Program-made: the position numbers and the translations under genes
Assembly: GCA_026416715.1 (NCBI GenBank)
Contig: JAOAEQ010000020.1
Span: forward strand, 8,988-72,987
Length of the DNA: 64,000 nucleotides
Origin: a bacterium
GTDB lineage: Bacteria > UBP4 > UBA4092 > JAOAEQ01
Reading direction: 5' to 3'
The notes under the pieces: generated by a model
The model's database searches: none
What the model was told of the DNA's origin: nothing
The model's input: the letters and a program-made list of their open reading frames with translations, nothing else
Shown: positions 1 to 64,000 of the stretch, piece after piece
Layout of the letters: each line of letters opens with the position of its first letter
Position numbering within the stretch: position 1 is the stretch's first letter

Positions 1-1
1 G

Positions 2-1324
2 ATTGTAGAAATCGACCCATTACGGGGAATTATGCTTAATGAATTAACGCAAGTAGCCGTTTTCCCCGCGAAACATTGGGTAACTCCATATACCCAACTG
101 CAACGTGCAATTAAAGATATTCAAGCAGAATTAAAGGAACGCATAGCCTATTTTCAACGTCTAAATAAATTAGTTGAAGCGCAACGCTTAGAACAGCGAA
201 CTAACTATGATATTGAGTTAATACTCGAATTAGGATATTGTAACGGTATCGAGAATTATTCCCGGCATTTGTCAGGTCGACCAGCAGGGTCACCGCCAGA
301 AACGTTAGTTGATTATTTACCGGAAGATGGTTTGGTGGTTATCGATGAATCGCATGTTACGATACCGCAAATTCATGGGATGTATGCGGGTGACCGGTCG
401 CGCAAAACTAATTTAGTTGAATATGGGTTCCGATTGCCATCGGCGTATGATAACCGGCCGTTAACTTTTGATGAGTTCCACGCGCGGGTAAACCAGTTTA
501 TTTTTGTTTCCGCGACGCCGGGCGATTGGGAATTGAAGGTTTCGGAAGGACACATTGCAGAACAAATCGTTCGCCCGACGGGGTTGCTTGATCCGGAAGT
601 AAAATTGAAACCTGTGCAGGGACAAATAGACGATTTGCTGGAAGAAATCCGACTCCGCATTGAACGGAAAGAACGGGTTTTAGTGACTACATTAACCAAA
701 CGGATGGCAGAAGATTTAACCGAATACTTAGCGGAACTTGGAATTCGGGTACGATACTTACATTCGGTCATCGAAACATTAGAACGAGTTGAAATTCTAC
801 GCGGGCTTCGATTAGGTGAATTTGATGTTCTGGTAGGAGTGAATCTATTAAGGGAAGGACTTGATTTACCGGAAGTATCGTTAGTAGCGATACTTGATGC
901 GGATAAAGAAGGTTATCTTCGTTCGCACCGATCGCTAATTCAAACCATAGGTCGTGCAGCGCGAAATGAACGAGCGCAAGCGATATTTTATGCAGATCGA
1001 TTAACCGAATCAATGCGAAAAGCGATAGAAGAAACTAACCGGCGTCGGCAGATTCAGCTGGCATATAATCAAAAACATAATATTGTACCCAAGACGATAC
1101 TGCGGCGAGTCCAGGATTCGCTCGTTGAAAAATCAATTGAAAAAACGCAACGATTGAAAGAGACCGTTCTACCGAGCGAATTTAAGTCTGACCAAGAGAT
1201 ATTTCGGTTTATCTCGGAATTAGAACGAAAAATGAAACAAGCAGCGAAAGAGCTTGATTTCGAAAAAGCAGCGCAACTTCGCGACCAGATAATAGACCTA
1301 AAAAATTGGATGCTTGGTCTATAA
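2..1324 (+). CDS. uvrB: Excinuclease ABC subunit B (UvrB), 3' part
   Basis: The gene is already open at base 2 and reads through 440 codons, so about the first third of the usual 660-680-residue protein lies outside the window. UvrB is the DNA-damage-verifying helicase-like subunit of bacterial nucleotide excision repair and loads UvrC. Visible hallmarks are the conserved VVIDESHVT segment (Walker B region), the [11 protein letters not shown] segment, the second helicase domain with [20 protein letters not shown] (motif V) and QTIGRAARN (motif VI), and a C-terminal UVR motif (about the last 35 residues, [20 protein letters not shown]), which contacts UvrC. Length and order are normal. It stands alone ahead of a glycosyltransferase gene, 118 bases away. 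Confidence 0.97.
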
Positions 1325-1442
1325 TTTATCTGACTTTAGGCAGAGGTTAACCAGCTAGATTTAGCTAGATATCCGCAAGGGCAATAAACCGTAGTAGGTT
1401 CTAGCCCGTAGAAAATTAAATGTTTACAGTAAGCGAACGCAA

Positions 1443-3044
1443 ATGATACATATTAAATTTGAAATAAAGAAGTTTTTATTCGAACATTGGCTCATTTGTT
1501 TGATAACGGTTATTGCTGCGGGTATGCGATTTTATGCGTTATCCGAGAAAAGTTTTTGGGTAGATGAAATTATCGCTACGTTGGTATCAAGCCGACCGAT
1601 TGACCGCATATTTGCAATTCGGGTAGATGATGTTACGCCACCGTTACGCGATTATTTAGCTCATTTTTTATTTCTTGTTTTCGGACGCGGTGAATTTGCG
1701 TTACGGTTACCATCCGCGGTTTTCGGTACCGCTAGTATTCCGTTACTTTATTTCATCGGGTACAAATGGTTCAATAAGTCAACCGGAATAATCGCAGCAA
1801 TACTATTAACCATTTCTCCGTTTTTCTTACATCATTCACAGGATGGCAGAATGTATCCGATGTTCATCTTCTTTTCGATCAGCAGTTTATTTCTACTATT
1901 ACTTGCAATAGAAAAAGAAAAGAAAACGTGGCTATATTGGCTGGGGTTTATTGTAGTTACAGCGCTCAATATTTATACTACATATTTTGCATTCTGGGCA
2001 TTAATCGCCGAACTTGTTATTGCGGTAATATTTATTATCGTACAAAAAATAAGTAACAAACAACAGAAACCGTTTTTGTGGAAAAAAATAGGGGCGCTAA
2101 TGTTTTGTTTAATTGTCATTATGGTATTGTATCTCCCTTGGTTACCGGTTCTCATCGATTTTATCGCTAAAAATATCCATGCCCCGTTACCGTATAAATA
2201 TACTTTTAAAGTATCACCGACGGAAAAGGAAATCGCCAACACCTTATATCCATTTCGGGTTTGGTTTGGCCAGAGCTTTTTTGAAGATTTGCTAGAAAAA
2301 TATGGGGTGGTCTCCTATGGAGCGTATCTCTATCTCCTTTTTTATCTCATCGGAATATTTGCAGCATTTGACCGGAATCCGAAATATGCAATGGTACTAA
2401 TATTATGGTTTATCATTCCACTCATTATCCTTTTTTCTCCGCCAGCAAAAGTATTATTTTTTCCTCGGTATATCAGTTTTATTATGCCATTATATCTTCT
2501 GGGAATTGCTTATGGAATTGGTATAACAAGTGAGAGAATTACCAGAAAGTTGTTTCGTGGAAAATCAAAGAGTTACCTTCCCGTAACCGGGTTCATCATG
2601 TTATTGTTTGCACTAGTGGTTGTAAAACCAATTGCAGATTATTATCGAACCGAGAAACAGAACTGGCGTGGCGCAGTTGAATATCTAGCTTCACACGCAG
2701 AAAATAACGATATTATTGTGGTCGGACCGTATAATGCGAAATGGTGTGTGTTGTATTATGTTCCACCGGAAGCAGAATCAAAACAAATCCAGTTAGTTGA
2801 AAAATGTAATACGGTTAAAGAACTGCAACGGCTCTGTGCCAAACATTCTCGAGTCTGGTTTATCACCGCATATTATCGCTATTATGAATATCGGACACCG
2901 CAATATTTCGATTGGATTGAACAACATTTTGGTCCGCCGGTAATCTTCACGGGGAAAACCGATAGCGATAATATTTATGTTTTCCTATACCAACATGAAG
3001 AACCAACTCAATCATTGTTAACCCCACGATTAGCTAAGAAATAG
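1443..3044 (+). CDS. GT39/ArnT-like membrane glycosyltransferase
   Basis: A 533-residue multi-pass membrane protein of the dolichyl-phosphate-mannose mannosyltransferase/ArnT type (PMT_2, glycosyltransferase family 39). After a first hydrophobic helix, the luminal loop carries SFWVDEIIATL; the Asp-Glu pair here is the family's catalytic/metal site. The downstream sequences HHSQDGRMYPMF and LRLPSAVFG are also typical. At least ten hydrophobic segments fill residues 15-400, followed by a soluble periplasmic tail (about 400-533). Family members move a sugar from a polyprenyl-phosphate donor to a protein or lipid on the outer face of the inner membrane; the substrate cannot be told from sequence. 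The gene stands alone, with no clear Shine-Dalgarno site. A small hairpin (CGAAGC/GCTTCG) lies about 30 bases downstream, without a T-run. Confidence 0.85.
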   Translation: MIHIKFEIKKFLFEHWLICLITVIAAGMRFYALSEKSFWVDEIIATLVSSRPIDRIFAIRVDDVTPPLRDYLAHFLFLVFGRGEFALRLPSAVFGTASIPLLYFIGYKWFNKSTGIIAAILLTISPFFLHHSQDGRMYPMFIFFSISSLFLLLLAIEKEKKTWLYWLGFIVVTALNIYTTYFAFWALIAELVIAVIFIIVQKISNKQQKPFLWKKIGALMFCLIVIMVLYLPWLPVLIDFIAKNIHAPLPYKYTFKVSPTEKEIANTLYPFRVWFGQSFFEDLLEKYGVVSYGAYLYLLFYLIGIFAAFDRNPKYAMVLILWFIIPLIILFSPPAKVLFFPRYISFIMPLYLLGIAYGIGITSERITRKLFRGKSKSYLPVTGFIMLLFALVVVKPIADYYRTEKQNWRGAVEYLASHAENNDIIVVGPYNAKWCVLYYVPPEAESKQIQLVEKCNTVKELQRLCAKHSRVWFITAYYRYYEYRTPQYFDWIEQHFGPPVIFTGKTDSDNIYVFLYQHEEPTQSLLTPRLAKK

Positions 3045-3191
3045 GAACTCGATTTATCGACCCTCTATCTAACGAAGCAGTTGCTTCGAATCCAGATGCG
3101 ACGTTGGTAATTGCTTTTACAAGGTCAAACTCCAAACAATATTTCGTTGCTATCCGCTGATAAGTTTATCATACTCCGAATCGATACGATT

Positions 3192-3220
3192 TTTCAGGTA
3201 TTCGTGGTGTATAGTATTAT
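3192..3220 (+). promoter_or_regulatory. Possible sigma-70-like promoter
   Basis: TTTCAG (3192-3197) and TATTAT (3215-3220) are separated by 17 bases, about 50 bases upstream of the small membrane-protein gene that has its own strong ribosome binding site. In DNA this AT-rich, such matches arise by chance, so support is weak. Confidence 0.25.
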
Positions 3221-3269
3221 ATATACAAATTACCAAATGAAAATCTAAAAAAAGAGGTGATGACTCCGA

Positions 3270-3632
3270 ATGCAAAAGAAAACCATTATTATCATCGTTG
3301 TTGCCGTAGTGGCGGCATTCTTTTTTATCGCAGTAGCGATTTTTGGTATAAGATTCTTTCTAGCGTATAAAGTTAACAAAGAAGCTGGAATAACTGATAT
3401 GCATACACTAGTTGATAAACAAGGTAGCGGCGGAAAAATCGAATTGAAAGACGGTCAAATTGAAGTCGGAAAAGCCGCACAATGGCCTGCGGATATCCCG
3501 TCTGATGTGCCGGAATTCACTTACGGGAAAGTGAAAGTTGTTACTAAAAGCGAAATGAAAAATAAAAAAGGTTGGAATGTCCTTCTCGAGAATGTCTCCG
3601 CAGACGCTTTGGAAAATACAAACAGGATTTGA
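3270..3632 (+). CDS. Small membrane-anchored protein, reading frame cut short by a frameshift
   Basis: The frame gives 120 residues: a Lys-start, one strong N-terminal membrane helix (about residues 5-31), then a soluble domain with WPADIPSDVPEFTYGKVK. A GAGGTG Shine-Dalgarno site sits just upstream, so the start is good. At the A-run 3613-3616 the frame goes into TGA after DALENTNRI, whereas the -1 frame continues with GKYKQDLTDKGWDV to 3775. Restoring one A gives DALEKYKQDLTDKGW and a protein of about 168 residues. The joined sequence resembles small secreted or membrane-anchored proteins in which a W-x-V strand precedes a helix and a second W/F-x-V hairpin. Function unknown. It may be a real pseudogene, an assembly error in a homopolymer, or a recoded gene. 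Confidence 0.7.
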   Translation: MQKKTIIIIVVAVVAAFFFIAVAIFGIRFFLAYKVNKEAGITDMHTLVDKQGSGGKIELKDGQIEVGKAAQWPADIPSDVPEFTYGKVKVVTKSEMKNKKGWNVLLENVSADALENTNRI

Positions 3633-3775
3633 CTGATAAAGGATGGGATGTACAACAAACGATAAATTCCGGTCAAAGTGGGTCAATTATGGCAGAAACG
3701 GATACCCATACTTTGTTCATTATTTTCGATATGCAGGATAATACCGCCAGTCTAGGCGTTAACGAAAAAGAGTAA
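3613..3775 (+). pseudogene. Out-of-frame 3' part of the small membrane-anchored protein
   Basis: From the AAAA run onward the -1 frame encodes KYKQDLTDKGWDVQQ, then a glycine/serine-rich turn and a final strand pair ending NEKE followed by TAA. It directly continues the sense of the upstream 120-residue frame (helix then beta-hairpin), and a strong terminator follows about 60 bases later, so both pieces belong to one original gene. The site GGAAAAT is not a classical X-XXY-YYZ slippery heptamer, which argues against efficient programmed frameshifting. Confidence 0.65.
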
Positions 3776-4165
3776 TTAATTTTGTAGGTCAAATTGTGAA
3801 CGAGGTAACCTTACCTGATAGATAAAATGAGAATCGGGGTTTGATAAAATCAAACCCCGACTTATTTTACTCAAGTAGGTTAGGTCTAGAAATTTAATCG
3901 TTTCACTGGTTTTGCTCACGTTCTTTCACACATTCGCTAGTCCGATTTGGTTTTTATTCATTCCGATAATATCAACTAAAAATATAAATTTACCTTTTAA
4001 TGACTCAATACAAGATGAAACAATTGCGCTTAATCTCAGAGTGTCAAAGAGATTTTGCTGGGATACCCTTCCGGACGTATAACTAAAGGAACTCTTCGTT
4101 AACCTAGCTGAAGTTCCCTCGCCCGCAAGGTAGAACTATAAATGATATAATATATACTCAAATCT
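3776..4165. other. Intergenic region with terminator and a weak leader hairpin
   Basis: No credible gene is present. The region holds the strong terminator-like hairpin at 3834-3860. Near the next gene there is a weaker inverted repeat, GGAACT (4088-4093) with AGTTCC (4112-4117), which could fold in the MFS transporter leader. The rest is AT-rich, with no recognisable element. Confidence 0.6.
3834..3860 (+). terminator. Rho-independent terminator-like hairpin
   Basis: A perfect 11-bp stem, TCGGGGTTTGA (3834-3844) with TCAAACCCCGA (3850-3860), has a five-base loop TAAAA and is followed by CTTATTTTACT. It lies 59 bases after the frameshifted gene and would end its transcript. The T-tract is imperfect on the plus strand; upstream A-rich sequence could also support termination from the other strand. 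Confidence 0.75.
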
Positions 4166-5314
4166 ATGAATCCGAATCTTCAAATTATATTGATTGTTTC
4201 AATTCTTTTTGGGTTAGCGACGGGTATCTATGACCTAGCGTTACCCTATTATCTTCACGAGCAAAATATCTCATTTCAAAATATGGGTATAATTTTCGCT
4301 ATTGCCGCGTTAGGGATATTTTTCGTGCGCATATACATAGGACATTTATCTGATATTTCCGGTCGGAAAATATATTATGCCCTTGCATTATGCGGAAACG
4401 CGTTTGCAAACCTGATTACTCCGCTAACCGCAAATGTCGCTATCCAATCTTTCTTAAAAACTGTGCGGGAAACTTCAGTGATGATCAAAGAATCGCTGCA
4501 ATCCGTTCTAGTCTATGAACACGATAAAAAACGGTTCACTGACTGGATAGGGAAAACCCGCGGGATGGAATATTTCACTGAAGGGCTTGGAACAATTCTG
4601 GTTGCTGGGTTTCTTTTATTTACAGGATATCGCGGGTCTTTGGTTATAGCTGGTGGATTGCTGGTTATCGCATTTCTGATATTCGTATTGCGGTTCCACG
4701 AGCCAGAAAAAGTCGAATTTATGGAATCATTCATTCCACCGCATCCGCGTATGTATGATTTTTTCAATCTCCCGCGCGAATTGAAAATCATTGCGGTTGC
4801 CGGGTTCATCTGTGGAATTGGAACCAGCGCTAGTCATTGTTTCGTTATGCCACTATTTTTCGCGAAGAAATTCGATGCGAGCCCGCAAATTGTTGCGGTT
4901 ATACTTGCGTTACACCGGGTGGTTCTTGCTCTGCCGATGATTTTTGTAAGTAAATTTCTTACCAAAAATCTTAAATGGATTTATATCTGGTTTCTCGCAA
5001 TTCAAAGTATCTCGATTTCTGCGACTGCTTTAATTCCAGCACCTTATTTATGGACTGCAGTCGGGGTCTGGTTCATCCACGATTTAGTTGGCGGGGGTAT
5101 CTGGGCTCCGGCTTATTATGCGCTCATCCAACAAAACTCCCGAACGGAAACTCGTGCATTAGATACAAGCAAAGTTATGGCAATTAATCAGCTCGGCTGG
5201 GTGGTTGGACCCCTTTTAGCAGGATGGTTATTCTCCATTTCGTATAGCTATCCATTTTTCTTTGGTGGGCTGATTAGTTTAAGTTCAGTGTTTATCCTGC
5301 TGAAATTGAAATAG
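4166..5314 (+). CDS. MFS-type transporter
   Basis: A 382-residue, highly hydrophobic protein with about 11-12 predicted membrane helices. The loop between helices 2 and 3 reads GHLSDISGRKIYYA, the major facilitator superfamily motif A (G-x3-D-x2-GRK). The family moves small solutes, drugs or sugars by proton-linked or uniport transport; nothing in this sequence fixes the substrate. The late helix sequence WFIHDLVGGGIWAPAYYALI is typical of drug/sugar exporter-like members. The length is slightly short but complete for the family. It is single and faces the oppositely oriented TPR gene 84 bases downstream. Confidence 0.85.
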   Translation: MNPNLQIILIVSILFGLATGIYDLALPYYLHEQNISFQNMGIIFAIAALGIFFVRIYIGHLSDISGRKIYYALALCGNAFANLITPLTANVAIQSFLKTVRETSVMIKESLQSVLVYEHDKKRFTDWIGKTRGMEYFTEGLGTILVAGFLLFTGYRGSLVIAGGLLVIAFLIFVLRFHEPEKVEFMESFIPPHPRMYDFFNLPRELKIIAVAGFICGIGTSASHCFVMPLFFAKKFDASPQIVAVILALHRVVLALPMIFVSKFLTKNLKWIYIWFLAIQSISISATALIPAPYLWTAVGVWFIHDLVGGGIWAPAYYALIQQNSRTETRALDTSKVMAINQLGWVVGPLLAGWLFSISYSYPFFFGGLISLSSVFILLKLK

Positions 5315-5398
5315 TTAGGAGGAAATTCAACAAATCCGAATTCGTGAGCTTGATCTCTTTTGTACGTTTAGTGACATGATAGCAATGAATTGTTTTGA

Positions 5399-8300
5399 TT
5401 ACCCTAATTTGCGCAGTTGTTTGGTTGCAGTGCGGTTATTCGGTTCAAGTTGCAGGACTTTTTCGTAATATTCTTTTGCGGTTTGTGTTTCACCTTTTTT
5501 AACGTACAGGTCTGCGATCGCAAGATAATCATCGACTAGCTCTAATTCTAAACCTTCTTGCAGATGTGTATCGATTAGTCCTAGGTAGAGTGCAACATTT
5601 TCTGGATCGAGTTTTATCGCTGCTCGATACGCGTTGACCGCATCAGTTGGCTTGCCTTGTTGTGCATAGAGTTTCGCCAGTTCCTGATATTGTGCTACCG
5701 CTTCAGTATTTTTTTTCGTATTTAACAATAAATCAATAAACTCTTTCCGGAGTGCAACATTTTCCGGGTCGAACTTTATCGCTTCCTGATATGCGGTAAT
5801 CGCTTCCGGAATCGCTTTCCGTTTATAGAAAATCGTACCTAGCGCTTGTGAATATTTAACCGCATCCGATTTCCGTCCTTGCATTAAAGCGATTTTTATT
5901 AAATTTGAATGACTTTCTACATTTTCTGGTTCAAGCTCGAGAATGGTTTCATAAATTTCTTTCGCCTTATTAATTTTATCTTTTTCAAAATAGGTTTTTG
6001 CGAGTTTCTGATAAATTTCTATAGCACTCGATTTCTTTTTCGTGGTTTTATGCAGATTCGCTACTGTTTCCAACAGCATGGTGTTTTCCGGGTCTAGCGC
6101 AATCGCGCGCTGATATATCGCAATCGATTTATCGGTATCTCCTGATTGCAGATATGCCTGCGCGATTGCCATATATTGTGCGATTGCTTCTGAATACGCT
6201 CCCCGCCGTTCATACATTTCCGCAATTACTACTCGAATTTGCAGATTATTCGGGTCAATATTCAGCATCGTTAAAAAAATCCGAATTGCATCATCAAACT
6301 TATTCTGTTGCGCAAATAACGTCGCAAGTGCATCGTATTCAAGTAACGCTTCATGAATCATTCCCGATTTCAGATAAAACTGACCGAGTTTCTCACGCCG
6401 TTCTGGGTTTTCTGGATCAAGGGAAACAATGGTTCGCAAAATCTCACCAATTTTTTCAGTTTCCCCTTGTTTAGTGTAAATATTCGCGAGTTGCGTATAT
6501 AAATTGATTGCAGAATTAATCTGCTGGGTTTCTGTATATAATTGAGCGAGATTAGTAATGATTTCGGTATTTTCGGGAAATAGTTTCAATTGTTGTTCAT
6601 AAGCTGCAATAGCATTGGGTAAGTCTTGTGCTGAACGATATTGTTCTGCGATAATGTGCAAGTGGTTCCCCGCTTCCTGGTAATTTTTCGTATTCAGATA
6701 TGCAGCAACCAATTTTTTCCGCGTTTCTAAATGATTCGGCTCAATCTGGAGAATATGCTGTAATTCATCTATCGCAGAATCCAACTTCTTCTGAGCAAGT
6801 AAAACATCAACTAATTTTAGTAGGATTTGCAGGGCGGTATCTTTCCTGCCGGTTTTCTGGTAGGTATCTGCAAGCAGACGATAAACCGATTCTTCATCTG
6901 GGGCTAGGCTTACTATCTGTTCAGCAAGGGCTTCTGCTTCTGAGAAAAGGTTCTTCTGCAGATATATTTTGGCTAATTGGAGCATATGACTTACGCGTTG
7001 TTTCACTGGCATCAAGGTTGGATAGTTACCAGCATGGGTAGCTTCCAGTTTAACTAAGGTCTCTGCAGTCGTTAAGTCGTTCGGGTCAAGTTTAAGGATG
7101 TATTCGTAGGTTTCAATTGCGCGTTTGAAATCCCGTTTTTGTTCGAAAATGCCGCCTAATTGCGTATAGATTTTTTTCGCTTCAGATATTGCGCGTAATT
7201 CCGTGAGCAACTCTGCTAAACTCAAAAGAACCTCCGGTTTATTCGGGGTGATTTCTAACTCCCGACGATACATATTCGCTGCTTTATTGATATCTTTAAT
7301 ATCAACATACGCTTGGGCTAACTTATCGTAGATGGCGGCTACTTCCGTCAGTTTATTCTGGCTCTGATAACATTCTAATAGTAAACTTAAGGTTGGAATA
7401 TGTTTGGGTTCGTCCGCTAAAATCTCCTGCGCTAATGCAATCGCTTTTGCTATTTCATTTTTCTTCTGATATATTTGTGCGAGTGCGAGTTTCATCTCGC
7501 GAATTTTATCCGGTTGTTTGAGTTGCGTATATATGGTAATCAGTTTTTCACGGACGCCAATATGATCCGAATCAATCGCAATAATCTGATTGTATTTTTC
7601 AATCGCTTGATTAAACTCGCGTTTTGCTTCTAGCAGTGTTCCCATTTCTAGATATTCCTGAATTGCTTCTTTATACTTTTCCAACTTCTGATATAATTCC
7701 GCTAGTGCGGTATGGATAGCAATATCATCAGGCGATAATTTTAACATCGCTTGATAAATCTCTACAGCAGAAGTTGGTTCATTCTCAGCAAGATAGAGAT
7801 TAACTAATTGCTGATACTGTTCAAATGCCAACTCTTTTTTCCCAAGTTTGATATAGACATCAATCAGTTTATATCGCAGGTCAGTATCTTGCGGGACCAA
7901 TGCAATTTGTCGCTGATATATTCCTGCAACTTTATCCAGTTCATTTTTCTGCAGATATTGTTCTGCAAGATATTCCATTAGCGGAGCAGCATCGTGAATT
8001 TGGTTGGTTGCAAGTAGCAATTCGATACGCTGTTCGACGAGCGATAAATTTTCTGGGTCAGCAAGAAACGCTTGGTTTAATACCTGCAATGCTTCAGCAA
8101 TTTTATTCTGTTTTGCAAACCGGTCAGCTAATTGCTGTAATATGCCAACCGCTTTTTGGGTTTGGTCAGTCGCTATATAAGCTTCAGCCAACTGTTTCTG
8201 CCACTTAATCTCGGTCGGCGCTAATTCCGTTAACCGAGTTAGAACCTTAATGGTTTCCTCAAAATTCGCTTGATATTGATATTGGGTAAGCAGTTTTTCT

Positions 8301-9136
8301 AACACGTGAATTGCTTGGTCAGTCTGCCCAACCTGGGCATATAATTCTGCTCCCTGGAGCTTATATTCCGTTAGATCCGGATATAAATCAATTAATTTCT
8401 CAATGATTTGGAGTGCCGATTGATATTCTTTCTGCTCAATGTATACCGGAAGAATTTTTTTCCACAACTCGGTTGCTTTTTCCGTTTGTTTTTCATCGAG
8501 ATAAAGTTCAGCGAGTAATTCGTTCCCGAGCAGGTGGGTTGGGTTCCATTCGATTAACTGCGTAAGGAAAACCATCGCTTGTTTTCGGTTCTTTTTCTCA
8601 TCGGCTAATTTTGCCGCATAAAACGCTCGTTCAACCGCAATGTCAATCAGCCCGGTTTCTTTATATAGATCAAGAATCCGCTGCCATAACGACCAGTTTG
8701 TCGGCGCAAAATCAAGTAATGCTTGAAATTCTTGAATCGCTGTTTCCCGTTTACCTGCACTGACTAATGACTCTGCTCTCGCGATCGCATCAGCAATAAG
8801 TTCATCCGTTGCGGGAAGTTGTCCTTCTATTTTCAACTCTTTTGCCCAGAAAAGTATAGCGGTCGCTAACGGTTGTTTTGTTGAAAAGCAGTATAAATCG
8901 AGCAGCGTTCCACCTTTATTTCCTGGACAGAGTGTATACGCACATTTAAATCGCAACTGGTCTTTATAAATACTGAGAGAACGAAATATACTTTCTTTAT
9001 GAATCGGACAAAAACATTTTATCGTCTGTCCTTCAATATTGCATGTGGCAAGATTAACCCCGATCTTCTCGATAACCAATTCAGCCGTTAATTTGTTATT
9101 TACTTTATCAATAACTTCTTGCGGGATAACAGCCAT
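5399..9136 (-). CDS. Giant TPR protein with N-terminal primase-type CHC2 zinc finger
   Basis: About 1245 residues from the ATG at 9136; a TTG six codons upstream (9154) is an alternative, and neither has a clear Shine-Dalgarno site. Residues 10-110 resemble the zinc-binding domain of DNA primase DnaG: a helix (IPQEVIDKV), then Cys49-x2-His52, Cys71-x4-Cys76 (numbered from the TTG), then GNKGGTLLDLYCF and a helix ending AILFWAKEL. The normal primase pattern ends C-x2-C, so C-x4-C is a variant. No TOPRIM or polymerase domain follows. The remainder (about 120-1245) is roughly thirty TPR units of 34-36 residues with recurrent A-x3-Y and LDPEN signatures, predicted to form a long superhelix. No signal peptide or membrane helix is seen, so it is probably cytoplasmic. 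Role unknown; a nucleic-acid- or replication-associated scaffold is an inference. Confidence 0.85.
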   Translation of the reverse strand: MAVIPQEVIDKVNNKLTAELVIEKIGVNLATCNIEGQTIKCFCPIHKESIFRSLSIYKDQLRFKCAYTLCPGNKGGTLLDLYCFSTKQPLATAILFWAKELKIEGQLPATDELIADAIARAESLVSAGKRETAIQEFQALLDFAPTNWSLWQRILDLYKETGLIDIAVERAFYAAKLADEKKNRKQAMVFLTQLIEWNPTHLLGNELLAELYLDEKQTEKATELWKKILPVYIEQKEYQSALQIIEKLIDLYPDLTEYKLQGAELYAQVGQTDQAIHVLEKLLTQYQYQANFEETIKVLTRLTELAPTEIKWQKQLAEAYIATDQTQKAVGILQQLADRFAKQNKIAEALQVLNQAFLADPENLSLVEQRIELLLATNQIHDAAPLMEYLAEQYLQKNELDKVAGIYQRQIALVPQDTDLRYKLIDVYIKLGKKELAFEQYQQLVNLYLAENEPTSAVEIYQAMLKLSPDDIAIHTALAELYQKLEKYKEAIQEYLEMGTLLEAKREFNQAIEKYNQIIAIDSDHIGVREKLITIYTQLKQPDKIREMKLALAQIYQKKNEIAKAIALAQEILADEPKHIPTLSLLLECYQSQNKLTEVAAIYDKLAQAYVDIKDINKAANMYRRELEITPNKPEVLLSLAELLTELRAISEAKKIYTQLGGIFEQKRDFKRAIETYEYILKLDPNDLTTAETLVKLEATHAGNYPTLMPVKQRVSHMLQLAKIYLQKNLFSEAEALAEQIVSLAPDEESVYRLLADTYQKTGRKDTALQILLKLVDVLLAQKKLDSAIDELQHILQIEPNHLETRKKLVAAYLNTKNYQEAGNHLHIIAEQYRSAQDLPNAIAAYEQQLKLFPENTEIITNLAQLYTETQQINSAINLYTQLANIYTKQGETEKIGEILRTIVSLDPENPERREKLGQFYLKSGMIHEALLEYDALATLFAQQNKFDDAIRIFLTMLNIDPNNLQIRVVIAEMYERRGAYSEAIAQYMAIAQAYLQSGDTDKSIAIYQRAIALDPENTMLLETVANLHKTTKKKSSAIEIYQKLAKTYFEKDKINKAKEIYETILELEPENVESHSNLIKIALMQGRKSDAVKYSQALGTIFYKRKAIPEAITAYQEAIKFDPENVALRKEFIDLLLNTKKNTEAVAQYQELAKLYAQQGKPTDAVNAYRAAIKLDPENVALYLGLIDTHLQEGLELELVDDYLAIADLYVKKGETQTAKEYYEKVLQLEPNNRTATKQLRKLG

Positions 9137-9227
9137 AGACTTTTGCCGGTACAAAGTATAAAGTGCGTAATACTAATACTATATATTTCATGCTTTCTAC
9201 TATGCACCGAATTAGAGAATATTATGG

Positions 9228-12200
9228 TTAACTAGAAATTTTTATGTTATCCAAATATAATACCGCTACTGTAGCAGGATTATCACGAATCGAAATCGTG
9301 TTTAATGCCTCTGGAGTTCCTGGAACCCGAGCTGCAGTAACTACCTTATTTCCATCTACATATCCATTAACTACCGCATTGGTTAAATCAACCTCATACT
9401 TAATATGAACCCATTTCCCTAACTGATACGGCACTGATTCGCCTTGGAGCCGCAAACTAGCTTGGGTTCCATCTTCCGGAGTATGGATAACCGTATGTAC
9501 TGCTTTCCGGAAGTCTTCGTCCGCTTCAAGATATACACCTAAAAAATATTTATTTTTCTTTTCACAACATAAATCGAATTCAATGGTAAATTTCCCGGTC
9601 GCATTCGGGAACCGACAGCGATAATGCGTTGACCCGCTTCCTTCCTTCTTTTCAAATTTTAATGCGTTTCCAGTATCATTTGCACGAACTGAGTTTTGTA
9701 CCTGAATCGTTGCATAAGCAAACTCGCCGTTCCACCCAGCGGGTCGCATACCAGATGATTCGCTATCAAAATCTTGTTCGAAAATTACGCCAGGAGCCGT
9801 TGGTGCACTAACCGAAGTAATCGGAGCGGTGACTTCCGATGGTGCTACAACCGGTTCTGTCGGTGGTACAGGAGTAGGTGTCGGTGGTGGAGTAGGTGGT
9901 GGTGGAGCTGTCGAAGTAGGTTCGGGTGCTGGAGGTGTTTTCTTTTGCCGTTCTTTTTCCGCTTCCTGTTGAGTTTTCAGCGATTTGCGAGCGAACTCTG
10001 CTTTCCGTTTCGGGTCAGGGTTGTTCGGATCAATCTGGCTTGCTTGTAAAAATGAGGCGATTGCATCTTCAAATTTTCCTTGCTCCAGTTCATCCAGTCC
10101 TTTCTGGTACCACTTTTCATATTCCTGCTGTTTAGCAGCTGCTTTTTCTCGTTCTTCACGTTCTTTAGCTTCTCGTTCTGCAGCTAATTTCGCTTCCAGT
10201 TCTCGTTTCTTCTTTCCGCCAAATAACGAAAATCCTTTCTTCTTTTCCGCAACAGTGGGTTTTGTCGGCGCTGGTGTCACTTTGGCTGGTTCAGGAGCAG
10301 ATTCCGAGACTACTGCCGCTTTAACTTTAACTGGTTTCGGTTTCCGTTCCCGGGATAGTATACTTTTCATTATTGTTGGAACAATAAAAATTAAGCCAGC
10401 TATTATTAAAATACCCGCACCTATATATATAATCCAATTCCAGAGTTTGCTCTTTTTTGCCTGTTCGATTTCTTTTATTTTTAATTCCGCGTTTGCAATA
10501 GCTTCTTTTGCTTCGATATGGTTTGGATCTTCGCGTAAAATTTGTTGCCATTGTTCAATCGCTTGATTAATGATATCAATATCACTCTGCGCAGCACCGG
10601 ATGCGTAAAGGTTACGCGCTTCTTTATATTTTTTATCCAATTCTGCAGTTTTATCCGCTTTAGCTTTCAATTCTTCTTTTTTAGTATCCGGTAATGGTGC
10701 TAGACGTTCTTTCGCTAAAGCGATGTAGAGTGTCGCGCGTGGATCACGGGGATCAATTCTTAAAACCTGATTCCAAGTTTCGACTGCTGCTAAATAATTG
10801 GCTTGCTCCCATAAATTCATCGCTTTTGCATTTAATGCATCTACCTCTTTTCGTTTCGCTTCTTCTTCAGCAATTCGTCGTTTCTGTTCTTCGAGCACCA
10901 ACCGTGATTCTTCGCTTAATTTTTCGTGCGCTTCTTGCAATCGCTGAATTGCTTTCGTATTATCCGCCTGAAGTTGCAACAATCGTTCTAATTGGAGAAT
11001 CGCTTGGTCATATTGTTTTTTTGCAAATAACTCTTCTGCACGGTCTGCAATTGCGGTAAGTTCCCGTTTCTTTTGTTCTTCTTGCTCAGGAGTTAATGCT
11101 ATCTGCGGTCGAACTTCACCGGCACGAACTATCCGTAAATCAGTATATCCTTCAGCTTTCAATTTTGGGATTAATCCAGCAGCTTCTGTTTCTGAATTAA
11201 ATGCACCTATGAGCAGGTTATATAGTGGTTCTTCAGCTTCAACAAAAACAGGCCAAAATCCTTTCGCTTCAAGTTTTGCTTTTTGTAATAACGCTTCTTT
11301 CTGGTCAGGAAACGATGCAATGAATACTCGGTATACGATTTTGGTTACCGCTGGCGGTGGTGCGCCACCAGCACCACCAGCGAAAATCCAGAAATCACCG
11401 GTTAATCCCGGGAACACCAATCCACGTTGCGGATCTTTCAACGCGGCAACAATCCGTTGCGCTGTCGTTATACTCGGAAAAGGACCAAGACGTACTTTCT
11501 GATAATTCTGTTCCTGATTAATAACGACATTAGTAAATCCGAGTTTCTCGATTGCTTTCTTAACCGCTTGCGCATTTGATTCAACTCGATACGCACCTAT
11601 CTGAATCCAGTAATTCCCAACACCAATAGGTGTTCCTGGCGGTTGAGCTGCGGTAACCCCAGTTATCGGGACTGATTTAATTGCTTTTAGGTTACTATCC
11701 ATAATCCAGCATCCACTAAAATCCGGTGAAACGAGCCGAGCATTAATATCATTCGCTAGATTAACCGCATCGTCAATCGTATTGAAATTACCGACCTGAA
11801 CGCGATAATACTGTCCATCAAACACAATATTAATTCCACTATAACCTAGCGAAGCTAATTGCGATTTTATTCCATTCGCTTTACTTTCGGAAGAAAATGC
11901 GGCAATTTGCACCCGATATGTTACCGGTGCCGCAGATGAAGTTGCAGTAATGCCCGTAGACCATTTCTGGAGAGGAGCATTAGTGAACTGCGCGATGTAT
12001 AATGTTGTTCCGTCAGGAGTAATAGCTATCCCACGCGGAGAACGAAATCCGGGAGTACCGCCGACAATATCCGTTTCAAAAATACCAGTTGATGAGAAAA
12101 CTTTAATTCGATCAGCGCCGGTTTCTGCGATATAAATTCTCCCTTCTTTATCCAGCTCAACAGCTCCCGGTCGAGATAAATTTGAAGCCACTGTTCCAAC

Positions 12201-12896
12201 AAGTTGATATTGAACGCGATTACCCGAAATTTTGCCAGCGAATTTTAATACTTCCCCGGGGTTTTCAGCGGTAATATAGACCGTTGCGCCGTCTGGAGTA
12301 ACCGTGATACCGCGAAACATTGACCGACTACCAACGATAGTAACTGGACTCCCTTCTAGTTCGTTTCCATCAGCATCTAGAACATGAAATGCGTTACCGG
12401 TTTTTTCAGCGATAAAAATATGTCCGGAATCGGATATAGCTATATCGCCGAGTGAATATTTTAAGGTTATCCCTGGTAATGCTGTTCCGAAGGCATTATA
12501 TTTATAAATTCGTTTCGGGCTGATCATTGCATCGTCAGAAATATAAATTATTCCTTGTTTATCAATGGCAATTCCGGATGGATTTTCGAGTTTAACCGCA
12601 TTACCTAAATGGTCGAGTCCAGAATTGATTGGTGAAAAGCTCGCTTCTTGTCCATCGGGCATATATATTCGTATTTCATGGTCGGAATATGCGGCAACCC
12701 AAACTTTTCCATCAGGTGCGACCGTAACAAACTGAGCACCGTTCATATTTCTACCGAAATTCGATTCGAATTGGAATGCTGGAAAACCCAAAATAGCAAA
12801 GATAACGCAGCCGAACAATGTTATTGAAATCGTACGTAACAGCCGTAGTCTTGATAAGTTACGAGCGGAAATGTTTAGCATTAAATGAAATCGCAT
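9228..12896 (-). CDS. NHL propeller / SPOR / TPR / jelly-roll membrane protein
   Basis: A 1222-residue protein with a good start (AGGAG, nine bases before ATG). Domains in order: hydrophobic signal anchor (about 22-42); NHL-like six-bladed propeller (55-315) with repeated GIAITPDG-type strands; three SPOR-like repeats (about 325-395, 427-505, 520-592), each with a V-x-I-A/G-x-F core; TPR and charged coiled-coil (605-815); a membrane helix (818-843, WNWIIYIGAGILIIAGLIF); a Lys/Glu-rich stretch and one more TPR (850-970); a Pro/Thr-rich linker (985-1035); and a concanavalin-like jelly-roll (1037-1222) ending YLDNIKISS. SPOR domains bind denuded peptidoglycan, which places residues 55-815 in the periplasm. 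The C-terminal part would then be cytoplasmic, which is odd for a jelly-roll. It follows the divergent BMC gene region and precedes the CHC2-TPR gene by 92 bases, probably one transcript. Confidence 0.85.
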   Translation of the reverse strand: MRFHLMLNISARNLSRLRLLRTISITLFGCVIFAILGFPAFQFESNFGRNMNGAQFVTVAPDGKVWVAAYSDHEIRIYMPDGQEASFSPINSGLDHLGNAVKLENPSGIAIDKQGIIYISDDAMISPKRIYKYNAFGTALPGITLKYSLGDIAISDSGHIFIAEKTGNAFHVLDADGNELEGSPVTIVGSRSMFRGITVTPDGATVYITAENPGEVLKFAGKISGNRVQYQLVGTVASNLSRPGAVELDKEGRIYIAETGADRIKVFSSTGIFETDIVGGTPGFRSPRGIAITPDGTTLYIAQFTNAPLQKWSTGITATSSAAPVTYRVQIAAFSSESKANGIKSQLASLGYSGINIVFDGQYYRVQVGNFNTIDDAVNLANDINARLVSPDFSGCWIMDSNLKAIKSVPITGVTAAQPPGTPIGVGNYWIQIGAYRVESNAQAVKKAIEKLGFTNVVINQEQNYQKVRLGPFPSITTAQRIVAALKDPQRGLVFPGLTGDFWIFAGGAGGAPPPAVTKIVYRVFIASFPDQKEALLQKAKLEAKGFWPVFVEAEEPLYNLLIGAFNSETEAAGLIPKLKAEGYTDLRIVRAGEVRPQIALTPEQEEQKKRELTAIADRAEELFAKKQYDQAILQLERLLQLQADNTKAIQRLQEAHEKLSEESRLVLEEQKRRIAEEEAKRKEVDALNAKAMNLWEQANYLAAVETWNQVLRIDPRDPRATLYIALAKERLAPLPDTKKEELKAKADKTAELDKKYKEARNLYASGAAQSDIDIINQAIEQWQQILREDPNHIEAKEAIANAELKIKEIEQAKKSKLWNWIIYIGAGILIIAGLIFIVPTIMKSILSRERKPKPVKVKAAVVSESAPEPAKVTPAPTKPTVAEKKKGFSLFGGKKKRELEAKLAAEREAKEREEREKAAAKQQEYEKWYQKGLDELEQGKFEDAIASFLQASQIDPNNPDPKRKAEFARKSLKTQQEAEKERQKKTPPAPEPTSTAPPPPTPPPTPTPVPPTEPVVAPSEVTAPITSVSAPTAPGVIFEQDFDSESSGMRPAGWNGEFAYATIQVQNSVRANDTGNALKFEKKEGSGSTHYRCRFPNATGKFTIEFDLCCEKKNKYFLGVYLEADEDFRKAVHTVIHTPEDGTQASLRLQGESVPYQLGKWVHIKYEVDLTNAVVNGYVDGNKVVTAARVPGTPEALNTISIRDNPATVAVLYLDNIKISS

Positions 12897-13310
12897 AAAA
12901 AATTTCTCCTAAAAAATGAATTTGTCGATAAAATATAACACTTTATCTTACTCAAAAGTCAGTCATTCGTCAAGTGTTTAGTGATAGATTGATTAGATTT
13001 AATGAAATTCACGATAGATTTCGTGGGGACGAAGGAGATTAACCTAAAGATAGACCACAGCGGCGTTAGGGCGGAGAAGAAATATCATGCCATTCGGGAC
13101 TAACGGTCTACGGTTATCTATCACAATCCAGTCATAAATATCTAGGTTAGTATCAATCATCTGAATCAACGGATATTAACAAGAAGGAATTGTGCAATAC
13201 TAATTTCCAACGGTGCTGAGCACACGGTTGGTAACCATTTAGAGTTAAAAATTCTTTTCAGGCTAATGTTTGATTGATTTTGAATTAGGCAAAAATATAT
13301 TTATCTTTAG
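12897..13310. other. Divergent intergenic region
   Basis: No coding frame of note. It separates the minus-strand NHL/SPOR gene from the plus-strand shell-protein gene and must carry promoters for both. The only clear structure is the nested inverted repeat at 13048-13122, listed separately. No T-tract terminator or known riboswitch signature was recognised. Confidence 0.55.
13048..13122 (+). repeat. Nested inverted repeat, possible structured leader RNA
   Basis: CGTTAG (13064-13069) pairs with CTAACG (13100-13105), which is directly followed by GTCTA (13106-13110) able to pair with TAGAC (13051-13055). GATAGA (13049-13054) can alternatively pair with TCTATC (13117-13122), giving two mutually exclusive outer stems. 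The segment is more GC-rich than its surroundings. It could be a folded 5' leader of the shell-protein gene about 190-240 bases downstream, or chance. No known class is matched. Confidence 0.3.
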
Positions 13311-13364
13311 TTGATATCTATGGTACAATTCATAGTTAAACCTAACGTCTTTTATTTAGATTTT

Positions 13365-13919
13365 ATGCATAAATCTATCGGGTTATTAGAGTTTAGAAGT
13401 ATTGCGAAAGGAATCGAATCTGCTGATGCGATGGTTAAAACCGCTCCGGTAGATTTGATTATTGCAGGAACATTATGTCCTGGGAAATATATTGCTGTCG
13501 TGAGCGGAGAAGTGGCGGCGGTAGAATCAGCGGTTCGTGCTGGAGCTGCGCTTGGTCGGGAAGAGTTAGTTGATGAATTAGTTATTGCCAATGTTCATCC
13601 GGATATATTTCCGGCATTAACCGCAAGTACTGATATTAACCTAAATGAGATCCAGTCGGTTGGGATTATTGAAACATTTTCAATAGCCGCTTCCGTTGCT
13701 GCAGCAGATTTAGCGGCGAAAGCCGCAAATGTAAAATTGATTGAAGTCCGACTCGCGCGCGGACTTGGCGGGAAATCGTTTGTCTGCTTAGCCGGGACGG
13801 TTGCTGAAGTTCGAGCAGCGGTTGAAGCTGGTTCCCAGTATGCGAAAGATCAAGGGTTATTAGTCAGTTCAGTGGTAATCCCATCCGCACACCCTTCCTT
13901 ACTAGAAAAACTATTATAA
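13365..13919 (+). CDS. PduT-like tandem-BMC shell protein (BMC-T)
   Basis: Two bacterial microcompartment (Pfam BMC) domains in tandem, the first beginning SIGLLEFRSIAKGIESADAM and the second SVGIIETFSIAASVAAADLA. I start at the ATG 13365, giving 184 residues with the family-typical MHKSIGLLE; ATG 13320 or TTG 13311 would add 15-18 unexplained residues. No Shine-Dalgarno site helps. The TLCPGKY loop carries a cysteine matching the PduT cysteine that, three per trimer, binds a [4Fe-4S] cluster in the central pore. Such trimers tile the protein shell of metabolosomes and may conduct electrons. No other shell protein, encapsulated enzyme or vitamin B12 gene is near, so it is an orphan here. The identity is firm; its role is open. 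Confidence 0.9.
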   Translation: MHKSIGLLEFRSIAKGIESADAMVKTAPVDLIIAGTLCPGKYIAVVSGEVAAVESAVRAGAALGREELVDELVIANVHPDIFPALTASTDINLNEIQSVGIIETFSIAASVAAADLAAKAANVKLIEVRLARGLGGKSFVCLAGTVAEVRAAVEAGSQYAKDQGLLVSSVVIPSAHPSLLEKLL

Positions 13920-14057
13920 ATTAAAGACGTTCTGGCAAGTTAGCTAACAATAATTAACTCCAACCAACCATAAAATATAACTATGATTTTTGTATAAAAG
14001 TGGTTGTTTTTGCGAGAAATATAGAATTTAGATTTAGGTTTTGGAGTTTTTGAGAGT

Positions 14058-14696
14058 ATGTCTGATTTACTCTTGATATTTTTTGGTTCTTTTATCATTG
14101 GGTTGTCCGGAGCGATGATGCCAGGTCCGATGTTTACCGTAACGATAAGTCACGCTGCGAAACAGGGAGTTATTGCTGGACCGTTAGTCGTTCTCGGTCA
14201 TGCGATTTTAGAATCCGCGTTAGTTTTAGCAGTTGGCTTTGGATTAGGAAAATTATTGCTTATTAAAAGTGTTACTGCAGTTATCGGAATTTTCGGCGGC
14301 GCAATTCTACTCTGGATGGGATTTGGAATGATTCGAAACGTGAAATCGCTTACGTTGTCTTTTTCGATCAGTCAACCGAAGAATACTTCCCGGTCAATTA
14401 TTGACGGAATTATCACAAGTCTCGCAAATCCATATTGGTTCATTTGGTGGGCGAGTATCGGATTAGCATTAATCCTGAAAGCATGGGACATTGGGATGCT
14501 TGGTTTGATATTTTTCTTTTTCGGTCATATAGCATCCGATTTTGCCTGGTATACCGCAGTATCAACAGCGGTTGCGGCGGGAAAGAAAATTATGAATGAC
14601 ATAGCATACCGTGTAATGATAGGTATTTGCGGGATAATACTTATCGGATTTGGATTCTATTTTGGTTTCGATGGATTAAAGAAAATAATTCTCTAA
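14058..14696 (+). CDS. LysE/RhtB-family amino-acid exporter
   Basis: A 212-residue inner-membrane protein with five to six predicted helices and the LysE-family start GLSGAMMPGPMFTVTISHAA; the Pro-Gly-Pro in the first helix is diagnostic. The family exports lysine, threonine, homoserine or other small amino compounds using the proton gradient; the substrate cannot be inferred. The FWNPYW-like region reads SLANPYWFIWW, also typical. Its stop codon overlaps the next start by one base (TAATG at 14694-14698), implying translational coupling with the downstream secreted TIM-barrel protein. Confidence 0.88.
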   Translation: MSDLLLIFFGSFIIGLSGAMMPGPMFTVTISHAAKQGVIAGPLVVLGHAILESALVLAVGFGLGKLLLIKSVTAVIGIFGGAILLWMGFGMIRNVKSLTLSFSISQPKNTSRSIIDGIITSLANPYWFIWWASIGLALILKAWDIGMLGLIFFFFGHIASDFAWYTAVSTAVAAGKKIMNDIAYRVMIGICGIILIGFGFYFGFDGLKKIIL

Positions 14697-16147
14697 TGCA
14701 AAAAACATTTAGTATTATAGTAATTTTATTACTTTTTATATCAGAAGTTACTACTATGGGTCAATCGAATAATATTTTAGTTGTTGCAACAAATCAAAAT
14801 ATATATCATTGGAAAGCGGTTAATGTAGTTACGCGAGAATATCCGATAAACCTTGATGCGAGCGGATATAGAGCCATATATCTAGAGATGGATCAACCTG
14901 AAACAATACAGCTTGTTGATTTCGATAACGAAATCTGGGAATATCAAAAAACAGATTTAGAACCGCAGAAATCAGTCATAATACCATTTACTGCATTTAA
15001 GCTGATAGGGAATGTAAAGAATAAACATCTAGATACTTCTGACTTGAAATCAATCCGAATTATTAAGCCAGATCAAGTATATAGTCCTGTAATCATAAAA
15101 AAGCTCGGGTTTACTGATTCATTAGGAATATTCGGACCAACGATTAGTATCGACCCGTTATTCGAATTTTATAAACCTAAGTCTTGGCATGAATGGGCGA
15201 AAGACATCAAATCATTTGGATTTACTGCGGTTCGGCTAGTTATCGTTACCGATATCCCGATTGCTACTCAGCTGGAAATTGTTACTGCATTCCATCAGGA
15301 AGGACTGGGATGTGTTCTTCAGATATTCCCAACCACTGATTTCGCTGCATATGAACAACATCCAGAATGGCGACAACGGCTATTAAGTGGTGGGAGTAAA
15401 TATGATTGGCGGGTATATTTGTGTCCGAATCATTCGGAATTTGTTAAGTTTATGTGCGCTCGAATTGAACGAACACTTCGTCGGGTTCCATATGACGGGA
15501 TTCAATTAGCGGAACCGTGGTTTGAAGTCTGGGGCGGACCGTATGAAGATAATCCAGCGAAAGGCGGTTATGCTTGTTTATGCGATAGTTGTGTGAAAGA
15601 ATTCAGGAGATTTACCGGAGTAAATCCGCGCGATATGTTCGATGAAAAGAATAAATATTATTTTACAAAACCAGACAATAGGAACCTTTATGAACAATGG
15701 ATTGAGTTTCGGATAGATACCATCACTGCATTTTCAAAAAAGTTGTTTGATACGGCAAAACAAGCTCGACCGGGGATTAAAACGTTCGGGATGTATTTAT
15801 CCGATTGTCGAATTAAACTTGATGCGGTTCGAGAATATCAAGCGCAGGATTTGGAAAAGATTATTGATGTTGTTCAACCGGATGCGATAACCATACAAGA
15901 TGCTTGGCAGGACTGGACGCAACCGGATTTAAAACCGGATTTTATTTTAGCGTATGCAAACGCGTACGTTTCCCGAATTCGGAACCGAGCGAAATATCCG
16001 ATTATAATTCAAACGCATGCGGATATGGGTTCCCGGAAGGAAACGAAACGGGATTATCAATGGCTGCGACAATTTTCGGCGTATTCTAGACTTGGTGGAT
16101 TCGATGCCCCAAGCTATTATGAGTATAGTGTAGCTAATCTTAAATAA
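14696..16147 (+). CDS. Secreted glycoside-hydrolase-like TIM-barrel protein (first copy)
   Basis: I start at ATG 14696 (483 residues), because this gives a signal peptide (MQKTFSIIVILLLFISEVTT, cleavage near MGQS) and overlaps the upstream stop. Residues 25-150 look like a beta-rich accessory domain. Residues about 155-480 look like a (beta/alpha)8 barrel of the hypothetical glycosyl hydrolase group (GHL, related to GH10/GH42-like folds), with DGIQLAEPWFEVW, where a Glu is placed like a catalytic acid. This is followed by the cysteine motif CLCDSCVKEFRRFTG (C-x-C-x2-C), which may hold zinc. The same motif occurs in the gene at 17292. Substrate unknown; probably acts on carbohydrate outside the cytoplasm. 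Confidence 0.7.
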   Translation: MQKTFSIIVILLLFISEVTTMGQSNNILVVATNQNIYHWKAVNVVTREYPINLDASGYRAIYLEMDQPETIQLVDFDNEIWEYQKTDLEPQKSVIIPFTAFKLIGNVKNKHLDTSDLKSIRIIKPDQVYSPVIIKKLGFTDSLGIFGPTISIDPLFEFYKPKSWHEWAKDIKSFGFTAVRLVIVTDIPIATQLEIVTAFHQEGLGCVLQIFPTTDFAAYEQHPEWRQRLLSGGSKYDWRVYLCPNHSEFVKFMCARIERTLRRVPYDGIQLAEPWFEVWGGPYEDNPAKGGYACLCDSCVKEFRRFTGVNPRDMFDEKNKYYFTKPDNRNLYEQWIEFRIDTITAFSKKLFDTAKQARPGIKTFGMYLSDCRIKLDAVREYQAQDLEKIIDVVQPDAITIQDAWQDWTQPDLKPDFILAYANAYVSRIRNRAKYPIIIQTHADMGSRKETKRDYQWLRQFSAYSRLGGFDAPSYYEYSVANLK

Positions 16148-16198
16148 AACTCTACTTTCCAAAATATACCCCGTATAGATGCAGGGTTTCAAAAGCAT

Positions 16199-17140
16199 AT
16201 GAAATCCACGACGATGTTTATGATATCAGTAGTATCAGGGTTGAATTTCCTACCAAATTCATCATTTGCGAACGAGGAGAAGAACATGAAGCAGTTAACT
16301 TTGATGAGTTATAACATTCATATCTGCGTTCCAGATGGTTATCGGTTCGGTGAATATATTCCGACGCGAGAAGATGTTAAGAAAGTAGCGGAAACGATTC
16401 TATCTGCAACTCCGGATATCGTTGCTCTACAGGAGGTAGATAATCAGTTCGGCTCCCCGACAAATTCAAGAACTAATTATTTGAATCTAGCCAAAGAATT
16501 GGCTGGATTTACCGGATACTATTATGCGTTCGGTTCAACGATAGATGCTGATCCGCTCGCTATCGGAAGTAGCGCCGGATATATCGAATGGGGGAACGCG
16601 AAACGAACAACAACAAACGGGAATCCGCATGGAGAATATGGAAATGCGATGCTAAGCCGATATCCGATCAAACAGGTGCGGAATTTCGATTTGCCAAACC
16701 AACTAGGATATGAGAATCGAGCGTGTTTAAATGCACGGATTAAAATCGGAAAACAGCTATTTTCGATTTATGTTACGCATCTACAGCATAATAGCGCTCT
16801 TGACCGAGTAAACCAGATTCAAATGATTATGAAAATTATGCAACAGGATAGAACGAACAGTATCAAAATTCTGCTGGGAGATATGAATTACGACCCGGAT
16901 AAAGCGAAACGCGATGGAACCTATCAAGAAGAATTTGATGTTATTAAACCTATACTCGCAGCAGGATATATTGATTCTGCGGCATCAGTCGGGAATCCAG
17001 CGTTAACGTTTTCGGCGCGAAATCTTTTTGAACGAATAGATTATATTTTTGTGCCTAAAGAAGTTAAGGTTATTAAATCGTTTACTATCCCATCAACTAC
17101 ATCTGACCATATTCCATTAGTTACCGTAATTAGCTATTAA
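16199..17140 (+). CDS. Endonuclease/exonuclease/phosphatase (EEP) family protein
   Basis: A metal-dependent phosphodiesterase of the EEP (DNase I-like) fold. All catalytic blocks are visible: MSYNIHIC, LQEVDNQ, the strand YVTHLQH, LLGDMNYDPD, RIDYIFVP and TSDHIPLV. The 313-residue form starts with a weak signal-like segment ending SSFANEE. An ATG at 16286 has a good GAGGAG site seven bases before it and gives a 284-residue cytosolic form starting right at the domain. Both starts are plausible. Related proteins cleave DNA, inositol phosphates or sphingomyelin, and the substrate is not evident. It lies between two related TIM-barrel genes. Confidence 0.85.
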   Translation: MKSTTMFMISVVSGLNFLPNSSFANEEKNMKQLTLMSYNIHICVPDGYRFGEYIPTREDVKKVAETILSATPDIVALQEVDNQFGSPTNSRTNYLNLAKELAGFTGYYYAFGSTIDADPLAIGSSAGYIEWGNAKRTTTNGNPHGEYGNAMLSRYPIKQVRNFDLPNQLGYENRACLNARIKIGKQLFSIYVTHLQHNSALDRVNQIQMIMKIMQQDRTNSIKILLGDMNYDPDKAKRDGTYQEEFDVIKPILAAGYIDSAASVGNPALTFSARNLFERIDYIFVPKEVKVIKSFTIPSTTSDHIPLVTVISY

Positions 17141-17233
17141 TCAATATATAAATGAATATATAGTTATGTTGCGATTCAAGTTGCTTGGGTTGAAAATTAA
17201 AAACCCTGTATTTGTGATTTAATAGTGGAGTGT

Positions 17234-17262
17234 CTACGAACGAGATATTATCTCGTTCGTAG
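17234..17262. repeat. Near-perfect 14-bp palindrome
   Basis: CTACGAACGAGATA (17234-17247) and its exact reverse complement TATCTCGTTCGTAG (17249-17262) are separated by one base. No T-run follows on either strand (plus side continues TTACGCC), so it is a poor rho-independent terminator. It lies 93 bases after the EEP gene and 30 bases before the second TIM-barrel gene, where an RNA hairpin or a dimeric repressor operator would both make sense. Confidence 0.6.
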
Positions 17263-17291
17263 TTACGCCAGTACAAATTCGTTCTCATTAA

Positions 17292-18443
17292 ATGCATAGT
17301 AACCATGCAAAATCAACAAAAATTAATAAAAGTAACCCGATGTATTTTATAATAATATGGTTAATCTTTTTTGGGCTAATTTTTATGTCGGGTAGGGGTT
17401 TTGGGGAAATGCTGTTGCCAATGAAAGCCATTTATGGATTAAAATCTGATTTAAGTCAATTTCTAGGGTTAACACCGGAACAAGTCGCCGACCAATTAAA
17501 ATCTTGGGGGATAACCGCAGTTTTTGGCGGATATGAAAATCAGGAGTTAGTTGCCGCATTGCATAAACAAAGAATTTCGGTTTATGCAGAAATAGCGATT
17601 TTCGCCGGAGAAAAATATTGGAAATCACATCCAGAGTCAAGACCGATTACTGATAAAGGGATTCCGCTAGAAAAAGACCAATGGTATGCCGGAGTATGTC
17701 CGAATCAAGATTGGTTGCGAGAAGAAAAGTTGAACCAGATAAGAACGTTGTGTAGGAATTATCAGGTTGATGGTATCTGGTTGGATTTTATTCGATATCC
17801 GTGTCATTGGGAAGTGAAACAGCCGCGGTTCGACCGAACTTGTTTTTGTCGGGTATGTTTAAACAAATTTCAGAAAGAAACAGGGATTCGAATTCCGAAT
17901 CATTTAACTTCCGTAGTTGATACGGCAAAATGGTTGGTGACCGTTAAAAAAGATGAATGGAATAAATGGCGATGTCAACAGATAACCAGTTTCGTTCAGC
18001 AAGCACGAAAGGTAATTAAGCAGGAAAACCCGCAAATCGTAGTGGGAATGTTCGGTGTTCCCTGGCGAGAACAGGAGGTTGATTTCAACTATGCAATTAT
18101 TGAATATATCGCACAGGATTACCGCGCGTTAGCAAAAGAGATCGATATCTTTTCGCCTATGGTATATCATAAAATGTGCGGGCACGAAATCGGTTGGATA
18201 ACCGATATCACTAAATATTTAGCTGATTTAACGAATCGACCGGTAGTTCCGATAGTACAAGCGTGTAGTATTCCTGAAACAATAGATAATATGGAATTTA
18301 GTAAGGTATTAACAGCAGGGTTAGCGGAGCCATCTTCCGGCGTAATTATCTTTACTTTAGATTATTTAAACAAGGAAAATAAAATCGAAACGATGAAATC
18401 AATTCTCAATCCAAAGTCCGAAGTTCGGAGTCATAAACTGTAA
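17292..18443 (+). CDS. Secreted glycoside-hydrolase-like TIM-barrel protein (second copy)
   Basis: A 383-residue protein with an N-terminal membrane/signal segment (about residues 17-38, MYFIIIWLIFFGLIF) and a (beta/alpha)8-like domain. VDGIWLDFIRYPCHW matches the strand of glycosyl hydrolase-like (GHL/DUF4015-type) proteins, with an Asp in the catalytic position. It is followed by CFCRVCLNKFQKETG, the same C-x-C-x2-C pattern as in the protein at 14696, so the two are distant paralogues. Later, EIDIFSPMVYHKMCG fits a late barrel strand. Function probably extracytoplasmic sugar processing. The stop is 20 bases before hisH, so this gene and the his genes may share a transcript. Confidence 0.7.
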   Translation: MHSNHAKSTKINKSNPMYFIIIWLIFFGLIFMSGRGFGEMLLPMKAIYGLKSDLSQFLGLTPEQVADQLKSWGITAVFGGYENQELVAALHKQRISVYAEIAIFAGEKYWKSHPESRPITDKGIPLEKDQWYAGVCPNQDWLREEKLNQIRTLCRNYQVDGIWLDFIRYPCHWEVKQPRFDRTCFCRVCLNKFQKETGIRIPNHLTSVVDTAKWLVTVKKDEWNKWRCQQITSFVQQARKVIKQENPQIVVGMFGVPWREQEVDFNYAIIEYIAQDYRALAKEIDIFSPMVYHKMCGHEIGWITDITKYLADLTNRPVVPIVQACSIPETIDNMEFSKVLTAGLAEPSSGVIIFTLDYLNKENKIETMKSILNPKSEVRSHKL

Positions 18444-18463
18444 AACGTAGGGGTTTGGTATGT

Positions 18464-19069
18464 ATGATAGCAATTATAGACTATGGTATGGGTAATTTGC
18501 AGAGTGTGCAGAAAGCGTTTCTAAAACTCGGGTTTTCTGCAGAGATTATTTCTGATGCGAATAAGTTGAACAATGTTTCGCATATCGTGCTTCCTGGAGT
18601 TGGTGCATTTAAAGATGCGATGTATGGATTGAACCAAACGGGGTTTATCGAGCCGCTCATGCAATCAATCCAAACTGGGAAACCGTTGCTTGGAATTTGT
18701 TTAGGTCTACAACTTCTATTTACCGAGAGTAGTGAAGGCGGACGATATCAAGGATTAAATCTTATTCCTGGTCGGGTTGATCGATTCCCAGATTCGGTCA
18801 AAGTACCGCAAATCGGTTGGAATCAAATTAAACAAACGAAACCCAATAATCCCTTATTGCAGGGTGTCCCGGATAATGCATATGTCTATTTTGTGCATTC
18901 CTATTATGTTATTCCGGAGGACAATACAGTTATCGCAACCACCACAGAGTATGGGATAGCATTTACGTCCATGATTTGGAAAGATAACATTTTTGCGACC
19001 CAATTTCATCCGGAAAAAAGCCAGAAAATCGGGTTGCAAATTCTCGCGAATTTCGCTACACTTAAATAA
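18464..19069 (+). CDS. hisH: Imidazole glycerol phosphate synthase, glutaminase subunit HisH
   Basis: Class I glutamine amidotransferase that delivers ammonia to HisF for imidazole ring formation in histidine biosynthesis. The start MIAIIDYGMGNLQSV is canonical, so I use ATG 18464 rather than the TTG three codons earlier. The nucleophile lies in LLGICLGLQLLF (Cys), and the His-Glu pair in QFHPEKSQ near the C-terminus. At 201 residues the length is normal. hisA follows after 93 bases; the partner hisF is not in the window. Confidence 0.97.
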   Translation: MIAIIDYGMGNLQSVQKAFLKLGFSAEIISDANKLNNVSHIVLPGVGAFKDAMYGLNQTGFIEPLMQSIQTGKPLLGICLGLQLLFTESSEGGRYQGLNLIPGRVDRFPDSVKVPQIGWNQIKQTKPNNPLLQGVPDNAYVYFVHSYYVIPEDNTVIATTTEYGIAFTSMIWKDNIFATQFHPEKSQKIGLQILANFATLK

Positions 19070-19162
19070 ACGATGATACCTGCGGATTTATGCGGGTTCA
19101 AATAGATATGTTGTAGGTAGCTAATTGCCATCAACTTCAAACCGCTTAAATCATTGTAACCA

Positions 19163-19885
19163 ATGCAAATTATTCCTGCGATAGATATCCTCGAGGGACA
19201 ATGCGTCCGATTGCAACAAGGGGAATATTCCCGGAAAACCGTGTATTCCGATGACCCGGTATCGGTTGCGAAACGATGGGAATCCGCTGGGGCGAAATGG
19301 TTGCATATTGTCGATTTAGATGGCGCCAAAACCGGTTCTTTGAAAAATTTAGATACCGTTGTTCGCATTGTTAACGCTGTAACTATTCCGGTTGAACTCG
19401 GAGGCGGGATCCGCGATTTAGCTAGTATTAAACAAGTATTATCGTTAGGAATTCAGCGCGTCGTGTTAGGGACAATAGCGTATTCTTATGCGGCAATGGT
19501 GGAAGAAGCATGTAATCGATTTGGTGAGAAAATTGCGGTTGGAATTGATGCGCGGCACGGTCGTGTGATGATTAAAGGATGGCTTGAGAAAACCGATATA
19601 CCGGCACTGGATTTAGCGAAACGAATGGAAAACAGCGGGGTTAAAACCATAATTTATACGGATATTAGTAAAGATGGTATGCTGGAAGGTCCAAATTTAG
19701 CTGCAATAAAACATATTGCGTGTAATGTTGGAATATCAGTTATTGCATCCGGCGGGATTGCTACTATTAATGATATTCAAAATCTCAAACAACTCGGCTG
19801 TCCAAATCTTATCGGAGCCATCGTTGGTAAAGCGATTTATGACGGGCAGTTGGATTTACACCAGGCAATACTCGCCGCAGGATAA
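19163..19885 (+). CDS. hisA: ProFAR isomerase HisA
   Basis: 1-(5-phosphoribosyl)-5-[(5-phosphoribosylamino)methylideneamino]imidazole-4-carboxamide isomerase, the fourth histidine-pathway step before HisFH. It has 240 residues in a (beta/alpha)8 barrel. The first catalytic Asp is in IIPAIDILEG, the second in IIYTDISKDGML; the phosphate-binding loops VELGGGIRD and VIASGGIAT are intact. The YTDISRDG-type strand distinguishes HisA from HisF. It converges on the minus-strand gene at 19976. Confidence 0.97.
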   Translation: MQIIPAIDILEGQCVRLQQGEYSRKTVYSDDPVSVAKRWESAGAKWLHIVDLDGAKTGSLKNLDTVVRIVNAVTIPVELGGGIRDLASIKQVLSLGIQRVVLGTIAYSYAAMVEEACNRFGEKIAVGIDARHGRVMIKGWLEKTDIPALDLAKRMENSGVKTIIYTDISKDGMLEGPNLAAIKHIACNVGISVIASGGIATINDIQNLKQLGCPNLIGAIVGKAIYDGQLDLHQAILAAG

Positions 19886-19891
19886 CGGAAG

Positions 19892-19968
19892 TATGAATGG
19901 ACGAAAGAATGCCGGAGGAAACATCAACAGTTTTTAGTTATTAATTTTTTTCCGTTTTTCCATTCATA
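19892..19968. repeat. Inverted repeat between convergent genes
   Basis: TATGAATGGA (19892-19901) is mirrored by TCCATTCATA (19959-19968) across 57 bases containing two T-runs. It spans almost the whole gap between hisA and the convergent gene and might help bidirectional termination, but the loop is long and support is weak. Confidence 0.3.
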
Positions 19969-19975
19969 TCGGTAG

Positions 19976-21535
19976 TTAAAATTTTTGAATTTTTGCTTTC
20001 GGTAGATATCCTTCCTCTTTTAGCAGCTGAACCAATTTCTGATATTGTTTTCTATTAATAATTAAATCTTTTGGTGAAACTACACCAAGTATATATGGTT
20101 TAAATTTCACTGAGGATTGGATTTCTTTCGCTAAAAGTTCATTATCGCAACGAAGCAGGAATACCTCAGCGAAATAAATTTTTCCATATTGTTTTTCCCA
20201 TTCTTCAAGAGTATACACTACATTTTGGGGTAGCGGTTTTTCTGAAAGTGATTGTAGAATTCGTAAAATCTTTTTTATGGTATATTCCGCTTCGAGTGCT
20301 CGGTGTACACTCCGTTTATTTAATCGCAAAGTTATATACCGGTCAACTTTAATCGGGTCAGCAAATAATTCTATTTCCCACCGAATCTGCAAAGGACAAT
20401 TCGAATCAAGGAGTATTTCAAAGTTCGGCTGTAAAATTAGCGTGGGTTTATGTTCGCATATCGGCAGTTTCCCTTCAGGTAGAAGGAGATGTTTACCGAG
20501 CTCAGTGAGCGCAAGGAGCGATTCGTTGGATATTTTATGTTTTCCCAAGGCAATGAACCCAAGATGAAATAATCCAGGAAATAGATACGAGTTGATTTCT
20601 GCACGATAAGATTTTTCCCATTGCTGATCTGGCATTATTAATCGCGCGACCTCAAATAGAGAAGATATCGATATCCAAGTTGATACCGGCAATCCGGCGA
20701 GAATAGATAAAATGACACTTGATTCTGGTAAGGTTGAAAAGTGATTCTTAATCCAAGAAAAATATAGTGATTTTAACTGCTCGAGTTTTGTTAAGCTAAA
20801 CCAATGAGATATCGATTGTTCATTAACTTGCCAGGTTAGATTATCCGAGATGATGAACTGCGCGCTCCGACAGAAATTTAGAATTAATTTCAATCGAGTT
20901 GGGTAATCGTCTTTAGGATAAGGAAGTTTATCGTTAACTTCAAACAGCCGTTCGATTTCCTGAATAGTCTTTTTAAACAAGCGCGTTTCCTTGGACAATA
21001 CCGGCGGGGTTCGTCTTACATACGAAAGAAAACTGAACGTATCGCGCAGTATCGACCACGTTTGAACTAATTGCACTCCGTAAATTTCATTTTGTGGAAC
21101 CGCGATTAAATGCGATTGTATATCGGCGGTTAAAATCGGGATTAATATTATCCGGATATCTTGAGGAATCAAATATCGTGGGATATGCTGCGATTTTGTT
21201 GAACCGGTATAAACGAGTCCATGAGCTATTAAAGGTTGAATGATTTGTTCTGGGGTTAATAGATTCGTTTGAACTCGTTCGAGTAGTCTCTGATGTAATT
21301 GTTGAACTGGTAATCCAGCGATGCCTCCGAGATAAACCATTAACCGGAGCGCTAGTTTTGTTTCTGCATTAAATCCAGCGATGAGTTCAGCGAGAATCTT
21401 CGGATTCCGTAATCGAATGGATATTTGCCGAATTAAATCTGATTTCGAGTTGAATTTTACCGTTGCACCGAGATACGATGCAATTGACTGTAAAAATTCT
21501 ATCGGCGCTACCGTCAGGCAATCAATGAGATTCAT
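19976..21535 (-). CDS. XPB/Ssl2 N-terminal-domain-like helicase partner protein
   Basis: A 519-residue protein of the helicase-associated (Helicase_C_3, XPB/Ssl2 N-terminal-like) family, which in many bacteria is encoded beside an XPB helicase, as with the mycobacterial Rv0861c-Rv0862c pair. The N-terminal half is helical, with winged-helix-like repeats. The diagnostic C-terminal part has PTLILQPNFEILLD, then ITLRLNKRSVHRALE and VYTLEEW, ending in a basic tail. No ATPase motifs are present. Transcribed 78 bases after the XPB gene, it probably acts with it in DNA unwinding or repair; that role is inferred from the pairing. Confidence 0.8.
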   Translation of the reverse strand: MNLIDCLTVAPIEFLQSIASYLGATVKFNSKSDLIRQISIRLRNPKILAELIAGFNAETKLALRLMVYLGGIAGLPVQQLHQRLLERVQTNLLTPEQIIQPLIAHGLVYTGSTKSQHIPRYLIPQDIRIILIPILTADIQSHLIAVPQNEIYGVQLVQTWSILRDTFSFLSYVRRTPPVLSKETRLFKKTIQEIERLFEVNDKLPYPKDDYPTRLKLILNFCRSAQFIISDNLTWQVNEQSISHWFSLTKLEQLKSLYFSWIKNHFSTLPESSVILSILAGLPVSTWISISSLFEVARLIMPDQQWEKSYRAEINSYLFPGLFHLGFIALGKHKISNESLLALTELGKHLLLPEGKLPICEHKPTLILQPNFEILLDSNCPLQIRWEIELFADPIKVDRYITLRLNKRSVHRALEAEYTIKKILRILQSLSEKPLPQNVVYTLEEWEKQYGKIYFAEVFLLRCDNELLAKEIQSSVKFKPYILGVVSPKDLIINRKQYQKLVQLLKEEGYLPKAKIQKF

Positions 21536-21614
21536 AACTAATTAACAAAGTCGTTTCGATATATTCCCAAAATAATTAAAGTATTGTTTTTTCAATATTC
21601 GGTGATTAAATAGG

Positions 21615-23294
21615 TTATTCTATTTCATTTGCGTCTAAAATTGTATACTTATATCCTTGCTCAGTTAAAAATAATTGACGATTAGCTGCATAATCCTGTT
21701 CTTTGGTATCGCGAGTGATAATTGAATAAAAATGTGCGATAGTACCATCTAATTTCGGTCGAAGAATACGACCGAGCCGTTGTGCTTCTTCCTGACGAGA
21801 ACCGAAGGTACCGGAAATTTGTATAGCGACATTTGCATCCGGTAAATCAATTGCAAAATTCGCTACTTTCGATACAACTAATAACTTAATCGTTCCCGCT
21901 CTGAACTCAGCATAAAGTTTTTCTCGTTCATCATTCGGTGTTTGACCAGTTATAATTGGCGCATTGAGTTCTTTTGCAAAATGTTCTAATTGTTGAATAT
22001 ATTGACCAATAATTAAAATCTGGTCATTGTTATGGCGCGCAACCAACTTCTTGACCAGTGGTTCTTTCATCGGATTTTCTGAGGCAATGCGAAATTTCGT
22101 TCGCGAATCCGCTATCGCATACTCTAGCCGAAGATGTTCTGGCAGATTTAATCGGATTTCATGACATTCAGCGGTAGCAATCCAACCCTGTTTCTCTAAT
22201 TCTTTCCAGGGGACGTCATATCGTTTCGGACCGATTAAACTGAAAACGTCGTCTTCTTTGCCATCTTCCCGAACCAAGGTTGCGGTTAATCCTAATCTAC
22301 GTCGCGCTTGAATTTCTGCTGTGATGCGAAAAACCGGTGCTGGTAATAAATGCACTTCATCATAAATAATTAAGCCCCAATTTTTTTTGTTAAATAGACT
22401 AAAATGCGGGAAATCACTTGCGGTATTCGGCCGGTAGATCAAAATCTGATAAGTAGCAACGGTTATCGGTTTAATTTCTTTAATTTCACCAGAATATTCA
22501 CCGATTAAATCTGGCGATATATCGGTTTTATCTAAAATTTCTGTTAACCATTGGCGAACTGCAACAACATTCGTTGCTAAAATTAATGTTGCGCATTGAA
22601 GTTTGGCAATTATTCCGAGTCCAACAATAGTTTTCCCAGCACCACACGGTAACACGATTACACCACTACCACCAGCCACCGAGCCATTCGCATAAAAAAT
22701 ATCAACCGCTTCTTGTTGATAGTGTCGTAAGGTAAAAGGTTTTCCAGTTTGCGTTGTTTTTTTTAAGCTTATTTTAAGTGGATCTCCGGTGATATACCCA
22801 GCTAAATCCTCTACCGGAAATCCGAGTTTGATTAACGCCTGTTTGATATGTCCACGAAACTGCGGTTTGGTGAGAATAGTATTTTTATCGAGTAATTTTG
22901 TAACAAAAGGTTGAACGGATTTTTGATGCCAGATTTCTTGAATTAAATATGGGTCAGCTGAACATATTGCAAGTTGACCATTAACATTCATTAGTTTAAG
23001 TTTACCGTAACGTTCCGAAAATTCAATGATATCCCGAGCAACGTTTGCTGGGATTTCATACCGACTATATTGAGCAAGTCGTTCGAGAATCTGGTTGGCA
23101 GTATATCCGGCAGCCGCTGCATTCCATAGAGATAGAGGTGTTAACCGATATGTATGAATATGTTCCGGACTTTTAACCAGCTCCGCAAACCGAATTAGTT
23201 CATCGCGAGCGAGTTCATATTGCGGATTATCTACTTCAAGTAAAATCGTCCGGTCACTTTGGATAATGATGGGTTTTTCAGAGTGAGAATTCAT
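21615..23294 (-). CDS. XPB/ERCC3-type DNA helicase
   Basis: A 559-residue superfamily-2 helicase. An N-terminal damage-recognition-like region (about 1-180) precedes RecA-like domain 1, with motif I CGAGKT (about 215-220), motif II DEVH (about 315), motif III GLTATL, and the XPB-specific RED loop in LVREDGKEDD. Domain 2 has motif VI EEAQRLGRILRPK. Eukaryotic and archaeal XPB unwinds 3'-5' in transcription and nucleotide excision repair; bacterial homologues are 3'-5' DNA helicases of less certain role. Its partner follows on the same strand. All catalytic residues appear intact. Confidence 0.93.
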   Translation of the reverse strand: MNSHSEKPIIIQSDRTILLEVDNPQYELARDELIRFAELVKSPEHIHTYRLTPLSLWNAAAAGYTANQILERLAQYSRYEIPANVARDIIEFSERYGKLKLMNVNGQLAICSADPYLIQEIWHQKSVQPFVTKLLDKNTILTKPQFRGHIKQALIKLGFPVEDLAGYITGDPLKISLKKTTQTGKPFTLRHYQQEAVDIFYANGSVAGGSGVIVLPCGAGKTIVGLGIIAKLQCATLILATNVVAVRQWLTEILDKTDISPDLIGEYSGEIKEIKPITVATYQILIYRPNTASDFPHFSLFNKKNWGLIIYDEVHLLPAPVFRITAEIQARRRLGLTATLVREDGKEDDVFSLIGPKRYDVPWKELEKQGWIATAECHEIRLNLPEHLRLEYAIADSRTKFRIASENPMKEPLVKKLVARHNNDQILIIGQYIQQLEHFAKELNAPIITGQTPNDEREKLYAEFRAGTIKLLVVSKVANFAIDLPDANVAIQISGTFGSRQEEAQRLGRILRPKLDGTIAHFYSIITRDTKEQDYAANRQLFLTEQGYKYTILDANEIE

Positions 23295-23368
23295 AAAAAG
23301 TACCTGATACTAAAACGAAGTTAACTCTGAAGTCTTGGGTACTTGTCAGTTGTTAATACTCGGTTGAC

Positions 23369-24856
23369 TTATCCGATACTTTGCGCACAAACTTTATTTC
23401 GGCCGGAGTGTTTTGCCATATAGAGTTGTTCGTCAGCATCTTTCAAAAGTTGTTCAGCAGATGAAGTATGTTCGGTCAAAGTTGCAACACCTACACTAAT
23501 AGTTAAATTTCCGTTCGGCTGTTTTTCTTCGTTATGGAACCGATGCGATTCTACTGCCGCTCGGATTTTCTCTGCGACAACACAAGCGCCGGATAAATCC
23601 GTCTGTTGTAAAATTAATCCAAATTCTTCTCCGCCATACCGAGCAGCTAAATCAGTTTCGCGGGTGTTACTTTTAATTAAATACGCTACTTCTTCTAATA
23701 CTATATCGCCTAATGGATGACCATTGGTATCATTATAAACTTTAAAATGGTCTATATCAATCATAATTACTGATAACGCATTGTTATATCGTCTCGCTGC
23801 TTGGAAAAACTCATTTAAACGGAGCATAAAATAATTATGGTTAAATAATTTAGTTAATCCGTCAGTAATTGCCATTTGTTCACTACGTCCAAACACGGCA
23901 GAATTCTCTAATGCTAACCCGACAAACCCAGCTATGGTTTCAGAGATAAGCCGTTCATCTTGAAATTCGACTCCGCTTTTTTCTAGATAAATTGCACCAT
24001 GCAGCTGATTCTGATATAGAATCGGTATCGCAAACGTTACTTCCGTTAACCAGGTTTTACCACCGGCAGTTTGCCAACTATCTTTCGATGACCATTCATA
24101 TCGCATAGTCTGTCTAGTTTCAGCTACACGGCCAAGCAACCCTTCACCTAACGGGATTTTATCAGGTGGTTCTTCATGGAGCGGAGTCCCGGCGCTTCCT
24201 TTTCGTTCAAGTAAATTTAGATGGGGATTAAATAGATAGACCGCACAATACTTGGTGTTCGGCGATTTAGCTAGCGATTCTATCGTGACATTAACAATAG
24301 CTGATACCCGTTTGTTCCCTTTTGTTGTTTCATCATGTTCCGGTACAGCTAATTCCGCTAAATTAACTTTTTTCGCAAAATTAGCTACAGTAATGATTAA
24401 CGATGAAGTATGCAACAAATCTTTTTTTAGGTTTTCACAGGTCTGCGTTAATTTCCGGAGTTGTTCACGGTCTTCCTGAAGTTGGCGTTGTAAAGCAACA
24501 TCAGACTTAGCCTGGATTTGCAAAGTAATTAATTTTGTTATTGCGGTGATAAGCATAGCGTTAAACAATAGTAACCCAACAGGGAAAAGGTGGTTCCAGG
24601 GTTCTTGCCGGATAACTAAAACGCCAGGTTCTTTATAGAGTAAGATACCGTGGCTAACTACCGCACCAATGAGAACAATTAACGCTCCGGTCACTCCCCA
24701 AAAATATGCTGCACCAAAAATAACTAAGAGATAAAGCTGGGCGGCTATAACTTTCTGGATGATGGTACTATCCTTATCGGTTAACAGTAGGAAATTGATA
24801 AAAAACGCTAAACTAAATATGAAGATAATTATGATAATTTTAATCGCTTTTTGCAT
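23369..24856 (-). CDS. GAF-GGDEF diguanylate cyclase, membrane-anchored
   Basis: A 495-residue signalling protein: four or so N-terminal membrane helices (1-110), a short coiled coil (115-150), a GAF-like sensor domain (about 165-315), and a GGDEF domain (325-490). The active site reads GGEEF in AARYGGEEFGLIL, compatible with catalysis of cyclic di-GMP formation from two GTP. RETD lies five residues before it, the canonical RxxD inhibitory site for product feedback. DIDHFKVYNDTNGHPLGD is the metal/substrate loop. It is single, divergent from galT. Confidence 0.95.
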   Translation of the reverse strand: MQKAIKIIIIIFIFSLAFFINFLLLTDKDSTIIQKVIAAQLYLLVIFGAAYFWGVTGALIVLIGAVVSHGILLYKEPGVLVIRQEPWNHLFPVGLLLFNAMLITAITKLITLQIQAKSDVALQRQLQEDREQLRKLTQTCENLKKDLLHTSSLIITVANFAKKVNLAELAVPEHDETTKGNKRVSAIVNVTIESLAKSPNTKYCAVYLFNPHLNLLERKGSAGTPLHEEPPDKIPLGEGLLGRVAETRQTMRYEWSSKDSWQTAGGKTWLTEVTFAIPILYQNQLHGAIYLEKSGVEFQDERLISETIAGFVGLALENSAVFGRSEQMAITDGLTKLFNHNYFMLRLNEFFQAARRYNNALSVIMIDIDHFKVYNDTNGHPLGDIVLEEVAYLIKSNTRETDLAARYGGEEFGLILQQTDLSGACVVAEKIRAAVESHRFHNEEKQPNGNLTISVGVATLTEHTSSAEQLLKDADEQLYMAKHSGRNKVCAQSIG

Positions 24857-25261
24857 ACCGAAGTTAGATAATGATAGTATTGATTAGCAACCAATTATGT
24901 AAGCTTATATTTTAACACTTTTTGGTTCAAAAAGAAATAGGAATCGAAGAATAGCTAGGGCAACAAGAAGGCAATTGCAATTCCATAACGTATAATCATT
25001 GGTAAATATTTCCAGAAGTCCGGCTGATGTGGATTAATTCATTGATGGTAGATGTTAATTGAACGATCCTTAAAGTAACATTCATGATTTTTGCTTGTGC
25101 TTAGAAGAAACCATATACTCCAAATCAACACCAAATAGACCAAGATAGAATAATCCAATAATCCATTATTGCACCAATGTAATAAAATAAAATGGAAAAA
25201 CCCCGATTTCTTTGCTATGATTTACATTGAGAAATATTCTTAGAGAGGAGATGAAATACGT
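24857..25261. other. Divergent intergenic region (cyclase / galT)
   Basis: 405 bases between divergent genes with no convincing coding frame. Apart from the promoter-like pair immediately upstream of galT and its Shine-Dalgarno site, I recognise no structured RNA or repeat. Confidence 0.6.
25212..25240 (+). promoter_or_regulatory. Possible sigma-70-like promoter of galT
   Basis: TTGCTA (25212-25217) and TATTCT (25235-25240) are spaced by 17 bases, each matching four of six consensus bases, and lie just before GAGGAG and the galT start, giving a very short leader. Plausible but unproven. Confidence 0.35.
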
Positions 25262-26257
25262 ATGCCGGAATTCAGACAAAATATGGCAACAAATGAATGG
25301 GTGATTATCGCTACAGAACGAGCGAAACGTCCAGAAGACTTTCAAAAGAAGATTGAGGGGAAACCGCAATTACCGCCTTACAAAACCGATTGCCCATTCT
25401 GCCCAGGAAATGAATCGAAAACACCGCCAGCAACGTTAACCATAGAACGAAACGGAAACTGGTCAGTTCGAGTGGTCCCGAATAAATTTGCGGCGGTACA
25501 AAAAGGAATAGAGTTTAAGCCGGAAAGAGTCGGTCGGTTTCTAAAAATGTCCGGGTATGGAATAGCAGAAGTGATTATTGAAACGCCCAACCATAATGTT
25601 ACGTTAGCAACGATGGATATCGCTGGGGTTCAGGATGTTATTCAGGCATATAAAGAGCGGAGTTTATCCGTTGCTCGAGAAGACCGAATTGGATTTATCA
25701 ATCTATTTCGGAATCATGGAATTAAAGCTGGGACTTCATTAGAACATCCGCATTCGCAACTTATTGCGACTCCAATAATTCCACCACATGTGCGAAATCC
25801 GATTGAGCAAGCAGTACGGTATCATGATACACACAGTCGCTGTATCTATTGCGATATGCTCGCAGAAGAAATCCAATTGAAAGATAGGATTATTTTTGAG
25901 ACAGAACATTTCGTTGCATATTGTCCCTTTGCATCCCGCACACCATTTGAAGTCCGGATTATGCCGAAACAACATCGGGCGTCATTTGCGTATATTACAG
26001 CATCTGAAACAGCTGATTTTTCCCGATGCGTTAAAGATATTTTAGCTAGAATTTATTTCGGATTAGATAATCCAGATTATAATTTTATCATTCGCTCTGC
26101 TCCAGTCGGCGATGAAGATGCAAAGTATTATCATTGGTATATGGTCATTATTCTAAAACTTACTACACCAGCAGGATTTGAAATCGGAACCGGAATTTAT
26201 ATCAATATAACTTATCCTGAACAATGCGCCGATTTCCTTAAAAAGATTGAATATTAG
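25262..26257 (+). CDS. galT: Galactose-1-phosphate uridylyltransferase
   Basis: 331 residues. It transfers UMP from UDP-glucose to galactose 1-phosphate (Leloir pathway) or acts on related sugar 1-phosphates. The HIT-superfamily active site is the His-Pro-His-Ser-Gln of GTSLEHPHSQLIATP (around residue 160-170), where the second His is the nucleophile. Zinc ligands are suggested by CPFCPGNE near residue 40 and by CIYCDM after the active site. A GAGGAG site eight bases ahead supports the start. No other galactose genes lie nearby; DUF4931-like or ADP-sugar phosphorylase activity is an alternative, since small GalT-like enzymes vary in substrate. Confidence 0.9.
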   Translation: MPEFRQNMATNEWVIIATERAKRPEDFQKKIEGKPQLPPYKTDCPFCPGNESKTPPATLTIERNGNWSVRVVPNKFAAVQKGIEFKPERVGRFLKMSGYGIAEVIIETPNHNVTLATMDIAGVQDVIQAYKERSLSVAREDRIGFINLFRNHGIKAGTSLEHPHSQLIATPIIPPHVRNPIEQAVRYHDTHSRCIYCDMLAEEIQLKDRIIFETEHFVAYCPFASRTPFEVRIMPKQHRASFAYITASETADFSRCVKDILARIYFGLDNPDYNFIIRSAPVGDEDAKYYHWYMVIILKLTTPAGFEIGTGIYINITYPEQCADFLKKIEY

Positions 26258-26311
26258 GATGTTATAGCTGCGAAAACAGGAAAATTCAATTATCCAAAAT
26301 AGGCGGTAATA

Positions 26312-29305
26312 ATGTTTAGAAAATTTTTCTTATTGATCCTAACTCTTGTTCTATGTAGTCAGTCTATAGTATTTGCTGCAAGTAGTATCATCACTACTGA
26401 TGTACTTGTAATTGGTGGTGGTTGCGGCGGAGTTGCAGCTTCAATCCAAGCAGCTCGGTTAGGAGTAAGTGTTATATTAGTCGAAAATACTCCTTGGCTT
26501 GGTGGAATGATGAGTTCTGCTGGAGTAAGTTGTTTTGATGGAAATAATGGTACACTGCGTACAGGTTTATTCAGAGAAGTATGTACTACCATCGCTAATT
26601 ATTATGGAAGTGTTGCGAGTACAAACACTGGATGCTGGGTTACCGATTTTGCTTTTGAACCGAAAGTGGGAAATATCGCATGGCAGCAATTGGTTTCGAC
26701 TACTTCTCGAATAACAACTTTATTTAATTCCACCTGTGTTCAAGTGTTGGTAAGTTCCAATACTGTTTTAGGTGCAGTGATTCAGACGCACACCAATGAT
26801 ACCATAACTATTTATGCTCATGTAACCATTGATGCAACTGAGTACGGCGATATTTTACCACTTGCCGGTGTGGAATATAAAATTGGCCGAGAAGCGCAAT
26901 CTGATACCGGTGAATATGCGGCTCCGACAACTGCAGATGACTTGGTACAGGATATAACATATTGTGCGATATTCAAAAATTACGCACCAGATACAGTTTT
27001 AATCCCTAAGCCGCCTGGATATGATGCTAGCAAATATGATGGAAGTATTCTCGAAACAACAAGCGATATAACGATCCATTTACATACGGTTTATAATTTT
27101 AATTATATGATGAGTTATGGAAAATTGCAGAATCGGAAATTTATGATTAACTGGCCAATCCACGGCAATGATTGGGAAGGAAACTTAATAGAAATGTCCC
27201 CGACACAACGTTTAATAGCACTTGATTCCGCGAAGAATGAAACGTTAGGTTTTCTGTATTATATTCAAAATGTTTATGGTGCCAAAACGATCGGTTTGGA
27301 TACCACGGAATATCCAACAGCTGACCACTTACCATTTTATCCTTATATTCGCGAGTGTCGTAGAATGGTTAGTGCAGTAACGTATCGACTTCCGGATGTG
27401 ACGGATCGATATGGTACACCATCCGGTGATCTATATAAGACCAGTGTGGCAGTAGGTAATTATTCAATTGACCATCATCATAAAAAATTCCATCCAGATA
27501 CAAACAATCCGTTTCGGATACAGGGCGAAAATTATCCGAAGAATCAAACCTTAACAATTCCTTATGGGAGTTTGCTTCCTAAACAAATGGATGGATTTAT
27601 GGCCGCAGAAAAGAACATCGGAGTAACGCATATCGTTAACGGTGCAACTCGACTCCAACCAATAGTTATCCTGACTGGACAAGCAGCAGGAGCTGCAGCT
27701 GCTATATCCTGCTTGTCTGCCATTCAACCGAGGCGGGTAAATATTCGTCAATTACAACAGGTTTTACTCGATGCACGAGCTGCTCTTTTCCCATATAGCG
27801 ATGTTGAAGATTCTCGTTGGTCATTTCAAGCAATTAATCGGACTTCATTATCGGGCGTTTTTATGGCTACAGATAGTACCGAAAGCTGGATAAAATATTC
27901 TTATTTCTATCCGACAAAAATCCAAACGAAATTTAATGCTGGTCAAGCAGTTTCAATAGCGTTAGGATTCGATAGTATTACTTCAAATTATATAAATATT
28001 ATTTCAACCGATACCTTAACCCGAGCTGAACTCGCATTGTTTATATGGGAGCAAACCGGATACGGAAATCCAACCAGCTGGATCCCGTATTTTACGGATG
28101 TTTCCAGTACCCATAGTGCATTTACTGCTGTTCAGGTTTTTAAAGAACGTGGATATACTCGTGGTTGGGCAGATGGAACAACCTATTTGCCAAACAGTGG
28201 GGTGACTCGCGAAATTCTTGCGGTAGTAATTGACCGCGCAATTGACCCATTTCATCGCTTGCCAGTCCAACTTATTCCAGTACCGCGGGCTATCCATAAA
28301 TTACCAGTAAAGTGGAAAAGGCATTTAACCAATTCTGTTGAAGGGTGGACCGGATATCCACCGAGTTGGTTCATACCCACTTCAGATTATTATCGAGATA
28401 TGGCATTAAATCCGATGACTAAACATTTACTCATTACTGATTTTTTAAATACGACGATCCATATTGTTAGTGCACGTGACGGTTCTGATATCGGTAGATT
28501 AGATAATGATGGAATAGGGACCGGTATTCGAAATCTAATGGCAATTGATGTTGATACAACCGGGGTGATTTATGCTTGTAACTACGACCAATCTGCATTC
28601 CGAATATATCGCTGGGCAAATGAATCGGCTCGTTGTTATCTCGCTTGCCAAACTTCATTATCAGCACCAGCGGGACGGGTTATTAATGTTTACGGTTCCG
28701 GAACCCAAACCAGAATTTATATTACGAGTGGTATTTCTTCTGGTTGGTTTCATATATTCACAACATCGAATGGTTCTACGTTCAAGTTATTAGAAACCGC
28801 TGCTCCAACTGGAATTAACGTGGGTTCTAACGGATTATATGGACTTGCAATAGAAACTAGTGATAGAGTGTATACCAAAGGGCTCACTTCGGGTCTACGC
28901 CGATATTTTAAATCCGGAACGAATTGGTATAATGATGCAGCATTCGATAACAATGGATTTTACAATAGTGGGATTTCTGATTTACGCTATGTTTCGGAAC
29001 GGAATTGGTTAATTGGATTCGCTTGCAATCCCTATGGACCGGTAACAACATATAATGGTGCAACCGTTAATTCAACTGGTGCGTTAATTTATACTTTAGG
29101 ATTTAATGGAAAACCTATGACAACAGCTATTGCGCCGTTAGAAGAAACAATTACCAACCTAAACGATTCTGGTGGATTGGCTTATGACCCTGATACCCAA
29201 ACGGTTTATGTTCTCATGGCACAAAATGGTTATGCAGCTTATAGTACAACTCCTATTGAACCTTATCCAATTTCCGTTGAACTTTCCGCATTTTCTGCTG
29301 AATAA
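26312..29305 (+). CDS. Secreted FAD-dependent oxidoreductase with SLH-like and propeller-like tail
   Basis: A 997-residue protein. A signal peptide (1-22, ending SIVFA) leads into an FAD_oxidored (PF12831-type) domain: dinucleotide-binding VLVIGGGCGGVAASIQA (about 31-47), NTPWLGGMMSSAG, and C-terminal FAD contact GQAAGAAAAIS (about 455). Residues about 568-646 resemble an S-layer homology repeat (LTRAELALFIWEQTG, YFTDV, GWADGTTYLPN, VTREILAVVI). Residues about 690-985 are beta-rich with repeated strands, propeller-like. The chain ends PISVELSAFSAE, a linker sequence that in many secreted proteins precedes a further C-terminal domain, absent here. It probably acts outside the cytoplasm or at the cell wall; the substrate is unknown. 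It follows galT by 54 bases. Confidence 0.8.
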   Translation: MFRKFFLLILTLVLCSQSIVFAASSIITTDVLVIGGGCGGVAASIQAARLGVSVILVENTPWLGGMMSSAGVSCFDGNNGTLRTGLFREVCTTIANYYGSVASTNTGCWVTDFAFEPKVGNIAWQQLVSTTSRITTLFNSTCVQVLVSSNTVLGAVIQTHTNDTITIYAHVTIDATEYGDILPLAGVEYKIGREAQSDTGEYAAPTTADDLVQDITYCAIFKNYAPDTVLIPKPPGYDASKYDGSILETTSDITIHLHTVYNFNYMMSYGKLQNRKFMINWPIHGNDWEGNLIEMSPTQRLIALDSAKNETLGFLYYIQNVYGAKTIGLDTTEYPTADHLPFYPYIRECRRMVSAVTYRLPDVTDRYGTPSGDLYKTSVAVGNYSIDHHHKKFHPDTNNPFRIQGENYPKNQTLTIPYGSLLPKQMDGFMAAEKNIGVTHIVNGATRLQPIVILTGQAAGAAAAISCLSAIQPRRVNIRQLQQVLLDARAALFPYSDVEDSRWSFQAINRTSLSGVFMATDSTESWIKYSYFYPTKIQTKFNAGQAVSIALGFDSITSNYINIISTDTLTRAELALFIWEQTGYGNPTSWIPYFTDVSSTHSAFTAVQVFKERGYTRGWADGTTYLPNSGVTREILAVVIDRAIDPFHRLPVQLIPVPRAIHKLPVKWKRHLTNSVEGWTGYPPSWFIPTSDYYRDMALNPMTKHLLITDFLNTTIHIVSARDGSDIGRLDNDGIGTGIRNLMAIDVDTTGVIYACNYDQSAFRIYRWANESARCYLACQTSLSAPAGRVINVYGSGTQTRIYITSGISSGWFHIFTTSNGSTFKLLETAAPTGINVGSNGLYGLAIETSDRVYTKGLTSGLRRYFKSGTNWYNDAAFDNNGFYNSGISDLRYVSERNWLIGFACNPYGPVTTYNGATVNSTGALIYTLGFNGKPMTTAIAPLEETITNLNDSGGLAYDPDTQTVYVLMAQNGYAAYSTTPIEPYPISVELSAFSAE

Positions 29306-29578
29306 AGACGTTAATCAAACCCCTAGTATTTTCTAAAATATATAGACGAGTTCAAGCGTTTTTCACTATAATTCTTTATTAATTTTGAGTATTGAAATGC
29401 TGTGCAAAGTTTACGGTATAACCTCTTATGTATAGATAATATAGTAAATATGGTGTTATGAGGATCTATTGGTGGTGCAGTTAACAATAGAGGTTAAAAT
29501 CAATCATTTCAAATCATTTCAATCAGGTTTTGCAAAACGGTGTATGTTACAAATATAAAAAATTAATTCGATCAGATT

Positions 29579-30100
29579 ATGGAAAAACCAAATAATATTA
29601 TCCTTACCGGATTTATGGGAACCGGGAAGACCACGATTGGGAAGCTTTTAGCCGTAAAATTAAACTGGAGTTATATTGATACGGATGCTGTAATAGAAGA
29701 GAGACTTCAAATGTCTATCACGACAATATTTGCAAAATTTGGCGAACCTTATTTTCGCGATGTTGAATCGGCGGTTATTAGAGAAATAATGCAAAAAAAC
29801 CAACAAGTTATTGCGACAGGCGGTGGGATTGTTCTCCGTGAACAAAATGTTACGGTAATGAAATCAAATGGTATCATTCTCTGGTTAACTGCGCCTGCGG
29901 AGGTAATTTATAAACGAATACAGTCTGATACGACTCGACCATTATTACAAGTTGCTGATCCGTTACAGCGCATTAAAGAGTTGTTGCACGAACGAATACC
30001 ATATTATGCGAAAGCGGATTTGGTTATTGACACGAGCACAAAAGCTCCAGAAGAACTGGTTGAACTTATTCACTCAAGCTTAATGTTAAAAGAAAAGTAA
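29579..30100 (+). CDS. aroK: Shikimate kinase
   Basis: 173 residues, NMP-kinase-like fold. Phosphorylates shikimate at the 3-hydroxyl in the chorismate pathway. Walker A is GFMGTGKTTIG near the N-terminus; the shikimate-binding Asp is in YIDTDAVIEE, the Arg in EPYFRDVES, the Gly-Gly-Gly in IATGGGIV, and the lid Arg in SDTTRPLLQ. Length is typical. It stands 273 bases after the FAD protein and 72 before livH; there is no other aromatic-pathway gene in the window. Confidence 0.96.
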   Translation: MEKPNNIILTGFMGTGKTTIGKLLAVKLNWSYIDTDAVIEERLQMSITTIFAKFGEPYFRDVESAVIREIMQKNQQVIATGGGIVLREQNVTVMKSNGIILWLTAPAEVIYKRIQSDTTRPLLQVADPLQRIKELLHERIPYYAKADLVIDTSTKAPEELVELIHSSLMLKEK

Positions 30101-30172
30101 ACGATACAAAGTATTGTTATGAGTAAAATTATGATTTAAGCAATAGGATTCTATCAGGATTATTTTCACATT

Positions 30173-31063
30173 ATGTTTATCCAACAGCTTATAAATGGAT
30201 TAACTTTGGGAGCAATATATGCACTCATTGCTTTGGGCTATACTATGGTCTATGGAATCCTTCAGTTAATAAATTTCGCTCACGGTGAAATTTATATGAT
30301 TGGAGGATATATTGGTGTTTTCGTAGTCTCAGTATTTGGTCCAACACTAATAGCTTCAGGTAATGCGATATATCTCCTTCCAATAATTTTTATCGTTTCA
30401 ATGTTATTTTGTGCAGGGTTAGGTATAACGATAGAACGTCTGGCATATCGTCCACTACGAAATGCACCGCGATTAGCGCCGTTAATTACTGCAGTTGGGG
30501 TTTCACTCGTGCTTCAGAACGCAGCGATGCTGATTTTTGGGTCAGAAAATAAAATATTTCCGTCGATTTTTCCGGAAGGAGCAATTATGTTGAACAATGC
30601 TCGGATTAGTTATCTTCAGATATTTATTATAATTTTCTGTATTCTTTTGATGGTAGGATTAGAGTTATTTATCAAAAAAACTAAGCTTGGAATAGCGATG
30701 CGTGCAACCGCACAAGACCGTGATGCTGCAGCGCTGATGGGAATCAATATCAATCGAGTTATTGCGACAACATTTTTTATCGGGTCAGCATTAGGTGCGG
30801 CTGCTGGCGTTATGGTTGGGATGTATTATGGAGTAGTCAAATATGATATGGGATATATTGCAGGGGTTAAAGCGTTTACCGCTGCCGTTCTCGGTGGTAT
30901 CGGAAATATACCTGGCGCAATGTTTGGTGGCATATTACTGGGGGTATTAGAAAGTTTTGGTGCCGGATATATCTCGAGCGCATATAAAGATGCCTTTGCG
31001 TTTGGAATATTAGTAATTGTATTAATCTTTAAACCTTCAGGTTTGTTTGGGGAAAAGTCGTAA
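30173..31063 (+). CDS. livH: Branched-chain amino acid ABC transporter permease LivH
   Basis: 296-residue inner-membrane permease of the hydrophobic amino acid (HAAT) importer family with about eight helices. Typical segments are LINGLTLGAIYALIALGYTM at the start, INFAHGEIYMIGGY, the EAA-like loop LRNAPRLAPLI, and the end GILVIVLIFKPSGLFGE. It forms a heterodimer with LivM. First of four liv genes in a row (livH-livM-livG-livF) with gaps of 82, 65 and 32 bases. Confidence 0.95.
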   Translation: MFIQQLINGLTLGAIYALIALGYTMVYGILQLINFAHGEIYMIGGYIGVFVVSVFGPTLIASGNAIYLLPIIFIVSMLFCAGLGITIERLAYRPLRNAPRLAPLITAVGVSLVLQNAAMLIFGSENKIFPSIFPEGAIMLNNARISYLQIFIIIFCILLMVGLELFIKKTKLGIAMRATAQDRDAAALMGININRVIATTFFIGSALGAAAGVMVGMYYGVVKYDMGYIAGVKAFTAAVLGGIGNIPGAMFGGILLGVLESFGAGYISSAYKDAFAFGILVIVLIFKPSGLFGEKS

Positions 31064-31145
31064 ACCCCGAAGAGTGGAAACCTAAGGACATTGATTTTCG
31101 CAAAGAGAACAGGAAAAACTTGGAGAATACAAAAAAATACCATAT

Positions 31146-32174
31146 ATGAAGAGTAGAGCAATCCAAATTTGGATAATTTATTTAGTGGTGTTTATTTTCC
31201 CATTAGCGATAAGTAACGCGTGGTATCAGAATTTATATATTATCCATATTTTATTTGATGTTGGATGTTATGTTATGCTTGCGTTAGGTTTAAATATTGT
31301 TCTCGGGTTTACCGGGTTATTGAATTTAGGATATATCGCTTTTTTTGGAATCGGCGCATATACCTATGCGATTTTAAATACTTTTTTTACACTTTCCTTC
31401 TGGGTTGCATTACCTATTGCCGGAATTATTACCGCTGTTTTTGGATTATTACTCGGCATACCTAGTTTGCGGGTTCGAGGCGATTATTTAGCGATAGTAA
31501 CCCTAGGGTTTGGTGAAATCGTTCGGATTATTCTGAACAATTGGGAATCAGTAACGAATGGACCACGCGGGATGGATAATCTAGCTCCTCCAATTTTAAT
31601 TCGTACTGTTCATTTTTTCCCGATCATATTTAGTTCTGAGGTATTTTTTTATTATTTAATTTTAACATTGATTTTACTAACCGTTTTTATTGTAAGACGC
31701 CTTGACCAATCCCGCATTGGTCGAGCTTGGGTAGCGATTCGAGAAGATGAGGTGGCAGCAGCAACTATGGGAATTCCGGTGACTAGGTTGAAATGGCTAG
31801 CATTTTCACTCGGAGCGACATTTGCTGGATTAGTTGGATGTGTTTTTGCCTCGCGTCAAGGATTTATTTCCCCAGAAAGTTTTACTTTTATGGAATCCGT
31901 AATTGTAGTCAGCATGGTAGTTCTTGGTGGATTAGGAAGTATTCCTGGTGCGATTGTTGGCGCAATTATTTTAGCGATATTACCTGAACTACTCCGTTTA
32001 CGCGGATTTGAAAGTTATCGGATGTTATTATTTGGTCTAGCGATGATTCTTTTGATGCTTTTTCGGCCTCAAGGATTGTTTGGTAGTAAACGCCGGTATC
32101 TCGAACTTCATCCTACTGAAGAGAAAATTAAACTAGCTGAAGATGAAGTCTTATCAGAGATAGAAAAGAAATAA
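31146..32174 (+). CDS. livM: Branched-chain amino acid ABC transporter permease LivM
   Basis: 342 residues, second permease of the HAAT importer, with the LivM-specific cytoplasmic loop LRVRGDYLAIVTLGFGEIVR and NGPRGMDNLAPP, the family segment WVAIREDEVAAATMGIPV, and the end MLFRPQGLFG followed by a charged tail. Pairs with LivH and the ATPases LivG and LivF downstream. Confidence 0.95.
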   Translation: MKSRAIQIWIIYLVVFIFPLAISNAWYQNLYIIHILFDVGCYVMLALGLNIVLGFTGLLNLGYIAFFGIGAYTYAILNTFFTLSFWVALPIAGIITAVFGLLLGIPSLRVRGDYLAIVTLGFGEIVRIILNNWESVTNGPRGMDNLAPPILIRTVHFFPIIFSSEVFFYYLILTLILLTVFIVRRLDQSRIGRAWVAIREDEVAAATMGIPVTRLKWLAFSLGATFAGLVGCVFASRQGFISPESFTFMESVIVVSMVVLGGLGSIPGAIVGAIILAILPELLRLRGFESYRMLLFGLAMILLMLFRPQGLFGSKRRYLELHPTEEKIKLAEDEVLSEIEKK

Positions 32175-32239
32175 ATTATATAGATTGAATTTAATGATTT
32201 CGGATTTCGATATTCGAAATTCAGACTTATTTTATATAT

Positions 32240-33007
32240 ATGGCATTACTTGAAATCGAAGGGTTGACCAAATATTTTGGTGGATTAGCTGCGGTTGAGA
32301 AAGTCGATTTAGTTGTCAACCACGGTGAAATTGTTAGTCTCATCGGCCCGAATGGTGCTGGGAAGACAACTTTTTTCAACTGTTTAACTGGTTTATATCA
32401 ACCGACATCAGGAAAAATGTACTTTGATGGCAAGAAATATAATTTATTCAAAAAACAACCGTATGAAATCACACGGTATGGAATCGGTAGAACATTTCAG
32501 AACATCCGATTGTTTGCGAATATGACCGTATTAGAGAATGTTATGGTGGCTCGATATTGTCGGACGAAATCAGGATTTTTTCATATTCTTTTCCAGCTCC
32601 CAAGTATGAAAAAGGAAGAAGAAGAAACTATAGCCCAATCTTATCAATTATTAGGTTTTGTCGGCTTAGCTGACCGAACAAATCTATTAGCTAATAGTTT
32701 GCCCTACGGAGACCAACGCCGGCTTGAAATTGCACGCGCGTTAGCGACTCAACCGAAATTGCTACTATTAGATGAACCTGCTGCTGGTATGAATCCCCAA
32801 GAAACCGCGTCTTTAATGCAATTATTGTTAAAAATCAGAGAACAGGGAATAACTATTTTATTAATCGAACATGATATGAAAGTGGTGATGAATATTTCCG
32901 ATCGGGTTGCAGTGCTTGATTATGGTATTAAGATATCTGAAGGTACCCCGGAGCAGGTTAGAAAAGACCCAAGGGTTATTGAAGCTTATCTTGGGAAATC
33001 AGGTTAA
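32240..33007 (+). CDS. livG: Branched-chain amino acid ABC transporter ATPase LivG
   Basis: 255-residue ATP-binding subunit. Walker A GPNGAGKTTFFNC, Q-loop region RTFQNIRLFANMTVLENV (typical of LivG), signature LPYGDQRRLEIARAL, Walker B LLLLDEPAAGMNP and switch His in LLIEHDMKVVM. The signature Tyr-Gly-Asp replaces the usual Ser-Gly-Gly, as is common in LivG. Energises uptake together with LivF. Confidence 0.96.
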   Translation: MALLEIEGLTKYFGGLAAVEKVDLVVNHGEIVSLIGPNGAGKTTFFNCLTGLYQPTSGKMYFDGKKYNLFKKQPYEITRYGIGRTFQNIRLFANMTVLENVMVARYCRTKSGFFHILFQLPSMKKEEEETIAQSYQLLGFVGLADRTNLLANSLPYGDQRRLEIARALATQPKLLLLDEPAAGMNPQETASLMQLLLKIREQGITILLIEHDMKVVMNISDRVAVLDYGIKISEGTPEQVRKDPRVIEAYLGKSG

Positions 33008-33039
33008 TATTAAATATATTTTATATAATCTGTATTGGT

Positions 33040-33747
33040 ATGTTAGAGCTAAAAGGCTTGGAGGTTAAATACGGAAATATCAGTGCACTTAAAGGGATAG
33101 ATATCAGGATCGCTGAAACAGAGGTTGTTGCGTTAATTGGTGCGAATGGCGCTGGAAAATCGACTACATTAAAAACTATTTCCGGGTTGATAAGACCGAG
33201 TGCGGGTTCTATCTGGTTTGGAAGAACAGAGATTAGTCGTAAATCACCGGATGAAATAGTTAAACTTGGCATTTGTCATGTTCCTGAAGGGAGACGCATT
33301 TTTTCGCGATTAACGGTATTAGAGAATTTGCTAATGGGCGCATTTACCCGAGTAAATAAAACTGAAATTGTGCACAACCTTGAAAAAATATTTACGTTGT
33401 TCCCGATATTAAAAGAACGACGATATCAATTAGGTGGAACCTTATCGGGTGGAGAACAACAGATGTTAGCAATTGCTCGAGCATTAATGGCACAGCCGAA
33501 ATTATTACTTTTAGATGAGCCATCGCTCGGATTAGCGCCGAAATTCGTTGAAATTATCTTCCGGATAATTCAAGAGATTAATCGCCATGGAACTACTATC
33601 CTGTTAGTCGAACAAAATGCGTTAATGGCACTACAGACCGCACATCGCGGGTATGTCCTTGAAACCGGGAACGTCGTGCTTAACGATACCGGGTCTAACC
33701 TTTTACAAAATCCGCAAGTTAAATATGCTTACCTTGGTGAAGATTGA
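33040..33747 (+). CDS. livF: Branched-chain amino acid ABC transporter ATPase LivF
   Basis: 235-residue second ATPase of the HAAT importer. Walker A GANGAGKSTTLK, LivF-type VPEGRRIFSRLTVLENLLMG, signature LSGGEQQMLAIARAL, Walker B LLLLDEPSLGLAP, switch LLVEQNALMAL. The last gene of the liv run; no periplasmic binding protein gene (LivJ/LivK) precedes or follows within the window. Confidence 0.96.
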   Translation: MLELKGLEVKYGNISALKGIDIRIAETEVVALIGANGAGKSTTLKTISGLIRPSAGSIWFGRTEISRKSPDEIVKLGICHVPEGRRIFSRLTVLENLLMGAFTRVNKTEIVHNLEKIFTLFPILKERRYQLGGTLSGGEQQMLAIARALMAQPKLLLLDEPSLGLAPKFVEIIFRIIQEINRHGTTILLVEQNALMALQTAHRGYVLETGNVVLNDTGSNLLQNPQVKYAYLGED

Positions 33748-33931
33748 TTAATGTAAAATTCAACACGTCAAACCAACCCTATTTCAAAAGCCTATTATAC
33801 ACTAGAAATAAATTCTAAAGAGATAAAAGTAACCTTGATTATAACTATCACAATCCATTAAGCGTTTTATGATATAGTTATTTATTGCGAATGAATCGAA
33901 TAGTTGGATCTGCATTGTGTAAAGTTCACTT

Positions 33932-35689
33932 ATGACAAACTATCTTGCCCTACGGTTTATCCGTTTTCTTAAGCCATATTGGAAAAAAATCATTTTAGCG
34001 ATTTTTCTGACCTTTTTGTTAACCGCATTAAATCTCTTAATGCCGAAACTGTTACAGTTCTTTATTGACGACATCATCGGAAAACAGCATTGGGATTGGC
34101 TTATTCCTCTTTGTTTAGTTATGTTCGGAATATTTATTATTCAAGGATTTTGCTCGTATTATAATTCATATACTATAACCTATATCGGTCAGCGGGTGAT
34201 TTATGATATTCGCCTACAATTGTATAAAACGTTACAACAGCTTTCCTTAAGTTTCTATGACCGTATGAATACCGGTGCGATTATTTCCCGTATGATGGAT
34301 GATGTTACCATGGTGCAGAATGTGATGACCGGTGCAACGATTAGCGTTATTACCGATTTATTTACGCTGATATTTGTGGTGGTAATCCTATTCAAAATGA
34401 ATTGGATGATGACATTAACAGTATTTGCTTTCCTTCCATTCTATGCGGCTAACTTTCGATTCTTTAAACGACGCCGTCGTGCAGCGCATCGAGCTGTTCG
34501 TGAAAAAATGGATCAGATTATGTCGGATTTAGAAGAGCGGATTTCTGGAATGCAGGTTGTTAAGACTTTTTCCAAAGAGAAATTCGAAACTCGAGAATTT
34601 GTTGCTGATAGTCGTGAGGCTTTAGATATGAATATGCATGCAGCGTTTCTCGGGATGACGTTCTCAAGTATCGGAGGAATTATTAGTGGGGTAGGGAGTG
34701 CGGTAACTTTATGTTTTGGTGCATGGAATGTGTTACATCAGCAGATGACCGTTGGCGAAATGATGGCATTTTCCGCATGGGCAGCTTACCTATATAGCCC
34801 AACTGCGCGATTAACTGAAATTGCTAATACTATTCAGCAAGCAGGAATATCGCTCCAACGTATCTTCGAAATTTTTGATACTGCTCCAGAGGTTAAAGAA
34901 AAAAAAGATGCCATAACATTACCGAAAATCAGAGGACGAGTCACCTTTGAGCATGTTTCATTCGAATATCTCCCCGGCCAAAAGGTATTAGATGATATCA
35001 ATCTCGACATCGCACCTGGAACAATAGTTGCCTTAGTTGGTCATACTGGTTGTGGAAAAACTACATTAACTAGTCTCTTGCTGCGTTTTTACGATGTTAC
35101 CGCAGGAAGAATTACTATTGATGGTTATGATATCCGAGATATTACCTTAGCTTCATTAAGGAACCAGATTGGTGTGGTGTTACAGGATCCAGCGTTGTAT
35201 AATGAAACAATCAAAGAAAATATTCGATATGGTGAACCGGAAGCATCGGATGAACAGGTTGTAAAAGCAGCGCAAGTTGCTGAAATCCATGAGTTTATCT
35301 CTAAGTTACCGGAAAAATATGAAACAAAACTCGGTGAAGAGGGAATAAAATTGTCAGTAGGTGAGAAACAACGGCTATCGATTGCACGGGCAGTGGTTGG
35401 AGAACCAGCAATTCTCATTTTGGATGAAGCTACATCCTCGCTGGATTCTGAATCAGAAGCTTTAATTCAAAAAGCGTTGTCTAACGTTATGCGCGGAAAA
35501 ACCTGCTTTATTATAGCGCACCGATTATCAACGATTATTAGATCCGATATTATCGTTGTTATGGATAAGGGGAAAATCGTCGAAATAGGAAGCCATCAAG
35601 AATTAGTTAAGAAACCAAATGGGTTTTATGCAACGTTATATAAACGCCAGTTTACGATACCGTTTAAGATAGCTACTGCAGGTAAATAG
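33932..35689 (+). CDS. ABC exporter half-transporter, canonical Walker B member
   Basis: 585 residues: six-helix type-1 exporter domain (1-320) and nucleotide-binding domain (about 335-575). Walker A GHTGCGKTT (about 369), Walker B ILILDEATSSLD with catalytic Glu (about 493), switch His in IIAHRLSTI. The signature is LSVGEKQRL (about 473), deviating from LSGGQ at two positions. MsbA-like lipid or drug exporters share this fold. It is followed after 53 bases by a second half-transporter, and the pair probably forms a heterodimer. Substrate unknown (drug, lipid or peptide). Confidence 0.93.
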   Translation: MTNYLALRFIRFLKPYWKKIILAIFLTFLLTALNLLMPKLLQFFIDDIIGKQHWDWLIPLCLVMFGIFIIQGFCSYYNSYTITYIGQRVIYDIRLQLYKTLQQLSLSFYDRMNTGAIISRMMDDVTMVQNVMTGATISVITDLFTLIFVVVILFKMNWMMTLTVFAFLPFYAANFRFFKRRRRAAHRAVREKMDQIMSDLEERISGMQVVKTFSKEKFETREFVADSREALDMNMHAAFLGMTFSSIGGIISGVGSAVTLCFGAWNVLHQQMTVGEMMAFSAWAAYLYSPTARLTEIANTIQQAGISLQRIFEIFDTAPEVKEKKDAITLPKIRGRVTFEHVSFEYLPGQKVLDDINLDIAPGTIVALVGHTGCGKTTLTSLLLRFYDVTAGRITIDGYDIRDITLASLRNQIGVVLQDPALYNETIKENIRYGEPEASDEQVVKAAQVAEIHEFISKLPEKYETKLGEEGIKLSVGEKQRLSIARAVVGEPAILILDEATSSLDSESEALIQKALSNVMRGKTCFIIAHRLSTIIRSDIIVVMDKGKIVEIGSHQELVKKPNGFYATLYKRQFTIPFKIATAGK

Positions 35690-35742
35690 ATAAAGCGAAG
35701 AAGTCAATCAGTCGTCGGATGGGAGAGATAAGGTGAGATTTT

Positions 35743-37494
35743 ATGAAAAATTTTGTGAGGTTATTACAAGAGTTCATCAAACCATACTGGGTTATGATAC
35801 TGCAGGCATCGGTGTTGATGGCATTGGTGACGTTTCTTTGGTTACCGATGCTGTTTTTAACTAAAATGCTGGTTGACCAGGTTATCCCGCATCAGGATGA
35901 CAAATTGCTTTTAATTGTTCTGCTCGGGTTTATCAGTATCCATTTATCTCGAGGACTTATTTCTTTTGCGTTGCAATACATTATTTCATTTCTCGGGCAA
36001 CGGGTGGTATTCCATCTTCGACGTCGATTACACGAAAAACTCGGTCAACTCCAGATGAGTTATTTCGATCAGCGGTTAACGGGAAAAATTATGGCACGGG
36101 TTATGAATGATGTTGCTACGGTACAGCATTTAGTAACCGGTGGATTTATCACGATGTTTACCGATGTTATAATGGTGATTGCGGTTATCGGGGTTATGTT
36201 TTGGTTTAACTGGCAGTTAGCTTTGATGGCGATGACGGTATTACCGTTCTATGTATTCAACTATAACTTTTTTGTTAAACATATTCGAGAAATAAGTCGT
36301 AAGATTCGCGAGAAAGTATCTGAGATGTATGGATTATTAGGTGAACGGCTTAGTGCTGTTCGATTAGTTAAATCATTTGCGCAGGAAGAATTCGAAATTC
36401 GTCGGTTCGACCAGAAAATTAAGGATTATTTAAAATTTAATCTTCGCAATACCATGCTTAATACTTCGTTAAGTTCGATAGCTGGAATTATTAGCGGGGT
36501 CGGAACAATAATAATCATCGGTTACGGTGGCTTACTAATTCGGAGTGGACAATTAACCTTAGGGAGCTTTATTGCGTTCCAATCATCGATTATCTATCTC
36601 TACGGGCCAATTGTTCGGTTAACACAAATTAATACAGTTATCCAATGGGTTATGGTGAGTATCAATCGGATATTTGAGGTCTTTGATGAACCGATATTGA
36701 TTTTGGATAAACCAAACTCCATTGAATTATCCGCAGTCAAAAACCGCATTCAATTCAAACAAGTATCATTTACCTATCGGTTTGATGATAATCCAATTTT
36801 GAAAAATATCGATTTGGATATCCCAGTTGGTACCGTGGTCGGCATCGTTGGTCCGAGCGGAAGCGGGAAAAGCACTTTGTTGAGTTTACTGCTCCGTTTG
36901 TATGATGTAACGAAAGGTGCTATTCTCATAGATGGGTATGATATTCGGGATATAAAAATATCCAATTTACGGCGTTTAATTGGTTTCGTTCCGCAGGAAA
37001 GTTTTTTGTTTTCCGGAACGATTAGTTCTAATATCAGATATGGGAGAATGGATGCGACAGATACAGAAATTATCGCTGCAGCAAAAGCTGCTGAACTCCA
37101 TGAGTTTATCGAAGGGCTGCCAAAAAAATATGAGACGGAAATCGGAGAACGGGGTATCACTTTATCTGGAGGACAGAAACAACGATTGGCATTAGCCCGC
37201 GCATTATTAACCAATCCATATATTCTACTGCTAGATGATTGTACCAGCTCATTAGATGCAGAAACGGAATCGAAAATTCAGAAGACTCTCGATAAACTTA
37301 TGGCTGACCGAACCTGTTTTATTGTTGCGCATCGGTTGTCGTCGGTTATGAATGCAGATATAATCATTGTTCTTGATGATGGTAAGATTATTGAAAAAGG
37401 AACCCATTATGAACTGATAAATCAGGATGGATATTATGCACGGTTATTTGAAGAACAATATAGTTCTGTACTCGAATCCTCAGAGGTAGTATAA
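35743..37494 (+). CDS. ABC exporter half-transporter, degenerate Walker B member
   Basis: 583 residues with the same exporter architecture: Walker A GPSGSGKST (about 369), intact signature LSGGQKQRLALARA (about 473), Walker B ILLLDDCTSSLD with Asp in place of the catalytic Glu (about 495), switch His kept in IVAHRLSSV. The DDCTSS form matches the degenerate subunit of heterodimeric exporters such as TM287/288 and BmrCD. An AAGGTGAG site precedes the start. Co-transcription with the upstream half-transporter is very likely. Confidence 0.93.
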   Translation: MKNFVRLLQEFIKPYWVMILQASVLMALVTFLWLPMLFLTKMLVDQVIPHQDDKLLLIVLLGFISIHLSRGLISFALQYIISFLGQRVVFHLRRRLHEKLGQLQMSYFDQRLTGKIMARVMNDVATVQHLVTGGFITMFTDVIMVIAVIGVMFWFNWQLALMAMTVLPFYVFNYNFFVKHIREISRKIREKVSEMYGLLGERLSAVRLVKSFAQEEFEIRRFDQKIKDYLKFNLRNTMLNTSLSSIAGIISGVGTIIIIGYGGLLIRSGQLTLGSFIAFQSSIIYLYGPIVRLTQINTVIQWVMVSINRIFEVFDEPILILDKPNSIELSAVKNRIQFKQVSFTYRFDDNPILKNIDLDIPVGTVVGIVGPSGSGKSTLLSLLLRLYDVTKGAILIDGYDIRDIKISNLRRLIGFVPQESFLFSGTISSNIRYGRMDATDTEIIAAAKAAELHEFIEGLPKKYETEIGERGITLSGGQKQRLALARALLTNPYILLLDDCTSSLDAETESKIQKTLDKLMADRTCFIVAHRLSSVMNADIIIVLDDGKIIEKGTHYELINQDGYYARLFEEQYSSVLESSEVV

Positions 37495-37966
37495 AATTAT
37501 GGTAACTGATGATATATTAAATGGAATCCGACCGCAGATAGTTGTCCCATAAGTAAAGATTTAGCAAAGACCACTTTTGTGCAAAGGTAGTACTTTTGTT
37601 TTATTAGTTACAATCGTTGCGTTCGGGTGTGAATATTATATAGATTTTGAACTCGGACAGCGGGATAATATATTTAAAAGAAATCTCATAAATATCGAGA
37701 ATAGATTTAGTCGTTGACTTAACCATGAATTGTATGACGATACGGAGAAAAACCCGAATTGATCGGTTCAATTCGGGTTCAACTCCAGATATAAGTGCGG
37801 AATTGTTATGCTTAATGTAGAAGTTGTAAATTATATATGTAACTTTAATAAATCCAAATGATTATATCGGTAAAAACATGGAAGATAGACCATGTTCTTG
37901 CTATTGTTGGGGTGACATTCTTTTACAAGAATTGAATTAGGGTTTGGACATTACTTTCTGCAAAAT
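37495..37966. other. Intergenic region between convergent genes
   Basis: 472 bases between the plus-strand exporter gene and the minus-strand prepilin gene. It contains the minus-strand terminator at 37751-37779. No coding frame with credible features, repeat or known RNA was recognised in the rest. Confidence 0.6.
37751..37779 (-). terminator. Rho-independent terminator for the rmuC-prepilin transcript
   Basis: A perfect 12-bp stem AACCCGAATTGA (37751-37762) / TCAATTCGGGTT (37768-37779) with a five-base loop. Read on the minus strand, the stem is followed by TTTTTCTCC, giving a T-tract, so it terminates leftward transcription about 190 bases after the prepilin stop. Confidence 0.8.
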
Positions 37967-38575
37967 CTAGGGTGTTGCGTGGAAAGAACTACCACCTAAT
38001 CGGCAGATATCCCCGACACTAATTGTTCCATTTGTCGGGTCGTAAATCCGCCAGATTTGGTTAGCGTCATCATCAGGACGGTAATCATACCATTCAACCG
38101 CTTGATATTTCTGGTCAGGACCCAGACTTTCGATGCAATATGCATTATGGTCAATGCAACTTGGCACTAAATCCGCCCAGTTCCAATATCCACCGGGAGA
38201 TACTGCTGGTCCGCCGAGTTTCTTATAATTGAATACCTTATAGTTTATCGGCATACCGTTCCAAGTTGCATATCCGCTAAACGGGTCTCGAAATGAAACT
38301 GAACTTAAGTAGGATACTGGTGTAGTTAGTTCGGTATGGATACTAACTTGATAATCACCAGGATTAGCCCGCCAGTCCTGCAAATAGCTATTATTATCCA
38401 CATAGTATGATTCAATAGCAGTTGAAATTGTTCGTAACTCTCCTTTCACTCGAGATACTTTTGCGCGAGTTTGCGCTGCTAAAAAATTCGGAATCGCGAT
38501 CGCAGCAAGAATCGCAATAATCGCTACAACAATCAAAAGTTCAATTAAGGTAAAACCATGACTATTTTTCTTCAT
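37967..38575 (-). CDS. Type II/IV pseudopilin-like prepilin
   Basis: 202 residues from ATG 38575, which has AGGAG seven bases upstream and gives the canonical leader MKKNSHG with cleavage before FTLIELL; Glu5 of the mature protein is present. The N-terminal helix (FTLIELLIVVAIIAILAAI) is followed by PNFLAAQTRAKVSRVKGELR and a globular domain with AIESYYVDNNSY, which matches GspG-type pseudopilins of many candidate-phylum bacteria, including a proline-rich and WYDYRPDDDANQ region. Processed by a PilD-type peptidase elsewhere. The first 14 bases overlap the end of rmuC. Whether it assembles in a pilus or secretion machine is not shown. Confidence 0.93.
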   Translation of the reverse strand: MKKNSHGFTLIELLIVVAIIAILAAIAIPNFLAAQTRAKVSRVKGELRTISTAIESYYVDNNSYLQDWRANPGDYQVSIHTELTTPVSYLSSVSFRDPFSGYATWNGMPINYKVFNYKKLGGPAVSPGGYWNWADLVPSCIDHNAYCIESLGPDQKYQAVEWYDYRPDDDANQIWRIYDPTNGTISVGDICRLGGSSFHATP

Positions 38576-39782
38576 ATACTTTCTCCTGTTCAATGAGTTG
38601 GGTATCAATAATTTCGGGTATCGGTAATTGTTTTTGTACTCGTAGTTCCTCTATTTTGGCGAGCGCTTTATCCAGTTTATTTTTTCGAGTAGTGATTAAC
38701 GCAGTATATTCTTTTTGAGCATCTTCAATGCGTTTTCCCATTTTTTCTAACGTATTCAAAAATGCATGCCATTCTTTATAAAAGGTTCCGAGAAGTGATA
38801 GGATATGCGTTGCAGTTTCTTCTAAATTAAAATTATCTACTGCTTGTCGGATCACCGCTAAAATCGCATACAGCGTTATTGGCGAACAGAGAATAACCTT
38901 ATTTTTCAACGCATCATCAAGTAAAGTTGTGTCTTCAGCATGAATAAATCCATAGACTTGTTCGTTGGGTATAAATACTAGAACATAATCTACGGTATGT
39001 TCTTCAGGATTAATATAATCTCGAGTAGTTACTGCTTTAATTCGAGACCGAACATCTTTTAAGAACTGTTTTTTATATGCTTCCTTCTCAGCATCAGTTG
39101 TAGCGTTCATATACTGGATAAAGTTATCCAACGGAAACTTGACATCCATATTTAATTTCAATCCCTGCGGCAAGAAAAACGTATAATCCGGTCGAGTGGT
39201 TCCAGTTTCAAGCTTTTGTTGTTTGAAATAATTTATTCCCTCAATAAACCCTGCTAGACGAAGAACATCTTCCGCCATTCGTTCTCCCCATTGTCCACGA
39301 ACTTTAGAACTCGCTAATGCTGATTGGAGTTGACCGGTTACTTCGTATAGTCTGCGGGTTTGTTCTGCGGTTAATTGTAATTGTGTGGCTAACGCACCGA
39401 ACTTTTGTTCTCGGTCTTTTTCGAACTGGGTAACCAAATCTTGCAGTTTTAATAAATCCGATTTCATTGATTGTAATGTTTGGTCAATGAGTTTCTGTTT
39501 CCCTTCGAGTTCTTTTTCACCAATTTGAGTTTGTTTTGATAACGTTTCATTTGCGAGCTTCAAAAATGCTTCGGTATTTTTCGATAATATATCGAGTGAA
39601 ATTGCCCCAAACGAATCTTTAATACGATTCAATAATCCTTCAACATCCTGCATCTTTTGAGTTTCGGTTTGGGCAACCAATGCTTGTGCAATAGTCTGTG
39701 CATCTTTTTTCCGTATCCAATTAATTAGGAGAACTAATCCAACCCCAACAAGAAATCCGCAAATAAAATATATGATGTTCAT
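38562..39782 (-). CDS. rmuC: RmuC-family DNA recombination protein
   Basis: About 406 residues. N-terminal membrane helix (IIYFICGFLVGVGLVLLINW), long coiled coil (about 30-165), then the PD-(D/E)XK nuclease-like RmuC domain with SKVRGQWGERMAEDVLRLAG, TRPDYTFFLPQG, MDVKFPLDNF and YVLVFIPNEQVYGFI. RmuC limits inversion at short repeats in E. coli. The ATG 39782 is preferred; a TTG at 39800 would add six residues, and neither has a strong binding site. Ends inside the next gene's leader. Confidence 0.92.
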   Translation of the reverse strand: MNIIYFICGFLVGVGLVLLINWIRKKDAQTIAQALVAQTETQKMQDVEGLLNRIKDSFGAISLDILSKNTEAFLKLANETLSKQTQIGEKELEGKQKLIDQTLQSMKSDLLKLQDLVTQFEKDREQKFGALATQLQLTAEQTRRLYEVTGQLQSALASSKVRGQWGERMAEDVLRLAGFIEGINYFKQQKLETGTTRPDYTFFLPQGLKLNMDVKFPLDNFIQYMNATTDAEKEAYKKQFLKDVRSRIKAVTTRDYINPEEHTVDYVLVFIPNEQVYGFIHAEDTTLLDDALKNKVILCSPITLYAILAVIRQAVDNFNLEETATHILSLLGTFYKEWHAFLNTLEKMGKRIEDAQKEYTALITTRKNKLDKALAKIEELRVQKQLPIPEIIDTQLIEQEKVYEEK

Positions 39783-39923
39783 AGGCTTATTTTTCTTCAA
39801 AAGTATTTCTATTTGAAACCAACTAATTTTAGGGTATAATTATCTAAAAAGCAAGTTATATTTAAGAAAACAAGAATAATCTTTAATGTATTTTTAGAAA
39901 AAGCGTTTTGTAGAGTTTAGGTT

Positions 39924-41006
39924 ATGAAGAAAGCAAAAGTAGCAGTGGTTAAAACTTCGCCAGAAACGGTTATCACAGATATCCAGCGAGTAATGCAGTT
40001 AGCTGAATTTGAGAAATTTTTACCAAAAGAAAATGAGACGATCTTAAAAATCAATATTTCCTGGCATCATTATTATCCTGCCTGTTCAACCACACCGTGG
40101 CAATTCGACGGGGTTATTCAAACTTTGCGAAATGCTGGATATAGTGGCTTAATCCCAGCGCAGAATCGAACCGTAGTTGTTGATCCCAAAATCGGTGCGG
40201 TAAAAAATCATCTAGTTTCAGTCTTAAAGAAACACCAACTTGAATTTGTTTATCTCTATGAACCGCATATCGAATGGATTACCTATGAACCGAAAACGCC
40301 GATGTTAGTGCTAGATAGGGTTTTTAAAAAAGGAATAACTATCCCAAAAATGTTTATTGGGAAAAATGCCGTTCATCTACCGACGATGAAAACCCATGTG
40401 TTTACTACCACAACCGGAGCAATGAAAAATGCATTTGGCGGTTTACTTCACGATAATCGACATTGGACGCATAGTGTTATCCACGAAACGTTAGTCGATT
40501 TGTTGGTAATCCAACAAGAAATACATCCGGGTTTATTTGCGGTGATGGATGGGACAATTGCCGGGTCAGGACCAGGTCCTCGTGCCATGATTCCACATAT
40601 CAAAAACTATCTACTTGCTTCAGCGGACCAGGTAGCAATTGATGCGGTAGCAGCGAAAATGATGGGATTTGATCCGTTATCTATCAAATATCTGCGGTTG
40701 GCAGCTGAAAAAGGATTGGGAACCGCTGATGTGAAAGAAATGGAAATAGTCGGCGAAGATATTTCAGAAATTAATTTTCAATTTAAAACTGGGGATACCT
40801 TTGCCAGTCGCGGCCAAAAAGCAATTTATTACGGTTGTTTGAAACCGTTTGAGCATATATTATTACGGAGTCCACTTGTTCCGTGGTCATATTGCGCTTC
40901 CCGGTTATATCACGATGTCTATTGGTATCCATTTATCGGAAAACGTCGAGTGAAAAAAATTCTCGCTAGTGAATGGGGGAAATTGTTTGATCAATATGCA
41001 CAATAA
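39924..41006 (+). CDS. DUF362 domain protein
   Basis: 360 residues matching the DUF362 family over its whole length: VAVVKTSPETV at the start, INISWHHYYPACSTTPW, LPTMKTHVFTTTTGAMKNAFGGLL and the late VMDGTIAGSGPGPR. Some family members carry a C-terminal ferredoxin domain; this one does not, and its few cysteines are scattered. The function is unknown, though a possible iron-sulfur or uroporphyrin-like cofactor role has been suggested for relatives. Single gene, convergent with the next. Confidence 0.85.
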   Translation: MKKAKVAVVKTSPETVITDIQRVMQLAEFEKFLPKENETILKINISWHHYYPACSTTPWQFDGVIQTLRNAGYSGLIPAQNRTVVVDPKIGAVKNHLVSVLKKHQLEFVYLYEPHIEWITYEPKTPMLVLDRVFKKGITIPKMFIGKNAVHLPTMKTHVFTTTTGAMKNAFGGLLHDNRHWTHSVIHETLVDLLVIQQEIHPGLFAVMDGTIAGSGPGPRAMIPHIKNYLLASADQVAIDAVAAKMMGFDPLSIKYLRLAAEKGLGTADVKEMEIVGEDISEINFQFKTGDTFASRGQKAIYYGCLKPFEHILLRSPLVPWSYCASRLYHDVYWYPFIGKRRVKKILASEWGKLFDQYAQ

Positions 41007-41063
41007 CTGGATACAGTTGTTCTGCAAATCATAGATTTCCCACTTAAAATTAGGTTTTTGTGG

Positions 41064-42848
41064 TTATTCCGTTAACATTAAATCTCTATATATAGTTCCC
41101 GTAAATTTCATTTGACCTGTTTGCTGAAGCGGACTAGGTGTACCTCCAGTTTGAGGTTCGATCATTGGACCCGGTGCAGGGCCTGCCTCAGGTCCCCGCA
41201 TAGGTGGTTGCCCACCTAATTCTGGTGGCATACCTTCGGGCCCAACCGGTCCGCGACCCATAGGTCCCGCTTCAAGGGTCGGACCCATTGGCTGGGGAGT
41301 AACTCCGCCACCGGAAAAAGTAGCAATATTAAACTCTAAATTCATACTGTCTGAAGTTCGAACCATTTTCCCTTCTTTATAAGCAAAATATATGGTACCG
41401 GTTCCATTCATTGTTGCGGTTATTTTAGTCTGTTGCGCTGGTTGGTCTGGTCTTGGTTTAACCGTACCATTAAAGGTCAATTGTATATCTTCATATTTAC
41501 TTTCAATTTTAGCGCAAGCATATTTCCCTATCTCTTCAAATCCAACTAGTGTATAGCGAATACGTCCGTTCACATTCATCTTTCCTAGGGAACCGAGATT
41601 AATCTGTTGATTAATTGGATCCAACCATTTTTCTCCTACCCGAACCGTATCTAAGGGTAAGGTGGATAGATAACCGGAGCCAACTCCAATGAACATTGAT
41701 TCCGTGCCCATAATTCCTTCGCCAGAAATGCTGCTTAGATCAACTATTCTGACTGGTTTGCCGAGATTTGATATTCTTGAACTGAACGATTTCCTTTGCA
41801 TATCTGGAATTGGTACATTTTGTTTCATCCCAGCAACATTCATAGTCAGCTGCAAGCCATCAACAGATGAAATCATATCAAATTCATCACCTTCGACCTT
41901 TTCAATTCTATTCCGTAGGGTCCCAGAAAGGTCGAATTCTTGATTAACTGTTGGCATAGTTCCCTGCGGAATTTTCATAACCGTTTTCAGGGTCATCTTG
42001 TATTTCCATCGTTCACCAGCCTGTGGTTTATACCGAAGCTGAACCGCAAGTTGTTTCGTTTTCTCTTTAACCAGATTATCTATATTAGGCCCAGGATAAC
42101 TAGCATCAACCTGCTGATATTTTTGCGCTGCTTTAGCAAAATCCTGTGCTTCTAGATAAGCATCTCCTTCAGCAAATAAACTCGTTACCAGTTCCTTGAT
42201 TTTTGCGATACTTTGATTTGCTAACTCGCCAGTATTATACATTGTGACTTTCGCATATAGTTCTAATGCATTATTATAATTTTTTAAAACAACATACTCA
42301 TCGCCTTTAGCTATTAACGCTTTACAAGTTTCTTCAATTTTACGGTTCGCTTCTGTAATATACTCAGGTTCTGGATGAGTTCGAGCAACTTCACGGAATG
42401 ATTTTATTGCATCGTCATAGAATCCTTTTGTTAACAATCGGTCACCTTCAGCAAACATTGGGGCTAACCGTTGAATATTGGTTTGCGTTAATTTCGCTAA
42501 AGCTTCATTCAATTTATTTTGAACTTCTACCAGATTAGGATTGAGACGTAGTGCAGCTGTATATTCGGTCGTTGCAGCGGCATAATCACCTTTATCCATA
42601 TAATAATCCCCGTTACGAATATGATTTACTTCTTGGTCTTCTTGTTGGATCTCAGCAACTAAATTGCGATTAATGGTAGTGGTGCCAACCACGGTTTTCA
42701 CGGTTAACGTGGTTGGACTTTCGCCGATGATATTCCCGGTGATTCGCCGTCCGTTTTTCAAGATAATAATATCGGCAAAACTCAATTGAATGCAACCAAC
42801 GACTCCAATTACAATGGATACTGCGAAACTGAATATAATTCGTTTCAT
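41064..42848 (-). CDS. Secreted TPR protein with proline/glycine-rich tail
   Basis: About 594 residues from ATG 42848, with GGAG eight bases upstream (the GTG three codons earlier overlaps that site). A signal peptide ends near GCIQLSFA; a lipobox is not convincing. Residues 27-60 form a small beta domain (ADIIILKNGRRITGNIIG, TTTINRNLVAEI) seen in other TPR proteins of candidate phyla. TPRs cover about 75-270. The second half (275-530) is a beta-rich domain containing PLDTVRVGEKWLDPI and FEEIGKYACAKIES, matching DUF6263-like secreted proteins. A Pro/Gly/Met-rich segment (about 535-575) precedes the final strand. Probably periplasmic or surface-exposed; function unknown. Confidence 0.7.
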   Translation of the reverse strand: MKRIIFSFAVSIVIGVVGCIQLSFADIIILKNGRRITGNIIGESPTTLTVKTVVGTTTINRNLVAEIQQEDQEVNHIRNGDYYMDKGDYAAATTEYTAALRLNPNLVEVQNKLNEALAKLTQTNIQRLAPMFAEGDRLLTKGFYDDAIKSFREVARTHPEPEYITEANRKIEETCKALIAKGDEYVVLKNYNNALELYAKVTMYNTGELANQSIAKIKELVTSLFAEGDAYLEAQDFAKAAQKYQQVDASYPGPNIDNLVKEKTKQLAVQLRYKPQAGERWKYKMTLKTVMKIPQGTMPTVNQEFDLSGTLRNRIEKVEGDEFDMISSVDGLQLTMNVAGMKQNVPIPDMQRKSFSSRISNLGKPVRIVDLSSISGEGIMGTESMFIGVGSGYLSTLPLDTVRVGEKWLDPINQQINLGSLGKMNVNGRIRYTLVGFEEIGKYACAKIESKYEDIQLTFNGTVKPRPDQPAQQTKITATMNGTGTIYFAYKEGKMVRTSDSMNLEFNIATFSGGGVTPQPMGPTLEAGPMGRGPVGPEGMPPELGGQPPMRGPEAGPAPGPMIEPQTGGTPSPLQQTGQMKFTGTIYRDLMLTE

Positions 42849-42888
42849 AACATTCACTCCAGTTAAATTGGTGGTTTTGTTATAAGAT

Positions 42889-43344
42889 TTAAATAACGTT
42901 AAATCTCCACATTATTTGAAGTAATACGTTTGTATAGATTCCGGCAATAACATCATCCGCAACAATCCCAAGTCCACCGGATAACTTTTGACTTTGTCGA
43001 CCCGGATATGGTTTAATGATATCAATGATCCGAAATATAACGAAACTTATTACTATATATTTTACCCTAAAAGGGTTAAGAAACATAGCAATTAAATACC
43101 CAATTATTTCATCAATTACAATTTTTGGGCAATCTTTTTGGTGAAACTGCTGTTCTGCGATTGTCGCAGACCAAATGGCTAGCGCAATACAAGCAATGAG
43201 CGTAATGCCGTATTGCCACCAAGTAAAGTTTCGAAATAGAAGATATATTATAACTCCAACTATCGTTCCTACTGTGCCGGGAATAACCGGACTATATCCG
43301 CTACAAAAACCAGTTGCAATAAATATCGGGATAACCTTCTGCAC
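42889..43344 (-). CDS. pgpA: Phosphatidylglycerophosphatase A
   Basis: 151 residues, integral membrane. The PgpA signature residues appear in GYSPVIPGTVGTIVG, VIDEIIGYLIAM and RIIDIIKPYPGRQSQKLSGG, then GIVADDVIAG. Removes the phosphate from phosphatidylglycerol phosphate to give phosphatidylglycerol. It starts two bases after the pgsA stop, so the two consecutive enzymes of the pathway are coupled. Confidence 0.94.
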   Translation of the reverse strand: MQKVIPIFIATGFCSGYSPVIPGTVGTIVGVIIYLLFRNFTWWQYGITLIACIALAIWSATIAEQQFHQKDCPKIVIDEIIGYLIAMFLNPFRVKYIVISFVIFRIIDIIKPYPGRQSQKLSGGLGIVADDVIAGIYTNVLLQIMWRFNVI

Positions 43345-43346
43345 GC

Positions 43347-43970
43347 CTATTCGACCACCTCACGAATTAAATGTCGGTGCCGCTTAATATAACTTACGCC
43401 GGAGATTACCGTTGCTAAAACCGTCCATACCATTAGAAGATATATCGCACCATAAATCCATACATCCACCTGGTCATTCCAAGTTCCGTATATCCGCATT
43501 GTATCTTTAATTGCCAAATATAAGAGAATAACTATTGCAGTTGCCATTTGCGAAACCGTTTTATATTTACCTAATGGACCTGCAGGGATAACTTCGCCTT
43601 TTTTCGCGCCAAGGATGCGTAGTCCGGTGATAATAAACTCGCGCCCGATGATGATTACAACCATCCATGCGGGCATGATTCGTAATTCGACAAAGCAAAT
43701 AAATACAGTGCTAATTAAAAGCTTATCAGCGATTGGGTCAAAAAAACTACCGAATGGCGTTATAATTTTCCGTTTTCGGGCGATGCGTCCATCATATAAA
43801 TCAGTGAGCGTAGCGGCGATAAAAATCAATAATGCTACATATTTGCTCGTTACGATAAGAATTTGACTATGGATAGTGTATCCGTTTGTTGCATTTTCAA
43901 ATAATATCGCACCCATAACAAACGGAATAGCAATAATTCGACTAAATGTAAGTTTATTTGCAAGATTCAT
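43347..43970 (-). CDS. pgsA: CDP-diacylglycerol-glycerol-3-phosphate phosphatidyltransferase
   Basis: 207 residues with five or six helices and the CDP-alcohol phosphatidyltransferase signature DG-x2-AR-x8-G-x3-D-x3-D in DGRIARKRKIITPFGSFFD followed by PIAD. Makes phosphatidylglycerol phosphate from CDP-diacylglycerol and glycerol 3-phosphate in the inner membrane. Directly precedes pgpA. Confidence 0.96.
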   Translation of the reverse strand: MNLANKLTFSRIIAIPFVMGAILFENATNGYTIHSQILIVTSKYVALLIFIAATLTDLYDGRIARKRKIITPFGSFFDPIADKLLISTVFICFVELRIMPAWMVVIIIGREFIITGLRILGAKKGEVIPAGPLGKYKTVSQMATAIVILLYLAIKDTMRIYGTWNDQVDVWIYGAIYLLMVWTVLATVISGVSYIKRHRHLIREVVE

Positions 43971-44051
43971 AATAGAGTTTAAGAATAGAAGATTGATATT
44001 TAAAGCATCGCATTATTTTTAAGTTGTTTAATCAAAATCCTGCAACGTTCA

Positions 44052-45419
44052 TTAGCATTCAGCAATTAAATCATAATCGTTCATATCGACTATTTTAGCT
44101 GATATAATATCTCCTGGAAGTATTTTTCGTTTACTTTTATTCCATACATAGATTACACCGTCGATATCCGGTGCGTGAAATTCACTTCTTCCGATATAAA
44201 TTCGCTCTTTTACATCATATTCAGTATCAAGCAGAATTGTCATTTCTTTTCCAAGTAGCATCTGGTTTTTCTGAAGAACTATCGGATACTGTATTTGCAT
44301 AATAATTTCTGCCCGACGCTGTTTAACATTTTTCGGAAGCTGAGGTTTAAGATAATATGCTGTAGTTTGTTTTTCTCGGCTATATGGAAAAACCCCTAAT
44401 CGGTCGAATTTCTGTTCTTGAATAAATTTGACTAACCGTTGGAATTGTCGGTCGGACTCTCCAGGAAATCCGACTAGGAGTGAGGTGCGAATCGTTATAT
44501 TAGGTATCCGGTTACGCAATTTCGCTAATAACGTTTTAATCTGTTGACTTGATGTATTACGATTCATTTGTTTTAAAATTGTATCATCAATATGTTGAAT
44601 AGGCATATCTATATATTTACATATTTTATCTTCCCGTGCAATGACTTCAATTAATTCGTCAGAAAAATTTGCTGGATTTGTATACAGGAGTCGCAACCAG
44701 CGTAGTTCAGGTATTTTAACGAGTTTATTTAGGAGTAATACTAAAGCATAGCCGTTATACAGATCGCTCCCGTATGCGGTAATATCTTGTGCGATAAGAT
44801 TAATCTCTTTAACTCCAGACCGAGTTAGCTGGGTTACTTCAGCAACAATAGATTCGATCGGGCGACTGCGAAAGCGACCGCGAATCCGCGGAATGGTGCA
44901 GAATGAACAGTAATGATTACATCCTTCAGCAATTTTAACGTAAGCAGTATGCGGTTGAGTAGCGAGTTGGCGTGGAGTCGTATGGGTATAAATGAAGGTT
45001 GGTTGTGCAATAGCAATGATGGGTTTTGTTCGTTCTGCGTGTTTAATTAAGTTAACAATTTGATAAAATTCACCAACCCCAACTAATCCGTCAATTTCAG
45101 GAAATTTAGTTAAAATCGTTTCTTGTTCTCGTTGCGGAAGACAACCGAGTATGAATAATTTTTTGTTCCTTTGAGTCTGCTTCAATTTAACCAGATCGCG
45201 GATGGTCTGAAATGATTCATCTATAGCCGGTTGAATAAACGCGCAAGTGTTAACTAATAGAATATCGGCTTTTTCTATGTCGGATACCATCCGATAACCA
45301 GCATACTGCATCGTTCCGATTACAATTTCACTATCAACTAAATTCTTTGGGCAACCGAGACTGATTATGCTAAACGTAATGCGATGATTGTTACTACGCT
45401 CATGTTTTGTTTTTTTCAT
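44052..45419 (-). CDS. rimO: Ribosomal protein S12 methylthiotransferase RimO
   Basis: 455 residues. The N-terminal MTTase domain carries three cluster Cys (SLGCPKNLVDSE, LVNTCAFIQP, FILGCLPQRE). The radical SAM domain has CNHYCSFCTIPRIRGRFRSR (C-x3-C-x2-C). The C-terminal TRAM domain includes EFHAPDIDGVIYVW. GCPKNLVDSE distinguishes RimO from MiaB. It methylthiolates an aspartate of S12. Its ATG overlaps the lolA stop (ATGA, 45416-45419), so the two are coupled. Confidence 0.97.
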   Translation of the reverse strand: MKKTKHERSNNHRITFSIISLGCPKNLVDSEIVIGTMQYAGYRMVSDIEKADILLVNTCAFIQPAIDESFQTIRDLVKLKQTQRNKKLFILGCLPQREQETILTKFPEIDGLVGVGEFYQIVNLIKHAERTKPIIAIAQPTFIYTHTTPRQLATQPHTAYVKIAEGCNHYCSFCTIPRIRGRFRSRPIESIVAEVTQLTRSGVKEINLIAQDITAYGSDLYNGYALVLLLNKLVKIPELRWLRLLYTNPANFSDELIEVIAREDKICKYIDMPIQHIDDTILKQMNRNTSSQQIKTLLAKLRNRIPNITIRTSLLVGFPGESDRQFQRLVKFIQEQKFDRLGVFPYSREKQTTAYYLKPQLPKNVKQRRAEIIMQIQYPIVLQKNQMLLGKEMTILLDTEYDVKERIYIGRSEFHAPDIDGVIYVWNKSKRKILPGDIISAKIVDMNDYDLIAEC

Positions 45420-46102
45420 CTATTCAGAGAAGTTAAATCAGTCAATTCGCAATCTGGCGGAATTGATAATGCAAATAAATTTGTTGTGAACTCAATATTT
45501 GGTTCAAATTCAGAAAAAGTTAAAGTTATATTAACGTTTGACGGGTCTATAATTTTTGTTTTAACCGGCAGATAGGTTATTCGGTTAAACCAAAATATCA
45601 ATTCCGGTTTTTTATCTACATTGTTTTTCGGTTTAAATTTAATTCGATAAGTGGTAATAGAAGAAAGAAGTTCAGATTTCATCAATTGAATTGAATAGGT
45701 TTTGCGGAATTCATTTCGGTCAATATTCTTAGCTCCGATAAAAGGAAGTAAATGAATCGGTAGAGAAACAGATTGCAAATTTTGCTTGGTAACCTGTTTT
45801 AATTCTGCAGTGTATATCCATAAATATTTTCCATCGTAAACTATAATTTGCTCGGTAGGTTTAGTATAATGGATTCGCAATTTATCCGGAGTTTGGTAAA
45901 AGAGCGTTCCGATATACGTTGTTGTTGACATTGAAGTAAATTCAATATTCGTTTGAGAAATTGAAACTTTCAATGTAGAAAGTGTATCAAATCTATCCTG
46001 AATATTTTTTAATATTTCACTGCTTTTTTCTGCAAAACAAACTGGGGAAATGGATATTATTAATATTATTATAAGTGACAATAATCGATGTTTATTACAC
46101 AT
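45416..46102 (-). CDS. lolA: LolA-like periplasmic lipoprotein carrier
   Basis: 228 residues from ATG 46102, which has the strong site AGGAG six bases upstream and gives a clean signal peptide (MCNKHRLLSLIIILIISIS, cleavage at SPVCFA). The mature protein has FDTLSTLKVSISQTN, then YIGTLFYQTPDKLRIHYTKP and YDGKYLWIYTAELKQV, the LolA unclosed-beta-barrel pattern. LolA carries lipoproteins from the inner to the outer membrane, implying a diderm envelope. No other lol gene is near. Confidence 0.9.
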   Translation of the reverse strand: MCNKHRLLSLIIILIISISPVCFAEKSSEILKNIQDRFDTLSTLKVSISQTNIEFTSMSTTTYIGTLFYQTPDKLRIHYTKPTEQIIVYDGKYLWIYTAELKQVTKQNLQSVSLPIHLLPFIGAKNIDRNEFRKTYSIQLMKSELLSSITTYRIKFKPKNNVDKKPELIFWFNRITYLPVKTKIIDPSNVNITLTFSEFEPNIEFTTNLFALSIPPDCELTDLTSLNR

Positions 46103-46414
46103 GTTATCTCCTGAGATTATAAGCAAAGTCACTGATTTTTCCCTAATATGAACTGTAAAATTATATTTTATCGTAGAAGGCATCTAAACCGCAATGAACT
46201 ATCTCTTAATTAGGCTTTTGTCAGTTTAGAAAGAATTGTTTCCTGATACGTAATATTTATAATGTAACGATTTGATTTATCGAACCCGATTCAATTGAAC
46301 CGTTGATCAAATATGATGGTGGTTTTGAGCGAACCGAGTTTTAGAGTAGGTAGTGATTGCAGCGTGTATCTCTTGAAGCGCAATGATATTAATCTGCGGT
46401 TTGGTTTAAACAGT

Positions 46415-47128
46415 TTAAGTCATGGTTATTCCGGTTTTTTTAGCGATCAAGTGCCGTTTTAGATTCGCAATACTTCCGGTAGGGTCACAATCTTTCGGAC
46501 AAACTTTCTGACAGTTGAATATAGTATGACATCGCCATACGCCATGTTCACCATCAACTAACCGTAATCGTTCAGAGACCGCATTATCGCGTGAGTCAAT
46601 CAAAAATCGATTTGCTTTCAAGAATGCGGCGGGTCCGATATAGTTTGGATCGGTTAACGTTACCGTGCAAGAAGAATAACAGGACCCGCAAAGGATGCAA
46701 TCGATTATTCCCATCAATTTCTCTTGGTCTTGCGGTGTTTGCGGTCGTTCTTGGACTGGTGCAGGTGTCCCGGGCATTAGATACGGTTTAATGAGATGGA
46801 GTTTTTGCCAGAACGGTTCCATATCAACAATTAAATCTTTTAATACACGGAGATGGGCTAGGGGACGAATCGTAACCGTTTGTGCTTTTAATGCGGCAAT
46901 TTGCGTTTCACAGGCGAGCCGATATTGCCCATTGATATGCATGGCACAAGAACCACATACCGCTGCTCGACAAGAGGAACGAAATGCTAATGAACCATCA
47001 CGATACTCACGAATAAAATACAATCCTTCTAGAACTGTCATGCCGGGTTTTGTATTCACTTCAAAGGAATCAAAATGCGGAGTTTTATCTTTCGTTGGGT
47101 CATATCGAAATATTTTGAAAGTAATCAT
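46415..47128 (-). CDS. sdhB: Succinate dehydrogenase/fumarate reductase iron-sulfur subunit
   Basis: 237 residues from ATG 47128 (MITFKIFRYDP, canonical); an upstream ATG at 47152 adds only eight unusual residues. [2Fe-2S] ligands in SCRAAVCGSCAMHINGQY and the next Cys of RLAC; [4Fe-4S] and [3Fe-4S] ligands in CILCGSCYSSC and CHTIFNCQKVCPKDC. FLIDSRD and the closing PTGSIANLKRHL fit the E. coli-like SdhB. Electron transfer from SdhA's FAD to quinone. The direction (succinate oxidation or fumarate reduction) cannot be decided. Last gene of the cluster. Confidence 0.95.
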   Translation of the reverse strand: MITFKIFRYDPTKDKTPHFDSFEVNTKPGMTVLEGLYFIREYRDGSLAFRSSCRAAVCGSCAMHINGQYRLACETQIAALKAQTVTIRPLAHLRVLKDLIVDMEPFWQKLHLIKPYLMPGTPAPVQERPQTPQDQEKLMGIIDCILCGSCYSSCTVTLTDPNYIGPAAFLKANRFLIDSRDNAVSERLRLVDGEHGVWRCHTIFNCQKVCPKDCDPTGSIANLKRHLIAKKTGITMT

Positions 47129-47234
47129 AACTAAAATGAACATTGAATACACAGATATATAAATCCAAATTACACAAATTTATTTTTATTTGACTCGATG
47201 TAATCGGATTTAGAAATCTGTGTCTTCTGTAATA

Positions 47235-48935
47235 TTAATATTTCCTTTCTACAAGCTCGAATATGCCTAACGTCACCGGTCGGTAACTTAGTTTTGGTCC
47301 TTCAAGGGTATATTCAGCAATCGTATGTTTCAACCAGTTCGTATCATCTCGTTTCGGAAAATCGCGACGAAAATGCGACCCGCGACTTTCGGTTCTAGCA
47401 AGCGCGCCAGCTACTATAGCTTCAGCGACTGCTAGGTTTCCCTCCAACTCTAGATGCCAGACTAAGTCAAAATTGAACCGTAACCCGAACTCAGCAATTT
47501 GCGCTTTTTTAAATCGTTCCTTCAGTTCTTTTATTTTTTGCTCTGCATCTTTCATTTCAGCTTCCGTTCGGAAAATTCCAACTTTCTCAACCATAGTAAA
47601 TGCAAGTTCGTCTTTAATTGCAGCGGTTCTTTCAGTTCCATTGACCTGGAAGAAATCATTGAGTTTTTTTTCTTGCTCTTTTGCTTTCAGGAGCAGGATA
47701 TCTTTTCCTTTACGATTCGCTTTTTTATTTGTAACATAGTTAACCGCAGCGTTACCGGCGCGCGCTCCGAAAACAATAGTTTCGAGTAGAGAATTACCAC
47801 CTAACCGATTCGCGCCGTGAACGCTAACACATGCACACTCACCTGCTGCAAAGAATCCAGCAACTCGAGTTTCACCGTCAGCATTACAATCAATTCCGCC
47901 CATCGTATAATGTTGACCAGGTTGAACCGGAATAGGTTTTTTAATCGGGTCAACACCGGCAAAATGAACCGCGATATCCCATATCCCAGGTAACCGTTCC
48001 ATAATTTTTTCCTGACCAAGATGCCGCAAATCGAGATGGACATAAGCTTTTTCGAACCCGCGTCCTTCATCAATTTCTGTTTGGATAGCTCGAGCAACGA
48101 TATCGCGTGGCGCTAATTCCATTGCATCGCGCGCATATTTTTCCATGAATCGTTCACCGCGATTGTTTAATAGATAACCACCTTCACCGCGTGCACCTTC
48201 AGTAATCAAAATATTTGTCCCGTATAATGTTGTTGGGTGATATTGGACAAATTCCATATCTTTTAGCGGGATTCCTGCCCAATAGGGTATCGCCATACCT
48301 AACCCCGTACTAATATACGCATTGGTTGTGTTCCGGTATACTCTCCCAGCACCTCCGGTTCCAAAAATTATCGCTTCCGCCATCATTGGTTCGATTTTGC
48401 CCGAGCGTAAATCTAGGGTTATAATTCCTTGACAAGTATTATCTTCTACTACTAAGGCGATTACCATATATTCTTCATAAACCGGAATTTCGTGACGAAT
48501 AGTTTGTTCATATAATGTGTGTAATAAAACGTGTCCGGTTTTATCCGCACAATAACAGGTTCGAGGAAATCCCGCGCCACCAAATGGTCGTTGCGCAATT
48601 TTCCCATCAACAGTTCGAGAAAATGGACAACCCCAATGTTCCATTTCATAGATTCGTGGTATAGCTTCTTCAGTCATAATCATTACTGCATCCTGATCAG
48701 CTAAAAAATCGCTGCCTTTAATCGTATCATAAGCATGGAGTTGGGGGGTATCATATCGTCCTTTTGGATGATTACCCAACGCAGCATTGATTCCACCTTG
48801 TGCCGCTAGGGAATGTGAACGAACTGGATGAACTTTAGACACTATTGCGACATCCATATTATGTTCACTAACCGCAATAGCTGCGCGGAGACCAGCTAAT
48901 CCGCCGCCAACAACAATAACTTTATGGTAAATCAC
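47235..48935 (-). CDS. sdhA: Succinate dehydrogenase/fumarate reductase flavoprotein
   Basis: I place the start at GTG 48935: AAGGAGGG stands nine bases upstream and this gives the usual VIYHKVIVVGGGLAG beginning; the open frame extends to a TTG at 48995 with twenty atypical residues. The covalent-FAD His is in RSHSLAAQGGINAALG; the substrate Arg sites are in TEGARGEGGYLLNN and GANRLGGNSLLE; the C-terminal domain has SRGSHFRRDFPKRDD. Oxidises succinate or reduces fumarate as part of the four-subunit Sdh/Frd complex on the cytoplasmic membrane. 566 residues. Confidence 0.96.
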   Translation of the reverse strand: MIYHKVIVVGGGLAGLRAAIAVSEHNMDVAIVSKVHPVRSHSLAAQGGINAALGNHPKGRYDTPQLHAYDTIKGSDFLADQDAVMIMTEEAIPRIYEMEHWGCPFSRTVDGKIAQRPFGGAGFPRTCYCADKTGHVLLHTLYEQTIRHEIPVYEEYMVIALVVEDNTCQGIITLDLRSGKIEPMMAEAIIFGTGGAGRVYRNTTNAYISTGLGMAIPYWAGIPLKDMEFVQYHPTTLYGTNILITEGARGEGGYLLNNRGERFMEKYARDAMELAPRDIVARAIQTEIDEGRGFEKAYVHLDLRHLGQEKIMERLPGIWDIAVHFAGVDPIKKPIPVQPGQHYTMGGIDCNADGETRVAGFFAAGECACVSVHGANRLGGNSLLETIVFGARAGNAAVNYVTNKKANRKGKDILLLKAKEQEKKLNDFFQVNGTERTAAIKDELAFTMVEKVGIFRTEAEMKDAEQKIKELKERFKKAQIAEFGLRFNFDLVWHLELEGNLAVAEAIVAGALARTESRGSHFRRDFPKRDDTNWLKHTIAEYTLEGPKLSYRPVTLGIFELVERKY

Positions 48936-49012
48936 GGGATTCGTCCCTCCTTCTTTATGAATGGAGCCTGATACATCAAGAAAACCTTTCACCAAGTTAA
49001 AAAGCGAAAAAG

Positions 49013-49426
49013 CTATTTGACAAAAATATATCCACCTGCATATAAAACAAATTTTGGGAAATACGTAACGATGCTAAACACAAAAATGACAAAACAACCG
49101 ATAGATACCAGCCATAACATTTGCTGCTGTTTGCGACTTAACGGGAAGAAATCAACCAAAATAATCCGTAATCCGTTAAGAAGATGAAATGCTACACCTA
49201 GAATCATCGCTAGTTCTAGCACCCAAACAATAGGATTGTTCAGAGCGTTTATCAGTTTCGTAAATGCATTTCCGCCATAGATAGCTGCAGTACTAATGAT
49301 AAGGATATGCGGGAAAATATAAAGCGCTAATAATACACCGGTAATCCGTTGAATCCAGAATGACCCCATTCCCATATTAGGATTGAGAAAACTATCTTTT
49401 ATTAACTCCTTAATTAATCGAATCAT
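49013..49426 (-). CDS. sdhC: Succinate dehydrogenase membrane subunit (cytochrome b-type)
   Basis: 137 residues with three helices. QRITGVLLALYIFPHIL and AFHLLNGLRIILVDF carry the His and Arg-x-x-G patterns of Sdh cytochrome b556 subunits and give a heme ligand candidate. Pairs with the next gene to anchor SdhAB. The sdhC/sdhD assignment is by sequence type only and could be swapped, because both subunits carry QRITG. Confidence 0.8.
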   Translation of the reverse strand: MIRLIKELIKDSFLNPNMGMGSFWIQRITGVLLALYIFPHILIISTAAIYGGNAFTKLINALNNPIVWVLELAMILGVAFHLLNGLRIILVDFFPLSRKQQQMLWLVSIGCFVIFVFSIVTYFPKFVLYAGGYIFVK

Positions 49427-49459
49427 ATCTAGTTCTCCATTTTCGAGTTCAAAAGTGAT

Positions 49460-49804
49460 TTATTTTGTATATGCCATTAATGCCCAGAACCCGAAGATAA
49501 ATGTTGCTATACCAAAAAGAGTAACGAACCATCCGAGATAATTTTTTACTTTTTCATTTGGTGCAAAATCGAGTAATACTGCCCAGAGTCCATTTAATCC
49601 GTGATATAAGACTAGACCAAGTAAGGTTAAATCAAATATCTGCCAAGCATGTGTTTGTAATCGAGTTGTCACACGTTCAAAAGTTATCGGTTCATGCGAT
49701 TCGAAATGTAATGTGATAAAATGCACAACCATTCCGACCACTAGCAACAAGCCAGTAATTCGTTGTAAGAACCAAGACCAGAGCCCGCGTTTGATGATGA
49801 GCAT
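49460..49804 (-). CDS. sdhD: Succinate dehydrogenase membrane anchor subunit
   Basis: 114 residues with three helices and QRITGLLLVVGMVVHF plus LVLYHGLNGLWAVLLDF. Second Sdh membrane subunit, first of the sdh genes in transcription order, starting 19 bases after the hydantoinase gene. The usual Asp-Tyr of E. coli SdhD (quinone site) is Asp-Phe here. Confidence 0.8.
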   Translation of the reverse strand: MLIIKRGLWSWFLQRITGLLLVVGMVVHFITLHFESHEPITFERVTTRLQTHAWQIFDLTLLGLVLYHGLNGLWAVLLDFAPNEKVKNYLGWFVTLFGIATFIFGFWALMAYTK

Positions 49805-49822
49805 TATTTCACCTCCTAAAAT

Positions 49823-51241
49823 TTAATAATGCGTTGATGAAATCAGCTTGCAGAACGGTGAACTGATAAACCGAGCGATAAACTTCCCATAGCCCGGCTG
49901 ACCAATAAAGGTTCCGTTCTGTGCGACTATTTTCCCTCGACACAGGGTCAATATTGGTAAACCAATTATCCGATACCCCTGATAGGGAGACCAATCGCAA
50001 GCAGTAGATAATGTATTAGGGGAAATAATTTTTTCTTGTTTAGGGTCGAAAATGACCAGGTCTGCATCAGCTCCAACTTGAATAGTTCCTTTTCTTGGAT
50101 ATAACCCGAATAATTTTGCAGGATTAGTGCTAACAAGCTGAATCAGTTGGGTTAAGGTAATGCGTTTTTTTCTGACTCCTTCTGAATAGAGCAAAGGTAT
50201 TATCGTCTCGACCCCTGGTATGCCATAGGGGATTTTCCGAAAATCGTTACTCCCTCGCGATTTCTGTTTTCGTGTAAAGGAACAGGTATCAGTTGCAACA
50301 ATATCAATGGTTCCGTCAGCGAGATGCTGCCAGAGTTTTGCGATATCCTGTTTGGTTCGTACCGGCGGACATGTGGCGTATAGGTATCCGGTTTTCTTTT
50401 TGAAAACCGCATCGGTTAGTAATAAATATTGCGGGCATGATTCCGCAAAAACTGTTATTCCCTTGGCTTTAGCAGAATGTATCGCAGTTACTCCTTCACC
50501 GGTTGACGTATGCACGATATAAAGAGCACCACCGGTTGCTTCCGCCCAGGTTATGACCCGATGTATCGCTTCTACTTCGACAAAATTCGGCCGTGATAGT
50601 GATAATGCATAAGTGCCAAATTTTTTTCTAAATTCGCGTTGGCCATATCGTTGCGTGAGCAGATTGATAATCGCCTCATTTTCCGCGTGAACCATAATTA
50701 ATGCATTAAGGCGCCTTGCTTCTTCTAACGCGGAAAATAACACCGCATCATCTGCATTCCATCCACGGTCTCCATATACCATAAAGAATTTAAAACTCGG
50801 AATCCCTAATTCAACCAGTTTTGATAATTCTTTTTTCGATTGTTCATTCCAATCGGTTATAGCGCAATGTAACGAATAATCAATGCAAACCTGATTGTCC
50901 GCTTCTTGTTTTCTTTTTTTGATAGTTTGAGATAACGATTCCCCTCTTTGTTGGGTAGCAAAATCAATAATTGTGGTTATCCCACCGCAAGCAGCTGCCA
51001 TCGTTCCGGTGGTAAATGTCTCTGAAGTAGATAGTCCTTTTTTGATAGTTAATTGAAAATGAGTGTGAACATCAATTCCGCCGGGAAAGACATACTTACC
51101 TGTTGCATCAATCACTGGAATGTTCTTTGGTATAGCGAGTTTAGGAGTTAATACAGCAATTTTTTCTCCTTTAATCCCGATATGAGCTTGGTAAACCTTA
51201 TCTTCAGAAACGATTCGCCCTCCGTATATGATTGTATCCAT
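49823..51241 (-). CDS. Dihydropyrimidinase/D-hydantoinase-like amidohydrolase
   Basis: 472 residues, cyclic amidohydrolase of the hydantoinase group. Metal ligands in GIDVHTHF, the carboxylated Lys in PSFKFFMVYGD, further His in MVHAEN and IVHTSTGEG. The last metal Asp site reads ATDTCSF where most members have S/T-D-H-C; the Asp stays but the following His is Thr. Family members open dihydropyrimidine or hydantoin rings; some are non-catalytic. Odd in a TCA cluster, between fumB and the sdh genes, at 4 bases and 18 bases from its neighbours, so clearly in the same transcript. Confidence 0.85.
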   Translation of the reverse strand: MDTIIYGGRIVSEDKVYQAHIGIKGEKIAVLTPKLAIPKNIPVIDATGKYVFPGGIDVHTHFQLTIKKGLSTSETFTTGTMAAACGGITTIIDFATQQRGESLSQTIKKRKQEADNQVCIDYSLHCAITDWNEQSKKELSKLVELGIPSFKFFMVYGDRGWNADDAVLFSALEEARRLNALIMVHAENEAIINLLTQRYGQREFRKKFGTYALSLSRPNFVEVEAIHRVITWAEATGGALYIVHTSTGEGVTAIHSAKAKGITVFAESCPQYLLLTDAVFKKKTGYLYATCPPVRTKQDIAKLWQHLADGTIDIVATDTCSFTRKQKSRGSNDFRKIPYGIPGVETIIPLLYSEGVRKKRITLTQLIQLVSTNPAKLFGLYPRKGTIQVGADADLVIFDPKQEKIISPNTLSTACDWSPYQGYRIIGLPILTLCRGKIVAQNGTFIGQPGYGKFIARFISSPFCKLISSTHY

Positions 51242-51245
51242 ACGT

Positions 51246-51806
51246 TTATTTCAATTGCGAATATTCCTTAATTCCTTCAAGATATAAATCATTTCCATAA
51301 CAGTCGTTAATAACAATCGCCGGAAAATCTGCTACTTCTAGCCGGTAGATAGCTTCCGGTCCTAATTCGGGATAAGCAACAAGTTCAGCTTTTTTTATCG
51401 TTTTCGCTAATAATGCGCCTGCGCCACCGGTTGCCGCAAAGTAGACTCCTTTATATTGTTTAATTGCCTCTTTAACTTCTGTGGTTCGCATTCCTTTTCC
51501 AATCATTCCTTTTAATCCATAGGCAAGAAGAGCAGGAGCATAAATATCCATTCTACCAGACGTGGTTGGTCCCGCAGAACCGATAACCTTACCAGGTCGA
51601 GCAGGGGTTGGTCCCACGTAATAGATAATTTGCCCGAGTAAATCTATCGGTAGTTTCTGTCCAGATTTCAGCAGTTCGAACATCCGTTTATGCGCCGCGT
51701 CACGACCAGTAAAAACAATTCCGCTGATTAGAACTCGGTCACCGCTTTTCAATCCGGCTACTTGTTCATCGGTTAAAGGTGGCGTAATTCGAACTATTCT
51801 TGACAT
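51246..51806 (-). CDS. Class I fumarase, beta subunit
   Basis: 186 residues, the C-terminal half of the iron-sulfur fumarase/tartrate dehydratase family (Fumerase_C). GRDAAHKRMFELL, YYVGPTPARPGKVIGSAGP and TTSGRMD are diagnostic. Combines with the alpha subunit at 54910 to hydrate fumarate to malate. The two subunit genes are separated by lemA and the DUF2207 gene, which is unusual. The next gene starts four bases downstream. Confidence 0.94.
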   Translation of the reverse strand: MSRIVRITPPLTDEQVAGLKSGDRVLISGIVFTGRDAAHKRMFELLKSGQKLPIDLLGQIIYYVGPTPARPGKVIGSAGPTTSGRMDIYAPALLAYGLKGMIGKGMRTTEVKEAIKQYKGVYFAATGGAGALLAKTIKKAELVAYPELGPEAIYRLEVADFPAIVINDCYGNDLYLEGIKEYSQLK

Positions 51807-52122
51807 AAAATAAATATATTTCCTTCTGATCTTCTGATTTTCTGGTCAGGTTTTACACCTATTATAGTTGAACCTAATCCAGCGAAAACTTCGGTTGCGC
51901 TACCGTTTAGGATTTGTGTGCTTTAGGGTATAGTCATTATCCTATAATAAATATTATAAAGGTTATAATATTTTTTGTCTATATACCGTGGGAGCTTAAT
52001 TGATCAAAACCGCAATATTGAAGTGATGTATTAATCAAGTGATTTGGGTTTAACGAATTGAAACCTAATCTAAACTCAGTTCCATCACAAAAACATTTCC
52101 AGCCAACAAACGCAATACTTCT
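51807..52122. other. Intergenic region
   Basis: 316 bases between the DUF2207 stop and the fumB start on the same strand. AT-rich with a short palindromic TATAAT-like stretch near 51950; no terminator with a T-tract and no gene was recognised. It may hold an internal promoter for fumB-hydantoinase-sdh. Confidence 0.5.
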
Positions 52123-54090
52123 TTACCAGCCGCCACCGCCACCGCCGCCGCCACCACCACCCGATGAACCACCGCCACCGGAACCGGAACTCGAACCTGG
52201 TGCATGCGACGATGAAGCAACTGCGTTTGAGAACCCGTTACTCATTGATGAGACGAATCCAGTAGTACCGATGGCGGTGAATGGAATCGAACCGGAATAC
52301 CACCTCGGCGAATATTCTTTTCCATCCACGGTTGATTTCGTCAGCACATTAGCAAATTGTTCCGCCCATGCTTGCTCAACATCAAGAGCTAGCGCATACG
52401 GGAGATATTGTTCAAATACTTCTGGCGTTTTCCCAACTGGATTAAAAACGTTCAACCGCTCTTTTTCAGCTATGGTTAAGAACATTTTGAAACCTTCGAT
52501 TTTATCTAATACTTGCCGACCTGCACGTGTCGGCGCTTTTAAAAGATGATAAAACAGATAATTCAATCCGGCTAAGATGATTAGATAGAGAACGAACCAG
52601 CCGGACGTTGCCATAGAAAACATATAAATACCGGCGATTTCCCCCCCAATAAACGGAAGTGAAAAAAAGGTGAAAAATATTGCTGAAATTAGCGAAGTTA
52701 CTCGATGCATACTTCCGAACAAAACATTTTTCCAACTGGTAACAACCATTACCACCAAGAAGATTACACCAACCGTCCAGCCCGAGAGCCAAACCGTCAT
52801 GAATAATAAGAGAAAAATTGATTCACCACCTTTAGCTAGCGCTGTTGGGATGGCAGTAAGCAAAGCAATGAGTATTGAAATACTTAACCCGACAATGAAA
52901 TACTTGAAATTCGTTAAAAAATACAGTTTTTCATAATTTAATTGGAGATGATTTTTCAATGTTTGCAATAGTTCATTAATTGTAGTGTGTCGGGTAGCAG
53001 TAAACGTGAACTCATCGGATACTTTAAATAGCCGCATAACAATTTTCTGTTCTTCTGGAGTCAATTCGATATTCGCATTGTTCCGTTTCCGTAAGGTATA
53101 TACACCGTTTTTTTCTTCAATCGATAGATATCCTTTAACCGCTAAATTCAAAATAGTTGCGGTAAATGCTTTCGTATCAAAACCCATTTTGGTGATATAT
53201 CGGACTGCCGCAGGTGACAATCCTTTTGGTGGATAATATTGCGGGATAATCGTTCCTTTAACCGGGTCTTTTCCGAATAAGCCCCAAATAATGAGATAGT
53301 AAATTACGATTAAAATGAGACCAACAAACGCAAAGAGAATCCCAAAATTATCCTTGATAAAATATTTAAATTTTAATTGAGCGCTCGGTGCTTCAATCAG
53401 TCCTTTTTTCCAGCAGACTACAATCGTTAACCCCTCATTAGCGCATAACTGACGCGTGGTTCTGAATGTTGGATTGCCAGCAGGATCGGTTGATACCGTA
53501 CAATCTTTCCCTTTTTCACCCTGAAATCCGGTATATGCATCTGTTTCAAGAATATGTGTACGAACCTTTGCCGGAAGAATAACGGTTGCGGTAACGGTAT
53601 CAATCATAAATTTCCACCCGGTGCCGGTAACATTCCAATAAAGTTCGTCGTGGTCTGAGAAAAATCCGAGCTGTCGGTTAGTTTGATAGGTTATGGTATA
53701 CGTATAAATTCCCGGAGTTAAAAAAACATCTTCCTTGCCGATATAGATGCGGATCCCATTGCTTATTGACTCAGTGTGGTACGGTTCCGGAAAACCGTTT
53801 TTTCTGATATCAAGAAGGTTAAATTCGACAACATAGCGATTGTTGAATCTATCACGGTATTTCGTTGGAAAATCGCGATATATCCCACGTTTAATTTCCT
53901 GACCTAGACAGCGAACAGTGATATTTTCGGTTACGGTCATTGTGCGGTCTTGATGCACTTCAATTCGGCTAGCATAATTCAGGATTTTTTCGAATTCATC
54001 AGATTGTGCTTGCGATAACAAGGATAAGGTGAGATATCCGAAAAAAATGAGACCTACTAGATAAGAAAATCTTTTTATATGATTAATCAC
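52123..54090 (-). CDS. DUF2207 membrane protein with poly-glycine tail
   Basis: 655 residues. Signal peptide (1-29), periplasmic beta-rich DUF2207 domain (30-225) with YASRIEVHQDRTMTVTENIT and FPTKYRDRFNNRY, then helices (about 245-265, 405-480, 500-545) and a cytoplasmic-like region, ending in a Ser/Gly tail with eleven consecutive glycines and a final Trp. Relatives are often encoded next to lemA, as here (lemA 46 bases upstream), and are suggested to act together in the envelope. Function unknown. The Gly tail is shared by many family members. Confidence 0.88.
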   Translation of the reverse strand: MINHIKRFSYLVGLIFFGYLTLSLLSQAQSDEFEKILNYASRIEVHQDRTMTVTENITVRCLGQEIKRGIYRDFPTKYRDRFNNRYVVEFNLLDIRKNGFPEPYHTESISNGIRIYIGKEDVFLTPGIYTYTITYQTNRQLGFFSDHDELYWNVTGTGWKFMIDTVTATVILPAKVRTHILETDAYTGFQGEKGKDCTVSTDPAGNPTFRTTRQLCANEGLTIVVCWKKGLIEAPSAQLKFKYFIKDNFGILFAFVGLILIVIYYLIIWGLFGKDPVKGTIIPQYYPPKGLSPAAVRYITKMGFDTKAFTATILNLAVKGYLSIEEKNGVYTLRKRNNANIELTPEEQKIVMRLFKVSDEFTFTATRHTTINELLQTLKNHLQLNYEKLYFLTNFKYFIVGLSISILIALLTAIPTALAKGGESIFLLLFMTVWLSGWTVGVIFLVVMVVTSWKNVLFGSMHRVTSLISAIFFTFFSLPFIGGEIAGIYMFSMATSGWFVLYLIILAGLNYLFYHLLKAPTRAGRQVLDKIEGFKMFLTIAEKERLNVFNPVGKTPEVFEQYLPYALALDVEQAWAEQFANVLTKSTVDGKEYSPRWYSGSIPFTAIGTTGFVSSMSNGFSNAVASSSHAPGSSSGSGGGGSSGGGGGGGGGGGW

Positions 54091-54136
54091 GATACAAAAC
54101 TTTTGCCATTGTAAAGTGGCATTTAGATTGTAGGAT

Positions 54137-54700
54137 TTATAATGAAAATTTTACCGATGGTGTTTCTCGTTGCGTAGCGGTTTCGATTTCAAAAAATTCC
54201 GCACGCTTATATCCGAACAGTTTTCCGACAAGATTGCTCGGAAACGATTCGAGAAGAATATTATACTCGCGTACTGTTCCGTTATAATATCGCCGGGATA
54301 ACTGGATTTCATCTTCGATAGCAGATAAATTTTTCTGGAGGTCGAGAAAATGCTGATTCGCTTTCAAGTCTGGATACAATTCTGCGACTGCAAATAAACT
54401 CCGAATTTGGCTCGTTAACGCATTTTCCAATTGTTCTTTCGACTTTACACCTTGCGCAAGAATACATTGGCTCCGGATATTCGCAATATCATCAAACAAC
54501 CTCCGTTCGTATTGGCTATATCCTTTCACCGATTCAACCAGATTCGGAATTAAATCGTACCGACGTTTTAGTTGCACGTCTATCCCACTCCACGCTTCCG
54601 CAATGAGATTTTTCCGACGAATAAACCGATTGTATATGGTCACCAGCCAAACAATAATTAATCCTAAAATCAAAATGGAAATAACCGTTAAAAATTGCAT
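54137..54700 (-). CDS. lemA: LemA family protein
   Basis: 187 residues with one N-terminal membrane helix (VISILILGLIIVWLVTIYNR) and a helical bundle. Diagnostic segments: IRRKNLIAEAWSGIDVQLKRR, DLIPNLVESVKGYSQYERR and the end EFFEIETATQRETP. Pairs with the DUF2207 gene. Precise function unknown. Confidence 0.94.
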   Translation of the reverse strand: MQFLTVISILILGLIIVWLVTIYNRFIRRKNLIAEAWSGIDVQLKRRYDLIPNLVESVKGYSQYERRLFDDIANIRSQCILAQGVKSKEQLENALTSQIRSLFAVAELYPDLKANQHFLDLQKNLSAIEDEIQLSRRYYNGTVREYNILLESFPSNLVGKLFGYKRAEFFEIETATQRETPSVKFSL

Positions 54701-54909
54701 AGCTAGTGTTTAATTAGTAAGCTAGGAAGAAACGGAATTGATATGATTAACTCCGTTTCCTACTGGTACAAAACCAAAAATTATTTAGAAGGAAAGAAAG
54801 TGTGTAATATTGATAATAAAGCAATTGAATAATAAAAATAAAGTATTTACTTAAATATGATGATTATTTTTCCTTTTCCATAAGTTGTTTTTTATAGATA
54901 ATTTTATCT

Positions 54910-55752
54910 TTACAATATTATTTCTTGATGCCGGGCAGCGTGGCATTGGATATTTATTGCAACCGGCAAACTGGCGATATGGCAAGGGTGAATTTCAACG
55001 TTGACCGCTAACGCGGTAATTCTCCCACCTAACCCTTCTGGTCCGACTCCGGTCTGATTAACTAGGGTTAGTAGTTCGGATTCTAATTTGGCGATGTCCG
55101 GTTCAGGATTATGCTGCCCAATTTCGCGCAGTAACGCTTTTTTTGCAAGGATAGCTGACATTTCGAAGTTTCCACCGATTCCGACTCCAACAATAATTGG
55201 TGGACAAGGATTCGAGCCTGCGGCTCGAACAGTTTCAACCACAAAATTTTTTACTCCGTCAATACCGTCAGATGGTTTAAGCATTTTTAATGCGCTCATA
55301 TTTTCCGATCCACCACCTTTAGGAACGACAATAATTTTTAGCTTATCTCCGGGAACGATAAATGTATGGATAATTGCCGGAGTATTATCGCCAGTATTGT
55401 TCCGCTGGAATGGATGTTCAACGATAGATTTACGCAAATACCCTTCTTGATATCCTTTTCGAACACCGGCATTAATTGCATCATTCAGGTTTCCGCCGGT
55501 AATATGCACTTCTTGTCCGAGTTCGATGAAAATAACGGTTAATCCCGTATCTTGACAGATAGGATATTGCTCGGCTTCAGCGATGCGCGCATTCTCGATT
55601 AATTGCTCAAAAACTTCTTTCCCTAAAAGAGATTCTTCTTGTTCTCGACCACGCTGCAATGCGGTCAGGATATCCTGTGGAAGCAAATAGTTTGATTTAA
55701 TACACAGTTCAGCTACAGCATTAATAATCTCGGTGGATGATATTTCTCGCAT
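54910..55752 (-). CDS. Class I fumarase, alpha subunit
   Basis: 280 residues, N-terminal half of the iron-sulfur fumarase family. Cluster Cys candidates are in YPICQDTG, GSNPCPP and NIQCHAARH. GVGIGGNFEMSAILAKKALL and VGPEGLGGRITAL are characteristic. Works with the beta subunit at 51246. The start ATG has no clear Shine-Dalgarno site. Located 102 bases after the citrate/homocitrate synthase-like gene. Confidence 0.95.
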   Translation of the reverse strand: MREISSTEIINAVAELCIKSNYLLPQDILTALQRGREQEESLLGKEVFEQLIENARIAEAEQYPICQDTGLTVIFIELGQEVHITGGNLNDAINAGVRKGYQEGYLRKSIVEHPFQRNNTGDNTPAIIHTFIVPGDKLKIIVVPKGGGSENMSALKMLKPSDGIDGVKNFVVETVRAAGSNPCPPIIVGVGIGGNFEMSAILAKKALLREIGQHNPEPDIAKLESELLTLVNQTGVGPEGLGGRITALAVNVEIHPCHIASLPVAINIQCHAARHQEIIL

Positions 55753-55854
55753 ATTTGAATTTGATACTTCAACGATAAACTACCGATTGTTGGGATTAGA
55801 TAATATCTTTACCGTTTTAAAATCGATATTTTTATCGTGGTAGTTTTAATTTAA

Positions 55855-57099
55855 TTACTCTCTCGGAACACCGACAACCGAATAGTATATAAGCATTAAT
55901 TCTTTATCAAACAGATCCCGTTTTTCTTGCACCGCTTTTTTCCGTACTAACTCAATAATTTTTCCAGCGAGTTTATCATCAAGAGTGATTCCGAATTCTT
56001 TAAACTTTGCTTTAATAGCGCTGGTTCCAGAATGTTTCCCAATCGAAATTTGTCGAACTGCACCGATTTCAGCCGGAGAAAACACTTCATACGTCGTTGG
56101 TTCTTTCAGAACACCATCAATCGTTGTCGCTACTTCATAAAGAAAAATATTTTTTCCAATAATCGGTTTACTAGCCCAGATTTCTCGACCGGAAGCTTTC
56201 GCTACATATTCACATAATTCGCGGAGCATGGTTAACTGAAAACCGGTATCAATGTTTAGAATATATTTTAACGCCATTACCACTTCTTCTAACGGCGCGT
56301 TTCCGGCGCGTTCACCTAATCCATTTACCGTTACCCCAACGTAATTGGCGCCAGCACGAACCCCGGATAACGCATTCGCAGTTGCCATGCCGAAGTCGTT
56401 ATGCGTATGCATTTCTATCGGTAAGCCGACAACATCAGTGAGAATTTTTATTCGTCGATAGGTTTCATATGGGTCAAGCATACCTACAGTATCACAGAAC
56501 CGAAATCGGTCGGCACCAGCATCTCGTGCAACTTTAACGCATTCAATAAGATATTCTAATTCAGTTCGCGATGCATCTTCAGCATTTGCAGAAACATAAA
56601 GCTGATGGCTTTTTGCAAAATCGACGGCTCGAGCGAAATTATCCAAAACCCAGGTACGGTTTTTCCGCAATTTATGTTCGATATGGATATCAGACGTCGG
56701 AACTGAAATTGCTACCGCATCTACCCCGCAGGATATTGATGCTTCGATATCAGAAATCACCACGCGGTTCCAGGTCATAATGCTCGATTTCAATCCTAGG
56801 CTGACTATCTTCTTAATTGTTTCCTGTTCGTCGCCGCCCATCGCTGGCACGCCGACTTCAATTTGATACACCCCTGCTTTATCAAGCAGCTGTGCGATAT
56901 GGATTTTCTCTTCCGGCTGGAAAACAATTCCCGCGGTTTGTTCGCCATCGCGTAACGTTGTATCAACTATTCTTACTTTTGAATCAATAGTAGTTTTTTT
57001 GCGCGGTCGTTCAATTCGAGTCGCAGCTTCTTCATCAAGATTCCAGCTATCTTTTGTTGTTTCGACCGGTGTTTCATTCCATTCTTCGCGGTTAACCAT
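55855..57099 (-). CDS. Homocitrate/Re-citrate synthase-like enzyme (LeuA/NifV superfamily)
   Basis: 414 residues from ATG 57099, which has GGAGGTG eight bases upstream (the GTG/ATG at 57114 is less likely). An acidic/basic extension (about 1-40) precedes the HMG-CoA lyase-like barrel: the catalytic VDTTLRDGEQTAG, NAEDASRTELEY, FCDTVGMLDPY, the metal-binding HTHNDFGMATANAL and GLGERAGNAPLEE. No LeuA C-terminal regulatory domain is present, so isopropylmalate synthase is less likely. Homocitrate synthases, citramalate synthases and Re-citrate synthases share this fold. Context is mdh on one side and fumA on the other, in a cluster missing any other citrate synthase, which favours citrate formation from oxaloacetate. 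Sequence alone cannot settle it. Confidence 0.75.
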   Translation of the reverse strand: MVNREEWNETPVETTKDSWNLDEEAATRIERPRKKTTIDSKVRIVDTTLRDGEQTAGIVFQPEEKIHIAQLLDKAGVYQIEVGVPAMGGDEQETIKKIVSLGLKSSIMTWNRVVISDIEASISCGVDAVAISVPTSDIHIEHKLRKNRTWVLDNFARAVDFAKSHQLYVSANAEDASRTELEYLIECVKVARDAGADRFRFCDTVGMLDPYETYRRIKILTDVVGLPIEMHTHNDFGMATANALSGVRAGANYVGVTVNGLGERAGNAPLEEVVMALKYILNIDTGFQLTMLRELCEYVAKASGREIWASKPIIGKNIFLYEVATTIDGVLKEPTTYEVFSPAEIGAVRQISIGKHSGTSAIKAKFKEFGITLDDKLAGKIIELVRKKAVQEKRDLFDKELMLIYYSVVGVPRE

Positions 57100-57177
57100 A
57101 TATTCCACCTCCAAAATTTACTGGGTTATACCATTAGTCTTAAATCAAAATCGTATGATTTCGGACGAAAACTGCTT

Positions 57178-57837
57178 TTATAATGCGTGTTGTAAGACAA
57201 CTATTTCCGGTAGCGCAGGTAAGGTTTTAGATGTGATTTCAATTTCAGACGATTTTTCTCTTCGGATGTTTTGCTTGCCTTTTAAGAAATCAGCGACTGG
57301 TGCGATCGGGAATGCGCATTTTTCAGTTTTGTAATGCATCGGAATAATGAGTTTTGGTTGTAATCGGTCAGCGACTTGAGTTGCTTCAGTTGCATTGATG
57401 GTGAAATAACCTCCTACTGGAAGTAATAATACATCGATCGAACCGATTAATACCGCATCTGCTGGACTAAGAATATGTCCTAAATCGCCACAATGGCATA
57501 CTTTAACATTATCTACTGTGATAACGAAAATAATATTACTCCCGCGCTCACGTCCTTTTGCATTATCATGGTAGGATGCAATCCCCTTAATATTAATCCC
57601 TTTAACAGTTAGTGTTCCCGCGGATTTAACAATAGTCGGTTTTCCAATCAATGCTTGAGTATACCCGTGGTCGGGATGAGTGTCATGACTAATTGTAACA
57701 ATATCAACTGGCTCAGTAAATGCGCCATAGGTTAACGCACCATTGTATCCGCCAGGTTCATATGGGTCAGTTAATATTGTAGTTTTATCTTCTGCAGTTA
57801 TCAGAAAAGAACTATGTCCAAGCCATTTAAGTTTCAT
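57178..57837 (-). CDS. UlaG/UPF0173-type metallo-beta-lactamase-fold hydrolase
   Basis: 219 residues from ATG 57837, which matches the family's MKLKWLGHSSFLI start; the open frame extends to 57906 but with atypical residues. Metal ligands in SHDTHPDHG, CHCGDLGH and the late MHYKTE. UPF0173-type members hydrolyse or transfer on metal-bound water, with unknown substrates. It sits between mdh and the citrate synthase-like gene; a link to the TCA cycle is not evident. Confidence 0.9.
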   Translation of the reverse strand: MKLKWLGHSSFLITAEDKTTILTDPYEPGGYNGALTYGAFTEPVDIVTISHDTHPDHGYTQALIGKPTIVKSAGTLTVKGINIKGIASYHDNAKGRERGSNIIFVITVDNVKVCHCGDLGHILSPADAVLIGSIDVLLLPVGGYFTINATEATQVADRLQPKLIIPMHYKTEKCAFPIAPVADFLKGKQNIRREKSSEIEITSKTLPALPEIVVLQHAL

Positions 57838-57937
57838 AAGAAATACTGAACGAATATGATTTCCGGGAAGACGGTTACTTCTATAAGTTATATGCGTCAT
57901 ACCCAAAATATCATATTTTAGATTCAGTCCTCCTTAA

Positions 57938-58867
57938 TTAAAATTTTTCCATAACTTTAACTAGTTCTTCAACTGCAGCAGCTGATTTCTTTAATGCAAT
58001 TTCTTCTTCAGTAGTTAGTTTTAATTGAATAATTTCTTCAATTCCGTTTGCACCGAGTTTAACCGGCACGCCAACAAATAATCCGTTAATTCCATATTCT
58101 CCTTCCAGATACGCTGCGCAGGGTAGAATCCGTTTTTTATCCAAAATAATCGCTTCAACCATTTGGACTGTTGCGGTTGCTGGGGCGTAATATGCACTCC
58201 CGGTTTTTAAGAGTTTAACGATTTCAGCGCCTCCGTTACGGGTACGCTGAATGATCGCATCTAATCGTTCTTTTGGTAGAATTTCGGTTAACGGAACTCC
58301 GGCAACAGTTGAATATCGAGCTAGCGGAACCATTGTATCACCATGTCCACCAAGAACAAGCGCATAAACATCTTCCATGGAAACATTTAATTCCAAAGCG
58401 ATGAACGCGCGGAATCGAGCGGTATCAAGAATGCCAGCCATTCCTATAACCCGATTTTTAGAAAAGCCACTCACCCGATACGCTAATTGCGCCATTGCAT
58501 CTAATGGATTCGCTACCATAATAATAATCGCGTTCGGTGAAAATTTAACCACCTGTTCCGTGACCGGTTTTACGATATTATAGTTCGCTTGTAGTAAATC
58601 ATCACGAGACATTCCCGGTTTACGAGGTACACCAGAAGTAATAATAACGATATCTGAATCTTTCGTATCCGCATAAGAATTGGTTCCGATAACCTTGGTA
58701 TCATACCCATCAATCGCTCCCGTTTGTGTTATATCCAATCCTTTACCTTGGGGCATACCTTCAATGATATCGACGAGGATAATATCTGTGATATCTTTTT
58801 CTGCTAGTTTCATTGCAGTGGTTGCTCCAACATTTCCAGCACCAATAATACTAACTTTTTTTCGCAT
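57938..58867 (-). CDS. mdh: Malate dehydrogenase (LDH-like)
   Basis: 309 residues. NAD-binding [13 protein letters not shown] with Asp of VDIIEG, the substrate Arg in [12 protein letters not shown], the catalytic His in [11 protein letters not shown] and Asp-Arg in [11 protein letters not shown]. The Arg in the MSRDD position fits malate rather than lactate. Start has AAGGAGGT seven bases upstream. Interconverts malate and oxaloacetate. Confidence 0.96.
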
Positions 58868-58910
58868 GATTTAAACCTCCTTTCTTCGAGCAAATTGGAC
58901 GGTATGAAAT

Positions 58911-59777
58911 TTATTTTAATATTTGTTTAATTAATTCTGGAATCTCTTGCGTTGTTTCTGCTACTGGTACATTTGCTTGCGTGAACGCTTGGATTTTAGC
59001 TTGAGCAGTTCCCTTCCTACCGGAGATTATCGCTCCGGCATGGCCCATGCGTTTTCCAGGCGGTGCTGTTCTTCCTGAAATAAATGCTACGACTGGTTTC
59101 GACATCGTCTTGATATATTCAGCAGCGATTTCTTCGTCAGTTCCACCTATTTCGCCTATCACAACGACCGCTTCCGTTTCCGGGTCAGATTCGAATAATG
59201 GCAGAATATCGATGAAACGTAATCCGAGAATAGGATCGCCACCAATGCCGATACACGTAGTCTGCCCAAACCCACTTTTCGTTAAATCATTTACAATTTC
59301 ATAAGTTAACGTTCCACTACGAGATACTACACCAATATTGCCTTTCTTAGCAATAGATCCGGGAATAATTCCGATTTTACTTTCTTCCGGAGAAATTATT
59401 CCGGGACAGTTAGGTCCTATCATTTTCGAATTAGAATTTTTTAATGCCGATACTACCTCTATCATATCTTGAACCGGAATCCCTTCCGTAATACATACGA
59501 TCAGTTCTACCCCAGCATCACATGCTTCTAAAATCGCGTCAGTTGCAAATCGGCTCGGAACAAATATTGCAGAAGCATTCGCGTCAGTTGCTTTAACCGC
59601 TTCCTGTACAGTATCATATATTGGAATATTAAGAACAAAATTTCCACCCTTACCTGGAGTTACACCAGCGACAACTTTCGTTCCATACGCTATCATTTGC
59701 TGGGTATGAAACAACCCTTCGTGTCCGGTCATACCCTGAACAATAACTTTCGTATTTTTATTTGCTAATATGCTCAT
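58911..59777 (-). CDS. sucD: Succinyl-CoA synthetase alpha subunit
   Basis: 288 residues from ATG 59777, which has GGAG eight bases upstream and overlaps the sucC stop (ATGA). CoA-binding [14 protein letters not shown] and the phospho-His loop [15 protein letters not shown] are intact. Catalyses succinyl-CoA to succinate with substrate-level phosphorylation, paired with SucC. Confidence 0.97.
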
Positions 59778-60904
59778 TTGGTTAACTCCACTATACATTT
59801 AGCAGCTTCCTGCATAGTTTTCGCAGGAATGAGATTGGTGTTACGGAGAATTTCTAACCCTTCTTTCTCATTAGTTCCAGTCAATCGGACGACGATGGGA
59901 ACCGTGATGTTCATAATCTTAGTTGCTTCAATAATTCCTTTAGCGACCTCATCACATCGAGTGATTCCACCGAAAACATTAAACAAAATCCCTTTAACTT
60001 TTTTGTCCATCAAAATAATTTCGAGTGAGTTCTTAACCAATTCAGCTTTAGCTCCACCGCCAATATCTAGGAAATTAGCAGGATTTCCGCCAGCACGTTT
60101 AACTTCATCTAGTGTTGCCATAACCAACCCGGCACCATTTCCTAAAATGCCAATATCTCCATCAAGCCGAACATATTGAATATTCCGACGATGTGCTTCA
60201 GCTTCAATCGGATCTTCTTCACTCTCTTCTTTATAAACATTGAATTCTGGATGACGATAAAGCGCATTATCATCAATTATAATTTTTGCATCCGCAGCAA
60301 TTGCGGTACCTTGTTTGGTGATAACTAATGGATTTATTTCGGCTAACAACGCATCACATTGTATGTAGAGTTTAAATAATTTCTGTAAAAATTGGGTTAT
60401 GGCTGAGATATCCGACATGCCGAGTTGCGCTGATTTGCAAAGATTGCGAATTTGATAATCGCGAATCCCAAGTAGAGGTGAAATATAGAGTTTCGCAATT
60501 TTTTCCGGATTCTTTTCTGCTACCTCTTCAATATCAATACCACCAGCTGAACTGAACATAATAATATTCTTTTGCATTTCTCGATCAATAGTGATACCGA
60601 GATAATATTCTTTCGCAATATCAAGCGCAGATTCAACTAAAACTTTTTCAACGGTTAATCCTTTGAGGTTCATTCCTAAAATAGTTGATGCCGCTGATTG
60701 TACATCTGACATATCTCGAGCTACCTTGATTCCACCGGCTTTGCCTCTTCCCCCGACATGCACTTGTGCCTTAACCACCACTGGCAATCCAATCTTTTTC
60801 GCGATATCTAAAACCGCAGTGACAGAATTGGCAACCTCACCCTGTGGAATCGGAATCTCGTAGTTTTTAAATAACTGTTTTGCCTGATATTCATGAATTT
60901 TCAT
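59774..60904 (-). CDS. sucC: Succinyl-CoA synthetase beta subunit
   Basis: 376 residues with ATP-grasp fold: [41 protein letters not shown], then [29 protein letters not shown] and NFLDIGGGA, and [15 protein letters not shown]. Nucleotide specificity (ATP or GTP) cannot be told. Follows korC by 75 bases. Confidence 0.97.
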
Positions 60905-60978
60905 AGAGAATAATTGCTCCGATTCTTAAATCTAACGTAAGAATTTGAATTAAAAAATGCGTTATCGAAACGCTCAAT

Positions 60979-61560
60979 TTAACCATTGCAGTTCAACACT
61001 GCTATGCCAGCCTCAAATCCAGCATGTAACGCAGCTATATTTAATTTTTCGGTTCCTTTTGGAACTCGACCTAAAACTGCTTGCTCAATAGCTTTTCGTG
61101 AAACTATGTTGGTTATCGCTACGATAACACCTAACGATACAATATTTGCAGTAAAAATTTTCCCAGTTTTCTCCTTAGCAATTTTACTTATAGGAATAAG
61201 AAATATTTGCTCATTAATAGGAATGCTGCCGACAAAAGTTGAATCAATTATTGCAATACCATTCGGTTTTATATCCGATAAATATTTTTCTACTGCCAAC
61301 TTGGTTAATCCAAGAAAAATATCAGGCTGGATGACTTTAGGATAATCAATTTCTTGAGTGCTAATGACTACTTCTGCTTTACTAGCCCCCCCACGTGCTT
61401 CCGGACCATACGATTGAGTTTGCACAGCTTGTTTTCCTTCGAATATTCCGGCCGCCTCTGCAAGAATAATTCCTGCGGTAACGAGTCCTTGCCCACCGGA
61501 GCCCGATAAACGAATTTCAATTCGTTCTTGTTGAGAAATAGTATCAGTCACAAATTTCAT
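60979..61560 (-). CDS. korC: 2-oxoglutarate:ferredoxin oxidoreductase gamma subunit
   Basis: 193 residues of the POR/KOR gamma family: RLSGSGGQGLVTAGIILAEAA and SYGPEARGGASKAEVVIS are diagnostic. Completes the two catalytic subunits encoded upstream. The last residues are near sucC, matching the next metabolic step. Confidence 0.95.
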   Translation of the reverse strand: MKFVTDTISQQERIEIRLSGSGGQGLVTAGIILAEAAGIFEGKQAVQTQSYGPEARGGASKAEVVISTQEIDYPKVIQPDIFLGLTKLAVEKYLSDIKPNGIAIIDSTFVGSIPINEQIFLIPISKIAKEKTGKIFTANIVSLGVIVAITNIVSRKAIEQAVLGRVPKGTEKLNIAALHAGFEAGIAVLNCNG

Positions 61561-61605
61561 TTCTATTCCAACTTTTAACTAATTTTGCTTATTCAAATCA
61601 AATCG

Positions 61606-62451
61606 TTATGATTTGGCTTGAGCTTTCTCAATGATGCTTTGATATACTTCACAATATTCCGGTAACGATTTATTAACAAATTCGCCAATGATAAATTTTC
61701 CATTAAGTTGTTCCGGAGGTAACGAATTTGCTTCCTTGGCCGTTATAGCATGCGCTTTTTGCCATTGGAGCATCTCAACAGGACCGCCGATTTTATTTTT
61801 TCGACCGAAATAGGTCGGACAACCGGTAATAATATCAATGAAAGAAAACCCCTTATTCTGCAATCCGTTTTGTATATACTTCGGTAACTGCCGGGCATGA
61901 AATGTTGTACCGCGGGCGACGTAAGTTGCACCGGCTGCTTCAGCTAATTTACATAAATCAAACGGCCGTTCAGAATTTCCGTAAGGAGCGGTACTACCCC
62001 AAAATCCAGTCGGTGTCGTCGGAGAATATTGACCTGAAGTCATACCGTAGGTAGAATTGTTAAATACCACAACGGTTAACCCAATATTACGTCGTGCCGC
62101 ATGAATTAGATGGTTGCCTCCAATTGCAGCACAATCTCCGTCTCCCGTGATAACAATAACTGTCATTTTCGGATTAGCTAATTTTACTCCCGTAGCAAAT
62201 GCAATAGCTCGACCATGTGCCGTGTGAAGCGTATTAAAATCGACATATCCAGCAGAGCGAGAAGAACAGCCTATTCCGGATACTACCGTAACCAGATTTT
62301 TATCGAGCTTAAGATTATCTATAGCAATTAATACCGCTTGTAACGCTATCCCGTTGCCACACCCGCTACACCAAATATGAGGAAAATATTGCTGCCGAAG
62401 ATATTGTTTTATATGAGACATAACCTGTTCATAGCTTTTGGCAATCAGCAT
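61606..62451 (-). CDS. korB: 2-oxoglutarate:ferredoxin oxidoreductase beta subunit
   Basis: 281 residues, thiamine-diphosphate-binding. IWCSGCGNGIALQAV, GIGCSSRSAGYVDFN, HGRAIAFATGVKLANP and the TPP motif GDGDCAAIGGNHLIHAARR with NNSTYGMTSGQ. Cysteines for the [4Fe-4S] cluster are seen in the first two segments. The start overlaps korA by 23 bases; an internal ATG at 62421 is the alternative. No korD ferredoxin subunit is adjacent. Confidence 0.95.
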   Translation of the reverse strand: MLIAKSYEQVMSHIKQYLRQQYFPHIWCSGCGNGIALQAVLIAIDNLKLDKNLVTVVSGIGCSSRSAGYVDFNTLHTAHGRAIAFATGVKLANPKMTVIVITGDGDCAAIGGNHLIHAARRNIGLTVVVFNNSTYGMTSGQYSPTTPTGFWGSTAPYGNSERPFDLCKLAEAAGATYVARGTTFHARQLPKYIQNGLQNKGFSFIDIITGCPTYFGRKNKIGGPVEMLQWQKAHAITAKEANSLPPEQLNGKFIIGEFVNKSLPEYCEVYQSIIEKAQAKS

Positions 62452-63619
62452 CTGTTCGCTGACTACTCAATAGTGATTGCTGGGAAATAATGTTTTTTAT
62501 TCGATCTAAAATTTTTTTTGGCGTAAATAATTCTCCGTTTGCTTGAGAATATTTAATAACATCACATTTTCCGTGAACTGCTCGTTCTACTTCAAAAACT
62601 ATTTGTCCAAGATTCATTTCGGGAACTAAAATCCAGTCGACCTGATTTGCAATTTCTAAAATTATTTCCTCTGGAAATGGCCAAAGAGTAACCAATTGCA
62701 TTAAGCCAACAGGAATCCCTTGGCTGCGCGCATCTTTTACTGCGCGTAACGCTGACCGCGTTGTAGATCCGAACGTAACCAAAGCATATTGAGCATCGTT
62801 TAATGCATAAGTGTTAATCAATGTGATTTCGGGTTTTGCTTTTTCTAATTTTCGATGTAATCTGGTTAATAATGCCATAGTTTTATCTGGATTGGTGGTC
62901 GGAAATCCGGATTCGGTATGCATCAATCCGGTTACATTGAATCTATAGCCGGAACCGAAATGTGCCATAGGCGGAATATCAGTTGTTGGGTCAGCTTGAA
63001 ACGGTAAATATGATTCTAATCCTAATGGAGCTAACGGGCGATTGATAATTTCTAATTCCGATATATCCGGTATTTCTAATATTTCACGAGTATGGGCGAC
63101 TACTTCGTCTGAAAGGATAATAACCGGAACCCGATATTTTTCTGAAAAATTTATCGCTTGAATAGTAAGAAAGAACATTTCTTTTACTGATGCAGGTGAT
63201 ACAACAATTATCGGATGGTCTCCGTGAGTACCCCATCGAGCTTGCATAACATCAGCTTGTGCTGGTAGTGTAGGAAGTCCAGTTGATGGGCCGCCACGTT
63301 GCACATTAACGATAATACATGGGATTTCGCATAAACTTGCATATCCGATATGTTCTTGTTTTAACGAAAAACCAGGACCACTGGTTGCCGTCATCGATTT
63401 CAAGCCAGCGAGTGAAGCTCCAATAACCGCTGCCATTGATGCAATTTCATCTTCCATCTGAATAAATATACCACCAACTTGCGGTAACCGCAAAGCGAGA
63501 TATTCCGCAATCTCAGTAGATGGTGTTATAGGATATCCTGCATAAAACCGAACCCCTGCCATTACAGCGGCTTCACCACACTCTTCATTTCCCGATAAAA
63601 ATTTTTTTTCTTTTGCCAT
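62429..63619 (-). CDS. korA: 2-oxoglutarate:ferredoxin oxidoreductase alpha subunit
   Basis: 396 residues. GNEECGEAAVMAGVRFYAGY and PITPSTEIAEYLALRLP, EDEIASMAAVIGASLAG, TATSGPGFSLKQEHIGYA, VQRGGPSTGLPTLPAQADV are the usual 2-oxoacid oxidoreductase markers; the pattern is 2-oxoglutarate rather than pyruvate type because it lacks the fused domains and comes with SucCD. Oxidises 2-oxoglutarate to succinyl-CoA with ferredoxin, or the reverse. First gene of the TCA cluster. Confidence 0.95.
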   Translation of the reverse strand: MAKEKKFLSGNEECGEAAVMAGVRFYAGYPITPSTEIAEYLALRLPQVGGIFIQMEDEIASMAAVIGASLAGLKSMTATSGPGFSLKQEHIGYASLCEIPCIIVNVQRGGPSTGLPTLPAQADVMQARWGTHGDHPIIVVSPASVKEMFFLTIQAINFSEKYRVPVIILSDEVVAHTREILEIPDISELEIINRPLAPLGLESYLPFQADPTTDIPPMAHFGSGYRFNVTGLMHTESGFPTTNPDKTMALLTRLHRKLEKAKPEITLINTYALNDAQYALVTFGSTTRSALRAVKDARSQGIPVGLMQLVTLWPFPEEIILEIANQVDWILVPEMNLGQIVFEVERAVHGKCDVIKYSQANGELFTPKKILDRIKNIISQQSLLSSQRTDADCQKL

Positions 63620-63953
63620 TGTTTATTGCTTTGACATTATTCTCTATTATTCTCTATTGTTAATCAGAATTCTTATTCCGATAAAATGATATTTCCAACT
63701 TATAGATGTAGGCGAATGGAATTTATATAATATGACAATAATATAACATATAAGTGTATATACGGTCGAATTGATATAATAAAAAGAAATTTATAGCATA
63801 GTTGCGTGTTAGGATACAATATTTTTTGGAAGTATCCTGGTAAATGTTAGTTGTATAATATAATAATAGATATGGAGATAATAATTTTCTATTGGAAAGG
63901 TAATAAAGGGGTAATCCTTTTGACGTATTAAACTTATTGAATATTGAAATATT
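63620..63953. other. Divergent AT-rich intergenic region
   Basis: 334 bases between korA (minus) and a wecB-like gene (plus). Holds a 10-bp tandem repeat TCTCTATTAT/TCTCTATTGT (63641-63660) close to korA and several TATAAT-like words; promoters for both flanking genes should lie here, but none can be picked with confidence. No gene seen. Confidence 0.55.
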
Positions 63954-64000
63954 ATGTATAAGCTTAACGTGATGATCATTATTGGGACTAGACCGGAAGC
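63954..64000 (+). CDS. wecB: UDP-N-acetylglucosamine 2-epimerase (non-hydrolysing), N-terminal fragment
   Basis: From ATG 63954 the frame reads MYKLNVMIIIGTRPEA to the edge of the window. The segment (V/I)-x-x-I-x-GTRPEA is the hallmark N-terminus of WecB/MnaA, which converts UDP-GlcNAc to UDP-ManNAc for surface polysaccharide synthesis. Only 15 complete codons are visible; no Shine-Dalgarno site is evident. Confidence 0.75.
   Translation, partial: MYKLNVMIIIGTRPE

Follow-up and report, generated by a model that had tools for sequence, protein, structure and literature searches.

The window, the whole stretch of 64,000 nucleotides that was analysed, carries one gene for a shell protein of a bacterial microcompartment (BMC), in an intact frame (Table 1). 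As homologues begin near the start adopted here, the in-frame stretch upstream of it is probably not translated. Two BMC domains were recovered in the single chain by Pfam search (155 bits, E 4.8e-46), and the top PDB relatives were 3nwg, 3pac and 3n79, all of the PduT type. The AlphaFold2 model was confident (pLDDT 94.3) and matched 3nwg with Z 28.2 over 180 aligned residues, 3pac (PduT with its 4Fe-4S site) with Z 25.1, and 3n79 (PduT C38S mutant) with Z 24.4; the two domains in one chain and the trimer-type fold are those of a BMC-T protein. A preliminary description of this DNA had proposed a tandem BMC protein of 184 residues with the PduT-type loop TLCPGKY, and both the searches and the structure modelling that it suggested bore this out.

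Cys38 aligns with the cluster cysteine of PduT, where the residue number is identical, and CPGKY at residue 38 fits the pore-loop motif of Fe-S BMC-T proteins, C-P/S/A-G-K/R/S-Y/F (PMC6325248). The loop cysteine is invariant in the related loci (80/80; these are the loci of the closest BMC-T proteins, covered for up to 10 kb on each side and less at contig ends). From the sequence, the window protein is predicted, and probably able, to hold a [4Fe-4S] cluster on Cys38. Its score against the PduT equivalog model TIGR02526 was 134.3 bits at a cut-off of 250.3, which rules out membership, and the protein is therefore called PduT-type and not a certified PduT. The nearest relative in the alignment for the T tree was 59% identical at best. 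The tree placed the window protein among clustered Bacillota and SPU-like loci without strong support, and not with the isolated-T group of Ignavibacteria and Acidobacteria; this placement is not firm.

Table 1. Features of the window, of the remainder of the genome (G000) and of the single-contig genome G013. Window positions are given without prefix; C and L handles designate contigs and loci.
Feature	Position	Strand	Basis or remark
Open reading frame, intact	window 13311-13919	+	Start by homologues, ATG 13365, giving 184 aa
Tandem-domain BMC-T shell protein, PduT type, 184 aa	13365..13919	+	Pfam BMC x2, PDB relatives, AlphaFold2 model
First BMC domain, PF00936, 83.7 bits	13374..13592 (= G000:C20:22361-22579)	+	Profile search of genome
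Second BMC domain, PF00936, 83.1 bits	13656..13886 (= G000:C20:22643-22873)	+	Profile search of genome
Cys38 codon, loop TLCPGKY, predicted [4Fe-4S] ligand at trimer pore	13476..13478	+	Sequence, gapless alignment to 3n79 position 38, relatives
In-frame upstream stretch, alternative starts TTG 13311 and ATG 13320	13311..13364	+	Homologue starts near 13365
Two BMC-H, class II aldolase, PduL, flavoprotein-like protein, AldDH	C1:182-187 kb		Operon-like run
Two single-domain BMC-H genes	C1:185 kb		In the run above
Acylating aldehyde dehydrogenase (AldDH) and PduL			In BMC-H operon-like run
Class II aldolase	L006:880-1761		In BMC-H operon-like run
Flavoprotein-like protein related to TIGR02536	L005:18376-19164		In BMC-H operon
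PduS-type flavoprotein	C1:174018-175343		6 to 7 kb from BMC-H operon-like run
Two BMC-P genes	C1:37 kb		Whole-genome search
Third BMC-P gene	C2:56 kb		Whole-genome search
DeoC	C2:47243-48133; open reading frame L012:3243-4136		
RpiB	C2:45305-45721		Just before DeoC
G013, T and PduS	91 kb		
G013, BMC-H	586, 874 kb		
G013, DeoC	672 kb		
G013, BMC-P	906, 1162, 2850 kb		Match P1, P2 and P3 of this genome, respectively

No other BMC or EutN/CcmL match was found within the window, nor any homologue of AldDH, PduL, PduS, DeoC or class II aldolase, in agreement with the earlier statement that 64 kb hold neither a further shell gene nor a cargo enzyme. The assembly (64 contigs, 100% complete by estimate) was then decisive for the term 'orphan': it holds within the window and fails in the genome, where a search for BMC-H, BMC-P and signature enzymes, the check proposed in the preliminary description, found these parts at four other sites. 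The genome encodes four BMC domains, two in the window protein and two in the single-domain BMC-H genes. A whole-genome domain search returned no second tandem BMC gene, so the window protein is the sole T tile found for the shell. Together with the BMC-H, BMC-P and enzyme genes at the other sites, this supports a contribution to a shell encoded elsewhere, one of the possibilities first considered. At no site do BMC-H (PF00936) and BMC-P (PF03319) genes occur together; there is thus no main locus to which the window gene could be a satellite, and no complete BMC locus with a T-type protein of its own, the one genomic finding named beforehand as contrary to the orphan reading.

Candidate encapsulation peptides (EP) were recognized by sequence reading as N-terminal helices on DeoC, AldDH, PduL and the flavoprotein-like protein, and as a C-terminal end on the class II aldolase; none was seen on RpiB. 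The sole clear Fe-ADH (iron alcohol dehydrogenase, the one alcohol dehydrogenase family covered) likewise lacks an EP-like extension, which favours electron export over alcohol formation in the lumen only as far as this family goes. The class II aldolase reached no NCBIfam equivalog cut-off. A nucleoside phosphorylase is encoded with RpiB just before DeoC, and a second phosphorylase and a phosphopentomutase (assigned from a metalloenzyme superfamily match and sequence reading) follow shortly after the third BMC-P. Next to this BMC-P, a histidine kinase gene starts 3 bases downstream (L013:56-1141) and a response-regulator/GGDEF-like gene lies divergently upstream (L012:10896-11897). The upstream regions of the seven dispersed genes were also searched for a common regulatory motif, and nothing exceeded the shuffles.

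The dispersal follows a known pattern. According to Sutter et al. 2021 (PMC8217296), FRAG ('fragmented') BMCs are spread over up to six sites, carry a BMC-P triplet and lack an obvious signature enzyme. Here BMC-H lies on C1, three BMC-P genes on C1 and C2, and the T gene on C20, and the separation of BMC-H from BMC-P at every site matches this published type. Each shell-gene site lies within a long contig among unrelated genes, and in G013, a genome in one contig of 3.29 Mb, the same set occupies seven sites (Table 1), which shows that the dispersal is not an assembly artefact. The three BMC-P proteins of this genome were matched separately in several clustered loci as well as in G013. Nearly the same parts stand in one cluster in relatives L126, L137, L130, L142, L144, L088 and L102, of which L126 and L137 are Myxococcota and L144 Bdellovibrionota; in L088 and L102 (Nitrospinota) the set is similar, with neither DeoC nor PduL detected.

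No other shell gene occurred within the stretch covered at 41 of the 80 loci. BMC-P was present elsewhere, usually three times, in 38 of these 41 genomes with an isolated Cys-type BMC-T (isolated-T genomes); the other three are metagenome-assembled genomes, possibly incomplete. Sixty further genomes were sampled, nearly all related to this one only at domain level, and BMC-domain and BMC-P genes occurred in exactly the same 12 of them. The nearest sampled relative, which shares the class only, had no BMC. The window BMC-T is most likely part of a scattered organelle, not an orphan.

The distribution of PduS was compared with that of the cysteine. The pduS gene lies within 10 kb of the BMC-T gene at 78 of the 80 loci, and across 61 genomes, the present one and the 60 others, full-length PduS (>320 bits) was found in nine, precisely those with a Cys-type BMC-T. 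Were the genomes independent, which is an idealization, the probability of such agreement by chance would be one over 61 choose 9, or about 6e-11. One genome, G026, has a BMC-T without the cysteine and also no PduS. Co-occurrence and gene proximity together suggest a shared redox role of PduS and Cys-type BMC-T. The PduS of Citrobacter freundii, which carries FMN and two [4Fe-4S] clusters, co-purifies with PduT (PMC2982820); all eight cluster cysteines are retained in the PduS of this genome. The potential of the PduT cluster is +99 mV (PMC6325248), which is high enough for electrons from NADH. In the simplest model, PduS and the window protein would export electrons and so give NAD+ back to the lumen. 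Weighing against the model, pduS does not adjoin the window BMC-T gene, whereas the two are neighbours in nearly all relatives.

Several single cases were recorded beside this pattern. L106 and L133 have Cys-type BMC-T genes and no pduS within the stretch covered, and in G035 BMC-T and PduS lie on different contigs. Upstream of pduS in the present genome, on the same strand, are NrfH-like and NrfA-like cytochrome genes (L005:11793-13629; names from sequence reading); the latter is apparently split over two frames (L005:13093-13629 and 12254-13141), for which either a mutation or an error of assembly could account.

DeoC splits 2-deoxyribose-5-phosphate into acetaldehyde and glyceraldehyde-3-phosphate. 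Phosphorylases, phosphopentomutase and RpiB near DeoC and BMC-P together provide a path by which deoxynucleosides could be converted to the substrate of DeoC, and such a route has been proposed for SPU compartments (PMC4207490; PMC8217296). Gene content and the likeness to SPU suggest that the compartment breaks down deoxyribose-5-phosphate, the sugar of DNA; the class II aldolase is a possible second source of aldehyde. The DeoC of this genome has an N-terminal extension, and a DeoC whose alignment reaches into this extension was found in 32 of the 41 isolated-T genomes and in none of 24 BMC-free genomes with DeoC, where a match is an alignment starting before residue 66, a threshold set post hoc, and many of the genomes are kin. 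The three isolated-T genomes that lack BMC-P also lack the extended DeoC. DeoC sequences of isolated-T genomes show an EP-like helix, e.g. SIIDKVVSQVFIEKAL, ahead of a linker that mostly has at least two cysteines. On this basis the DeoC lead is hypothesized to extend across the isolated-T genomes. It is proposed tentatively, with confidence somewhat short of even, that FRAG-like compartments are largely deoxyribose-5-phosphate metabolosomes whose EP-like DeoC is mostly encoded off-site, often with a Cys linker, and from which PduS-PduT exports electrons.

Both aldolases of this genome have a CxxCxxC-type motif next to the EP, CSNDPASCSDCGHC and CKGAECAECGIC in DeoC and the class II aldolase, respectively. 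It could be a metal or Fe-S cluster site, or a docking element. The motif is also found in DeoC of L080, L082, L099, L126, L130, L137 and L142 and is absent in L144. The idea that it marks encapsulated DeoC universally was rejected, as only 3 of 25 parsed DeoC sequences of isolated-T genomes have it, although most keep at least two cysteines in the linker. The long N-terminal part of DeoC in L126, L130, L137 and L142 resembles the flavoprotein-like protein; the two are apparently fused in some lineages and separate genes here.

Taken together, the window protein is quite probably the sole BMC-T tile of one scattered metabolosome with SPU-like cargo, its pore cluster relaying electrons from PduS. 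A single microcompartment is assumed, the alternative being two that co-exist. Three copies of the protein would form one pseudohexameric tile, co-assembling with the BMC-H and BMC-P proteins, and three Cys38 residues would hold the [4Fe-4S] cluster in the central pore. PduS would dock on the lumenal face of this tile and oxidize the NADH produced by the encapsulated AldDH, its electrons reaching a cytosolic acceptor by way of the pore cluster and NAD+ being restored inside. The aldehyde would come from DeoC and the class II aldolase, and would leave as acyl-phosphate via AldDH and PduL.

The same parts would also be expected if the protein were a shell tile of a dispersed compartment with a structural or gating cluster in its pore, PduS serving NAD+ recycling in the lumen or flavin reduction. 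Room is left for this by the literature, in which electron passage from PduS to PduT, if any, and the ligand of the fourth iron are unsettled (PMC6325248). That Cys-type BMC-T and full-length PduS occur strictly together, and that their genes nearly always lie close to each other, speaks against it, and it is considered unlikely. A lone gene, apart from pduS and from any shell partner in 64 kb, could further be taken as a minimal T-only assembly or a redox trimer outside any compartment, both of them ideas of the preliminary description. Neither sits well with a genome that encodes BMC-H and a BMC-P triplet, with the exact coincidence of BMC-domain and BMC-P genes in 12 of 60 genomes, or with BMC-P elsewhere in all isolated-T genomes but three; both ideas are unsupported and considered barely credible.

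Separation from all partner genes would equally suit a decaying relic of a former BMC operon that has no present role, as would the fairly long end branch of the window protein, which measures 0.52 in the T tree, where the median is 0.15. The intact frame argues otherwise, and so do the family's invariant positions, every one of which is retained, Cys38 and the second-domain GGK motif among them. Every partner gene is moreover present in the genome, and an equal layout recurs in unrelated phyla, making a relic very improbable. The scattered metabolosome with an electron-relaying T tile was accordingly retained as the preferred reading. Isolated shell genes like this one are easily annotated as orphans. 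For scattered compartments, which have been reported without a known function, DeoC emerges as a candidate signature enzyme, and the function of FRAG compartments thereby becomes testable via one enzyme family.

Compared with PduT, the [4Fe-4S] BMC-T of Pdu (C. freundii, 3pac; Salmonella, 3n79), the window protein shares the tandem fold, the length of 184 aa, Cys38 and a pduS in the genome, but is about 43% identical, lies under the TIGR02526 cut-off, does not stand beside pduS and has no surrounding pdu operon. Poribacterial BMC gene groups (Kamke 2014, PMC3909097) have two-component genes alongside, as at the third BMC-P of this genome; the main text of that report mentions neither aldolase nor PduT. 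DeoC, RpiB, AldDH and PduL are shared with SPU (Axen 2014, PMC4207490; Sutter 2021), as is PduS with SPU-like loci, and clustered loci, L126 and L137 among them, have almost the whole set in common with this genome; the DeoC-type aldolase and RpiB-type isomerase of SPU are thus present, whereas the single locus with shell genes is replaced by several sites and a class II aldolase is added. With FRAG1-7 (PMC8217296) the genome has in common distant shell-gene sites, the BMC-P triplet, AldDH and occurrence in candidate phyla; those types have no obvious signature enzyme, whereas this genome encodes two aldolases with EP-like ends, DeoC and a class II enzyme. Scattered organelles were already known; for this one, the parts list hints at its function.
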